45,380 nt of DNA from Microcaldota archaeon (lineage in GTDB: Archaea; Micrarchaeota; Micrarchaeia; Micrarchaeales; Micrarchaeaceae), in the NCBI GenBank assembly GCA_021821445.1, contig JAKACK010000005.1, positions 1 through 45,380 of the forward strand, read 5' to 3'. Both the position numbers and the translations under genes were made by a program. This document shows, one piece after another, positions 1 through 45,380 of this stretch; within the stretch, counting starts at the first letter, position 1; every line of letters begins with the position of its first letter. Under the pieces are notes generated by a model that saw only the letters and a list, made by a program, of their open reading frames with translations, did no database searches and was not told the DNA's origin.

Positions 1-873
1 GATGAAGATATATTAACTATGTCATACGAAGCTTCTAAACAAGCGATAGAAAATTCAAAACTTGAATATTCGGATATAGATTCTATAATGTTTGGATCAG
101 ATAATGTTGAAAATAAAAAAGGTTTATCTTCATCAATGATAGGATTGTTAAATTTAAATCGTAATATAATGGCTTCAGATATCTCATCTTCATTTAAAGC
201 AGCAACTTCTGCTTTAATACTTGAATCAGGATTAGTAGATTCGGGATTATCTAAAAATGGAATTGTTATCGGTGTAGATAATTTGATAAATAAAGGATAT
301 AATCAGCAAAATTATGGAAATTCTGCAGGGAGTGCTGCTTTTATAATTGGTAATGGCAATAATAATTTATTAGATATTTTAGGATCATCAAGTTATAATT
401 CGAATATATATGATGAGTGGAATCATGATGGCAAAACCTTTTCGTCAGGAAGATTTGGAACAAAAAATGGTTATTTAGATTCAGTTGTAAATTCAGGAAA
501 TCAGCTTTTGAAAAAACTAAAATTACAGCCAAAGGATTTCAAGTATGCTATTTTTAGTCAACCGAATTTAGCATTACCTATGTCAGCAGGAAAAACTTTA
601 GGTTTCGATAACGAGCAGCTTAAAGATGGAATTTTATTTGATAAAATAGGTTTTGCTGGATCAGCATCTTCTATGATAGCTTTATGTAATATTATAGAAA
701 AAGCGAAAGTAGGTGATAAAATCTTTTTGTCATCTTATGGAAATTTAGATGGAAGCGATTCAATTGCTTTTGAGGTTAAAAAAGAGATTAAACCAAATAG
801 AAATTTTGAACATTTATTAGGTCAAAAAAATTATATCAGGTATTCAGATTACTTAGATTTATTAAATAATTAA
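1..873 (+). CDS. HMG-CoA synthase family protein, catalytic residues replaced (5' partial)
   Basis: The reading frame is open to the window edge (DEDILTM matches the DEDT(I/A)T region of archaeal HMG-CoA synthases), so about 50-60 N-terminal residues lie outside. The rest aligns end to end with the archaeal family: SDIS.. to the ADLEFACKAGT region, SAGSAAFIIG to the ASAGGAAYIIG region, then FSQPN and SSYGNLDGSDS. The catalytic Cys of FACKAGT is Phe here (codon 193-195) and the catalytic His of FHQPN is Ser (codon 556-558); the Asn of GNTYSG is also gone. It lies directly upstream of thiolase and DUF35 genes, the usual archaeal order for the mevalonate-entry complex. By residues it should not make HMG-CoA; a scaffold role or another thiolase-superfamily function is inference. 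Confidence 0.85.
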   Translation, partial: DEDILTMSYEASKQAIENSKLEYSDIDSIMFGSDNVENKKGLSSSMIGLLNLNRNIMASDISSSFKAATSALILESGLVDSGLSKNGIVIGVDNLINKGYNQQNYGNSAGSAAFIIGNGNNNLLDILGSSSYNSNIYDEWNHDGKTFSSGRFGTKNGYLDSVVNSGNQLLKKLKLQPKDFKYAIFSQPNLALPMSAGKTLGFDNEQLKDGILFDKIGFAGSASSMIALCNIIEKAKVGDKIFLSSYGNLDGSDSIAFEVKKEIKPNRNFEHLLGQKNYIRYSDYLDLLNN

Positions 874-887
874 ATTGTGGTGTTTTT

Positions 888-2051
888 GTGAGAGATGTTG
901 CTATAATAGGAGTAGGGTTAACAAAATTTGGAGAGAGATATGAATCAGATTTGAGAAGTCTTATATCTGAAGCTGGAATAGCTGCAATTGAAGATGCTAA
1001 TATATCCAATAAAGATATTGATATGCTTTATGTTGGAAATATGGCTTCAGGAAGATTGACAGAACAGGAACATATTGGTGCTTTAGCTTCTGATACTCTT
1101 GGTTTATCTAATCCTCCATCATTAAAAGTTGAAAATGCATGCGCGAGTGGTGGTACAGCTTTAAGACAAGCTTATTTGGCTGTAGCGGGCGGTTCAAGTG
1201 ATTTTGCAATGGCATTAGGTGTTGAAAAAATGACAGATGTTTCAACCTCTGAAGCAACAACCGGATTAGGAGGTGCTGGAGATAAGACATGGGAATTGGA
1301 TGAAGGTATTACATTTCCAGGTTTATATGCATTGATGGCTAGAAGGCACATGCATGATTATGGTACAACTGAAGAGCAATTAGCTGCAGTTGCAGTTAAG
1401 AATCACGATAATGCGTATCTAAATAAATATGCACATTTTCATAAACGCATCACAATAGATGAAGTTATGAAGTCTAAAATGATAGCAGATCCATTAAAAC
1501 TTTATGATTGCTCTCCAATATCAGATGGTGCTGCAGCGGCTATACTGGTTCCTTTAGATATAGCAAAAAAGTACAATGACACACCAATTCTTATAGCTGG
1601 AAGTGGTCAAGCCAGTGATACATTGAGACTTGCGGATAGAGATAGTATAACCGGTATAAAAGCAGCTAGAATAGCATCAAAAAAAGCTTATGAACAGGCA
1701 AGAATATCTCCATCAGATGTAAATGTTGCTGAAGTGCACGATTGCTTCACAATAGCTGAAATAATGGCTATGGAGGATTTAGGATTTTATAAAAAAGGAG
1801 AAGCTGCCAAAGCCATAGAGAATGGAGAGACAAAGTTAAATGGAAAAATATCTGTAAATACAAGTGGTGGATTAAAGGGATGCGGACATCCAGTAGGGGC
1901 TACTGGTATAAAGCAAGCAGCAGAGATAGTATGGCAACTTAGAGGTGAAGCTGGAGAAAGACAGGTTACAAGAGCGGACATTGGATTAACTCATAATGTT
2001 GGTGGAAGTGGCAGTACTGCAGTTGTGAATATATATAAAAGAGTTGATTGA
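888..2051 (+). CDS. acetyl-CoA C-acetyltransferase (archaeal thiolase)
   Basis: Condenses two acetyl-CoA to acetoacetyl-CoA, the first step of the mevalonate route. It is a 387-residue thiolase of the archaeal/SCP2 type. The nucleophilic Cys85 sits in VENACASGG, the HDCFTIAE motif is near residue 285, and the GGLKGCGHPVGATG block (about 327-340) carries the active-site His, so this enzyme looks intact, unlike its upstream neighbour. The start is GTG with GGTG at 879-882 as ribosome binding site. It follows the HMG-CoA synthase-like gene by 14 nt and its stop abuts the DUF35 gene, indicating one operon. In methanogens thiolase, DUF35 and HMG-CoA synthase form one complex (known from the family). 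Confidence 0.93.
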   Translation: MRDVAIIGVGLTKFGERYESDLRSLISEAGIAAIEDANISNKDIDMLYVGNMASGRLTEQEHIGALASDTLGLSNPPSLKVENACASGGTALRQAYLAVAGGSSDFAMALGVEKMTDVSTSEATTGLGGAGDKTWELDEGITFPGLYALMARRHMHDYGTTEEQLAAVAVKNHDNAYLNKYAHFHKRITIDEVMKSKMIADPLKLYDCSPISDGAAAAILVPLDIAKKYNDTPILIAGSGQASDTLRLADRDSITGIKAARIASKKAYEQARISPSDVNVAEVHDCFTIAEIMAMEDLGFYKKGEAAKAIENGETKLNGKISVNTSGGLKGCGHPVGATGIKQAAEIVWQLRGEAGERQVTRADIGLTHNVGGSGSTAVVNIYKRVD

Positions 2052-2052
2052 A

Positions 2053-2457
2053 ATGAAAGAACCTATGTATGATTTTAGAAATTATGGTGAAAAAGTAAAT
2101 CTTTTTGGTAATAAATGCAGATCATGTGGTGAAATTTACTATCCAAAACGTAATATATGCCCAAAATGTGGTAAAACAGAATTTGATTCTTTTAAAATAA
2201 GTGGTAAAGGGGAGATATATTCTTACACTAAAATAGAAGTACCTCCAGAAGATTTTGTAGATTCAAAAAGTTATTATGCAGCGATAATAAAATTGGAGGA
2301 TGGCCCCCTTATTAATGGTATATTAGTAGATCCAAAAAATGACTTTGGTATAGACATAGGAGATAAGGTTATACCTTCCATGAGAAAAATAAAGTCAGAT
2401 AAAGATACAGGAACTGTAAATTATCAGATAAAATTTGAGGATATTGGTAAAAAATAA
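2053..2457 (+). CDS. DUF35 OB-fold / zinc-ribbon protein (thiolase partner)
   Basis: Small protein with an N-terminal zinc ribbon (CRSCGEIYYPKRNICPKCGK, four Cys) followed by an OB-fold-like domain with GKGEIYSYTKIEVPPE. This is the DUF35 family that bridges thiolase and HMG-CoA synthase in archaea and is thought to help pass acetoacetyl-CoA between them. I chose the ATG at 2053, immediately after the thiolase stop; a TTG at 2044, overlapping the thiolase end, is in frame and possible. It is the third gene of the operon. The stop is 2 nt from the end of a convergent tRNA-Pro gene. Confidence 0.88.
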   Translation: MKEPMYDFRNYGEKVNLFGNKCRSCGEIYYPKRNICPKCGKTEFDSFKISGKGEIYSYTKIEVPPEDFVDSKSYYAAIIKLEDGPLINGILVDPKNDFGIDIGDKVIPSMRKIKSDKDTGTVNYQIKFEDIGKK

Positions 2458-2458
2458 A

Positions 2459-2531
2459 TGGGGAACAGGAGATTTGAACTCCTATTACTAGCTCCCAAAG
2501 CTAGCAGTCTGCCAGGTTAGCGTAGTTCCCC
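2459..2531 (-). tRNA. tRNA-Pro(UGG)
   Basis: On the minus strand the acceptor GGGGAAC pairs with GTTCCCC plus discriminator A. The anticodon stem CTAGC/GCTAG closes loop TTTGGGA, anticodon TGG. The T-arm is AGGAG-TTCAAAT-CTCCT. No CCA is encoded. The D-arm is poor: of the expected four pairs only one G-C and one U-G can form (CGCT against GACT). The gene is convergent with the DUF35 gene and nearly touches its stop. Confidence 0.85.
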
Positions 2532-2656
2532 AATAATGAGAATTATTATATTCAATAATTAATTAGAAAAATATATAACTATTATTGTTAGAATCGATTA
2601 TATTATATGAATGGAATAATTTAAATTTTAAAATCTAAAATTTTTTGTTTCCAAAA

Positions 2657-2668
2657 GGTTTTTAAATT
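2657..2668 (+). promoter_or_regulatory. TATA-type promoter of the UPF0200 gene
   Basis: An AT-rich TATA element (GGTTTTTAAATT) is centred about 30 nt before the ATG at 2694, and no Shine-Dalgarno sequence lies before that ATG. This is the arrangement expected for a leaderless archaeal transcript. Inference from spacing only. Confidence 0.5.
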
Positions 2669-2693
2669 AATAATTACTTATATAAATGATTAT

Positions 2694-3251
2694 ATGTTTA
2701 TAGCATTTACGGGCATGCCGGGAAGTGGAAAAACAACTGCAACTTTATATTTAAAGGATCATCATAATTTCTCTATAGTTGATATGGGAAGGATAGTTAG
2801 AAAAACTATGAATGATAGAGGTATACAGATAAACAATGAGAGCCTCAGAGCATTTTCAAAAGCTTTAAGGGAAGATTTAGGACCAAGTGCAACTGCTCAA
2901 TTGACCTTACCTTATATAAAAAAAATGCACGGTAATATTGTTATAGATGGTGTTAGAGGACCAGAAGAGGTTGAATATTTTAAAGAAAACTTAAAAGATA
3001 AAAAATTTTATTTGGTTAGTATAAGTGCACCTGATTCTATTAGATATAGCAGACTTTCAGATAGAAAAAGATATGATGATCCAAGTACATTAGCAGGATT
3101 AAAAGAAAGAGATAATAAGGAAGTTGAATTTGGAATATTGAAATCAATGAAACTTGCAGATATAGTTATAATGAATACAGGAACAGAAGAAGAATTTTTT
3201 AAAAATCTTGATGTAACATTAGAGAGACTCAGAGGAGATTTATTTTCTTAA
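2694..3251 (+). CDS. UPF0200 family P-loop nucleotide kinase-like protein
   Basis: 185 residues of the archaeal UPF0200 family, related to dephospho-CoA/adenylate kinases. Walker A GMPGSGKTT lies at about residues 7-15. Family signatures are VDMGRIVRK, REDLGPSATA, IDGVRGPEEVE, the Arg-rich SDRKRYDDP lid and ADIVIMNTGTEEE near the C-terminus. The physiological substrate of the family is not established, so no symbol is given. The ATG at 2694 fits a leaderless start. The dTMP kinase gene follows 12 nt later, so the two P-loop genes are probably co-transcribed. Confidence 0.8.
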   Translation: MFIAFTGMPGSGKTTATLYLKDHHNFSIVDMGRIVRKTMNDRGIQINNESLRAFSKALREDLGPSATAQLTLPYIKKMHGNIVIDGVRGPEEVEYFKENLKDKKFYLVSISAPDSIRYSRLSDRKRYDDPSTLAGLKERDNKEVEFGILKSMKLADIVIMNTGTEEEFFKNLDVTLERLRGDLFS

Positions 3252-3263
3252 GGTTGGACTTTT

Positions 3264-3842
3264 ATGTTTATATCGTTAGAAGGAATAGATGGATGTGGTA
3301 AAACTACACAAACACAACTTTTTGAAGGATACAAATTAAATGGAAATATGTTTCTTACAACTAGAGAACCTACTTACGGTTTTATAGGTAAGGTTATAAA
3401 GAAATTACTCAAAGAAGAAAATATAGATGGAAAAGAGATTCAATTATTATTTGCGGCTGATAGAGCATATCATATTAATACATTCATTAAACCCCAAATT
3501 AAAAAATTTAATGTTATATCAGATAGATATATAATGTCATCCCTTGCATACGGGATGGCTTCAAAATTAGATATTGATTGGTTGGAAGGTATAAATTCAA
3601 AATTTATACAGCCTGATTTATATATAATAATTGATATTGACACTAAAACTGCTATAAGTAGATTAGGAGAAAGAAAAAATACAGATTCATTTGAAAAACT
3701 TGAATTTTTAGAGAATGTTAAAAAAGCTTATAAATTTTTAGCTGAAAATTATAGTAACTGTTTTATAGTAGATGGCAATAAATCTGTATCTGAAGTACAT
3801 AATTCAATATTAAAAATAATCCAAGAACATAGCAATATTTAA
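3264..3842 (+). CDS. tmk: thymidylate kinase (dTMP kinase)
   Basis: Phosphorylates dTMP to dTDP for DNA synthesis. The 192-residue protein has Walker A EGIDGCGKTTQ (about residues 6-16), the TTREPTYG motif that contacts the dTMP phosphate, the ISDRYIMSSLAYG DR(Y/H) motif (about 86-98), and a short ERKNTDSFEKLEF lid. Length is typical (about 190-210). The start is ATG 3264, with an AGG-containing stretch upstream. It follows the UPF0200 gene by 12 nt and precedes tRNA-Glu. Confidence 0.92.
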   Translation: MFISLEGIDGCGKTTQTQLFEGYKLNGNMFLTTREPTYGFIGKVIKKLLKEENIDGKEIQLLFAADRAYHINTFIKPQIKKFNVISDRYIMSSLAYGMASKLDIDWLEGINSKFIQPDLYIIIDIDTKTAISRLGERKNTDSFEKLEFLENVKKAYKFLAENYSNCFIVDGNKSVSEVHNSILKIIQEHSNI

Positions 3843-3871
3843 TTGTTTTCGTTATTAACTTAATATAAGAT

Positions 3872-3946
3872 GCTCCTATCGTCTAGCACGGTCAAGGACA
3901 TAGGCCCTTCGAGCCTGAAACCCGGGTTCAAATCCCGGCGGGAGCA
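3872..3946 (+). tRNA. tRNA-Glu(UUC)
   Basis: Acceptor GCTCCTA pairs with CGGGAGC (T-G at 6-67, A-C mismatch at 7-66) plus discriminator A. The D-stem is GTCT/GGAC, the anticodon loop CCTTCGA has anticodon TTC, and the T-arm is CCGGG-TTCAAAT-CCCGG. No CCA is encoded. No intron. Confidence 0.93.
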
Positions 3947-4082
3947 TTCTTGGAGATTAAATTAAAAATATATAACATAACTTTTACTTTAAAATATCAA
4001 TGTGGTTATAAATTATAATACCTTTTCAGTTATAGTTTATAGATTTTAGTAAATTTTACTAGGTTAAATTTATTTCTTATTA

Positions 4083-4739
4083 TTATTCTTTATCTGAAAT
4101 ACCTCTTTTATACGTAAATTTTAAATCTTTGTTGTATTTTATCTTGGTTTTTGGTTTCATTCTCTCATAATCCGAGTTTATTTTACGTTTTATTTTATTT
4201 TCTTTGTATTTCGGATATATAATTCTTAAACCAGATACTTTTGCAAATTTAGTTAATATGTGTTTTTTCGGAGTGTATTTATCTAAAATATTGTAAACAG
4301 GTCTATTTCTCACAGAAAGTGTATCTGCTATTAATGATCTATGACAATTCCAAGGCATTTTTTCATTGCACATAATTGCTATAGTGTAGGTTTTTGATTC
4401 GAAAATTAATTTGTTTATGGTGTCAATAAATTTTGGAGATTGCATATAATCCGCATAACCCCTAAAAAGACGATTAGTCCAACCTTTATTAATGGATATA
4501 CTTGAACTTTTCACATGGGCAGCAAACCCTTTACTATACTCATATTTAATATTGTTAGCATTTAACAGCTTTCTTAAATTTTCCTTTTGAAAATCCTCAA
4601 ATTCGGTATTATTTGGATTAAATCTTATATCGATTACTTCATTTATATGATACTTTTTAATTATATTTAAAAAACTTTTAAATCTAAGTCTTTCTATTCC
4701 TATGGTGTATATATCATTCTTTTTTATTTTTAATTCCAT
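4083..4739 (-). CDS. DUF488 family protein
   Basis: 218 residues. It matches DUF488: IYTIGIERLRFKSFLNII at the N-terminus, EVIDIRFNP (the DVR motif region), FRGYADYMQSPKF in the middle, and the hallmark MCNEKMPWNCHRSLIAD (about residues 122-138), whose Cys and CHR residues are conserved. The biochemical role of DUF488 is unknown. A Lys/Arg-rich tail of about 45 residues (KENKIKRKINSD onward) could bind nucleic acid; that is inference. ATG start. It lies 21 nt downstream of the glycosyltransferase gene on the same strand. Confidence 0.8.
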   Translation of the reverse strand: MELKIKKNDIYTIGIERLRFKSFLNIIKKYHINEVIDIRFNPNNTEFEDFQKENLRKLLNANNIKYEYSKGFAAHVKSSSISINKGWTNRLFRGYADYMQSPKFIDTINKLIFESKTYTIAIMCNEKMPWNCHRSLIADTLSVRNRPVYNILDKYTPKKHILTKFAKVSGLRIIYPKYKENKIKRKINSDYERMKPKTKIKYNKDLKFTYKRGISDKE

Positions 4740-4760
4740 AAAATCTCCGGTGTAACTGAA

Positions 4761-5996
4761 TTATCTAGTAATCCAACTTCTCTGTTTCCATAAAGTAAAT
4801 AAACCATATATTGATGTAAAGAACATCATTAATAAAGCTAATCCTCCCAATATAAATGTTCTTTTTCTCCTTTTATGTACTCTTATATATATTGCAAGAC
4901 CAAATATTGTTATAGCAAATAAATTACCAAATGTTATTAATAAATATATCAATCTACCAACATGAAATCTTATAAAGTCTAAAGATGCTAAATGATATAG
5001 CATAAATGTATATTGGGATAAAATATTACTTGCGCCAGTAGTTAGATAAAAATCTAATCTAAATATACCCATTAGCAAAATAAATATTGGAAATACGTAT
5101 AGATAAACCATTTCAAAGGTATAAAATTTACCTCTTTTGAAATAAGTTTTATCAAACAATTCTTTAAAAAAATAAAGATATCCTGCTCTTGACCATCTGA
5201 TCATTTGTTTTGCAAATTTACTGAAACTTTTTTGTGGCTCAGTTTTTACATAAACGCTATAATCAATTAGGGTTTGATAACCCATTCTTGCAACATAACT
5301 TGTTATATGTCTATCTTCTGCTAGATTACTTTTAATACCGAATAGTAAATTCTCTCTATATTCGTCAGAATTTAAAAAGTCCTTTATAAGATCTGTTTTA
5401 TAGGTACAACACCTTCCATCCAACACCATAACTGAACCTGAGTTGGACATAGCACTTAACATAACTTCTTTTATTTTCTCAAAAAATTCAGCAGAATAGG
5501 ATACCCAATTTTTTTTAAGACGTATTGAAACTCCTACTCCGACTCCGCCTACTTTTACATCAAATTTTGATACTACCTTTTTTACTGCATTTTTTGGTAA
5601 TGTTGTATCACTGTCTAAGAACATTACATATTTTGTTTTTACATAATTGATTCCAGTTGATAACGCTTTACGTTTTCCCTCTCTTACTTCTTTATATATA
5701 AAAGTTCCACCATTACTTTCAGTTATAGTTTTATAGGGTTCATAACTAGAATCACCGACAACTATAAAATTGGTATTTTGTTTTTTTACTGATTTTATAC
5801 ATCTCTCAAAACTATTAAGGGCTTCATTATAAACAGGCACCAATATAGTTACATCCTTATAAGTATCTGTTTTATTTAATTTTTTTTGTTTATGTTTATA
5901 ATTAACAGATCGGTTTGCATTTATAAGATAATAAGATATCGATATAATTCCGAATACTGCATATACTAATAAAAAGTAATTTCTGAGAAATAACAA
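4761..5996 (-). CDS. membrane glycosyltransferase family 2 (hyaluronan/cellulose synthase-like)
   Basis: 411-residue processive-type GT2. There is one N-terminal transmembrane helix (about 5-25), a cytosolic GT-A domain with TILVPVYNE (50-58), the metal-binding DSD (128-130), the acceptor-site ED in NLAEDRH (227-228) and the QMIRW motif (264-268), then about three C-terminal helices (roughly 295-315, 340-370, 380-405). Such enzymes polymerise or transfer sugars at the membrane; donor and product cannot be told here. The start is TTG, supported by a strong AAGGTGG ribosome binding site 4-5 nt upstream and no nearby alternative. DUF488 follows. Confidence 0.88.
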   Translation of the reverse strand: MLFLRNYFLLVYAVFGIISISYYLINANRSVNYKHKQKKLNKTDTYKDVTILVPVYNEALNSFERCIKSVKKQNTNFIVVGDSSYEPYKTITESNGGTFIYKEVREGKRKALSTGINYVKTKYVMFLDSDTTLPKNAVKKVVSKFDVKVGGVGVGVSIRLKKNWVSYSAEFFEKIKEVMLSAMSNSGSVMVLDGRCCTYKTDLIKDFLNSDEYRENLLFGIKSNLAEDRHITSYVARMGYQTLIDYSVYVKTEPQKSFSKFAKQMIRWSRAGYLYFFKELFDKTYFKRGKFYTFEMVYLYVFPIFILLMGIFRLDFYLTTGASNILSQYTFMLYHLASLDFIRFHVGRLIYLLITFGNLFAITIFGLAIYIRVHKRRKRTFILGGLALLMMFFTSIYGLFTLWKQRSWITR

Positions 5997-6129
5997 TTTT
6001 CCACCTTAACTGTATAAATAATAATTTATCATGAATAAAAATATATCATTTTAAAAAGGTTATAATTCTACTCATATTATTTAGATGATGATGTTTTATT
6101 TTTTATATAAATTTTATTATGATATAAAA

Positions 6130-6201
6130 TGGGCCCGCGGAGGATCGAACTCCGGATCTTTACCTTGTCAAGGTAACGTCTTACCACTGGACTACGAGCC
6201 C
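6130..6201 (-). tRNA. tRNA-Val(GAC)
   Basis: Minus strand: acceptor GGGCTCG/CGGGCCC plus discriminator A, D-stem GTC/GAC, anticodon stem TTACC/GGTAA closing loop TTGACAA (anticodon GAC), T-arm CGGAG-TTCGATC-CTCCG. No intron and no encoded CCA. Confidence 0.93.
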
Positions 6202-6355
6202 GAAAAATAATAAGTTTATATAATAATTGATAACAAACAATTATTAATATTTTGTTAATCCTTCTTTTGTTTAAATCTCAATTTAGGATTTATATTATTT
6301 GATTATTGACGATTTGAGATTAACCTTAATTAATTTTTATCTATTTATATTATTT

Positions 6356-7594
6356 ATGGATGAAGATAATATATTTAAAAAAATAAATTCAAAAGCATTG
6401 AAATTATATGATTTAGAAAAAGAACTTTCTATTGATTCTAATGATGCAACAAATATAAGGCTTAATTATTTGGGCAATAAATTTGGTTTTGATACCTCTA
6501 AATTTAGTGATAATTGCATAGATTTTAATAAAGCCGTTAATCGTAATATAGAAAATAGCATAGGTTCTGTTAAAATACCTTTAGGGTATGCAGGAGATAT
6601 AAAAGTTAATGGAATTTATGCAAAGTCTTTATATCCTATTTTGATGGCTACTACAGAGGGCAAATTAGTTGCTGGTGTATCAAGAGGTATTAATATTGTA
6701 GATTTAAATGGTGGGGTTAGCACTAAAGTTCTTTCTGATGGAATGACCAGAGATATACTTGTTGATGCATATAATATAGATAATGCTTTTATTGTAAAAA
6801 ATTTCATAGAGAGTAATGAAGGAAATAATTTTTTAGTTAAAGCATTTTCTGAGAATACTTCACATGGAAAAATGAATTCTGTAAAAGTTTTTCAAATTGG
6901 TAAATTATTACACATTAGATTTAATGCATTTACTGGTTCTGCTATGGGAATGAATATGATTACAATTGCATCAAAACACGCTATTGATTCATTAATTGAT
7001 CGTTTTAAATCAGATAGTATTGAATTAAAAATTATAAGTGAATCAGGTAATATGTGCTCAGATAAAAAACCTTCTTACATTAATTTTCTTGAAGGTAGAG
7101 GAGTTTCCATTACAGCTGAAGCTATAATCAGTGAAAAAACATTGAATAAGTTTGGCATTAGTTCTAGAAGCATTGAACGCTTAAATAGATTGAAAAACCT
7201 TGAAGGATCTGCTATGGCAGGTTCTAATGGATTCAATGGACATGTTGCTAATATACTTGCAGCTATGTATATAGCATATGGGCAAGATGTAGCTCAGATA
7301 GTTGAAGGTTCACAAGCAATAGTGGAAGCAGAATCTACAGAAAAAGGACTTTACATATCAATCTTAATGCCTTCAATTGAAGTTGGGACTTATGGAGGCG
7401 GAACTTCACTTGAATCCCAAAAAGAGGCTTTAAAAATGATTGGACTTTATGGAAGTAATGATTACAAAGGTATAACTCGTCTTGCATTTGCAGAAGTGAT
7501 ATGTTCAGTTGCGTTGGCTGGAGAGCTTAACTTATTAATGGTTGAGGCAGCAAATCAACTTTCATCTAGTCATGGAAGTCTTAATAGGAAATAA
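6356..7594 (+). CDS. hmgA: hydroxymethylglutaryl-CoA reductase (class I)
   Basis: Reduces HMG-CoA to mevalonate for archaeal lipid synthesis. Class I motifs in order are ENSIGSVKIPLGYAG, ATTEGKLVAGVSRG (catalytic Glu), RFNAFTGSAMGMNM, ESGNMCSDKKPSYINFLEGRG (catalytic Lys), GQDVAQIVEGSQA (catalytic Asp) and C-terminal SSSHGSLNR (catalytic His). All four catalytic residues are present. The cofactor motif DAMGMN reads SAMGMN here (Ser at codon 6938-6940). I prefer the ATG at 6356 (412 aa); an in-frame TTG at 6299 would add 19 unconserved residues. Neither start has a clear ribosome binding site. It is a single gene between tRNA-Val and membrane-protein genes. Confidence 0.93.
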   Translation: MDEDNIFKKINSKALKLYDLEKELSIDSNDATNIRLNYLGNKFGFDTSKFSDNCIDFNKAVNRNIENSIGSVKIPLGYAGDIKVNGIYAKSLYPILMATTEGKLVAGVSRGINIVDLNGGVSTKVLSDGMTRDILVDAYNIDNAFIVKNFIESNEGNNFLVKAFSENTSHGKMNSVKVFQIGKLLHIRFNAFTGSAMGMNMITIASKHAIDSLIDRFKSDSIELKIISESGNMCSDKKPSYINFLEGRGVSITAEAIISEKTLNKFGISSRSIERLNRLKNLEGSAMAGSNGFNGHVANILAAMYIAYGQDVAQIVEGSQAIVEAESTEKGLYISILMPSIEVGTYGGGTSLESQKEALKMIGLYGSNDYKGITRLAFAEVICSVALAGELNLLMVEAANQLSSSHGSLNRK

Positions 7595-7655
7595 ACATTA
7601 ATTTAAATGTTTATAACGAATTATTATTTATTGATTGAATCACAGGGTTGATTGG

Positions 7656-8246
7656 ATGCTTGATTTATTGATTGTTGCAATATTCATATTATTCGACTTT
7701 TTCATATCTCTTTGGGATGCTTACGCTAGTGGTGTTAATAAGGGAGTTATAGAAAAAAACGCATTTACAGGAATATTTACTAAAATAGTGGTTTACGCAG
7801 GTTTAGGGATAGCTTTTGCTGGAATGACCTATGTACTTATAATTATATTATCATTTATTCTATATTATATAGGTTATATCGGAGTAAGTGTTATAACTTA
7901 CGCGCTCTCATTTGATTTTCTAGTGTTTGGTTTCCTTATAATATCTTTTGGAATTATTGTAACGATACAGTCCATTTTATATGCTATAAAAAGGAGAAGT
8001 ATCGGTTCAATCTTTATCTCATTATTTAATGTGGTTATAATCATATGGGATGTTTCAGTATATGCAGAGGGATTTAGTAGTGCATTAAGAGTTGTTAGAA
8101 GAGGAAGGGGTAGATCTGCAGGATTTTATGAAATTATAATAGTTGCATTGATAATCGCTTATATACTTATACATACAGCGTATAAGAAAGGTATAAATTC
8201 AGTATTGGGAAAAAGTGGAGGTATGGGAGTAAATAAGTTGTATTAA
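7656..8246 (+). CDS. multi-pass membrane protein, unknown function
   Basis: About 196 residues with five or so hydrophobic helices (near 2-20, 42-70, 73-105, 115-135 and 160-178) and a short basic loop RVVRRGRGR before the last helix. I do not recognise the family. The ATG at 7656 is preferred because it opens directly into the first helix; a TTG at 7635 is in frame. It lies about 60 nt after HMG-CoA reductase and 42 nt before the PH-like protein gene, all on the same strand. Confidence 0.65.
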   Translation: MLDLLIVAIFILFDFFISLWDAYASGVNKGVIEKNAFTGIFTKIVVYAGLGIAFAGMTYVLIIILSFILYYIGYIGVSVITYALSFDFLVFGFLIISFGIIVTIQSILYAIKRRSIGSIFISLFNVVIIIWDVSVYAEGFSSALRVVRRGRGRSAGFYEIIIVALIIAYILIHTAYKKGINSVLGKSGGMGVNKLY

Positions 8247-8288
8247 ATATTTATTTATTTTAAAAATTAATTAAAATTAGGTGATATT

Positions 8289-8993
8289 TTGGATGAACCA
8301 TTATCAAATAGTAAGAATTTAGAGGGGGAAGATAATTTGAAAGTAAATTATTTACCAATTACAGCAGATTTGCCTTTCGTGGTTGATAAAGATGAAAAGA
8401 TAGTTTATTATGCAAAACCAGATAAAAATATATACATACATAATTTATCTAATTCCTCATTTTACAGTATATTTGTACCCTTGATGGTTTTGTTTGTTAT
8501 TTCATTGATAGGTCTATTTTTGGTTTTCGGAATAAATGATTTAATAATAAATTTACTTTTAGTCGCAGAATTGATTATCTTCATTTTAATATCATTGGTA
8601 TCATATATGTTAGGTAAAAAAGGGGCAGAAATGGGTTACCCCAATCAAAATTATTGGATTACAACTAAAAGAGTAATCAGACAAATTGGTTTGACAACCT
8701 TATCGGCCCAACCTTTGGATATAACTCCAATTGATACTATATCAGGTATTGAAACCAGAGATTTACACCTATCAAAATTTTTCCAAGAGGGATGGAGTGT
8801 AATTGCAAGACCTATTGCTTTTACTGGTTATATGTCATCTACAGGTGTAGCTTATGGTGATCAATCAATTATAAAGATATTTCCACATTTTAGTGAAGAG
8901 GGCGCAAATGAATTTGCAAAATACCTTAAATATGAAAGAGACTTAAATAACCCGAATGCTAAAAATAGCCAAAATAATTCGAATACAAATTAG
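8289..8993 (+). CDS. membrane protein with bacterial-PH-like domain
   Basis: 234 residues. A hydrophilic N-terminus of about 50 residues is followed by a hairpin of two transmembrane helices (about 55-77 and 80-102). The soluble domain has the pattern of membrane-attached bPH proteins: NYWITTKRVIRQIG, then PIDTISGIETRDLHLSKFF and WSVIARPI. The C-terminal tail is Asn-rich. Start TTG with AGGTGAT five nt upstream. Such domains are often lipid- or protein-binding modules of unknown role. The order membrane protein - PH-like - YbjQ suggests a shared envelope function (inference). Confidence 0.65.
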   Translation: MDEPLSNSKNLEGEDNLKVNYLPITADLPFVVDKDEKIVYYAKPDKNIYIHNLSNSSFYSIFVPLMVLFVISLIGLFLVFGINDLIINLLLVAELIIFILISLVSYMLGKKGAEMGYPNQNYWITTKRVIRQIGLTTLSAQPLDITPIDTISGIETRDLHLSKFFQEGWSVIARPIAFTGYMSSTGVAYGDQSIIKIFPHFSEEGANEFAKYLKYERDLNNPNAKNSQNNSNTN

Positions 8994-9068
8994 TTTGCTC
9001 TATTTTTATTATTTTTTGCTTTTTAGGAAGTTATATAAATATTAAATTTAAAATATATATGTGATAAC

Positions 9069-9485
9069 ATGGCTTTTACAAGCGATCTTTCGACAAGTGA
9101 TTTTTGGCTTCTTAGGAAGCAGGGATATATGCCTCTTGGATTAGTAGTTGGAAACTCAGTTTACAGTATGGGTGTAGTAGGAGGAATGATGACAGGTATA
9201 AAAGGAATGGGAAAAGGTGAAATCCCCCAAATAACAGAACTTCTTTATAATGCAAGAATGATGGCATTAAATAGAATGTTGGATGAAGCTAACAAGCTTG
9301 GAGCTGATGGTGTGATAGCCGTAAAATTAAATATTAACTATATGCATAACGGAGAATGGATGGAAGTTACTGCAATAGGAACTGGTGTAAAGAAGGTAGA
9401 TAATGGAAGTATGGGTGGAAGAGGATCTGATGACCCAATGGTTATGATACCTATGAAAACAGGAGATGTAAAAGATTCTGTCTGA
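9069..9485 (+). CDS. YbjQ / UPF0145 family protein
   Basis: 138 residues with the family core: VVGNSVYSMGVVGGM, then ARMMALNRMLDEANKLGADGVIAVKLN, and EVTAIGTGVK at the end. YbjQ proteins form small oligomers and are sometimes called heavy-metal-binding domains, but function is unproven. ATG start preceded by TGATAAC. A TATA-like stretch (9035-9060) could give it its own promoter. It is convergent with the permease gene. Confidence 0.8.
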   Translation: MAFTSDLSTSDFWLLRKQGYMPLGLVVGNSVYSMGVVGGMMTGIKGMGKGEIPQITELLYNARMMALNRMLDEANKLGADGVIAVKLNINYMHNGEWMEVTAIGTGVKKVDNGSMGGRGSDDPMVMIPMKTGDVKDSV

Positions 9486-9520
9486 TTTTTATAATTAATT
9501 TTTTTTATAATTTTTATTCT

Positions 9521-11047
9521 TTATTTATTTGGTTTTGTATCATCCGTATTATTTACCATATCTAATACTTCACCGTATAAAAATCCTAAGATTATCCAAC
9601 CGAAAAATGCATATACAATGTATTTATCTATTCCTGGTATTGAGAACAGTAAAACAAAAATTGATATTGCACTTGCAGTTAGTCCAACACCAAATTCTAC
9701 CATGTGCTTGTACAACTTTTTTATGGATATACTTATTAATGAGAAACCTGCTGATATATGAACTAAAAGGTTACTTAAACCGGCTATTGCACCAAAAACT
9801 AAAAATGCAGTATATAAACCAAATAAATATGTAACAAATGTTATTATTATTACAAAAATGAATGCAATAAATATTTCAGATAGCAATGGCTTTCCATTGA
9901 CATCTAATGATAGTATATTAGGAAACTTTTTATCTTGACTCATTGCAGAAAAAGTTCTAGAATTAGCTATCATATACGCTACCCCTCCTAAGGTACCATC
10001 ATTTAAAGCTATAAAACCTAAGAATATTATACCGATAATCCCAAGTTTTATTGATAAAAATTCAATTATATTTCCGGTAAAATTTAAGGCACCTAATGAA
10101 TAGAAGAATATGGTAGCCATAAATCCTCCGACTAATAGAACCGATATAGCAGCTTTACCTATAGTTTTAGTAGAATTTTTAACATCATCACTTAACGGGG
10201 CTATAGAACCATAACCTGTAGGTATTCCTAAACCAAATATTACTGCAACTAATATTAATGGAGGTAAACTCACAGGATCATAAAAATGCCAATGTGATGC
10301 GCTTAAAAAGAATACAGATAATGAAACTATAACAATCATTTCAATGATTGACATTACAGTTGCATATTTTGCGGATACTTTTATTCCCTTTATTACAAAT
10401 GATGAAGCTACAATCGCTACTATTAATGCTAATAATGCTTGGTTTATCCCAGTTAAAACAAAAAGTACATATGCTCCTCCAATTAATAATGCACCCCCAT
10501 AACTAAGAGAATACAGAAAATAGTTCCAACCAGTTTCAAGCCCAAGTTTTGATGATAATGAATAAAATGCATATATGTAATATCCTCCACCCCTAGTAAA
10601 TTTTTTAGACATTATATAAACAACAAGTCCATTTGATAGTACAACAAGCGTTGCCACTATCATGGCAAATGCTCCAGCTGTACCTACCATGCTAATCATT
10701 ACAGTACCGAATGTTAATAATGAAATAAATGGGGCTTGTCCACCAAAAGATAAGAAAAATACATCGAAGAAGCCTAATTTTTTTGAATTTTCAATACTTT
10801 TTTCATTATTTTTATTCTCGTTATTTTTCTCTTCTTCATTTTGTTTTATTTTATTTTCTTCATTAGATAATTTTGAATCATTATTAAGGTCTTTACTTAC
10901 TTTTTCAGTTTCTATATTAAAGATTTGATGATTTATAGTACCTTCACCTTTATTATTTGCTGTTGCATTATTATTTGATTGATCAGAATTAACAATAGGT
11001 TGATTTTGAATATTACCGTTGTTATCTGTATTTATTTCATCAGGCAT
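9521..11047 (-). CDS. APC superfamily amino acid permease with long hydrophilic N-terminus
   Basis: 508 residues. Residues 1-90 are hydrophilic and rich in Asn, Glu and Lys. From FFDVFFLSFGGQAPF (about 93) an APC-type permease begins, with roughly 12 transmembrane helices, an unwound-helix-like GGQAPF in TM1 and FTRGGGYYIYAFYSLS near TM3. It probably imports amino acids; substrate unknown. ATG start 13 nt after the parvulin stop, so likely in the same transcript. The low-complexity N-tail is unusual for the family and resembles Asn-rich segments in DnaG and in the acidic protein at 16186. Confidence 0.85.
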   Translation of the reverse strand: MPDEINTDNNGNIQNQPIVNSDQSNNNATANNKGEGTINHQIFNIETEKVSKDLNNDSKLSNEENKIKQNEEEKNNENKNNEKSIENSKKLGFFDVFFLSFGGQAPFISLLTFGTVMISMVGTAGAFAMIVATLVVLSNGLVVYIMSKKFTRGGGYYIYAFYSLSSKLGLETGWNYFLYSLSYGGALLIGGAYVLFVLTGINQALLALIVAIVASSFVIKGIKVSAKYATVMSIIEMIVIVSLSVFFLSASHWHFYDPVSLPPLILVAVIFGLGIPTGYGSIAPLSDDVKNSTKTIGKAAISVLLVGGFMATIFFYSLGALNFTGNIIEFLSIKLGIIGIIFLGFIALNDGTLGGVAYMIANSRTFSAMSQDKKFPNILSLDVNGKPLLSEIFIAFIFVIIITFVTYLFGLYTAFLVFGAIAGLSNLLVHISAGFSLISISIKKLYKHMVEFGVGLTASAISIFVLLFSIPGIDKYIVYAFFGWIILGFLYGEVLDMVNNTDDTKPNK

Positions 11048-11060
11048 AAAAATCAGTTTT

Positions 11061-11336
11061 TCATTCAGTCCTTTTTATTATGTGGTAACCAAATTGTGTT
11101 TTTATTATTCCAGATACTTCTCCTTTTTTTAATTTGAATGCGGCATTTTCAAATTCTTTTACCATCATTCCTCTTCCGAAATATCCTAAATCCCCTCCCC
11201 TTCTTCTTGATCCATCTTTTGAATACTCCATAGCTAATTTAGAAAAGTCTTCTCCGTTTTTTATTTTTTCTAATATCTCTTTTGCAACAGATTCTTTTTC
11301 AACTAATATATGAGAACACTTTATTTTATCAACCAT
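11061..11336 (-). CDS. parvulin-type peptidyl-prolyl cis-trans isomerase
   Basis: A 91-residue single-domain parvulin (PpiC/PpiD rotamase). It has [11 protein letters not shown] at the start, [33 protein letters not shown] in the middle and [15 protein letters not shown] at the end, which is nearly the whole domain. There is no signal peptide, so it should act in the cytosol on prolyl bonds of folding proteins. ATG start with GTGAT three nt upstream. The permease gene follows 13 nt later. Confidence 0.92.
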
Positions 11337-11402
11337 AAAATCAATATTTTATGTGATTTTATATTTAAAAAGCTAATCCTTTTGGTTGATTATAATTAGT
11401 TT

Positions 11403-11795
11403 TTATTTCTTACCTGTTTTAGTTTTAAATTTAAGCTCTATCTGTTCATAAGATTCTTCAATTATCTCTAATATACGAACTAGGTTTAGATATAAATCTT
11501 CATCCGATATTTTATTGATATTGAATATTAACTTTGTTACATCCTTTAATTGTGAATAAGTTGATGAATCTATTATTTCATTTTCAATAAGAAAATTTGG
11601 AATATTTTTAGAATCTAATTTTTGACCAAATTTACTCTCAGATTCTTCAATTAATAAATTATAATAATCTTTTATGGATTTTTTGGCAGTTGTTACGTTA
11701 TTTTGTTCTTTTATGAAGTTTTCAAGATTCATTTTTGAAAATTTTTCTATATCCCTATAAGGTTTAGTTATTGTAATCGATCCCAAAATTATCAT
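11403..11795 (-). CDS. conserved-looking hypothetical protein, all-helical
   Basis: 130 residues, not recognised. After a short strand-like N-terminus (MIILGSITITKPY) the sequence is mostly amphipathic helix with many Lys, Glu, Ile and Asn, and it ends in a basic KFKTKTGKK tail. No Cys, no membrane helix. It starts 9 nt after the lipoate-ligase stop and so is likely co-transcribed. Met22 is a possible later start. Dense packing between two real genes supports it being coding. Confidence 0.6.
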   Translation of the reverse strand: MIILGSITITKPYRDIEKFSKMNLENFIKEQNNVTTAKKSIKDYYNLLIEESESKFGQKLDSKNIPNFLIENEIIDSSTYSQLKDVTKLIFNINKISDEDLYLNLVRILEIIEESYEQIELKFKTKTGKK

Positions 11796-11804
11796 CTAAT
11801 TAGT

Positions 11805-12662
11805 TCAATCAGCGAATACAAGGCAAAATCTTGAATCCTCCTTCAATGCTATGTCAGTTCTATTTTTCCAAGATTCACTTTTATATTTTTCAACTTTTAT
11901 ATTTTTTAGTATCTCTAAATTTTTTTTATCGATATCGCTTATAGTTTCTACAGATTTAAAATGATGATTTAAAGTTTTTACAATTCTTCTGGTTATTTCA
12001 TTTTTATAATATTCATTGTCCATTTTTTGTATTTTTGCTATCTTATTTATACTTGGTAAATCCTTTAAATACTCATAATCTGATCTTATAAGCTTAAGAT
12101 ATCTATTTATTTTATCTGCATCCCATGGTCCTATCGCCATTACACCATGATATAAGAATGCATGTGTTCTACCTATGTGTTGTCCATGTCCTGCTATTGG
12201 TTTATTGTTTACCTTAATAGCATATGCTTTCCCTAGCTCTATATTATTTTCACTGGTAGATATCTCTTTTATTGCATTTAGTATCATGGAACCGAAAAAT
12301 TTATGTATATCATCACCGTTTTGTAGTTCTGAATTCTTATTTAGAGGACCTATAAAACTGTATGAAAACACGTTTTTGTCAATATAAATTGGTTTTCCAC
12401 CGCTAATTCTGCGGGTTACTTCTATATTTTTATCAATTACTTTTATATTACTTGGTGAATCAGAAGATGCTAATATTATTGAATCCTTATTAAAATCATA
12501 GGTTCTAAAAAAGAATTTATTCTCCTTTTCAGCAATTTCCATTAAAGCTTCATCAATTGCCATATTCTCAAATACGTTATTTTTAGAATTTCCTAAATAT
12601 ATTATATTTGAATTTAATTTTAGCCTTTCGAAATTAATATTTAATTTACTTATTTCAGACAT
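11805..12662 (-). CDS. lplA: lipoate-protein ligase A family protein
   Basis: Transfers lipoyl (or octanoyl) groups to acceptor proteins. About 285 residues with the family core: NMAIDEALM, RRISGGKPIYIDKNVFSYS (the RRxSGG lipoate-binding motif) and NKPIAGHGQHIGRTHAFLYHG, which contains the catalytic-type Lys and HG. I prefer the ATG at 12662 with GGTAATT before it; a TTG at 12749 would add 29 residues unlike the family. Archaeal LplA often needs a separate LplB partner. No 2-oxoacid dehydrogenase or glycine-cleavage gene lies in the window, so the acceptor is unknown. Confidence 0.85.
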   Translation of the reverse strand: MSEISKLNINFERLKLNSNIIYLGNSKNNVFENMAIDEALMEIAEKENKFFFRTYDFNKDSIILASSDSPSNIKVIDKNIEVTRRISGGKPIYIDKNVFSYSFIGPLNKNSELQNGDDIHKFFGSMILNAIKEISTSENNIELGKAYAIKVNNKPIAGHGQHIGRTHAFLYHGVMAIGPWDADKINRYLKLIRSDYEYLKDLPSINKIAKIQKMDNEYYKNEITRRIVKTLNHHFKSVETISDIDKKNLEILKNIKVEKYKSESWKNRTDIALKEDSRFCLVFAD

Positions 12663-12905
12663 AATTACCACTACTTTAATATTGGTTTTAATATATTTAG
12701 TCTTTGCTATAGGTCTATCTAATAAAATTTGGTTAATATGAAAATACAAAGATATAAATATTTAACAAGTAATATATTTTTAATAGAATTTTCAAGTTCA
12801 AAACGTTAATAATCTAATTATTGTTAAATTATATTAAGTATGGCAGTGAATGGATTTTGTTGTTGGGCTTATTCTATTTTTAAAATAACAAAAATCAGTG
12901 TTAAA

Positions 12906-14249
12906 ATGACAAAATTTGAAGAATTAGGGCTAGATAAGACATTAGTAGAAGCTTTAGATAAACTTGGCATAAAAGATGCAACAGAGGTACAAAGCATTTC
13001 AATACCTGTGATATTATCAGGTAAAGATGTTGTTGTAAGATCAAAAACAGGTACAGGTAAGACATATGCATTTGTTTTACCAATATTAAATAAATTGATA
13101 AAAGAACCTATAGATGGTGTAAAAGCAATAATATTATCCCCAACAAGGGAACTTGCTATGCAGACCTACAAATCTATAGAATCATTAAAAAATCAAAATA
13201 TAAAAGCGGTAGTTGTATATGGTGGAGTTTCAATAAATCCTCAGATATCAAATATAAAAAAGGGTTGTAATATCGTTATTGGTACACCTGGCAGAATATT
13301 AGATATAATAGATAGGGGAGTATTAAATTTGAATAAAGTAAAATTCTCAGTTATTGATGAAGCTGATACAATGCTTGATATGGGATTCATAGATGATATG
13401 AATAAAATATTGGATACTGCACCAATTGATAAGCAAACTCTTTTATTTTCAGCTACTATACCAAAGGCTTTATCATCAGTAATTAAAGGGCATACAAACA
13501 ATCCAGAATTTATATCAGTAGGAGAAGATGAAAGTATAACGGTTAAAACAATAGAGCATACTTATTATATAACTAAAGAAAATAGAAAATTCCAAGTATT
13601 GCTATCCTATTTAAAAGATATGAACCCAGGTAAAACTATAATATTTAGTAGAACCAAATCCGGAGCAAACTTTATACAGAATGCGCTAAAAAATTCAGGA
13701 CTAAATGTCATGCTCATGCATGGGGGATTAACACAAGATAAACGAGAAAAAGTATTGGGTAATTTCAAGAATTTTGGAGAGATACTTATAACTACAGATG
13801 TTTTATCTAGAGGTATTGATATAAAAGATATTGAAACTATAGTAAATTACGATATACCTGAAAATCCTGATGTATATGTACATAGAGTAGGTAGATCTGC
13901 AAGAATGGGTAAAAGTGGAAAAGCATTTAATATAATAACAGAAAATGAACAAGAGCTAATATATGAGATAGAGAAAAGGGATAAAATAAAAATTAAGGAA
14001 GTTGATTTTTCTATTGAAAAATATTCAAGCCTTGCTTCTGAATCCATTAGAAAAACTATTGCTTCCTCTGATAATAGAGGTAGAAGATTTAATGGAAGTG
14101 AGGGTGAAAGAGGAAGATCTAGAACAGGTTATAGGGGACAATCACACAGTAGGTATGGTTCTTCAAATAATAGAAGATCTGGAAGCAGTAATTATGTATA
14201 TGGAGGAAATAGAAACCATAGGAGCAGTAGATCTAACGAAGATAGATAA
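12906..14249 (+). CDS. DEAD-box ATP-dependent RNA helicase
   Basis: About 447 residues. Motifs in order: Q-motif region FEELGLDKTLVEALDKLG with ATEVQ, motif I KTGTGKT (47-53), PTRELAMQ, TPGRILD, DEAD in VIDEADTMLDMGF, SAT, then domain 2 with IIFSRTKSGANF, TTDVLSRGID and HRVGRSARMGKSG. The last 60 residues are Gly/Arg/Ser/Asn-rich, as in CsdA/RhlE-like tails that bind RNA. The ATG at 12906 starts directly at the Q-motif region; an in-frame ATG at 12840 would add 22 residues of no family character. Divergent from lplA. Confidence 0.93.
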   Translation: MTKFEELGLDKTLVEALDKLGIKDATEVQSISIPVILSGKDVVVRSKTGTGKTYAFVLPILNKLIKEPIDGVKAIILSPTRELAMQTYKSIESLKNQNIKAVVVYGGVSINPQISNIKKGCNIVIGTPGRILDIIDRGVLNLNKVKFSVIDEADTMLDMGFIDDMNKILDTAPIDKQTLLFSATIPKALSSVIKGHTNNPEFISVGEDESITVKTIEHTYYITKENRKFQVLLSYLKDMNPGKTIIFSRTKSGANFIQNALKNSGLNVMLMHGGLTQDKREKVLGNFKNFGEILITTDVLSRGIDIKDIETIVNYDIPENPDVYVHRVGRSARMGKSGKAFNIITENEQELIYEIEKRDKIKIKEVDFSIEKYSSLASESIRKTIASSDNRGRRFNGSEGERGRSRTGYRGQSHSRYGSSNNRRSGSSNYVYGGNRNHRSSRSNEDR

Positions 14250-14283
14250 TCAAAAATAAAAAAGTTAAGTATATATTTTTTAT

Positions 14284-14311
14284 TTATAGTAGCCATTATT
14301 TACTACTATAA
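14284..14311. terminator. inverted repeat between convergent genes
   Basis: A perfect 9-bp inverted repeat (TTATAGTAG / CTACTATAA) with a 10-nt spacer sits between the convergent helicase and zinc-motif genes, next to T-rich runs on both strands. It may end transcription in both directions; archaeal terminators need mainly the T-runs, so the hairpin role is inference. Confidence 0.4.
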
Positions 14312-14321
14312 ATATTATTTA

Positions 14322-14618
14322 CTATTTTTTGTAAGAATACACCATTTCTTTAGCTAATCCATGCCTTACTCTATCTCTGCTTAAAGTTCTCTCTAATTTT
14401 TCAGAACTTCTAGTAGGTCTTTTGTTTTTAACTGCTATATTAGTATAACAATCCATGCAAAGCATACGATTATCAATAGATAAGTTAGATGCATTGAATT
14501 CTTTTGAAGCAAGAACGAATTTAGGATCTGCTTTTTCTAATTCTTTCCCACATAACGCGCAGGAAACATTATCTCTTAAACCTTTACCCATTTTCACCAT
14601 TTTGTTCACCATATCCAT
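14322..14618 (-). CDS. small double-CxxC zinc-binding-like protein
   Basis: 98 residues with two CxxC pairs, CALCGKEL (about 21-28) and MLCMDCYT (about 53-60), the pattern of a zinc ribbon or treble clef, followed by a basic tail (KNKRPTRSSEKLERTLSRDRVRHG). Family not recognised; the size and basic tail would suit an RNA- or ribosome-associated protein, which is inference. A TATA element 25-27 nt before the ATG at 14618 suggests a leaderless start, but an ATG at 14600 with GGTGA five nt upstream is a good alternative. Confidence 0.65.
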   Translation of the reverse strand: MDMVNKMVKMGKGLRDNVSCALCGKELEKADPKFVLASKEFNASNLSIDNRMLCMDCYTNIAVKNKRPTRSSEKLERTLSRDRVRHGLAKEMVYSYKK

Positions 14619-14633
14619 ATTTATTTTGTTTTT

Positions 14634-14650
14634 GAGATATTTATATATTA
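14634..14650 (-). promoter_or_regulatory. TATA element of the small zinc-motif gene
   Basis: On the minus strand TAATATATAAATATCTC is centred about 25 nt before the ATG at 14618, matching archaeal TATA-to-start spacing. Confidence 0.45.
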
Positions 14651-14755
14651 CTATTCCTTAAAAAGCCATATATATTTCAATAATTTACCTAATTTTACTC
14701 GAAAAATCAACAACATAATCAAGTAAAGCTTTTTAAAGGTATTTATTTATCAAAA

Positions 14756-15874
14756 TTATGGTTGGTTTAGTATCATCATTATTGCAGCTTTTACTTCTGA
14801 TATATTAGCATCAGTCTTTATTGATTCATCACTCATATGAGTTTTTGATACTTCAAATCCTAATTTGACGAGATTATCCATTACTTTTTTGTAACTAACC
14901 GATTTTACGCCCATCATTTTTGTAATGGAAGGTATATGATAATAAAGAGGATAATCAATTTCGTTGGATATGCTTGAAATAAACTTTTTTTCACTTTCTG
15001 GATAAATTTTTGAATTTTCCATTATATCCTTTACTTTCATCACTGTTTTATTATCTTGTATTTTTCCAATCCACAAAGGACCTGCATTTACGTATCTATT
15101 TCCACATATATTACAGTTAGTATTTTTTGGAACTAATTTTGATACTTCAAAATTTCCGCAGGATTTACAATAGGATATATAACCAGTATTTTTATAGCTG
15201 TTAACAGCATTTAATGCACCGTGTTTAAATTTTATAAAAACTCTCATATAATGCAGATAGGATATACTTATCTCAGGTTTAATACCAAAATTAAATAGAG
15301 ATGCAGTTCTAGCTATTGCACCTATTAATATTCTTATACCTACTTCATGACACATTTCATTATGTAAAGGTTGGGTAGAGTAAACTTTTAAACAAGCATC
15401 GTAATGAGCACCGCATAGCACCGCTACATCTGTCGATGTAATCATACCATAACTTCCATCTTTTGCAAGTTTCATTATGTCATTTAAATCTGGAGCAGCA
15501 CTTCCGAAAGGATCTAAATCTATAAAATTGTATCTTTCATGATCTAGTGAATTTGCAAACTCTTGCATGCTTGTATTAAAGATACTTATTTTATTTTCTA
15601 ATTTATTATATTTTATATTCTTAGATAACTCATTGAATGATGTTTTGTTTATCTCCAGCATAGTGATGTTTTTTATCCCTGTTTCCTTATAGTACCTTAT
15701 ACCTCTTATTCCAGTGGCTGAAGTTGTATCTATAGCACTTAATCCTTTACTATCTTTGTTAATTACTGCGTTTATGAAAGCTATACTTAAGTCTCTTGAG
15801 AGTAAAGCTTTTGGATTTAAAAAAGCTTCATTATAGTATTTTATTTTAGCTTTACCCTCCTTATATATCATCAT
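14756..15874 (-). CDS. trm1: tRNA (guanine(26)-N(2))-dimethyltransferase Trm1
   Basis: Methylates G26 of tRNAs with S-adenosylmethionine. 372 residues. N-terminal KIKYYNEAFLNPKALLSRDLSI is the family signature; the methyltransferase core has SATGIRGIRYYKE, NFIDLDPFGSAAPDL (the DPFG catalytic motif) and TSTDVAVLCGAH; the C-terminal domain carries a CKSCGNFEVS...CNICG zinc site. The ATG lies inside the end of the upstream DUF357 gene (14-nt overlap), with GAGGGATGA as ribosome binding site, so the two are translationally linked. Confidence 0.93.
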   Translation of the reverse strand: MMIYKEGKAKIKYYNEAFLNPKALLSRDLSIAFINAVINKDSKGLSAIDTTSATGIRGIRYYKETGIKNITMLEINKTSFNELSKNIKYNKLENKISIFNTSMQEFANSLDHERYNFIDLDPFGSAAPDLNDIMKLAKDGSYGMITSTDVAVLCGAHYDACLKVYSTQPLHNEMCHEVGIRILIGAIARTASLFNFGIKPEISISYLHYMRVFIKFKHGALNAVNSYKNTGYISYCKSCGNFEVSKLVPKNTNCNICGNRYVNAGPLWIGKIQDNKTVMKVKDIMENSKIYPESEKKFISSISNEIDYPLYYHIPSITKMMGVKSVSYKKVMDNLVKLGFEVSKTHMSDESIKTDANISEVKAAIMMILNQP

Positions 15875-16124
15875 TCATCCCTCTAAGATCTAAAAGAGCA
15901 TCAAATAATCCGTGCGCATATGATATACATGAAAAAGATGTATATAAATCCCCTTTTTTTAAAAAACTTTCTGCATCTGATGCATACATTTTTGACATTT
16001 CATACACATATTTTAGATTTTTGTTTTCACTTAGCTCTTTTTGTATAGAAGCTTTATCAAATTTTTTAATATTCTTATAAAAATAATCAATATCCTTCTG
16101 TATTCTATCTTCAATATTTGACAT
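15861..16124 (-). CDS. DUF357 family protein
   Basis: 87 residues, predominantly helical. It matches the archaeal DUF357 family: RIQKDIDYFYKNI at the start and the conserved MYASDAESFLKKGDLYTSFSCISYAHGLFDALLDLRG at the end. Function unknown. The end overlaps the trm1 start by 14 nt, a common archaeal arrangement that hints at a shared role in RNA metabolism (inference). ATG start preceded by a GTGATGT stretch. Confidence 0.8.
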   Translation of the reverse strand: MSNIEDRIQKDIDYFYKNIKKFDKASIQKELSENKNLKYVYEMSKMYASDAESFLKKGDLYTSFSCISYAHGLFDALLDLRGMNDDI

Positions 16125-16185
16125 TACATCACGTTTTTATATTTATATCTATATATTATTAATGTAAATTTATAAAGGTGTATTG

Positions 16186-17148
16186 ATGGCGGATAACTGG
16201 AGCGATTTTACTGATCAAATTATACAGGCACTCTCGGATAATATAACTAGAGATTATGGTGCTAATTTATCTGATGTTTTGGCTAAACCTGATAATTATG
16301 TAGATAATGAAGATATGAAAAGAGATTTATTAAAAATACAAAAATATGTTAATACTTATTTAGATAGTTTGGATTCCTCATTAAAAACGGAACGTGAAAA
16401 TCTCAATAAGGATTTAAAAAACTGTGATGATATAACTAATAATATAAACAGTATATTAACTAACTCCGCAAAAAATAGTACCCCTATAATAACAATTAAT
16501 AATTTTACAGATAGCAAGGGGGATAAATTTACTTTTTATATAGACAATTTTAATAATTCCTTATCAGATCTTATTAAAAAAGTAAGCAAAAATTCGTTAT
16601 TTATTATAGATAATACAACCAAATATAATGATTATAAAATTGGGGAATGGTTATTTGTAAATGATATTAAGATTTACGATTTTGTAGTGATGTTAAAACC
16701 TAATTATGCTCTGGATTTAGATTCAAGTAGGGCTGAATTCGATATGTTATTTGGAAATGCTGAATCTATCATAGGTGCTTATAACAATGATTCTAGTACT
16801 GAATCAGATTCTGAAAATAAAAACGAAGATACAAGCAATACCCAAGAAGTCAATAACGATGAAATGAATAATGATAAACAAGAAAATTCAGATTCGGAGA
16901 AAGGAATTTACAAAGATTTATATGAGCATGGTTATAATGGGGATAAAGATACTGCGGAATCAGCTAATAATACAGAAAGTAATAAAACTGAGAATAATAT
17001 TAATGAGGAGGAAGCAAACGTTAAGAAATCCCCTGATTCAACAGATAATCCTACAGAAAACCTTGATACTTCAGAGATTAATGATAATGAAGAAAATGCT
17101 GAATCGGAAACAGATTCTGATGAATCTGATGAAGAATCAAACGATTGA
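16186..17148 (+). CDS. hypothetical protein with long acidic low-complexity tail
   Basis: 320 residues, not recognised. Residues 1-200 look folded, with a helical, coiled-coil-prone segment (about 40-95) and a mixed alpha/beta part (TPIITINNFTDSKGDKFTFYI onward). Residues 205-320 are an intrinsically disordered tail dominated by Asp, Glu, Asn, Ser and Thr. The ATG at 16186 has GGTG five nt upstream; a TTG one codon earlier is disfavoured by spacing. The Fap7-type NTPase gene starts 9 nt after its stop, so they form an operon and may act together. Confidence 0.7.
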   Translation: MADNWSDFTDQIIQALSDNITRDYGANLSDVLAKPDNYVDNEDMKRDLLKIQKYVNTYLDSLDSSLKTERENLNKDLKNCDDITNNINSILTNSAKNSTPIITINNFTDSKGDKFTFYIDNFNNSLSDLIKKVSKNSLFIIDNTTKYNDYKIGEWLFVNDIKIYDFVVMLKPNYALDLDSSRAEFDMLFGNAESIIGAYNNDSSTESDSENKNEDTSNTQEVNNDEMNNDKQENSDSEKGIYKDLYEHGYNGDKDTAESANNTESNKTENNINEEEANVKKSPDSTDNPTENLDTSEINDNEENAESETDSDESDEESND

Positions 17149-17157
17149 ATTGGGCAT

Positions 17158-17778
17158 ATGAAAAGGAATAAACTTTTTTTAATATCTATAACAGGATCTC
17201 CTGCATCTGGTAAATCTTATTTTTCAAAAATTTTGTTTGAACAATTGAATAAAAAATTTATTAATAAGAAGATATATTTAATTGAAGTTAATGATATTGT
17301 AGAAAAATATTCTCTTTATAAAGGTGTTGATAAATTTGGTTCCAAATTAGTCAATGTTGGTATATTAAAAAGCAAAATAGAAGAGATTATAAACCATTAT
17401 AGTGGAATAGTTATTTTAGTAGGGCATTTATTGGCAGATATTAAATTAGATTATGATATAGTGGTAGTAAAACGTGAGCACTTACCAGTATTAGAAAAAC
17501 GTATGATTGATAGAGGGTATAAAAATGAAAAGATACGTGAGAATCTTATTTCAGAAGCCCTTGATTATTGCGGAGAAAATATATATAGAGGTAAGATATT
17601 TCAAGAGATAAGATCAGATAGAGATATTATAAACATACTAAAATTTATATTGAATTATGTTGATTCAGAATTTTACAAAAATAGGTCTGAGAAAAAATAT
17701 TTACTAATTGAAAAACAGTTTAATGAAATGCTAGAACTGAATAATATGATATTAAATGGAAATAGATATAATTTTTAA
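17158..17778 (+). CDS. Fap7/AK6-type NTPase (adenylate kinase-like, ribosome assembly factor family)
   Basis: 206 residues. P-loop GSPASGKSYF (about 12-21), EVNDIVEKY (family NDxxKE-like), VILVGHLLADI (family VEGHL), and the lid-like EKRMIDRGYKNEKIRENLISEALD. These are features of AK6/Fap7, an NTPase that in eukaryotes and archaea acts in late small-subunit rRNA maturation. It has about 40 extra C-terminal residues compared with the usual 165-180. ATG start 9 nt after the acidic-protein gene. Confidence 0.8.
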   Translation: MKRNKLFLISITGSPASGKSYFSKILFEQLNKKFINKKIYLIEVNDIVEKYSLYKGVDKFGSKLVNVGILKSKIEEIINHYSGIVILVGHLLADIKLDYDIVVVKREHLPVLEKRMIDRGYKNEKIRENLISEALDYCGENIYRGKIFQEIRSDRDIINILKFILNYVDSEFYKNRSEKKYLLIEKQFNEMLELNNMILNGNRYNF

Positions 17779-17791
17779 ATTTAGTAGTGAT

Positions 17792-19195
17792 TCATAATAA
17801 TTTATTTTTTAACATTGATTCAATTCTTTTTTTGTAATCCTTGCTTAGCTCCTCAAATTCTAGTAATGATATTTTTGCATTTTTTTTACTATTAGGTATT
17901 ACAAATTTATGCTCTTTTATCATAAACTTTATTACTTCTGAGGGGGTTAAGAATTTTGATTTTTCTATTGCGTATAGATTTGTGTCTTTTATAAATACAA
18001 AACCTGATTTTGTATGCTTTTTATAAAATTCTTTAGAACCTTGATTTATAAAAATTGAAGGGCCTTTTATAATATTTACAGATAATTTATTATTTTCAAA
18101 TACCAATAGGATAATTGCGATATTATTTTTTATGTCTACTGCTGTTAATATAGGATTAAAATTATATTGAATTAATTCTGCTTTAATCCTATCACTTAAT
18201 TTTGCTATTTGAGGCCATAATGTATCTTCTGATATATCCGGTACCTCCATTGATATTAATTGTATTTTTAATCCAAATTTATTAACAACCTTGTCAATAT
18301 TAAATTTAAAGTTTTTATTAGAATTCAAAAAATTATCTTTTGTAGGGTTTTCAAGCAAATTTCTGGTTATAAATATTATTTTCGCTAAAGATTCTGGATA
18401 TACGCTAGCTGCTACATTTCTATTGGAATCAGTCGGATCTATTATTATAAAATTAGAATTAAACTTCTTTAAATATTCATCTTTAGTTTCATCTTCAATA
18501 AATCTGTTATTTTTTATATCTATAACAGTATTTGGTTTTATCTCAGATAATCCCTTTACAACATTATAAAAGTTTCCATAAAAATATATAAGAAGTTCGC
18601 ATTCATAACCTGAAAAACTATGAATTTTTGCTTCAGCTCCATAAATATTATGTTTTTTAAGGAAATATTTTAATAAGCGAACATCATTTTTCTGATTTGG
18701 TTTTAAATGACTTAATATGAATTTATTGTGTAATTGTGTTCTGTCAACTGCACTTCCCATTTCATTAGCATTATTTATTTTAAAAGCAGGTACAAGATCT
18801 GCTGTAATTTTATACATTTTATTTGTTAGTTTTATATAGGGGTGTTCTGCATATTTTATAATATAAGTTTCTCCAATTTTTTCATCTATAATTTTTTTTG
18901 ATAGATTGACAGCTTTATTCTCCATTTCTCTCTCATTTAATATTTTTGGAAATAATAAAAATATATCAATATCAAAACTACCTTTAACCTGAGTTCCTCT
19001 TGCTGTTGAACCTGCCAATATAACCTCTACATCTTTAGGCAAAGTTTTTTTAAGTCTTGATATAAGATTATCTGCATAATTCTTTGTTATTTTAAGTTCT
19101 TCTTTAGTCGGCTCGACATATTCTAATAGCTCGTCACCTAATTTTTTTAATTTAATTTTATTTTGATTTTTATCATCTAAATTTTTAGGTTTCAT
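17792..19195 (-). CDS. cca: CCA tRNA nucleotidyltransferase (archaeal class I)
   Basis: Adds or repairs the 3' CCA of tRNAs. 467 residues. The polymerase-beta-type active site is LAGSTARGTQVKGSFDIDIFLLFP (around residues 60-83), with G-S and D-x-D metal ligands, and a third carboxylate follows in ITADLVP. Archaeal class I features continue through VDRTQLHNKF and SFSGYECELLIYFYG. Five of the six tRNA genes in the window lack an encoded CCA, fitting a need for this enzyme. ATG start. Convergent with the Fap7 gene. Confidence 0.93.
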   Translation of the reverse strand: MKPKNLDDKNQNKIKLKKLGDELLEYVEPTKEELKITKNYADNLISRLKKTLPKDVEVILAGSTARGTQVKGSFDIDIFLLFPKILNEREMENKAVNLSKKIIDEKIGETYIIKYAEHPYIKLTNKMYKITADLVPAFKINNANEMGSAVDRTQLHNKFILSHLKPNQKNDVRLLKYFLKKHNIYGAEAKIHSFSGYECELLIYFYGNFYNVVKGLSEIKPNTVIDIKNNRFIEDETKDEYLKKFNSNFIIIDPTDSNRNVAASVYPESLAKIIFITRNLLENPTKDNFLNSNKNFKFNIDKVVNKFGLKIQLISMEVPDISEDTLWPQIAKLSDRIKAELIQYNFNPILTAVDIKNNIAIILLVFENNKLSVNIIKGPSIFINQGSKEFYKKHTKSGFVFIKDTNLYAIEKSKFLTPSEVIKFMIKEHKFVIPNSKKNAKISLLEFEELSKDYKKRIESMLKNKLL

Positions 19196-19400
19196 TTGAT
19201 CAGCATTTTATTCAAAATATTTATATTCTATAAATTTTACTAAGTTATATTTAAAATTTATAATTTACCACAATTTATATATACACCAAATATATTATAT
19301 TATAGTTATAAATATTTTTGATTGAATTTTTATTATTTATTTTAATAAAACTTGAAATTTTTGATATAAATTGATTCTTATTAGATTTATGGTGAATTAT

Positions 19401-20327
19401 ATGGATTATGTAAATAATGTAAATGAAACTGAGAATAAAGAGGAAGCACGGGAAGTAGGTAAAATATCGTATGAAGCACTTATGAAAGCAAAGGACATGA
19501 TTAAGCCAGGTGCTAAACTAATAGATGTGGCAAATGAGGTTGAAAATTTTGTTATTGATAAAGGCTATGATATTGCTTTTCCATTAAATTTATCAATAAA
19601 TGATGAGGCAGCTCATTATACACCTGCTTATATGAATACAAAAACATTTGGAGATAACGATGTTGTTAAAGTAGATTTTGGGGCTGCCAAAGATGGGTAT
19701 TTAGGAGATTGTGCGGTTACTGTTGATCTATCTGGAGAATATTCAAATTTAGTTGATGCTACTAAGGAGGCATTAGAAAATGCCGTGAGCATTGTAAAAG
19801 CAGGAGTTGAGATTAAAGAAATAGGGAAAATAATAAATAAAACTATAGTTGACAAAGGCTTTATACCTATAAAGAATCTGGGTGGGCATGGTGTTAACAT
19901 ACATGAATTGCATGCAGAACCCTTTATAGCTAATTTTGATAATGGAGATGATACAAAGTTAGTTGAAGGTAGACGTATTGCAATAGAACCTTTTGCAACT
20001 TTGAAATCAGCTAAAGGACTTGTAACTGAAAGTGAAACAGCCGAAATATTTGGATTCGTGGAAGATAATCCATCTAGATTACCTTATGCTAGAAATATCC
20101 TATCTGGAATCAAGGATAAATATAACTCGGAACCTTTTGCAGCTAGATGGCTTGCGGATAAAGTAAAATCAAAATTTGAACTTTATTCTGGAATAAATGA
20201 TTTAATAAAGATGGAAAGTATTGAACCTTATAATGTGTTAGTTGAAATTAGTGGAGGAATGGTAGCACAAACAGAATATGAAATGATAGTTGAAAAAGAT
20301 AGTTGTGATATTATAACAAAACTTTGA
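19401..20327 (+). CDS. map: type 2 methionine aminopeptidase
   Basis: Removes the initiator Met co-translationally. About 308 residues. Metal ligands are all visible: the two Asp in VKVDFGAAKDGYLGDCAVT (11 residues apart), His in GGHGVNIHELHAEPF, Glu in RRIAIEPFA, Glu in AQTEYEMIV. The substrate-site His lies in NDEAAHYTP. The ATG at 19401 has GGTGA five nt upstream; a TTG at 19371 and an ATG at 19389 are in frame but lack this site. The hydrolase gene follows within 10 nt. Confidence 0.94.
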   Translation: MDYVNNVNETENKEEAREVGKISYEALMKAKDMIKPGAKLIDVANEVENFVIDKGYDIAFPLNLSINDEAAHYTPAYMNTKTFGDNDVVKVDFGAAKDGYLGDCAVTVDLSGEYSNLVDATKEALENAVSIVKAGVEIKEIGKIINKTIVDKGFIPIKNLGGHGVNIHELHAEPFIANFDNGDDTKLVEGRRIAIEPFATLKSAKGLVTESETAEIFGFVEDNPSRLPYARNILSGIKDKYNSEPFAARWLADKVKSKFELYSGINDLIKMESIEPYNVLVEISGGMVAQTEYEMIVEKDSCDIITKL

Positions 20328-20336
20328 TTTTATAAG

Positions 20337-21143
20337 GTGTATTATATAAATTCAAATTTGGAGATTTATATTTTTAGATACAAAGGCGTTTTATTTAATT
20401 TTACTTTAGATAAATCTTTTTTTAAAGGCACTGTTATAGTTTTAGCCTATGGTATGCCTGGTTCACCTTTGAGTGTATTTGATAAATTGGTAATAAAATT
20501 AACAAAGAAAGGTTTTGGTGTAGCAATACCTGAATATATAGGTACCTTTGATAGCTTTGGTAAATTTGATTTTAAGAATGCTGTTGATAGTTTAATTTAT
20601 ACTATTGATTCAATAAAAAATAACAGAAGTTATGATTTATTTACCAATAAAAAGATAAGCTCAAAAGTGAAACACATCATTTTAATTGGTGGTAGTTTTG
20701 GTGGAAGTATAGTTCTAATAGCTGGAGCTAAATCAAAATTTGTTGACATGATTGTGGCAATAGCACCTGTAACTGATTATTCTGGAAAACTTAATTATGA
20801 AAATGAAACAGGGATTGATGATTTGGCCAATCAAATACACATATTACAACCAGTAACTTGGAAAGTTAGTGATAGCGCCATTAGAGAATTAAAAATTGGG
20901 CATATAGATATTAATCCTATTTTGCATGTAAAAGATATAGCAAAGAAAAAAGTTATACTTATACACGGACTTAATGATAAATGTGTAAATTATAAAAGAT
21001 CCTTAGATCTTTATTATAGCTTATTATTTTTTAATTGTAATGTAAAGTTAAACTTAATACCAAAATTAGGGCATATTGGTATAAGTGTTTTAAGAAAACC
21101 TAAAATTTATAATTCGGTATTGCAGGATTTTTATAAATTATAA
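20337..21143 (+). CDS. alpha/beta hydrolase fold protein
   Basis: About 268 residues with an alpha/beta hydrolase core. There is an oxyanion-side AYGMPGSPLS, the nucleophile elbow GGSFGGS, an acid in HGLNDKCVNY and a C-terminal His in KLGHIGI, so the Ser-Asp-His triad is complete. Esterase or peptidase-like; substrate unknown. The start is uncertain: GTG 20337 has no ribosome binding site, whereas AAGGTG at 20334-20339 would suit a start some codons later such as TTG 20358. It follows map by 9 nt. Confidence 0.75.
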   Translation: MYYINSNLEIYIFRYKGVLFNFTLDKSFFKGTVIVLAYGMPGSPLSVFDKLVIKLTKKGFGVAIPEYIGTFDSFGKFDFKNAVDSLIYTIDSIKNNRSYDLFTNKKISSKVKHIILIGGSFGGSIVLIAGAKSKFVDMIVAIAPVTDYSGKLNYENETGIDDLANQIHILQPVTWKVSDSAIRELKIGHIDINPILHVKDIAKKKVILIHGLNDKCVNYKRSLDLYYSLLFFNCNVKLNLIPKLGHIGISVLRKPKIYNSVLQDFYKL

Positions 21144-21147
21144 TTAC

Positions 21148-21795
21148 TTAGTTATCTACTATGGAATCTCTTATTTCCTTAATTGCATTATTATCGTGTG
21201 AATATATATAAGGAGAGATATCAAGATCACTTGGACTACGCTTTAATTTTTTTGAATAATTTGAATGCAACAATTTATTTACCTCTTTATTGTAGTCATT
21301 CCAGTTAACACCTAAAGATTCTATATATTGTTTTTCTACTTCAGTTGCAACTTCGTGTGCATATGGATATTCGTAATCATTATCAATAAGCCATTTTTCA
21401 GTTAATTCATGATGCCTTCCGATACTTTCTAGCAAACTTACTCTTATGCTATTAACTTTTATTTCGCAAGGTATATTCCTAGATATATAAATTATTTTTC
21501 CATCAGTAGAATAGCCTCCAGCATATTTTATATCATAATCTCTATTTATCTCTATATCTATGCCGGATTTATATATTAGTATAGATCCAATTTTTTCATT
21601 TTCTTTATAAACCTCTTTATCCTTTAAATCGACCGTTTGACCATTTTTAAAATTAACTTTCGAAAAGAATTTTATATATGAGGGTAATTCAAATGCTAAT
21701 GCTGAAATTATATAGTTATCATCAGATTTTATAGGATTCGGTTTGTGCTCTATTATATTATAAGTTACCATAATTAGTATTAATATTACAAACAT
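21148..21795 (-). CDS. hypothetical protein with putative metal-binding HHExxxE...H motif
   Basis: 215 residues, not assigned to a named family. The central region has SLLESIGRHHELTEKWLIDN followed by YPYAHEVATEVEKQYIE, so His128/129, Glu130, Glu133, His147 and Glu152 could form a metal site; a similar HE..EKWL..AH..A..E pattern occurs in uncharacterised archaeal and phage proteins (from memory, not searched). An N-terminal hydrophobic stretch (FVILILIMV) is short; a start at Met9 would remove it. Convergent with the hydrolase gene, 4 nt between stops. Confidence 0.6.
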   Translation of the reverse strand: MFVILILIMVTYNIIEHKPNPIKSDDNYIISALAFELPSYIKFFSKVNFKNGQTVDLKDKEVYKENEKIGSILIYKSGIDIEINRDYDIKYAGGYSTDGKIIYISRNIPCEIKVNSIRVSLLESIGRHHELTEKWLIDNDYEYPYAHEVATEVEKQYIESLGVNWNDYNKEVNKLLHSNYSKKLKRSPSDLDISPYIYSHDNNAIKEIRDSIVDN

Positions 21796-21979
21796 ATTAT
21801 AATTTTTTCGATAATGTTAGGATGGATTGCTCCTGTTTTATAGGTTGCTTTTAAAATATTCAGTAATTTATGATTTCTGTTTTTTATATTTAAAAAATTT
21901 GAGAATGGATAAAATTTAGAGATTAAAGATAAATAGAAAGTTATAAAAGCTTTAAACTTGTAAATTGATTGGTGTTTCT

Positions 21980-22483
21980 ATGAAATTGAACGGGTTAGAT
22001 TATTCAGATTCTAGTATTAATTTTTCAGTTAAGCATTTATTTTCATCCTTTCACGGAAATTTTTCAGAGTTTGATCTTAAAATTGATGGAGATACAGATA
22101 ATTTAACAGATCTAAAAGCAAATTTAACGGTTGATATATCTACAATAAATACCCATATTCAACTTTTAAATAAACATTTAATGGAAAAAGAGGAATTTTT
22201 CAATGTTAAAAAATATCCAAAAGCTACTTTTATTTCTACTAAAATTGAGGACAAAGGTGATAACAAACTAGTAGTTCTAGGAAATCTTACCATAAAGGAT
22301 ATCACTAAAGAAATAACTATTGATGTTGATTATGTTAATAAGAATAATTCATTTGTAATAAATTTTCACACACATATAAATAGAGAAATTTTTCATCTTA
22401 GATCTACATCTATTTTAGACAGAACTGGAATTTTAATATCAAATAGGGTAAATATAGAGGGCAGTTTTAAATTTTCGGCTTGA
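21980..22483 (+). CDS. YceI-like family protein (polyisoprenoid-binding-like, cytosolic)
   Basis: 167 residues with the YceI lipocalin-like barrel pattern: SSINFSVKHLFSSFHGNFSEFDLKI at the start, LLNKHLMEKEEFFNVKKYPKATFIST in the middle (the HL..EFFD..P..TF motif), then VLGNLTIKDITKEITIDVDY. Members bind isoprenoid-type lipids, and a barrel without a signal peptide, as here, would be cytosolic. The ATG at 21980 has GGTG five nt upstream; an in-frame TTG at 21965 is less likely. The glycosyltransferase gene follows 16 nt later; a DPM1-like enzyme using isoprenoid phosphate next to an isoprenoid-binding fold is suggestive (inference). Confidence 0.85.
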   Translation: MKLNGLDYSDSSINFSVKHLFSSFHGNFSEFDLKIDGDTDNLTDLKANLTVDISTINTHIQLLNKHLMEKEEFFNVKKYPKATFISTKIEDKGDNKLVVLGNLTIKDITKEITIDVDYVNKNNSFVINFHTHINREIFHLRSTSILDRTGILISNRVNIEGSFKFSA

Positions 22484-22499
22484 TTTTATAGAGGATCTT

Positions 22500-23171
22500 A
22501 TGAATTACTCAGATACAACAATTATATTACCAGTAAAGAATGAACCTTATGCATCTCATATTTTAAATGATATCCTTAAGATATTACCTAATTCAAAGGT
22601 AATAATAGCTTATTCCGGAAATATTGATGATTTAAAATCTTATAAGTCTAATTCTCAAATAACATTTTTGAAACAAACAGGTAAAGGTAAAGGAAATGCG
22701 TGTATAGAATCATTTAATTTAGTAAAAACAAAATTTGTAGGATTGGTAGATTCAGATGGTACCTATGATATTACAGATTTAGCAAAAGCAATTGCTTTGA
22801 TCAGAAAAGGTGGAGATATGGTGATGGGGCAGCGTATAGCAGTTTCAAGAGAGGCAATGCCTGATTATATAAGATTTGGTAATTGGGTTATAACCACAGT
22901 AGCTAATATTCTTTATGGTATGCATCTAAAAGACTCTCAAACAGGGCTTAGGATAATTAGAACTCAAGCATTAAAATCAATTAAGCTTACAGAACAAGAA
23001 TTTGGAATTGAAAGTGAAATAAATATAAAAATGCATAAAAAGGGTTATGGTATAAAAGAGATGCCAATTAAATATCATAAAAGATTAGGTAGTAATTCAA
23101 AACAAATTAAATTTTTAGATGGAATTAAATTACTTATAATCGATTTCAAATTCTTTTTAAAAGAGGATTAA
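22500..23171 (+). CDS. glycosyltransferase family 2, dolichol-phosphate mannosyltransferase-like
   Basis: 223 residues, one GT-A domain. TTIILPVKNE at the start, KGKGNACIESF, the metal-binding DSD within LVDSDGTYD (84-86), VMGQRI, and the DPM1-like stretch DSQTGLRIIRTQALKSI...FGIESEINIKMHKKGYGIKEMPIKYHKR. No transmembrane helix, as in DPM1 proteins without the anchor domain. Likely moves a hexose from a nucleotide donor to a polyprenyl phosphate for protein glycosylation. ATG start with GAGGAT upstream. Confidence 0.85.
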   Translation: MNYSDTTIILPVKNEPYASHILNDILKILPNSKVIIAYSGNIDDLKSYKSNSQITFLKQTGKGKGNACIESFNLVKTKFVGLVDSDGTYDITDLAKAIALIRKGGDMVMGQRIAVSREAMPDYIRFGNWVITTVANILYGMHLKDSQTGLRIIRTQALKSIKLTEQEFGIESEINIKMHKKGYGIKEMPIKYHKRLGSNSKQIKFLDGIKLLIIDFKFFLKED

Positions 23172-23226
23172 AAATTTATTTTTAAGATCTATTTTAGTTT
23201 GAATTTTATTCATCGTAGTCTGTTAA

Positions 23227-24516
23227 TTATGGAGATATTCTTTTCCTATCTCTTGGGAATAATGCACACTCACGTATATTCTTCATTTCAGTTATTTGCA
23301 TAGCCAATCTTTCTAAACCTATACTCCAACCGGCGTGAGGAGGTGCACCACATCTAAATGCATCTATGTAAAATTTAAAATTGTTTGGATCCATACCTCT
23401 ACTTTTTATAGCCTCTATTAACATTTCAGGTTTATGGATTCTCTGTGCACCGCTTGAAATTTCCATACCTTTATATATTAAATCGTAACTGTGACTTAAT
23501 TGCTTGTTATCCTCATTAGGTAGTGAATAAAATGCTCGGATACTAGTTGGAAACTCTGTTACTAATACAGATTCTCCAAAATATTTTTCAATTAATTTTT
23601 CGTCATCTCTAGAAAAATCATCACCAAATTTTATATCCTTTCCTTCGCTGTTAAGTTTTTTAATTATTTCAGAATACTCAACAACTTTAGTTTTTGGTAC
23701 CTCTAAATTTATATTCAAGGTTTTTAAATCCTCTGAATTATTTTTTATAACCTCTTTTATTATATAATCCAACGTATCAATTAGCATATTTTCAGCATCT
23801 TTATAATCAACAAATCCCATTTCTACATCCATTTGTGTTATTTCATTTAAATGGTATAGATCGTTTGATTTTTCAGCTCTGTATACTGGCATGATCATAT
23901 ATACTTTATCAAATCCCCCTATTACTGCGAGCTGCTTGTATAATTGAGGGGATTGAGCGAGATATGCTTTATCTTCAAAATATTGTATTGGAAATAATTC
24001 AGCTCCACCTTCAGTTGCTTCTGATACAATAGATGATGTTCTTATCTCATGAAATCCTTTACTATTTAAGAATTGATTGAACGAACTTAATATAGTTGAT
24101 TCTATTTTAAATATTGCAGTTGTTTGCAACCTCCTTAAATCTATATATCTGAAATCAAGCCTGGTATCAAGTTCTGCGGGTACCTTTCCAGTTGTTTCAA
24201 ATGGTATCATTTTGCTTATAGGATTTAAATCAGTTATTTTTAATGGGACTATTTCAAATCCTTTTTTAGCAGTATCATTCTTTTTTACTATACCTTCTAC
24301 AGAAACTACACTTTCTTTAGGTAAATCCATACTTTTAATTATTTCATTATCAGTTACGCCAGATTTGCCTATTATTTGTACTATACCTGTAGAATCCCTT
24401 AAAAGCATAAAAGTTATAGAACCCAATTTCCTAACCTCGTGGACCCACCCTGCTAGAGTGACTTTTTCTCCATCCATTTCTTTTGAGACCTCGGAAATAT
24501 AATTTGTTCTTATCAA
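23227..24516 (-). CDS. aspS: aspartyl-tRNA synthetase (archaeal type)
   Basis: 429 residues, class II synthetase. N-terminal OB-fold anticodon-binding domain (VTLAGWVHEVRKLGSITFMLLRD), motif 1 region near FLNSKGFHEIRTSSI, QSPQLYKQLAVIGGFDKVYMIMPVYRAE (motif 2) and GWSIGLERLAMQ (motif 3). Length matches archaeal AspRS without the bacterial insertion. Whether it also charges tRNA-Asn cannot be told from this window. ATG start. Downstream of alba on the same strand with a gap of about 50 nt. Confidence 0.94.
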   Translation of the reverse strand: MIRTNYISEVSKEMDGEKVTLAGWVHEVRKLGSITFMLLRDSTGIVQIIGKSGVTDNEIIKSMDLPKESVVSVEGIVKKNDTAKKGFEIVPLKITDLNPISKMIPFETTGKVPAELDTRLDFRYIDLRRLQTTAIFKIESTILSSFNQFLNSKGFHEIRTSSIVSEATEGGAELFPIQYFEDKAYLAQSPQLYKQLAVIGGFDKVYMIMPVYRAEKSNDLYHLNEITQMDVEMGFVDYKDAENMLIDTLDYIIKEVIKNNSEDLKTLNINLEVPKTKVVEYSEIIKKLNSEGKDIKFGDDFSRDDEKLIEKYFGESVLVTEFPTSIRAFYSLPNEDNKQLSHSYDLIYKGMEISSGAQRIHKPEMLIEAIKSRGMDPNNFKFYIDAFRCGAPPHAGWSIGLERLAMQITEMKNIRECALFPRDRKRISP

Positions 24517-24568
24517 AAAATCACTATTGATATTTAACTAAAAATAGAATTTTAAAAAATTAAAAAAA

Positions 24569-24892
24569 TTATTTTGTAAGTACTATTTGTATTGAACTTA
24601 CCTTTGATTTTGTTCCATCTTCATTTGTAAGTTCTTCTGATGCTGTTGAGATATCTTTTTGTTTTACGTTTGTAAGGAACTTGTTTATTACTATTTCTTT
24701 TACATCGACTGCTTTTGATATTGCATTTCCCCTTGCTTTTATGCTTACCTCATCCATACCATTATTAAATTGGGTGACTACTGCAAGTACGTAATTCATT
24801 GTTGGTTTTTTACCTATATATACTATATTTGTTTCATTCATTTTCTTCCCTTCATCTTCTTGTTTTATTTCTTCTCCTGTTTCGTCTGTCAT
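24569..24892 (-). CDS. albA: DNA/RNA-binding protein Alba
   Basis: About 107 residues. After an acidic N-tail ([16 protein letters not shown]) the Alba fold begins: [45 protein letters not shown], and a beta-hairpin ending SSIQIVLTK. The usual acetylatable Lys region (GKKP) is present. Abundant chromatin and RNA-binding protein in archaea. ATG 24892 is preferred with GTGAT three nt upstream; a GTG at 24904 is in frame. Confidence 0.92.
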
Positions 24893-24938
24893 TTTATCAC
24901 TCACTTGTTTGATATTACATTATATATTTTAGTAAAAA

Positions 24939-24950
24939 GCTATTTAAGCA
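24939..24950 (-). promoter_or_regulatory. TATA element upstream of alba
   Basis: Minus-strand TGCTTAAATAGC lies about 50 nt before the Alba ATG, which would give a short leader that includes the GTGAT ribosome binding site. Confidence 0.4.
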
Positions 24951-24999
24951 TTTTTATTTATTTTGAATTGGCTTATTAAGTTGAAAATAAAAAATATTG

Positions 25000-25063
25000 A
25001 ATCCTAGACAAATCTGATTTAGATAATAAATAGTTTATTTATTTGTCTGGTTTCATTAGGATT
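25000..25063. other. 64-nt imperfect hairpin (two stacked inverted repeats)
   Basis: AATCCTA (25000-25006) pairs with TAGGATT (25057-25063), and directly inside it GACAAAT (25007-25013) pairs with ATTTGTC (25041-25047), with a 9-nt bulge on the right arm only. The AT-rich centre can pair further (AATAAA / TTTATT). It lies between the end of the unknown gene at 25089 and the alba promoter, so it could terminate the upstream operon or be a structured RNA. Confidence 0.5.
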
Positions 25064-25088
25064 ATTTTGTAATTTACATATAATTTGC

Positions 25089-25988
25089 TTATCCTTCTTC
25101 TTTTTCAATGCTGCTTTTTATTTCTTCGGATTTCTTTTTTATAATTTCTTCCTCCTCATTTATATCTAATTTTACTCCATAATCTTTTAATTGATGAAGA
25201 GGATATGCGATCGCTATCTTAAGCATCAAATTTGCTTCCTTTTCTATATCGGCATCTACTGCAAGATGCATCTCTCCTTTTACAGATACACTTATTCTGC
25301 TAAGTAAATCTTCACTTAATTTTATCATATCTTCATTCGAAATCTCTTTTGATTTAATTATGCGTTTTGTCTCTTCTATACCCCACTTTATATCTCCATT
25401 TGAATCTATGTAAACTTTTCCAAAAGATCTCATAAATTCAGGCATTACAAAATAGAATACTTTGTAGAATATTTGTCCGAATACAGCACTATAAGAATAT
25501 CTTAATATCAGGTATAATGCAACAAATCTTTGTTGCCACGTTGATAAATTTTTTATGTAATTAAATACCTCTTTAACAGATTCTGGTGGTTCTTCGGGTC
25601 TCCTTGTTAGTCCGTCCATAAGATTTTTTATTGCTCTTATATGTTTTTTTTCTAATTTTGATATATTCACAAAATGTTTTATATAAGATGGATGTACGGG
25701 ATCTACAATAGACGACCAACTTTCGGATATTTGCTCAATTTCTTTCTCACCATAATAGAATAAACTTAGTATATAGATTACTGTAGACATATTAAATTTT
25801 ATGCCATTAGGTAACACAACATAGGAGCTAGTAACAACACCTCTCTTTCTTTTAACTTCTATAAAACTTACTCCTCTTTTTAAAGCATTTATAGGGTCAC
25901 TTTTTATATACTCCTGTATATAATCGTTTATCCATATGGGCATATTATATTTATTTAATAAGTCCTCTATATTTTTGTTCATTACCAT
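25089..25988 (-). CDS. hypothetical protein, unknown family
   Basis: About 299 residues, mostly helical, not recognised. Features: an early basic stretch (EVKRKRGVVTSSYVVLPNGIKF), a middle hydrophobic and aromatic region (TWQQRFVALYLILRYSYSAVFGQIFYKVFYFVMPEFM, about 155-190) that could be buried helix rather than membrane, and a charged coiled-coil-like C-terminus (EEEEIIKKKSEEIKSSIEKEEG). The ATG at 25988 has GGTGA six nt upstream; the GTG three codons earlier overlaps that site. It lies about 20 nt after the NEW3 surface-protein gene, at the end of the ABC cassette. Confidence 0.65.
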   Translation of the reverse strand: MVMNKNIEDLLNKYNMPIWINDYIQEYIKSDPINALKRGVSFIEVKRKRGVVTSSYVVLPNGIKFNMSTVIYILSLFYYGEKEIEQISESWSSIVDPVHPSYIKHFVNISKLEKKHIRAIKNLMDGLTRRPEEPPESVKEVFNYIKNLSTWQQRFVALYLILRYSYSAVFGQIFYKVFYFVMPEFMRSFGKVYIDSNGDIKWGIEETKRIIKSKEISNEDMIKLSEDLLSRISVSVKGEMHLAVDADIEKEANLMLKIAIAYPLHQLKDYGVKLDINEEEEIIKKKSEEIKSSIEKEEG

Positions 25989-26008
25989 TTTTTTCACCAG
26001 ATTATGGG

Positions 26009-27613
26009 TTATTTTATACCCTTACTGTTTTTAGTTTTTGATTTGTTCTTAAATTTCCTATATAAATATATTATTATGATTAAGATTATTAAAATAACTA
26101 TGTAATCATAATAATTATTTAGTCCATTTGAGTTTGTTTTTGAAATTAATAGATAATAATTATTTACACTCGAAAATTCTTGAGATTCTCCACTATTTGG
26201 TTGGATCCACTGTTCATACAGGGTTATAGGATATGAACCAAAATTTGCTTTAGAATCTATACTAACATAGAATGTCACATTTTCAGATTGATTTGGCATT
26301 ATCTTACTTATATATGCATTTGAATCCACTGGGGTTATTGGATATATGGATTGTAGGCTGATTACAGCTTCCTGTGCTTCTTCATCTCCTATATTTTTTA
26401 TTGTGAATGTTACGGGACTATAAGTTGAACCAGGTATTAATTTATCTGATACGTTTGTAACTTCAAATATTGCAGCCTTTTGTATTGATAAATTTATATC
26501 CTCAATTTTTGATTGATTATTCATTTCATTTGAATTTGTATAAGATACATTTACCGGAATTTTTATTGAACTTCCTGTATAGTCTTTATTCAATTGGACA
26601 TATGCTGTTTCAATACTGGATTTTTGAGAGGGTAATTCAGATATACTAAAACTTGATACACTACCATAGGTTGTATTAGAATTTCCCAAAAGTGATATTG
26701 TTATATTTTTTGCTGTTCCGCTACCAATATTCTGTACTAATAGATTTATTGTTTGGTTGCTTCCAGGATACAAAATTGAGGGTGTTGAAGATTCAACACT
26801 TACTTTTATCTTTGGTTTGTTTATTATGACATTTACCGGTATACTTATGTTTCTTGTTATATTTTTATCAAGACTATTCCTGTAATTTAATGTTGCATTT
26901 ACATAATAAATGCCTGCTTTTATACCATTGTGCATATACGCAACATCCTGAGCCTCCATCGAACCTGAATTTGTTATCGAATTAAGGTAGATCACATTAT
27001 TTCCAGAAAAATTAAGGTATTTTGAATTATGAAGAGTTACACTTACATTATATGCAGGTCCAGTTCCAGTATTAATTGCAGAAATCTCGAATGTGTTGTA
27101 ACTTCCAGGTATTACTGGATTTACAGGATTTATATTTAAATTTAATTTAGGTTTTCCGTATACATATATGTATATGGGCATTGTTGATTCGCCTGGTTCT
27201 GAAACTGTAAATCCTGGACTTACTGGTGCATTTGACCTATAGTTTGCTACGACATTTATAGTGTATTCTCCTTGAGGTAATGTTTTTGGTATAGTTACAT
27301 TATAATAGAATTTTCCAAATAGATTGTATGAACCAGGTCCTATATCACTTACTAAGTAATTATCTGTTGGAGATACATTTAACATTGGATTTTGTGAAAT
27401 TAACTGTAGATTGGTGTCGTAAACTGTATGTGAATATGAATTATATACATTGAAGGATAAGGTTAAATTTTCTCCTGACATAACTGTCGAAGGGGAAGTT
27501 TGTAAATTCGTTATAGAAAGTACTCCACTCACAGGGGTTACAGCTTGTGCTCCACTAATTCCAATTATCATAAATACTGACATTATAAACAGCATCATAC
27601 TTATTTTTTTCAT
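26009..27613 (-). CDS. secreted, C-terminally anchored protein with NEW3/CARDB-type repeats
   Basis: 534 residues. N-terminal signal peptide (KKISMMLFIMSVFMIIGISGAQA, cleavage near residue 24), then several repeated Ig-like domains with the CARDB/NEW3 pattern (TVMSGENLTLSFNVYNS, PVIPGSYNTFEISAINTGTG, ILYPGSNQTINLLVQNIGSG, LIPGSTYSPVTFTIKNIGD), then one transmembrane helix (about 505-523) and a basic cytoplasmic tail. Many N-x-S/T sequons suggest glycosylation. Proteins like this (COG1361-type) often sit beside ABC-2 exporters. ATG start with AGGTGT upstream; 14 nt after the permease gene. Confidence 0.85.
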   Translation of the reverse strand: MKKISMMLFIMSVFMIIGISGAQAVTPVSGVLSITNLQTSPSTVMSGENLTLSFNVYNSYSHTVYDTNLQLISQNPMLNVSPTDNYLVSDIGPGSYNLFGKFYYNVTIPKTLPQGEYTINVVANYRSNAPVSPGFTVSEPGESTMPIYIYVYGKPKLNLNINPVNPVIPGSYNTFEISAINTGTGPAYNVSVTLHNSKYLNFSGNNVIYLNSITNSGSMEAQDVAYMHNGIKAGIYYVNATLNYRNSLDKNITRNISIPVNVIINKPKIKVSVESSTPSILYPGSNQTINLLVQNIGSGTAKNITISLLGNSNTTYGSVSSFSISELPSQKSSIETAYVQLNKDYTGSSIKIPVNVSYTNSNEMNNQSKIEDINLSIQKAAIFEVTNVSDKLIPGSTYSPVTFTIKNIGDEEAQEAVISLQSIYPITPVDSNAYISKIMPNQSENVTFYVSIDSKANFGSYPITLYEQWIQPNSGESQEFSSVNNYYLLISKTNSNGLNNYYDYIVILIILIIIIYLYRKFKNKSKTKNSKGIK

Positions 27614-27627
27614 TTTTGTACACCTAA

Positions 27628-28764
27628 CTAACTTATATTCGTCTTAAATAATCTAAAACTTACTAACATAACAACTATTGAAAATCCTATTAATATAGCA
27701 AAATCTGTTATTGAACTGCTTATAGGGAAATAACCATACATCATAACATACCTTATACCATTGGCAGCGTATGTTAATGGATCTACCACACTTAATGGAT
27801 AAAGCCAAGAGGGAAGAGAGGATACTGGGAAAAATGCGCCAGATATAAACCATAATGGCAAAGTAATTGCATTTGCAAGTATGGAATAAACCTCTACTTT
27901 CGATATACGTGACGCTAATATTATTGTTATTGATGAAAATCCTATTGATGTTATCGCTATTATGGCTAGTATTATTAGAGCACCTGAAATTCCCATTGAT
28001 ATGGCAGCTCCATCTAAAAGCCCTATTATCAATGCTATAATTCCATATATTAAAGATTGTGTTGTACCAGAAAGTATCTTTCCCATTATTATAGATACTT
28101 TATCTATTGGTGTTATTAGAAAGGATTTTAAATTCCCTAACTGCCTATCGGTAATTATAGACATTCCACCGCCAAACATAGACCCAAATACGGCAACCAT
28201 TACTATCACACCACCAACTAAGAATGTTTTGTAGCTTGCGTTACCTGCATAAGTTGGATCTAGAACAACTTCCTCGTTTGATGCGGTATCTGATGGGGTA
28301 TTTGGTACTTTTGCCTCTACGTGTGCATTATACTGTTCTGCTGTAGATTCTATTATATTGATTGAATCTCCCAAATCTGCAAAATTATTTGCATAATATA
28401 CATATACATTTGGAGTACCAGATTCAATATTTGGGAATGTTGGGGAAATTATAACTAAATCTGTTATATCACCCGCTTTTAATTCGGATAATCCAACCTT
28501 TTGGTTTGTCATTACCTTAACGTTTAAATCATGATTCGATTGTAAACTTTGTATAAATTTATAAGCAGTAGGATTCGAAGCGTAGTTTACTACGCCTATA
28601 TTGGTTATAACCGCGGAATTGTTACCCAAATTTCCAAGCATTAATATTAGGACTAATGGAAATATAATTGATCTGAGTATGTTTGTTCTGAGCTTGCTTT
28701 TGAATATGAGCATCTCTCTCTTGTATATAATGAATGAATCTGAAATTATGTTTAATTTACTCAT
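27628..28764 (-). CDS. ABC-2 type transporter permease
   Basis: 378 residues. N-terminal helix (about 25-48), an extracytoplasmic region of about 130 residues, then five helices in the C-terminal half with SFMLGG-like elements (FLVGGVIVMVAVFGSMFGGGMSIITDRQLGNLKSFLITPID, the ABC-2 signature around the R.LGNLK.. motif; PLWFISGAFFPVSSLP). It pairs with the ATPase encoded upstream: the start ATG overlaps the ATPase stop by 4 nt (ATGA). Exports lipids, drugs or surface components; substrate unknown. Confidence 0.9.
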   Translation of the reverse strand: MSKLNIISDSFIIYKREMLIFKSKLRTNILRSIIFPLVLILMLGNLGNNSAVITNIGVVNYASNPTAYKFIQSLQSNHDLNVKVMTNQKVGLSELKAGDITDLVIISPTFPNIESGTPNVYVYYANNFADLGDSINIIESTAEQYNAHVEAKVPNTPSDTASNEEVVLDPTYAGNASYKTFLVGGVIVMVAVFGSMFGGGMSIITDRQLGNLKSFLITPIDKVSIIMGKILSGTTQSLIYGIIALIIGLLDGAAISMGISGALIILAIIAITSIGFSSITIILASRISKVEVYSILANAITLPLWFISGAFFPVSSLPSWLYPLSVVDPLTYAANGIRYVMMYGYFPISSSITDFAILIGFSIVVMLVSFRLFKTNIS

Positions 28765-29744
28765 TTTTTAGCACCAATGGAGATTTTTGGACTACCTGAA
28801 GCTGAATCTCTCAATCCTGATCCAGTCAGTTTAATAAATACATCATCAAGAGTTGGTAAGTGCATACTTATACCTAATATAGGTATATTATTCTTTATCA
28901 CCTCTTTTGTTATATCAGAAAATTTTATAACTTCTGTTTTGCTTATAGGCGCAGTAACTATATCAGTTTTTATTTCAGGTTTAAGATCAAATTTTTTAAG
29001 TATCTGGGCAACTTGCTCTACATACTTAATAGTAGTTATTATTTCCAATATATCACCTGTGCTTACCTGCGCTTTTAACTCTGAAGCGGTTCCTATAGCT
29101 TTTATACGCCCGTGATCTATTACTGCTATTCTGTCACACAATGCGTCTGCTTCCTCTAAATACTGAGTAGTTATTAATATTGTCATACCTTGCTTTTTAA
29201 GTTTCCTAATCCTATCCCATAAGGATGATCTGTTTTGAACATCTAATCCTGTTGTTGGTTCATCTAATATTATCATTTTTGGTTTTTGAATCATTGACCT
29301 AACCAATGCAAGTCTTCTCTGCATACCTCCAGACATTGCACTAGCTTTATAATCTGCAAAATCAGATAATTCTGCATCTTTAAGGCTTTCTTCAACTCTA
29401 TTATCTAAATCAGGTATATGATATAATTCACCAAAAATTTCTAAGTTTTCTCTAGGTGTTAAGTCCTGTTCTATAACAGTTTCTTGAGTCATAAAACCTA
29501 TTTCTTTTTTGGATTCATTTATGTTTTGATGTATGTCTTTTCCATAAAGTTTTATACTTCCAGAAGTTGGTGTTATCAAAGTGAGTATCATATTTAGTGT
29601 TGTTGTTTTTCCAGAACCATTTGGTCCTAATAAACCAAATATTTCCCCATCCTTTACTTCAAAAGAGAGATTATTTACAGCAGTAAAATTACCGAATTTC
29701 TTGACTAATTCTTCAATTTTTAAGGCGATATTTTTATCCGGCAT
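28761..29744 (-). CDS. ABC transporter ATP-binding protein (DrrA/ABC-2 type)
   Basis: 327 residues. Walker A GPNGSGKTTT (about 39-48), Q-loop MTQETV, signature SGGMQRR, Walker B MIILDEPTTGLD and H-loop equivalent ILITTQYLEEAD (Gln replaces the usual His after TT, as also seen in several DrrA-like ATPases). A C-terminal DrrA-like domain of about 90 residues follows. Powers the adjacent permease. ATG start 5 nt after the PadR stop. Confidence 0.92.
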   Translation of the reverse strand: MPDKNIALKIEELVKKFGNFTAVNNLSFEVKDGEIFGLLGPNGSGKTTTLNMILTLITPTSGSIKLYGKDIHQNINESKKEIGFMTQETVIEQDLTPRENLEIFGELYHIPDLDNRVEESLKDAELSDFADYKASAMSGGMQRRLALVRSMIQKPKMIILDEPTTGLDVQNRSSLWDRIRKLKKQGMTILITTQYLEEADALCDRIAVIDHGRIKAIGTASELKAQVSTGDILEIITTIKYVEQVAQILKKFDLKPEIKTDIVTAPISKTEVIKFSDITKEVIKNNIPILGISMHLPTLDDVFIKLTGSGLRDSASGSPKISIGAKK

Positions 29745-29749
29745 ATAAG

Positions 29750-30112
29750 TTACCCTAATAGCTTTTTGATATTTTTAATTAATTCGTGGAAATTTTTCTT
29801 TATATCCTGTAACGCTTTATTTCCTCTGGGGGTTATTGAATAATATTTTTTTATTCTTTTACCCTCTTTGACATCAATGCTTTTTATATAATCTGCTTTT
29901 GATAATGCTGATATAGTGTTATATATATCATTCTTAAGGCTTTTTTTGTCTGTGAATATATTGACAATTGGTAATTCATTTATCTTTTTTATAAGATCAT
30001 AGGGATATACTTTTTTCTCAGCTTTTATTTTTTTAAGAATAAAGACTTTTAGCATTAAGTTGTGAAATTCTTTTTTTATATATTTATTTTTTAAATCTTG
30101 TATCTCATCCAT
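29750..30112 (-). CDS. PadR-like winged-helix transcriptional regulator
   Basis: 120 residues. N-terminal helix, then LMLKVFILKKIKAEKKVYPYDLIKKI (helix 2 of the PadR winged helix), NDIYNTISALSKADYIKSIDVKEGKRIKKYYSITPRGNKAL (recognition helix and wing). The short C-terminal helix fits the small PadR subgroup that forms dimers and represses transporters. First gene of the cassette, 5 nt before the ABC ATPase gene; auto-regulation and drug- or envelope-stress control are inference. Confidence 0.85.
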   Translation of the reverse strand: MDEIQDLKNKYIKKEFHNLMLKVFILKKIKAEKKVYPYDLIKKINELPIVNIFTDKKSLKNDIYNTISALSKADYIKSIDVKEGKRIKKYYSITPRGNKALQDIKKNFHELIKNIKKLLG

Positions 30113-30212
30113 TTTATCATGGTTTATAATTAAACTAGTATAATATATTTAAAAATTAATAAAAATCTTTCTATCTTATAAAGGAAAAGTAAAATAAAAT
30201 TAAAAAAAGTAA

Positions 30213-31751
30213 TTATTCTTCTGATATGTATAACAACATTGAATGGTATTTTCTCGCTATTTGGCTTGATCTTACTCCATATATAGCCTTTATACCTTTT
30301 TTATTAGCAAGATCAACTAATCTCTGTGTTATTATACCATCAAATACAATTGAGGATACATTATCAGTATCTTGAAGTGTTTGTATAAGTTCTCTTATTG
30401 GTACTTCAGATATTACCTTTTTGTCTTCGCTGTAAAGCCTGCCTCTTAAGGTATTCTTTAATTCAAGAAGAGATTTTATAAGATCATCATCAGGTTTGAT
30501 CACCTCTTTTGGCTCTTTAGATTCTTCTTTTATCTCTTCTCTTATCTCTGCTTCTTCCTTTTTGACAGCTCTTCTTGATGACTGTGTCTGCTTTGAGTCC
30601 TCGTTACCTTTTTCATTGTGCATGAATCCCATAACTTGTTCTTTTATTGATAATGGTTCATGTTTTTCTTCTGAATTGTTATTTGTTGGATTTTCATTTG
30701 TCTTTTGATTATTTTGTTTTTGGTTATTGTCTTCATTTTCTTTAGACTCTGTATGTGCTTGGTGTTTTTCAGGTTCATTGTTGTACTTGGATTTTCTATA
30801 GTTATTTTCATTGTTATTTTCATAATGGTTGTGATTTTCATGTTTGTTATCATGATTATTGTTCTGATTAGGGTTATTATTGTTCGTTTCATGCCCATTT
30901 TCCTGTAAATTTATTTTATATATAACGGCTGCTTGTTCTATTGGAATCTTTGATCTCAATGCCTTTATTATCTCTTTTCTTGTCAACTCTTCTACTTCTT
31001 TACCATCAGGAGCTCTTGCGACAAAATCTATATCTGCAACGCTTGCTATGTTTTTCACAATCATTGCACCGCCGTGATCTCCATCAGTAAATACAGTCAC
31101 TTCCTTTTCTGTTGCTAATTTTATCAATGTTTTTGGTATATTTGTTGTTGCACCACCAACAGCAATTGCATTTGCTATATCACTTCTCAATAGATTTACA
31201 ACGTCTGCCCTGCCTTCAACAATAATTATGCTATTACTTTTATCTATATCTGGACCTGCGGGTAAGTTTTCGGGACCATAATTTATTACAGTACTTGATT
31301 TAACTTCAGATTCTACCATATCACTTATTTCTTTACTATCTGGAATTACATTTTCCATAAGAGATTTTAATAGATCCTTTGCCCGATTTATCACTCTTGC
31401 CCTCTTTTCATTTCTTGTGTCTTCTATTTTTTCTACTTTAAAGTTAGTTTCATAAGGACCAACACGATCTACGGATTCTATAGCTGCTCCTAATACACAA
31501 GTTTCTACCCTATCTAATGATGAAGGTAAAACTAATTTACCACTTGTTTTTCCACCGGAAACTGTACTATCTATTTCTATTCTCCCTATTTTTCCGTTTT
31601 TTTGAAGATCCCTTAAATCCAAATCTTCTCCTAATAGACCCTCAGTTTGACCAAAAATAGCCCCTATTATATCAGGTTTTTCTACAGAACCATCAATATT
31701 AAACTTAGCTTCTACTACATACTTTACTATATCTATGTATGACTTTGCCAT
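30213..31751 (-). CDS. dnaG: archaeal DnaG primase-like protein with Asn/His-rich linker
   Basis: 512 residues. N-terminal archaeal domain (AKSYIDIVKYVVEAKFNIDG...IIGAIFGQTEGLLGEDLDLRDLQKNGKIGRI), TOPRIM domain with catalytic Glu in IIIVEGRADV (about residue 179) and TDGD (222-225), and a C-terminal domain from about 450. In archaea this protein has primase activity and associates with the RNA exosome. Residues about 284-368 form an Asn/His/Glu-rich low-complexity linker, longer than in usual archaeal DnaG. ATG start with GTGAT upstream. Confidence 0.92.
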   Translation of the reverse strand: MAKSYIDIVKYVVEAKFNIDGSVEKPDIIGAIFGQTEGLLGEDLDLRDLQKNGKIGRIEIDSTVSGGKTSGKLVLPSSLDRVETCVLGAAIESVDRVGPYETNFKVEKIEDTRNEKRARVINRAKDLLKSLMENVIPDSKEISDMVESEVKSSTVINYGPENLPAGPDIDKSNSIIIVEGRADVVNLLRSDIANAIAVGGATTNIPKTLIKLATEKEVTVFTDGDHGGAMIVKNIASVADIDFVARAPDGKEVEELTRKEIIKALRSKIPIEQAAVIYKINLQENGHETNNNNPNQNNNHDNKHENHNHYENNNENNYRKSKYNNEPEKHQAHTESKENEDNNQKQNNQKTNENPTNNNSEEKHEPLSIKEQVMGFMHNEKGNEDSKQTQSSRRAVKKEEAEIREEIKEESKEPKEVIKPDDDLIKSLLELKNTLRGRLYSEDKKVISEVPIRELIQTLQDTDNVSSIVFDGIITQRLVDLANKKGIKAIYGVRSSQIARKYHSMLLYISEE

Positions 31752-32069
31752 TTTATCACTTATCTTTTCTTGTTTTTATTTCTATAGAAATAGCCATAGC
31801 TTAATTGACAATATTTACCTATTTAGCACTTAACAAATTGAATTTTAATTTTTTTATTTTGATAAAATTAATTTGAATTGATAACATTATAAACGCCAAT
31901 TAATTTAATGACCATTCCATTATTAATTTAACAAATATATATAAAAACCTAATCTTTAGCCTTTTCCGATTATTAGTTAAATGAACTACAGCTCTTTACA
32001 GATTAAGTTCCTACCGCATTTATTAGTTTGAAACTTCTTATTTGTAAAAATAAATTTAAAATTTGAAAT
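31752..32069. other. 318-nt region without a recognised gene
   Basis: Upstream of dnaG there is a perfect 16-bp palindrome TATTTCTATAGAAATA (31777-31792), placed where the dnaG promoter would be. Farther right a plus-strand TATA-like ATATATATAAAAACC (31935-31950) precedes a stretch with only a 16-codon ORF (ATG at about 31980). I see no tRNA, no C/D-box motifs and no clear hairpin there. Confidence 0.5.
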
Positions 32070-32621
32070 TTATGTTATATGCTTAGTTGCTTGAGCCCTA
32101 AAACTTCCTCCCTCCGTTATACTCATGTAAGAAACACAATTACTTTTATAATTAGTTGTATTAGGATTATTTAAATTCTGGTTACATTCTGTTATATTTA
32201 ATAAAAATGTACCACTATATGATGTTCCATAAGTTGGTGTATAATTTTTGAATGTGGCATGACAATATATTTTTTCACCAACGGATATGTTATCTGCGGG
32301 AGTCTTGAATGTAGAAACATTTGAACAATTTCCCACATTAGTTACATGATTACCAATTTTTACAGAAAAATTAGTTATATTCAAATAGCCTATATTTGAA
32401 TCTGATGCTATTAAAGTGAAGTTGCTTCCAACTCCTGAGCTACTTATATTGTATGATGAAGTAAGGCATTTAAAACCACTGTAAAATACACATTGTGCTG
32501 GCACTATTGTTGTTGGAAGTGATATATAGGAGAATAATATTGATATTGCAACTCCTATTATTAAAAATACAAATCCGTAGGTAGAAAGAAATTCAATAGC
32601 ACTTTGGGCTTTAAATTGCAT
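32070..32621 (-). CDS. type IV pilin-like / surface protein with class III signal
   Basis: 183 residues. The N-terminus MQFKAQSAIEFLSTYGFVFLIIGVAISILF is a classic archaeal pilin-type sequence: a short basic head, a helix with Glu at position +5 of the putative mature protein (QSAIEF), and an uninterrupted hydrophobic segment. The remaining 140 residues are extracellular, Ser/Thr/Asn-rich, with sequons and six Cys (likely disulfides: CVFYSGFKC, GNCSN, YCH, ECNQN, NCVSY). ATG start. Genes of this type are common in ARMAN-like archaea. Single gene. Confidence 0.75.
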   Translation of the reverse strand: MQFKAQSAIEFLSTYGFVFLIIGVAISILFSYISLPTTIVPAQCVFYSGFKCLTSSYNISSSGVGSNFTLIASDSNIGYLNITNFSVKIGNHVTNVGNCSNVSTFKTPADNISVGEKIYCHATFKNYTPTYGTSYSGTFLLNITECNQNLNNPNTTNYKSNCVSYMSITEGGSFRAQATKHIT

Positions 32622-32789
32622 TATTTATCACTTATAAATTTAATTCATTTATTTAATTTATAACTTAATATCTAGTTATATAAATTAAATTTTACTTTTA
32701 AACAAATTATTATAATATTATATAGGTATATTACAATTATATACTTTATCAATATATTTTTACATAATAATTATTTACGGGCGTCAGTA

Positions 32790-33614
32790 TTGTCAGATTA
32801 TATTAATTTTATAGAAGGTACAGTACCAAAGAAAAGTTTAGGTCAAAATTTTCTAAGAGATAATGAGATCGCTAAGAATGAAGCAGAATATGGCTGTAAT
32901 AAAAATGTGATAGAATTAGGACCAGGAGCAGGCATTTTAACTAAGCAATTGTGTAAATCTGCAAAATCCGTTTTGGCTATAGAAAAAGATACTCGTTTAT
33001 ATGAATTTTTAAAATCAAAATTTGATAATTATAAAAACTTAAAGCTTATTAATTCAGATTTCTTCAACTATAAATTAAATGTAAAAAAATTTGACATAAT
33101 GATCTCAAATATACCTTATAATTTATCAAGTAAAACAATTGAATGGTTGCTTAAGAATAAATTACCTGCATTGCTATGTGTACAAAAAGAATTTGCGGAA
33201 CATATGATTGCGAAGGAAGGTACTAAAAATTATTCAAAATTAAGTGTATTTTCCTCTTTAGGTTTTAAAGTTTATGATATAATGAATGTAAAGAAAGATT
33301 CCTTTTATCCTGTCCCAAAGGTTGATTCTAAAATAATATACCTTAAGCCATTAGATGTGAATTTAGATCCAGATTCTTTATCTGTACTTGGTTATATTAT
33401 GCAACATAAAAAGAGGAATATTAAAAATGCACTGGAGAATTCAAGAAGAGGATTAGGTATTGAAAAGGATTTTATAAAAAATTTTGTGAATTCTCTGTAT
33501 AATGACAATCATTTAAAGGGTTTGGATATAGAGAAAATAAAAGTATTTCGAATAAATCCGAAAGATCTACTCTATATATCTATAAAATTTAGAGAGTTTA
33601 AAAAATTAAATTAG
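32790..33614 (+). CDS. rsmA: 16S rRNA dimethyladenosine transferase (KsgA/Dim1)
   Basis: Dimethylates the two adjacent adenines near the 3' end of 16S rRNA. 274 residues: KSLGQNFLRDNEIA, SAM-binding ELGPGAGILT, EKDTRLYEFL, and the catalytic NIPYNLSSK (motif IV), then KDSFYPVPKVDSKII. Length typical. The start is TTG at 32790 because it lies just before the conserved N-terminus; no strong ribosome binding site is visible. Divergent from the pilin-like gene. Confidence 0.92.
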   Translation: MSDYINFIEGTVPKKSLGQNFLRDNEIAKNEAEYGCNKNVIELGPGAGILTKQLCKSAKSVLAIEKDTRLYEFLKSKFDNYKNLKLINSDFFNYKLNVKKFDIMISNIPYNLSSKTIEWLLKNKLPALLCVQKEFAEHMIAKEGTKNYSKLSVFSSLGFKVYDIMNVKKDSFYPVPKVDSKIIYLKPLDVNLDPDSLSVLGYIMQHKKRNIKNALENSRRGLGIEKDFIKNFVNSLYNDNHLKGLDIEKIKVFRINPKDLLYISIKFREFKKLN

Positions 33615-33656
33615 TAACTTTATAGTTTATAATCCGAGAATTATAGAATAGGGATT

Positions 33657-34574
33657 TCAAATATTTGATAATGAAAATGATAAGGGTACAAGATAATTCA
33701 TAGGACCCGTTCTATTTTGTGTTGCTTTATACATTGAATACTCCATAATTGATTCTGTACTATCATAATTGTTTGTAAAATTAATTAAAGGCAAATTCGA
33801 TATATTGCTTGTAGACGGTAATTTTATATTTAATGATTTCAAATTTTCTTCTTTTATTAGGTTTAATTTAAAAAATGAAATAAAATTTGTATTGTAGTTA
33901 CTTATTAATTTAGATATATTTAAATTAGAATTTAGTATTGCGGTTGAATTATGCATATATGAAAAATTTACTTTATAATTACTACCATTTATGTATGTTG
34001 CCCTTAAATTACCTGTTATGTTATTAGACTTATTTAGGAGTTTTATATAGGAATTGTTTAGATTTATGTTATTGCTGCTTATATTGAAATTAAATTTGCT
34101 CATATCCTCATAAGAAAGATTTGGGTTTATTAATTTATAGCATTTATTTATTCCTGCTCCAGTTTCACATAAGTAATAAGTGCTATTTAATTTGCTGTAA
34201 TTAAAATAAAGCACAGATCCGGTATTGTTAACAAATTTAAATGACATAAATGAATTGTTTTTATAAGTCTCTTTTATGAAGCTAAAATTTAAGGAGAAAC
34301 TACCGCTATATGATGAAGAAGTATAACTTCCGTTATATAAATAATAATGACCATTAGATGGCAACGCATAATATATTGCATTAGAAAATTTAGATATATT
34401 TGAAGTAAAACTTAATATAGAATTACTCTTAAATTGGGAATTATTTGAATTTTTATTTACAACGTTTTTATTAGGGGTTGGTTTTTCAAGATTTATAAAT
34501 ACATAAATTAGAATTATAATCAGTATTATGGCAATTATTATGGATAATGTATCCTTATATTTTTTTAAATTCAT
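33657..34574 (-). CDS. membrane-anchored Asn/Ser-rich surface protein, unknown
   Basis: 305 residues. One N-terminal transmembrane anchor (about 9-28: LSIIIAIILIIILIYVFI) and an extracytoplasmic domain dominated by Asn, Ser, Lys and Ile with very many N-x-S/T sequons, so it is probably heavily glycosylated. One short Cys-containing hairpin (YYLCETGAGINKCYKL). No recognised domain. ATG start. Convergent with rsmA. Confidence 0.65.
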   Translation of the reverse strand: MNLKKYKDTLSIIIAIILIIILIYVFINLEKPTPNKNVVNKNSNNSQFKSNSILSFTSNISKFSNAIYYALPSNGHYYLYNGSYTSSSYSGSFSLNFSFIKETYKNNSFMSFKFVNNTGSVLYFNYSKLNSTYYLCETGAGINKCYKLINPNLSYEDMSKFNFNISSNNINLNNSYIKLLNKSNNITGNLRATYINGSNYKVNFSYMHNSTAILNSNLNISKLISNYNTNFISFFKLNLIKEENLKSLNIKLPSTSNISNLPLINFTNNYDSTESIMEYSMYKATQNRTGPMNYLVPLSFSLSNI

Positions 34575-34605
34575 CCCCTCATTAGTTGAATTTAATCATT
34601 TTTGG

Positions 34606-34694
34606 TGCCGCTGGCAGGATTTGAACCTGCGACATTTCGGTATCTGCTTTATTATAAACTTCAGCCGAACGCTCTCCCACTGAGCTACAGCAGC
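34606..34694 (-). tRNA. tRNA-Phe(GAA) with intron
   Basis: Minus strand: acceptor GCTGCTG/CAGCGGC, D-stem GCTC/GAGC, anticodon stem TTCGG/CCGAA, T-arm GCAGG-TTCAAAT-CCTGC, discriminator A. The loop between the anticodon stems is 24 nt instead of 7; the first nucleotides CTGAAG give anticodon GAA. A 17-nt intron after position 37 (34642-34658) restores a 7-nt loop. Positions 34603-34605 would encode CCA, the only tRNA here that does. Confidence 0.93.
34642..34658 (-). other. intron of tRNA-Phe at 37/38
   Basis: 17 nt. Intron bases CAG near the 3' end pair with C32-U33-G34, leaving A36-G37-U and A-U-A38 as the two 3-nt bulges, so the standard archaeal bulge-helix-bulge forms with a three-pair helix plus one A.G mismatch. 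Confidence 0.8.
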
Positions 34695-34720
34695 TCTCAA
34701 TTTAAAATAGATTTAACTAG

Positions 34721-34732
34721 CTTATAAATATA
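34721..34732 (-). promoter_or_regulatory. TATA element of tRNA-Phe
   Basis: Minus-strand ATATATTTATAAG is about 30 nt before the mature 5' end, as expected for an archaeal tRNA promoter. Confidence 0.45.
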
Positions 34733-34830
34733 TTATACAAGCAAAGTTTAAAAAAGGTAATCACCATTTCTCAATTTATATATTAATGAAATTATTTATT
34801 TTTTACCTTTAAATTACTAATAGTGCTAAC

Positions 34831-35904
34831 ATGGACATTGAAGATAAAATAAAGATAGTCAATAGTATTGCGCAGGAAGTTATAACTGAAGATGAACTTA
34901 GAGAGTTATTTGAAACTAATGACCACCCAGTTGCTTATGATGGATTTGAACCATCAGGATTAGCTCCAATGCATTTTGGTGTTTATAGAGCTAAAACAAT
35001 CAAAAAACTTATGAAAACAGGTATAAAATTCAATGCTTATATAGCAGATTATTTTGCCTTTATAAATAATAAAATGGGAGGAGATATTGACCGCATAAAA
35101 GATGTTGGAAGATATTTTATAGAAGTTTGGAAGGCATCAGGTCTTGATGTAAACATAATATGGTCAAGTGACTTAATGAAAGATCCTTCTTATTGGGATA
35201 GATTTTTGAAGATAGGCAGATCTGTTTCTTTAGATAGGGCACATAGGGCTATTACAATAATGGGCAGAAAAGAGGGAGATAAATTAGATACAGCCCAGCT
35301 TTTCTATCCTATAATGCAAGTAACAGATATATTTCAAATGGATGTTGATATATGTCAGCTTGGAATTGATCAGAGAAAAGCTAACATACTGGCAAGAGAA
35401 ACTGCAAAAAAGTTTGGATGGAAAGTTCCGGTTGCTGTACACCACCCATATTTGTTAGGACTAAAAGGAGCTCCTTCTAATCTCTTGCAAATGAGTGAAG
35501 AGGAAGGAATGCAGTATAAAATGTCTAAGTCTAATCCAAAAAATTCTATTTTTATACATGACACATACGATGAGATAAAGAAAAAAATAAACTCTGCCTA
35601 TTGTCCTGAAAGAATAATTGATGGAAATCCAATATTCAATTATTTGGATAAAATAGTAATTGATGATAAGGATGAACCACTGAGTATAGATAGGCCTGAA
35701 AAGTTTGGAGGAATTATAGAGGTAGAAAATTATAAAGAATTAGTAAAATACTATGAAGAAGGTAAAATACATCCAGTAGACATAAAAGAATTTACCACTG
35801 AAAAACTTGAAGAGCTCATAAAGCCAATCAGAGAACATTTTGAAAAGAATAAAGAGGCTAAGGAGCTATATGAAAAAGTAAAAAGTTATCAAATAACTAG
35901 ATAA
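34831..35904 (+). CDS. tyrS: tyrosyl-tRNA synthetase (archaeal type)
   Basis: 357 residues, class I synthetase. The HIGH-equivalent is in PSGLAPMHFGVYRA (about 42-55), the Tyr-binding region includes YPIMQVTDIFQMDVDICQLGIDQRKANILARE, and the KMSKS loop reads YKMSKSNPKNSIFIHD. The archaeal/eukaryotic length and absence of an S4 domain fit. ATG start with no clear ribosome binding site but a TATA-like stretch (34775-34800) upstream. Convergent with the C39-like gene. Confidence 0.94.
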   Translation: MDIEDKIKIVNSIAQEVITEDELRELFETNDHPVAYDGFEPSGLAPMHFGVYRAKTIKKLMKTGIKFNAYIADYFAFINNKMGGDIDRIKDVGRYFIEVWKASGLDVNIIWSSDLMKDPSYWDRFLKIGRSVSLDRAHRAITIMGRKEGDKLDTAQLFYPIMQVTDIFQMDVDICQLGIDQRKANILARETAKKFGWKVPVAVHHPYLLGLKGAPSNLLQMSEEEGMQYKMSKSNPKNSIFIHDTYDEIKKKINSAYCPERIIDGNPIFNYLDKIVIDDKDEPLSIDRPEKFGGIIEVENYKELVKYYEEGKIHPVDIKEFTTEKLEELIKPIREHFEKNKEAKELYEKVKSYQITR

Positions 35905-35943
35905 AAAATAGGAAAATAAAGTTTATAAAATTTAAATGATAAT

Positions 35944-36669
35944 TCAAGCTTTAACCTTTTTTGGTTTTACTTTGGTCTCTTTTTGAGAGTTATCTTTAAT
36001 TTTTATTGCTTTAACCAATACCATATAATTTTCTCCTTCATAACCTAATGAATCTGCTAATGTACTAGGCTCCATTGCTAGAATGCTATCTGAATAAGAA
36101 TCATTTATATAAAACGTATCCTCATCATATCCTTTTATAACTACCCATTGCGGAGATGGGGTAGATTGGCTTGAATTTAATGTACTTGAATTTACTAGTA
36201 CTATTGGTATATAACTATCACTCATATATTTCTTTATTGTATTTATAGTTACGTTACCTTTTCTTTCTTCAACATTATATTGTTTTATTTTCTCTTTAAT
36301 TTCATTGAATGCAGATTCAAGAGCATCTAAATTTATACCCTCATAAACTGCTATTTTTCTTTCATATCCTAAATCTTTTATGTTAGTACTTATTATAGTA
36401 GGTTTTGCACCTCTTTTTGCTAAAGCATATGCGATACCATATCTTGATCCATGCCATACACTACCGTATACTGTTTCATTCCAAATGATGAATTCATCAT
36501 CTTTTGATATCTTATAATTTTGATTAAGATATCTTAAAACCATCATTACGGATGCAGCAGAACTAGTGAACTCCTCTGATTGCCCATATAATGCAATCTC
36601 GTACATTTTAGTTTTTTTAATTGGTTTATTTGATGTTGATTTAGTACCTTTCTGATTTTTTACTTTCAT
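35944..36669 (-). CDS. C39-like peptidase-fold protein, apparently catalytically inactive
   Basis: 241 residues. After a basic N-tail it follows the C39-like domain: GQSEEFTSSAASVMMVLRYL aligns with QTTEFTCGPAALMMAMAAL, SRYGIAYALAKRG with PYGLALAAHRRG, and PQWVVIKGYDEDTFYINDS with PHWVVVTGFDDRFVYVHDP. The catalytic Cys is Ser36 (codon 36562-36564) and the catalytic His is Gln. The overall fold seems kept, so a binding role is likely (inference). ATG start with AGGTGA upstream. Upstream of tRNA-Leu in orientation terms, same strand. Confidence 0.7.
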   Translation of the reverse strand: MKVKNQKGTKSTSNKPIKKTKMYEIALYGQSEEFTSSAASVMMVLRYLNQNYKISKDDEFIIWNETVYGSVWHGSRYGIAYALAKRGAKPTIISTNIKDLGYERKIAVYEGINLDALESAFNEIKEKIKQYNVEERKGNVTINTIKKYMSDSYIPIVLVNSSTLNSSQSTPSPQWVVIKGYDEDTFYINDSYSDSILAMEPSTLADSLGYEGENYMVLVKAIKIKDNSQKETKVKPKKVKA

Positions 36670-36714
36670 TTTTTCACCTAAGGTTTATAATAAACCCATA
36701 TCCACATCGATCAG

Positions 36715-36812
36715 TGCAGGGAGGGAGATTTGTTCTTATTATTTGAACTCCCGCAGACCTAAGTCAATGGATCTTGAGTCCATCGCGTTTGACCAAGCTC
36801 CGCCATCCCTGC
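36715..36812 (-). tRNA. tRNA-Leu(CAA) with T-loop intron
   Basis: Minus strand: acceptor GCAGGGA/TCCCTGC, long variable arm as expected for Leu, anticodon stem ATGGA/TCCAT closing loop CTCAAGA (anticodon CAA), discriminator A. The T-stem GGGAG/CTCCC encloses a 20-nt loop instead of 7; removing 13 nt leaves TTCAAAT. No CCA encoded. Confidence 0.9.
36729..36741 (-). other. putative T-loop intron of tRNA-Leu (13 nt, ends ambiguous)
   Basis: The loop begins TTC-AAAT and ends AAC-AAAT, so AAAT is repeated at both ends and the splice point can slide by four positions without changing the product TTCAAAT. GTTC (from the last stem base) and GAAC can pair to give a relaxed bulge-helix-loop with AAA next to both cut sites. 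Confidence 0.7.
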
Positions 36813-36971
36813 ATAATATATATAATTAAAGCTTGTATTTTTCATAATAATATAACATTATTAGTATTTATAATTTACTATAGAGTATTTAAGGTTAATT
36901 CTATGCTTTAACTCTATGAATGCGAAGTCCCATTTCCTAAGAGATAGGATGAAAGTTGGTAGAAATTATAT

Positions 36972-37424
36972 TTACCTTTTATAAATTCCCATATAAGAGG
37001 ATAATTTTTCAAGATTTGAAGCAATTTCATATGCCCTTTTAACACTTATTTCATCTTCATTTATAAATGACTTTTGTAGATATAAGTTAAAAAAATATCT
37101 ATGAGGTTTATCGCCTTTTGGAGGACAGGAACCTCCGTATCCTATTTTTCCAAAATCATTTTTTCCTTGATAAAATCCCTCCTTTGTAATTTTTTTATTT
37201 TCAATGCTCTTACTTATAACTCCTGATTTGGAATTTATGTTATATATTACCCAATGTGTAAACAATCCCACAGGTGCATCGGGATCATTCATTATTATCA
37301 TATAGTATTTTTCTGGTGATGCATCTACTATTTTTATTTCTGGTGAGATATCTTTCCCATCACAACTATATTCTTCAGGTATATTTTCATTTTCTTTAAA
37401 TGCGCTTATCTCAATTTTTTCCAT
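36972..37424 (-). CDS. PEBP / YbhB family protein
   Basis: About 150 residues of the phosphatidylethanolamine-binding/Raf-kinase-inhibitor-like family: DISPEIKI, MIIMNDPDAPVGLFTHWVIYNI (the DPDAP...HW motif) and GYGGSCPPKGDKPHRYFFNLY (the GY.GP.PP.G..HRY motif). Cytosolic; ligand and role in archaea unknown. The ATG at 37424 has GGTAAAA before it; an in-frame GTG at 37433 abuts the K+ channel stop. Operon with the channel gene. Confidence 0.9.
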   Translation of the reverse strand: MEKIEISAFKENENIPEEYSCDGKDISPEIKIVDASPEKYYMIIMNDPDAPVGLFTHWVIYNINSKSGVISKSIENKKITKEGFYQGKNDFGKIGYGGSCPPKGDKPHRYFFNLYLQKSFINEDEISVKRAYEIASNLEKLSSYMGIYKR

Positions 37425-37433
37425 TTTTACCAC

Positions 37434-38189
37434 TCATCCCTTATATTTCAAATTATTAATTATACTGACCGCAACCAAAGAACTTGGGTTAAGAATAGTA
37501 CAATTGCTCGGAAGATTTAGATCTACAAAACGTTTTTCAGCTTCTGGTGAATGCACTATTATTATTTTATCTGCTTCTTTTGAAAGAGAGCTTACAATCA
37601 AAAAAGTATAAAGCAAAATAGAGCTATTTGATACATCTATTATTATCTCAGATGCTTTATCTAGTAAGAATTTCTTCATCTCTTCTTCGGAAGTTATATC
37701 TGCATTAAATACTCTATAATTTAACTCCTTTAATTTTTCTGATTCTGTTTCATCAGAAGTTATTATTATAAAATTACGATTTATTTTTTTTAAGTTTTCT
37801 GCTAAAACGAGATTTACTGAATCAGTTCCTATCAGAACTATATGATTTTTAAGGAATTTTTTTTCTAAACCTGATAACCTTCCAGATAATTTATCCATTC
37901 TCTCTTTCATAACTTCACCTGAGATTAAACTTAAAGCCCCTATGAATATACCAAATCCAAATATTATTAAGACTATTACAAACTCTTTTCCAAGATAAGT
38001 AACTGGTACCATGTCGCCATATCCAACTGTAGATAAGGTGGTAACTGTAAAGAATATTGCATTTACTGGGTCCATTTGTACATTAAATGCGTGATAGTAA
38101 TTTCCTATAAAATAAGTGAGAATTGAACCAGATCCAATTACAGCTATTATAAGTATTACGTAAGCTATAATTTTTATAGGAAATCTCAT
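37434..38189 (-). CDS. two-TM potassium channel with regulatory Rossmann-like (RCK N-lobe) domain
   Basis: 251 residues. TM1 about 7-29, pore helix and selectivity filter TVGYGD (54-59), TM2 about 68-90, then an RCK/TrkA-N-like domain (HIVLIGTDSVNLVLAENL, about 116-133, to the end). As in MthK the phosphate-binding GxGxxG is absent (GTDSVN here). The RCK C-lobe is missing, so it is shorter than MthK (about 336 aa). The filter predicts K+ selectivity. ATG start. Stop next to the PEBP gene. Confidence 0.9.
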   Translation of the reverse strand: MRFPIKIIAYVILIIAVIGSGSILTYFIGNYYHAFNVQMDPVNAIFFTVTTLSTVGYGDMVPVTYLGKEFVIVLIIFGFGIFIGALSLISGEVMKERMDKLSGRLSGLEKKFLKNHIVLIGTDSVNLVLAENLKKINRNFIIITSDETESEKLKELNYRVFNADITSEEEMKKFLLDKASEIIIDVSNSSILLYTFLIVSSLSKEADKIIIVHSPEAEKRFVDLNLPSNCTILNPSSLVAVSIINNLKYKG

Positions 38190-38346
38190 TTATACCTATA
38201 AATTATAGGCTTTACTTTATTTTAAACTTTTGTTTATTTATTAATTTATAAATTAATTTTTTATTTCATAAATGATTACAATAAATAACATCAAATAAAT
38301 TTTTTAAGAAATAAGTGTTTTTATTGTTTAATGTAAATGTTAGCTG

Positions 38347-39618
38347 ATGATTAATATGACAACAGACAATGAAATCTTAGATGCACATAAAATAAACCAC
38401 GGAAAAATAGAAATGGTACCAAAGGTTATGCTTGAATCAAAGCAGGATTTATCAATACATTATACTCCAGGAGTTGCTGTTGTATGTAATGCGATAAAAA
38501 ATGATAGGGATTTGGTATATGAGTACACAAACAAGGGTAATCTTGTAGGTATAATATCTGATGGTACTAGAATATTAGGTTTAGGAAAGATAGGACCAGA
38601 AGCAGGATTGCCAGTTATGGAAGGAAAATCAGTTTTATTCAAAAGATTTGGAGGTGTAGATGCAATACCTATGTGTATTGGAACGACAGATGAAGAGGAA
38701 ATAATAAAATTTGTAGAAAATATATCCCCAACTTTGGGAGGTATAAATATAGAGGATATTGAATCACCAAAATCTTTTAGGATAGTCGATAAATTAACAG
38801 AAAAATTAGATATACCTGTACTTCATGATGATCAGCAAGGAACAGCAATGGTTATACTTGCAGGAATTATAAATTCATTGAAGCTCGCAAATAAGGATAT
38901 AAAAAAGGTAAAATTTGTTATAAATGGAGCAGGATCAGCTGGTATGGGGGTAGTTAGGTTACTAAAATATGCAGGTATAAACAATATCATTGTTATAGAT
39001 ACACATGGATCAATTTATAAAGGAAGAACAGAGGGTATGAATGAGTATAAGGAGGAAATTGCAGATTGCACTAATCCAAAAAAGGAAAAGGTTGATTTAA
39101 AGGAAGCTGTAAAAGGTGCAGATATCCTTATAGGTTTATCAAAACCAAATGTCTTTACTGAGGATCTTATAAAATCTATGGCAGATAAACCAATAGTATT
39201 TGCTCTTGCAAATCCTGTTCCTGAAATAGATTATGAAACAGCAAAAAAAGCAGGAGCATTCATAGTTGCAACCGGTAGGAGTGATACACCTAATCAGGTA
39301 AACAATCTATTAGGATTTCCTGGTATAATGAGAGGTTTGCTTGATGCTAGAGCTAAAAAAGTAACTTATAGCATAATATATAACGCAGCTCTTGCATTAG
39401 CAGATGCTGTTGGAGATAAATTATCTGTTGATTATATATTACCAACACTTGAAAACCATTCTGAAAGTACAAAAATGTTTGAGAAGATTGCATATGCGGT
39501 TGCAGAAACGGCAGTTAATGAGGATAATTCAAAGATAAAAGATATTAACCTTATAAAAAAAGAGATCTCAAGAAATATGGAAAGAAATGTTAACTTGCAT
39601 AAAAATAGAATAATCTAA
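38347..39618 (+). CDS. malic enzyme (malate dehydrogenase, oxaloacetate-decarboxylating)
   Basis: Converts malate to pyruvate and CO2 with reduction of NAD(P)+. 423 residues, the short bacterial/archaeal form. Conserved: SIHYTPGVAVVC (catalytic Tyr), GLGKIGPEAGLPVMEGKSVLFKRFGGVDA (catalytic Lys), NIEDIESP (metal-binding acids), HDDQQGTA, and the Rossmann NGAGSAGMGVVRLL. A second in-frame ATG at 38356 follows TGATGA and may be the real start. It provides the main carbon-metabolism function seen in this window. Confidence 0.93.
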   Translation: MINMTTDNEILDAHKINHGKIEMVPKVMLESKQDLSIHYTPGVAVVCNAIKNDRDLVYEYTNKGNLVGIISDGTRILGLGKIGPEAGLPVMEGKSVLFKRFGGVDAIPMCIGTTDEEEIIKFVENISPTLGGINIEDIESPKSFRIVDKLTEKLDIPVLHDDQQGTAMVILAGIINSLKLANKDIKKVKFVINGAGSAGMGVVRLLKYAGINNIIVIDTHGSIYKGRTEGMNEYKEEIADCTNPKKEKVDLKEAVKGADILIGLSKPNVFTEDLIKSMADKPIVFALANPVPEIDYETAKKAGAFIVATGRSDTPNQVNNLLGFPGIMRGLLDARAKKVTYSIIYNAALALADAVGDKLSVDYILPTLENHSESTKMFEKIAYAVAETAVNEDNSKIKDINLIKKEISRNMERNVNLHKNRII

Positions 39619-39640
39619 TTTTTTCCTTTTTTCCCTATTT

Positions 39641-39734
39641 TTTAGTTTACCTCAATAAAATTCATATTTAAATGTTTCGTTTTATAATTTAGTTTACCTC
39701 AATAAAATTCATATTTAAATGTTTCGTTTTATAA
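39641..39734. repeat. perfect 47-bp tandem direct repeat (two copies)
   Basis: Copies 39641-39687 and 39688-39734 are identical and abut without spacer. Each begins TTTAGTTTACCTCAATAAAA, includes the TATA-like ATTTAAATG and ends GTTTCGTTTTATAA. No coding potential. A recent duplication; if the ATTTAAATG acts as a TATA box, the promoter is doubled. Confidence 0.95.
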
Positions 39735-39846
39735 AACACTTGAATAATATATTTTTAACGACTATAAATTTTAATTTTTAGGTAAAATGTTTAGATAATA
39801 GTTCATATTTATGTAAAAGCTAAAAATTAAATTTAAACGTATGCAT

Positions 39847-39860
39847 AAACCTTTATATAC
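39847..39860 (+). promoter_or_regulatory. TATA element of candidate RNA
   Basis: AAACCTTTATATAC is a good match to an archaeal TATA box with A-rich BRE-side sequence. It predicts a start near 39880 on the plus strand. Confidence 0.5.
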
Positions 39861-39880
39861 AAAAAGAGCGTATATTATTA

Positions 39881-39955
39881 TGTGCGTGTTTTAACACCAC
39901 ACCATATCCACCCCGCATGCGTTGTGCATGCGGATCATGATTACTATTTTTATAA
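39881..39955 (+). ncRNA. candidate small structured RNA
   Basis: A locally GC-rich stretch in a very AT-rich intergenic region. It starts about 25 nt after a TATA element. It can fold into two hairpins: a short one (GTG with GTGT / ACAC with CAC, 39882-39902) and a strong one (CCGCATGC 39913-39920 with GCATGCGG 39926-39933, 5-nt loop), and ends in TATTTTTATA, terminator-like. No known RNA family recognised; no C/D or H/ACA boxes seen. Both ends are inferred. Confidence 0.45.
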
Positions 39956-40078
39956 AATAACTTGTATAATCTATTACCCATAATTTGTAACTCGTTAATT
40001 AGGAATTATCCAAACATGGTTGTTTCCGTAAATGTAATTTACACTTTTTTAAAAAATTAGAATTTAAATATTAAAAAA

Positions 40079-40165
40079 TGGACTCTGCGGGATTTTCATA
40101 TAAATATTTTGAACCCGCAACCTCCTGCATGCCATGCAGGCGCGCTACCGTTGTGCCAAGAGCCC
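40079..40165 (-). tRNA. tRNA-Ala(GGC) with T-loop intron
   Basis: Minus strand: acceptor GGGCTCT/AGAGTCC including the G3-U70 wobble that marks tRNA-Ala, anticodon stem CCTGC/GCAGG closing loop ATGGCAT (anticodon GGC), discriminator A. The T-stem GCGGG/CCCGC encloses 22 nt rather than 7; removing 15 nt leaves TTCAAAT. No CCA encoded. It lies 18 nt after the LSm stop, so it may be transcribed with the LSm-RNA polymerase operon. Confidence 0.92.
40093..40107 (-). other. T-loop intron of tRNA-Ala (15 nt)
   Basis: The extended T-loop folds as a textbook bulge-helix-bulge: helix TTCA/TGAA (4 pairs), 5' bulge AAA, 3' bulge AAT, with TATTTATA as the inner part. Cutting after the second base of each bulge removes exactly these 15 nt and leaves the canonical T-loop TTCAAAT. 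Confidence 0.85.
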
Positions 40166-40183
40166 ATAAAGATAAAAAAAGAA

Positions 40184-40465
40184 TCAAGTATGATCTGGAG
40201 CTTCTACAGGTGAAACAAATATTATATTGCCTCCTCTCAATAGTATGAGTCCGAGCTTTGTCTTTACTTCTCCACTGGAGTCAAGCTCTTCGGCATTAAC
40301 TATTACAAGATTCATGTGTGCATCAAAAGATGTTATCTTTCCTCTTATATTCACACTATTTTTAAGCCTTATAAGTACCTGCTTTCCTATGGATTTATTT
40401 AGAATATCAAAAGGTCTCTCTTGTGTTAGGTTCATATTCATATTATTCATATTTTCGTTCATCAT
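40184..40465 (-). CDS. Sm-like (LSm) RNA-binding protein
   Basis: 93 residues. A Met/Asn-rich head (MMNENMNNMNMNLTQ) precedes the Sm fold: RPFDILNKSIGKQVLIRLKNSVNIRGKITSFDAHMNLVIVNAEE (Sm1, with FDAHMN) and LGLILLRGGNIIFVSP (Sm2; RGGN for the usual RG(D/N)N). Forms rings that bind U-rich RNA. ATG start with AAGTGAG upstream. It lies 55 nt after rpoA2, at the end of the polymerase operon, then tRNA-Ala. Confidence 0.92.
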   Translation of the reverse strand: MMNENMNNMNMNLTQERPFDILNKSIGKQVLIRLKNSVNIRGKITSFDAHMNLVIVNAEELDSSGEVKTKLGLILLRGGNIIFVSPVEAPDHT

Positions 40466-40520
40466 TTGCTCACTTTACATTTTTTCATTATATATCTTTT
40501 TCAAGTAATATTTAAATATA

Positions 40521-41621
40521 TTATTCATCTGCTTTTATCTTACTCAAATCGGATTTCTTAACACCCAATTTGACCAAACCTGTACCTACTTTTATCTGCT
40601 TTCCGATCAATATGTTTTCGGTAACTCCCTTTAATGGATCTGATTCACCGAATATACTGGCGTTTACAAAGTGTTTGACTGTCTCTTCATACGCAGCTCT
40701 TGCGAATACAGAGCTCTTTGTTCCTGCTATTCCATGTCTTCCGACACCTTTAATATCTCCAGTTAAAGTCATTGAATCTGCTATCAATCCCATATGCCTG
40801 AAATTTACACGCACACCTTCATGCTCCATAGTGCTTTTTATTTCATAGGCGATGGCGTTTCTTGCAGCTTCTATTCCATATGCCTTTTGTACATCGAATA
40901 TATCAGTACTGTATATTTTATCGGATTCGACACCTTTCAGCTCCATAGCATCTGAAACGTTACTTCCGCTTGTAAATATATAGAAGGTCTCATCATCATT
41001 CTGCATGATAACCGCTTTCTTTATACCACTCAATCCAGATACCATAAAGTTCAATATGTGTATGAATGCCGTTCTGGTAGCATGTATATCTTTAGCTTTT
41101 TTATAACTGAAGAAGAGCTTGTCCTCTTTCTTTTCTATTATCACATTGCCGAATTTGTCGTTGAGCTTCTTCATCACATCGTCAACTTTCAACCCAACAT
41201 CCTTAAGTTTTGAATCGCTGAATGTTAACTCCAGTTTTGAATCTTTTAAGTTTTCTCTATGTTTTGAGATCAGATCTTTAACACGTATCTCTTGGAATCT
41301 CTTGACAAGTTTTTTAACTTCATCATAATCCTTGGCAACCTTTGGTTCAAGTGTTACTGTCATCGTTGGAGATGCCTGCTTCTTCCTACCATCAATAATT
41401 TCTATAATTCGTGGTAAACCAGATGATATGGTTGTAGCTATACCTGCACTGTGGAATGTTCTCAATACCATCTGCGTTGATGGTTCACCCATAGATTGTG
41501 CAGCTACGACACCTACTGGTTCTCCATACTCAACATCTGTATTACTTATGAAGTTTTCACCATCAATATTTACAACCTCACTTTTTACCGTAGATTCTGA
41601 AGATTTTGAATTTTTTACCAT
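40521..41621 (-). CDS. rpoA2: DNA-directed RNA polymerase subunit A''
   Basis: 366 residues, the C-terminal part of the largest subunit, split off in archaea. It starts after a hydrophilic tail with YGEPVGVVAAQSMGEPSTQMVLRTFHSAG (bridge-helix/trigger-loop region), then IIDGRKKQASPTMTV, ending with HMGLIADSMTLTGDIKGVGRHGIAGTKSSVFARAAYEETVKHF and GTGLVKLGVK. All expected conserved blocks are present. ATG start 11 nt after the rpoA1 stop. Confidence 0.96.
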   Translation of the reverse strand: MVKNSKSSESTVKSEVVNIDGENFISNTDVEYGEPVGVVAAQSMGEPSTQMVLRTFHSAGIATTISSGLPRIIEIIDGRKKQASPTMTVTLEPKVAKDYDEVKKLVKRFQEIRVKDLISKHRENLKDSKLELTFSDSKLKDVGLKVDDVMKKLNDKFGNVIIEKKEDKLFFSYKKAKDIHATRTAFIHILNFMVSGLSGIKKAVIMQNDDETFYIFTSGSNVSDAMELKGVESDKIYSTDIFDVQKAYGIEAARNAIAYEIKSTMEHEGVRVNFRHMGLIADSMTLTGDIKGVGRHGIAGTKSSVFARAAYEETVKHFVNASIFGESDPLKGVTENILIGKQIKVGTGLVKLGVKKSDLSKIKADE

Positions 41622-41632
41622 TTAAATACACC

Positions 41633-44167
41633 TCATTTATCTTTTTTTACATTTACGTACATTGGATCTACTCCATCCCCTCCGTATATTGGCTGTATTA
41701 ATGCGTAGTTAGCATCTCTGACAGTTTTATCGTTGCTGACATAGAAATCCATCAACGCATTCACTAATCTCCTGTACATGTATCCGCTCACAGCCGTTAC
41801 CAATGATTTAGTCGCTGCACTATCTCTTGATCCCATCGCGTGTTCAAAGAAGTCCGTTGGGGTCAATCCATCTACAAAACAGGATGTGACAAAACCTCTC
41901 GCTTCTGGAGATTTATCGTTTTTCTTAAAGTATGGAAGTATTCTTCCAGAATAACCCCTTGATGGTCTCTTTCCTCTTACTGATTGTTGTCCTAACATTA
42001 TGCTCATTTGAATCATGTTAAGTATTGATCCTCTTGCACCTATTGAAGCTAAAAGGAACGCGTTGTTGTTAGTTGTGAGTATACCAGCCAGATATTTTCC
42101 TGCAATATCTCTCGCTTCGCTCAATTGTGCGAACATAAGAGTATTCATAGTCTCTCTTCTTGTATAACCTGGAAGTGGTTCAAGCTTCTTTTCTTTATAT
42201 TCTGTAACGATATTTTCTGCTTTCTTCTCAACCTCCTCAATTATCTTTGCTTTTTCTTTTTCCATCTCAGGAGTTACAAAATAATCTTTTATGCTGACTG
42301 TAAGAGCTTTTTTGTATATCGCCCGTAAGGACAATTTTGTTAAATTCAATATGAACTGCTCTATGTAATCAGATCCATAATCAATGTAAAGTTTTGCTAT
42401 CAATGTAGCTCCCTTTTCTCCTATAATTCTACCATCTAATACTCCATCTATGAGCTTACCATTCTTTATTACTACAGCTTTTCCTTTGCTATTTTTATCT
42501 TCAAAATTTAATGTTTTTGGGAATAACATGGAAATTATAGCTCTGCCGCTGTACGTTCCATCTTTCTCAGCTTCTGGAAGTTCGTATATACCAACATCTG
42601 CTAACATCAAAGCTGCTTCATCCTTCGTATAGAAAGTTTCTCCATTTGTAAGGAAGTATATACCAGCAATTTCATCTTCTTCAGTATAGAACACAGGTGC
42701 TCCATGTCTTGCACTGAGTATTAAGTGTTTTGGCTGCATCATGTACATAGCTTCGGCTTGTGATTCTAATGTTTGTGGTACATGAAGGTTCATTTCATCC
42801 CCATCGTAATCTGCATTGTATGGAAATGCTGCTGATACGTGTATTCTCAATGTCTTACCTGGCATTACCTTTACTCTATGGGCCATTATTGAAAGTCTGT
42901 GAAGTGTAGGTTGTCTGTTAAATAATACTATATCATTATCCATCAACTGCCTCTCAACTACATCTCCAGGTTGAAGAGCTTCAACTAACTTTTCTCTATC
43001 TCCCTCATTCACTCTTCTTCTAAGTCCATCTTTTGATATTACATTTAATGCCATTGGATAATCTTTATTCAATATGAACTTTTTAGCTTCATTTATATTC
43101 CATTTTGTTACATACAATGGAACTGTCATCACACTTGCAATACGCATAGGAACTCCAACTTGATTTATTGTGAGATTCGCATCTTGTGATATGACACTTC
43201 TTGCTGAAAAGTTGACTCTTTTACCGCTTAAATTGTATCTCAATCTTCCCTCCTTTCCTTTTAATCTCTGCGCGAGTGTTTTCAATGGTTTTGTACTTCT
43301 ATGCCTCGCTACAGGTACACCGGGTGTTTCATTGTTGAAGTAAGTTGTTACGTGATACTGTAAAAGCTCCCACAAGTCATCAATTATTATCTGTGGAGCT
43401 CCAGCATCTATATCCTGAGAAAGCCTCTCGTTTATACGCATTACTTCCACAAGTTTGTGTGTTAAATCATCTTCGCTCCTTTCTCCGGATTCTAATGTTA
43501 TTGAAGGTCTAACATTCACAGGGGGCACTAAAAGTGCACTTAATATGAGCCATTCAGGTCTTGTTGCTTTTGGATCCATACCAATTGATATTAAATCTTC
43601 ATCAGTTATCCCGGAAAGCCAATCTCTTATGGCATCAGGCTTTAATCTTTCACCATTTAAATAGAAGAATGTAGGTCTTTCAAATTTTAATTTATGCTGT
43701 TCTGCACCGCAAAATGGACAGGTTTTTACTGATTTAAGTTTTTTTACTATATCATTGAATAAGGTTTCTTCTTGTTGTTCATCAGAATTTAAATTAATTA
43801 TTTTTAATGCATTGCTCACATCTTCAGTTTGAGCATTGTTCAAAAGTATATGATGGCATTTTTCACATGTTGATTGTAAAAGCATATATATAAACCTTGC
43901 AAATTCAGGATGTATAACAGGTCTTATCAATTCAATATGCCCAAAATGACCCATACAGCTTTTCGCTCTACCTCCGCAGGTTTTGCATTTTAATCCTGGA
44001 TCTATTACCCCCAACCTTTGATCCATTAAACCTCCATCAATTGGATAACCTTCTTCATTGTAAGTATCCGCGACTATCAACTTCGCAACACTCATTTTTT
44101 TTATAGTCTCCGGACTTAATGTGGTAAATTTTATATTTTCGATAATTTCCGCTTGCATCTTCAACAC
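41633..44167 (-). CDS. rpoA1: DNA-directed RNA polymerase subunit A'
   Basis: 844 residues, the N-terminal part of the largest subunit. N-terminal zinc sites (CKTCGGRAKSCMGHFGHIEL; CEKCHHI..CPFCGAEQH), RPSITLESGERSEDDLTHKLVEVMRIN, LAQRLKGKEGRLRYNLSGKRVNFSARSVIS, and the catalytic YNADYDGDEMNLHVPQ with all three Mg-binding Asp. It has Tyr where many archaea have Phe (NADFDGD). Ends in the funnel region, followed by the A'' gene. ATG start 1 nt after the rpoB stop. Confidence 0.97.
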   Translation of the reverse strand: MLKMQAEIIENIKFTTLSPETIKKMSVAKLIVADTYNEEGYPIDGGLMDQRLGVIDPGLKCKTCGGRAKSCMGHFGHIELIRPVIHPEFARFIYMLLQSTCEKCHHILLNNAQTEDVSNALKIINLNSDEQQEETLFNDIVKKLKSVKTCPFCGAEQHKLKFERPTFFYLNGERLKPDAIRDWLSGITDEDLISIGMDPKATRPEWLILSALLVPPVNVRPSITLESGERSEDDLTHKLVEVMRINERLSQDIDAGAPQIIIDDLWELLQYHVTTYFNNETPGVPVARHRSTKPLKTLAQRLKGKEGRLRYNLSGKRVNFSARSVISQDANLTINQVGVPMRIASVMTVPLYVTKWNINEAKKFILNKDYPMALNVISKDGLRRRVNEGDREKLVEALQPGDVVERQLMDNDIVLFNRQPTLHRLSIMAHRVKVMPGKTLRIHVSAAFPYNADYDGDEMNLHVPQTLESQAEAMYMMQPKHLILSARHGAPVFYTEEDEIAGIYFLTNGETFYTKDEAALMLADVGIYELPEAEKDGTYSGRAIISMLFPKTLNFEDKNSKGKAVVIKNGKLIDGVLDGRIIGEKGATLIAKLYIDYGSDYIEQFILNLTKLSLRAIYKKALTVSIKDYFVTPEMEKEKAKIIEEVEKKAENIVTEYKEKKLEPLPGYTRRETMNTLMFAQLSEARDIAGKYLAGILTTNNNAFLLASIGARGSILNMIQMSIMLGQQSVRGKRPSRGYSGRILPYFKKNDKSPEARGFVTSCFVDGLTPTDFFEHAMGSRDSAATKSLVTAVSGYMYRRLVNALMDFYVSNDKTVRDANYALIQPIYGGDGVDPMYVNVKKDK

Positions 44168-44168
44168 C

Positions 44169-45380
44169 TCAATTCTTTAATTTGATCCTTGGAAGGATAT
44201 GCATTGATTTAAGTTCGTCCATAAGTAATTTGAAAGCGTAGCTTATCTCAATTTCTTCCAGATCTCCGCCTCCACATGTAGGGCATACAGGAACATTCTT
44301 CACATAATCATAATATCCTAAATCACCGCAGGTTTTACATATCCATACAGATGATTTATCGCTCTGATCAAGCATCCTCTCCTTTAGGACTAAGCTCGCA
44401 CCATAACCTATTATGGCTTCACGTTCCATCTCTCCGAACTTCAAACCTCCTTTACGCGGCTTACCCTCTGTTGGCTGCCTTGTCAATATTTGTACAGGAC
44501 CTCTGCTCCTCACTTGAAGCTTGAGGCTTACCATATGCCATAATCTTTCATAATAAACCACACCGGTGAATAATTTTCCATCAAATTTTTTACCAGTTCT
44601 TCCATCATAAAATTCTTCATCTCCGAATTCATCGAATCCATGAGATTGAAGGACTCTACCATAATCTTTTATTAAATCAGTTCCTTTATTTGAAAATGCT
44701 GTACCATCGTATTTTTTACCTTCTAATGATGCAGCCTTTGCACCTAGCATCTCCAACATATGACCATAAGTCATTCTGTTAGGTAATCCATTAGGATTCA
44801 AAAGCATATCAGGTACGATACCATCTTTTGTGAATGGCATATCTTCTTGAGGTACAATTAATGCGGTAACTCCTTTTTGGGATTGCCTACTTGCAAATTT
44901 ATCTCCTACCTCCGGTATTTTTATACTTCTTATTCTTACTTTTACAATTTTTGTTGCTCCTGGACTTTCACTCAACATTACACTGTCTACTGTACCTACT
45001 TCTCCAGATCTTAATTCCATTGAGTTATCTCTGACTTTTTCTTCATTAACTCCGTATGTTGTTTGCTCTTCAAGGAATCTGGGTGGGGATATTTTACCAA
45101 TTAAAATGTCACCTTCGCTTACATCGACTTCAGGTTCTATTATTCCATCTTCACCTAATTTTACATATGAATGTTCCCCTCTATATCCTTCAGCTGTTGC
45201 TGGTGGTATTGTAAAACGGTCTTGCTGTCCTCCTGGATATCTTATCTCTTCATCGGAATAAGTTCTAAGGAATGCACTTCTTCCTAAACCTCTTTCCACA
45301 GCTGCTTTATTTAATACAACTGCATCTTTCATATTGTAACCATAATATGTACTCAAAGCTACAACAAAATTTTGACCTGC
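44169..45380 (-). CDS. rpoB: DNA-directed RNA polymerase subunit B (C-terminal part, cut by window edge)
   Basis: The frame is open to the window edge: translated AGQNFVVALSTYYGYNMKDAVVLNKAAVERG, matching the AGQN.VVAVM.Y.GYNMEDA block in the middle of the B subunit. So the TTG at 45356 is not a start. Then come the HTH-side and switch regions (KVRIRSIKIPEVGDKFASRQSQKG, DGIVPDMLLNPNGLPNRMT, YERLWHMVSLKLQVRSRGP) and the C-terminal zinc ribbon (CKTCGDLGYYDYVKNVPVCPTCGG). Whether B is one protein or split (B'/B'') cannot be seen. Confidence 0.95.
   Translation of the reverse strand, partial: AGQNFVVALSTYYGYNMKDAVVLNKAAVERGLGRSAFLRTYSDEEIRYPGGQQDRFTIPPATAEGYRGEHSYVKLGEDGIIEPEVDVSEGDILIGKISPPRFLEEQTTYGVNEEKVRDNSMELRSGEVGTVDSVMLSESPGATKIVKVRIRSIKIPEVGDKFASRQSQKGVTALIVPQEDMPFTKDGIVPDMLLNPNGLPNRMTYGHMLEMLGAKAASLEGKKYDGTAFSNKGTDLIKDYGRVLQSHGFDEFGDEEFYDGRTGKKFDGKLFTGVVYYERLWHMVSLKLQVRSRGPVQILTRQPTEGKPRKGGLKFGEMEREAIIGYGASLVLKERMLDQSDKSSVWICKTCGDLGYYDYVKNVPVCPTCGGGDLEEIEISYAFKLLMDELKSMHILPRIKLKN

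Follow-up and report, generated by a model that had tools for sequence, protein, structure and literature searches.

In one genus of Micrarchaeota, the synthase subunit of the archaeal thiolase/HMG-CoA synthase/DUF35 complex has all four of its active-site residues (Glu, Cys, His and Asn) replaced. The reading that we favor, to which we assign a probability of about two in three, is that this protein is a conserved pseudoenzyme kept for the thiolase complex, and that HMG-CoA is made by a separate long synthase. HMG-CoA is the precursor of archaeal membrane lipids.

Replacement of the active-site residues

The synthase-like gene lies at the very start of the window, which is the whole stretch of DNA analyzed here and runs from base 1 to base 45,380 of contig C7 of genome G000, an 840-kb draft in 37 contigs that is about 85% complete by estimate. 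Because the contig starts at base 1 of the window, the synthase-like protein is truncated. Positions 1 to 870 form 290 stop-free codons, which encode the C-terminal part of a homologue of the archaeal-type HMG-CoA synthases. The protein aligned in register to residues 49 to 341 of the M. thermolithotrophicus HMG-CoA synthase (6esq; E = 2e-38). The features discussed are collected in Table 1.

Table 1. Positions of the features discussed, in the window unless another contig is named. Numbering of Cys114 and Glu82 in the M. thermolithotrophicus HMG-CoA synthase (HMGCS) is from PMC6392133.
Feature	Position	Strand	Remark
HMG-CoA synthase homologue without catalytic residues	1..873	+	N-terminus (about 47 aa) missing at contig edge
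Asp34 codon	100..102	+	Aligned with catalytic Glu of GSES (Glu82 of M. thermolithotrophicus HMGCS)
Phe65 codon (ttt)	193..195	+	Aligned with catalytic Cys (Cys114 of M. thermolithotrophicus HMGCS)
Ser186 codon (agt)	556..558	+	Aligned with catalytic His of FHQPN
Phe218 codon	652..654	+	Aligned with conserved Asn of GNTYSG
Archaeal (SCP2-type) acetoacetyl-CoA thiolase homologue	888..2051	+	Active-site motifs intact
DUF35 protein (ChsH2-like zinc ribbon and OB fold)	2053..2457	+	Third subunit of predicted complex
HMG-CoA reductase, consumer of HMG-CoA	6356..7594	+	Glu, Lys, Asp and His motifs kept
Long HMG-CoA synthase-like protein, 600 aa	G000 C14:31833-33635 (L049:7834-9636)	-	Found by TIGR01835 search

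An earlier, sequence-only reading of this DNA had claimed that the catalytic Cys is changed to Phe and the catalytic His to Ser. Both changes were borne out by the 6esq alignment, in which Phe65 and Ser186 fall on the two catalytic residues with their neighbors in register, and two more losses were found, at the Glu (Asp34) and at the Asn (Phe218). An indel or frameshift hiding the Cys or His was ruled out, since the full alignment stays in register and no small indel shifts either residue. The Lys of CKAGT and the Gln and Asn of FHQPN are still present in the pocket. An AlphaFold model of the protein was of low confidence (pLDDT 64) and was used as support only.

The window protein scored below the equivalog cut-offs of both archaeal HMG-CoA synthase models, with 173 bits for TIGR00748 (cut-off, 353) and 224 bits for NF003274 (cut-off, 244). 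The full-length proteins of two congeners scored 180 to 182 bits for TIGR00748, about half of the cut-off, and 224 to 233 bits for NF003274. An intact relative reached 539 and 551 bits for the same models.

These congeners, G001 and G002, are the two same-genus genomes sampled besides G000, and G002 is a single contig of 952 kb. In both, the Cys is replaced by His, the His by Ser, the Glu by Asp and the Asn by Asp. All four residues are therefore replaced in each of the three genus genomes, and the degenerate form belongs to a conserved clade, with Phe/Ser at the Cys and His sites in the window and His/Ser in both congeners. The same four residues are intact in all of the 112 sampled homologues from the phylum outside the genus, in three Thaumarchaeota/Nitrososphaeria homologues and in the M. 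thermolithotrophicus reference. That the loss is an assembly or sequencing artefact is next to impossible. The gene does sit at a contig edge of a draft genome, but a loss of the same kind at the same sites is carried by two independent congener assemblies, one of them a single contig, and sequencing error is excluded for that reason.

The gene order synthase-thiolase-DUF35 is the same in all three genus genomes, and an operon with thiolase and DUF35 genes is typical of the archaeal HMG-CoA synthase. The thiolase keeps its Cys and His, as the sequence-only reading had stated: the motifs NACASGG, HDCF and CGHP are all unchanged. A tRNA-Pro gene (tgg; 2458-2532, minus strand) lies on the opposite strand, directly against the DUF35 gene at its 3' end. 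A scan for defense systems found nothing.

Constraint on the synthase-like protein and its retention with the thiolase

Between G001 and G002, dN/dS as estimated by Nei-Gojobori counting, with synonymous sites strongly diverged, was about 0.10 for the synthase-like gene (346 codons); the thiolase gave 0.026 and the long synthase 0.065. The synthase-like protein is therefore under purifying selection, as is the long synthase, though it is less constrained than the thiolase and the long synthase, and a free pseudogene is ruled out by the value of about 0.10. The rate of evolution of the synthase-like protein is about ten times that of the neighboring thiolase. Maximum-likelihood trees of the two proteins were built from one set of ten genomes; the distance that separates the genus from its intact relatives was about 3.0 changes per site in the tree of the synthase-like protein and about 0.29 in that of the thiolase. 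Identity within the genus is 39 to 81% and 81 to 95%, respectively.

A close thiolase (69 to 100% identical) was found in exactly 17 of the 60 related genomes, and these are the genomes with the archaeal synthase or the synthase-like gene. The thiolase and the archaeal synthase, live or dead, are therefore kept or lost as a pair.

It is improbable, in our judgment, that the subunit is in transitional decay, that is, being lost after a takeover by the long synthase and briefly kept by co-translation or a partial function. Most other genera of the same family (f1) lack the archaeal-type synthase altogether, to which decay in this genus would be a step, and the branch of the synthase-like protein is very long. 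Nonetheless, the reading frames are intact in three species whose proteins are as little as 39% identical, the dN/dS between two of them is that given above, and the close archaeal thiolase never occurs without the synthase or its dead form among the sampled genomes.

A long, probable HMG-CoA synthase and the mevalonate pathway

The rest of the genome was searched for an intact synthase. When the archaeal model and the window protein were used, no second synthase was found. A search with the bacterial-type model TIGR01835 overturned this null result and recovered a second synthase homologue of 600 aa (Table 1), with homologues of 596 aa in G001 and 595 aa in G002. Among 12 aligned long forms, the Glu (ATET), Cys (SAC), His (HLPFPK) and GN-Y motifs are invariant. 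The G000 protein keeps a GNIYTGS motif, and both HMG-CoA synthase Pfam domains (PF01154 and PF08540) are above cut-off, but its score for the TIGR01835 equivalog is 119 bits against a cut-off of 360. The best matches of its AlphaFold model (pLDDT 79, pTM 0.82) are plant, human and bacterial HMG-CoA synthases. Much of the extra length comes from a segment that separates the His motif from the GNxYTGS motif and is predicted to be helical.

The long form is present in 31 of the 60 related genomes. Among the 29 relatives that have a reductase, it occurs in 14 of the 16 without the intact archaeal form and in 2 of the 13 with it (Fisher P = 1.5e-4, or P = 0.0012 without this genus; both values are only indicative, as the genomes are related and the events are not independent). 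Since it is found mostly where the intact archaeal synthase is absent, the long form looks like a substitute for it. The long synthase of about 600 aa is most likely the enzyme that makes HMG-CoA in this genus. The sequence-only reading had called for a separate active synthase or for imported mevalonate or HMG-CoA; the separate synthase with intact residues was found, and import is not needed to explain the genome.

We regard it as very improbable that HMG-CoA is still formed by the synthase-like protein through a changed mechanism, such as one in which both steps use the thiolase Cys. The protein stays in the operon and keeps its fold and some pocket residues, but each of the Glu, Cys, His and Asn has been replaced, and the genome has a second synthase whose residues are intact.

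In 15 relatives (G003, G004, G006, G007, G009, G010, G011, G014, G016, G021, G022, G027, G032, G037 and G057), the long synthase is present and a reductase (PF00368) was undetected. Because of these genomes, mevalonate synthesis may not be the sole role of the long synthase, or its role in every case. "Ca. Micrarchaeum harzensis" has likewise been reported to lack the reductase (PMC8975820).

The reductase in the window had been described as intact, and its catalytic motifs are indeed kept; the DAMGMN motif, however, reads SAMGMN. The full motif is GSAMGMN in the window, GSAMGMN or GAAMGMN in G001, G002, G015, G028 and G049, and GDAMGMN in G045 and G054. Downstream, G000 has mevalonate kinase and diphosphomevalonate decarboxylase above cut-off. 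In the congeners these are replaced by two neighboring diphosphomevalonate decarboxylase-like genes (G001:C2:69846-72376 and G002:C1:491186-493701), so that there are apparently two different lower mevalonate routes inside one genus. A Thermoplasma-type route has been reported for some Micrarchaeota (PMC8975820), and the paired genes of G001 and G002 seem to resemble it. Nine genomes were searched for the modified archaeal mevalonate route via AcnX (PF04412), and none of them had it.

The genus has the reductase and the later genes of the mevalonate pathway, so it still needs acetoacetyl-CoA. A canonical thiolase was looked for in the genus and none was found, which leaves the thiolase of the archaeal complex as the single one detected. 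The archaeal complex is absent from G026 and G025, and there the long synthase adjoins a canonical thiolase.

A probable structural partner and comparison with known systems

The sequence-only reading had proposed either a dead-enzyme scaffold or a repurposed subunit. The loss of the catalytic residues in a conserved clade agrees with the common part of that proposal, and of its two branches we favor the scaffold, because the dead subunit is retained jointly with the only thiolase detectable in the genus and because a precedent exists in PhlA of the bacterial PhlABC acyltransferase. A retained structural partner would be the most economical reading.

In the reading that we favor, synthase activity would have moved to the long enzyme, and the synthase subunit of the archaeal complex would have lost its catalytic residues. 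The thiolase, as the only detectable source of acetoacetyl-CoA in the genus, would feed the long synthase and would still need the old synthase subunit for complex assembly and for shaping the shared CoA site. The old synthase would be kept as a partner of the thiolase-DUF35 complex that has no catalytic part, a case of convergence with PhlA. We infer the assembly role of the dead subunit, catalysis by the long synthase and the flux from the thiolase to it. For the known complex, PMC6392133, which cites the archaeal structure, describes binding of CoA at the subunit interface by residues from each of the three proteins.

A different outcome would be that, as in PhlABC, the whole thiolase/DUF35 complex was repurposed along with the loss of synthase activity, for a different acyl transfer or C-C bond formation, with the synthase-like subunit forming part of a new substrate pocket. 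The window protein is structurally close to PhlABC and MucABC, both of which are acyltransferase complexes, and the very fast evolution of the synthase-like protein would fit such a change. The thiolase also carries 20 genus-specific substitutions, several of them in loops before and after the active-site Cys, and these could reflect a changed reaction. We nevertheless consider repurposing unlikely: the genus must obtain acetoacetyl-CoA and has this one detected thiolase, its catalytic motifs are unchanged, and the synthase-like, thiolase and DUF35 genes lie in no recognizable biosynthetic cluster. Slightly less likely again is the more specific proposal of an archaeal counterpart of PhlABC, in which the synthase-dead complex would have evolved independently from the mevalonate complex into a new acyltransferase or C-C bond-forming enzyme.

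If the synthase-like protein is a retained pseudoenzyme, the genus is a natural experiment in which the catalytic and structural roles of one subunit of a substrate-channelling complex are separated. The protein has lost the chemistry of a synthase but is retained in every case in which the thiolase is, so the question of why archaea tie the thiolase to HMG-CoA synthase becomes directly testable. Annotation is also affected. Homology could misname the synthase-like gene as HMG-CoA synthase. It could also pass over the long synthase, which is divergent, lies far below curated family cut-offs and is therefore probably missed by routine annotation. This risk bears on claims of incomplete mevalonate pathways in Micrarchaeota.

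A literature search, with most subscription journals outside its reach, found no report of the case described here. Among known systems, the window protein matches the M. thermolithotrophicus complex (PDB 6ESQ/6ET9) best, in both sequence and fold. That complex comprises the same three gene families, and its thiolase motifs are kept in the window. Unlike its synthase subunit, the window protein lacks the equivalents of Glu82, Cys114, the His and the Asn. The second gene resembles the MvaS/eukaryotic-type HMG-CoA synthases (PF01154/PF08540, TIGR01835) by its Glu, Cys and His, its GNxYTGS and YGSG motifs, its sequence and its fold; it differs from them in length (500 to 650 aa in the long forms, compared with about 390 to 460 aa) and in its long helical insertion.

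PhlA of Pseudomonas protegens (PDB 5M3K; relative, 9SKH) offers the closest parallel to the loss itself. It has an HMG-CoA synthase fold without the catalytic residues and stands beside a DUF35 subunit and a thiolase-fold subunit that has its Cys. Both the Cys and the Glu are missing from PhlA, catalysis is by PhlC alone, and the enzyme is active only when all three genes are coexpressed (PMC6392133). The window protein likewise has a synthase fold without Cys and Glu, as judged from sequence and the low-confidence model, together with a Cys-bearing thiolase and a DUF35 partner. Its replacements, however, are not those of PhlA, which has Gly for Cys, Cys for Glu and Gln where the His would be. 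The window protein is equally identical to PhlA and to the archaeal synthase (32% to each) and has a better E-value to 6esq, and the thiolase beside it is an ordinary archaeal one. The catalytic loss in the genus was therefore most likely independent of that in PhlA.
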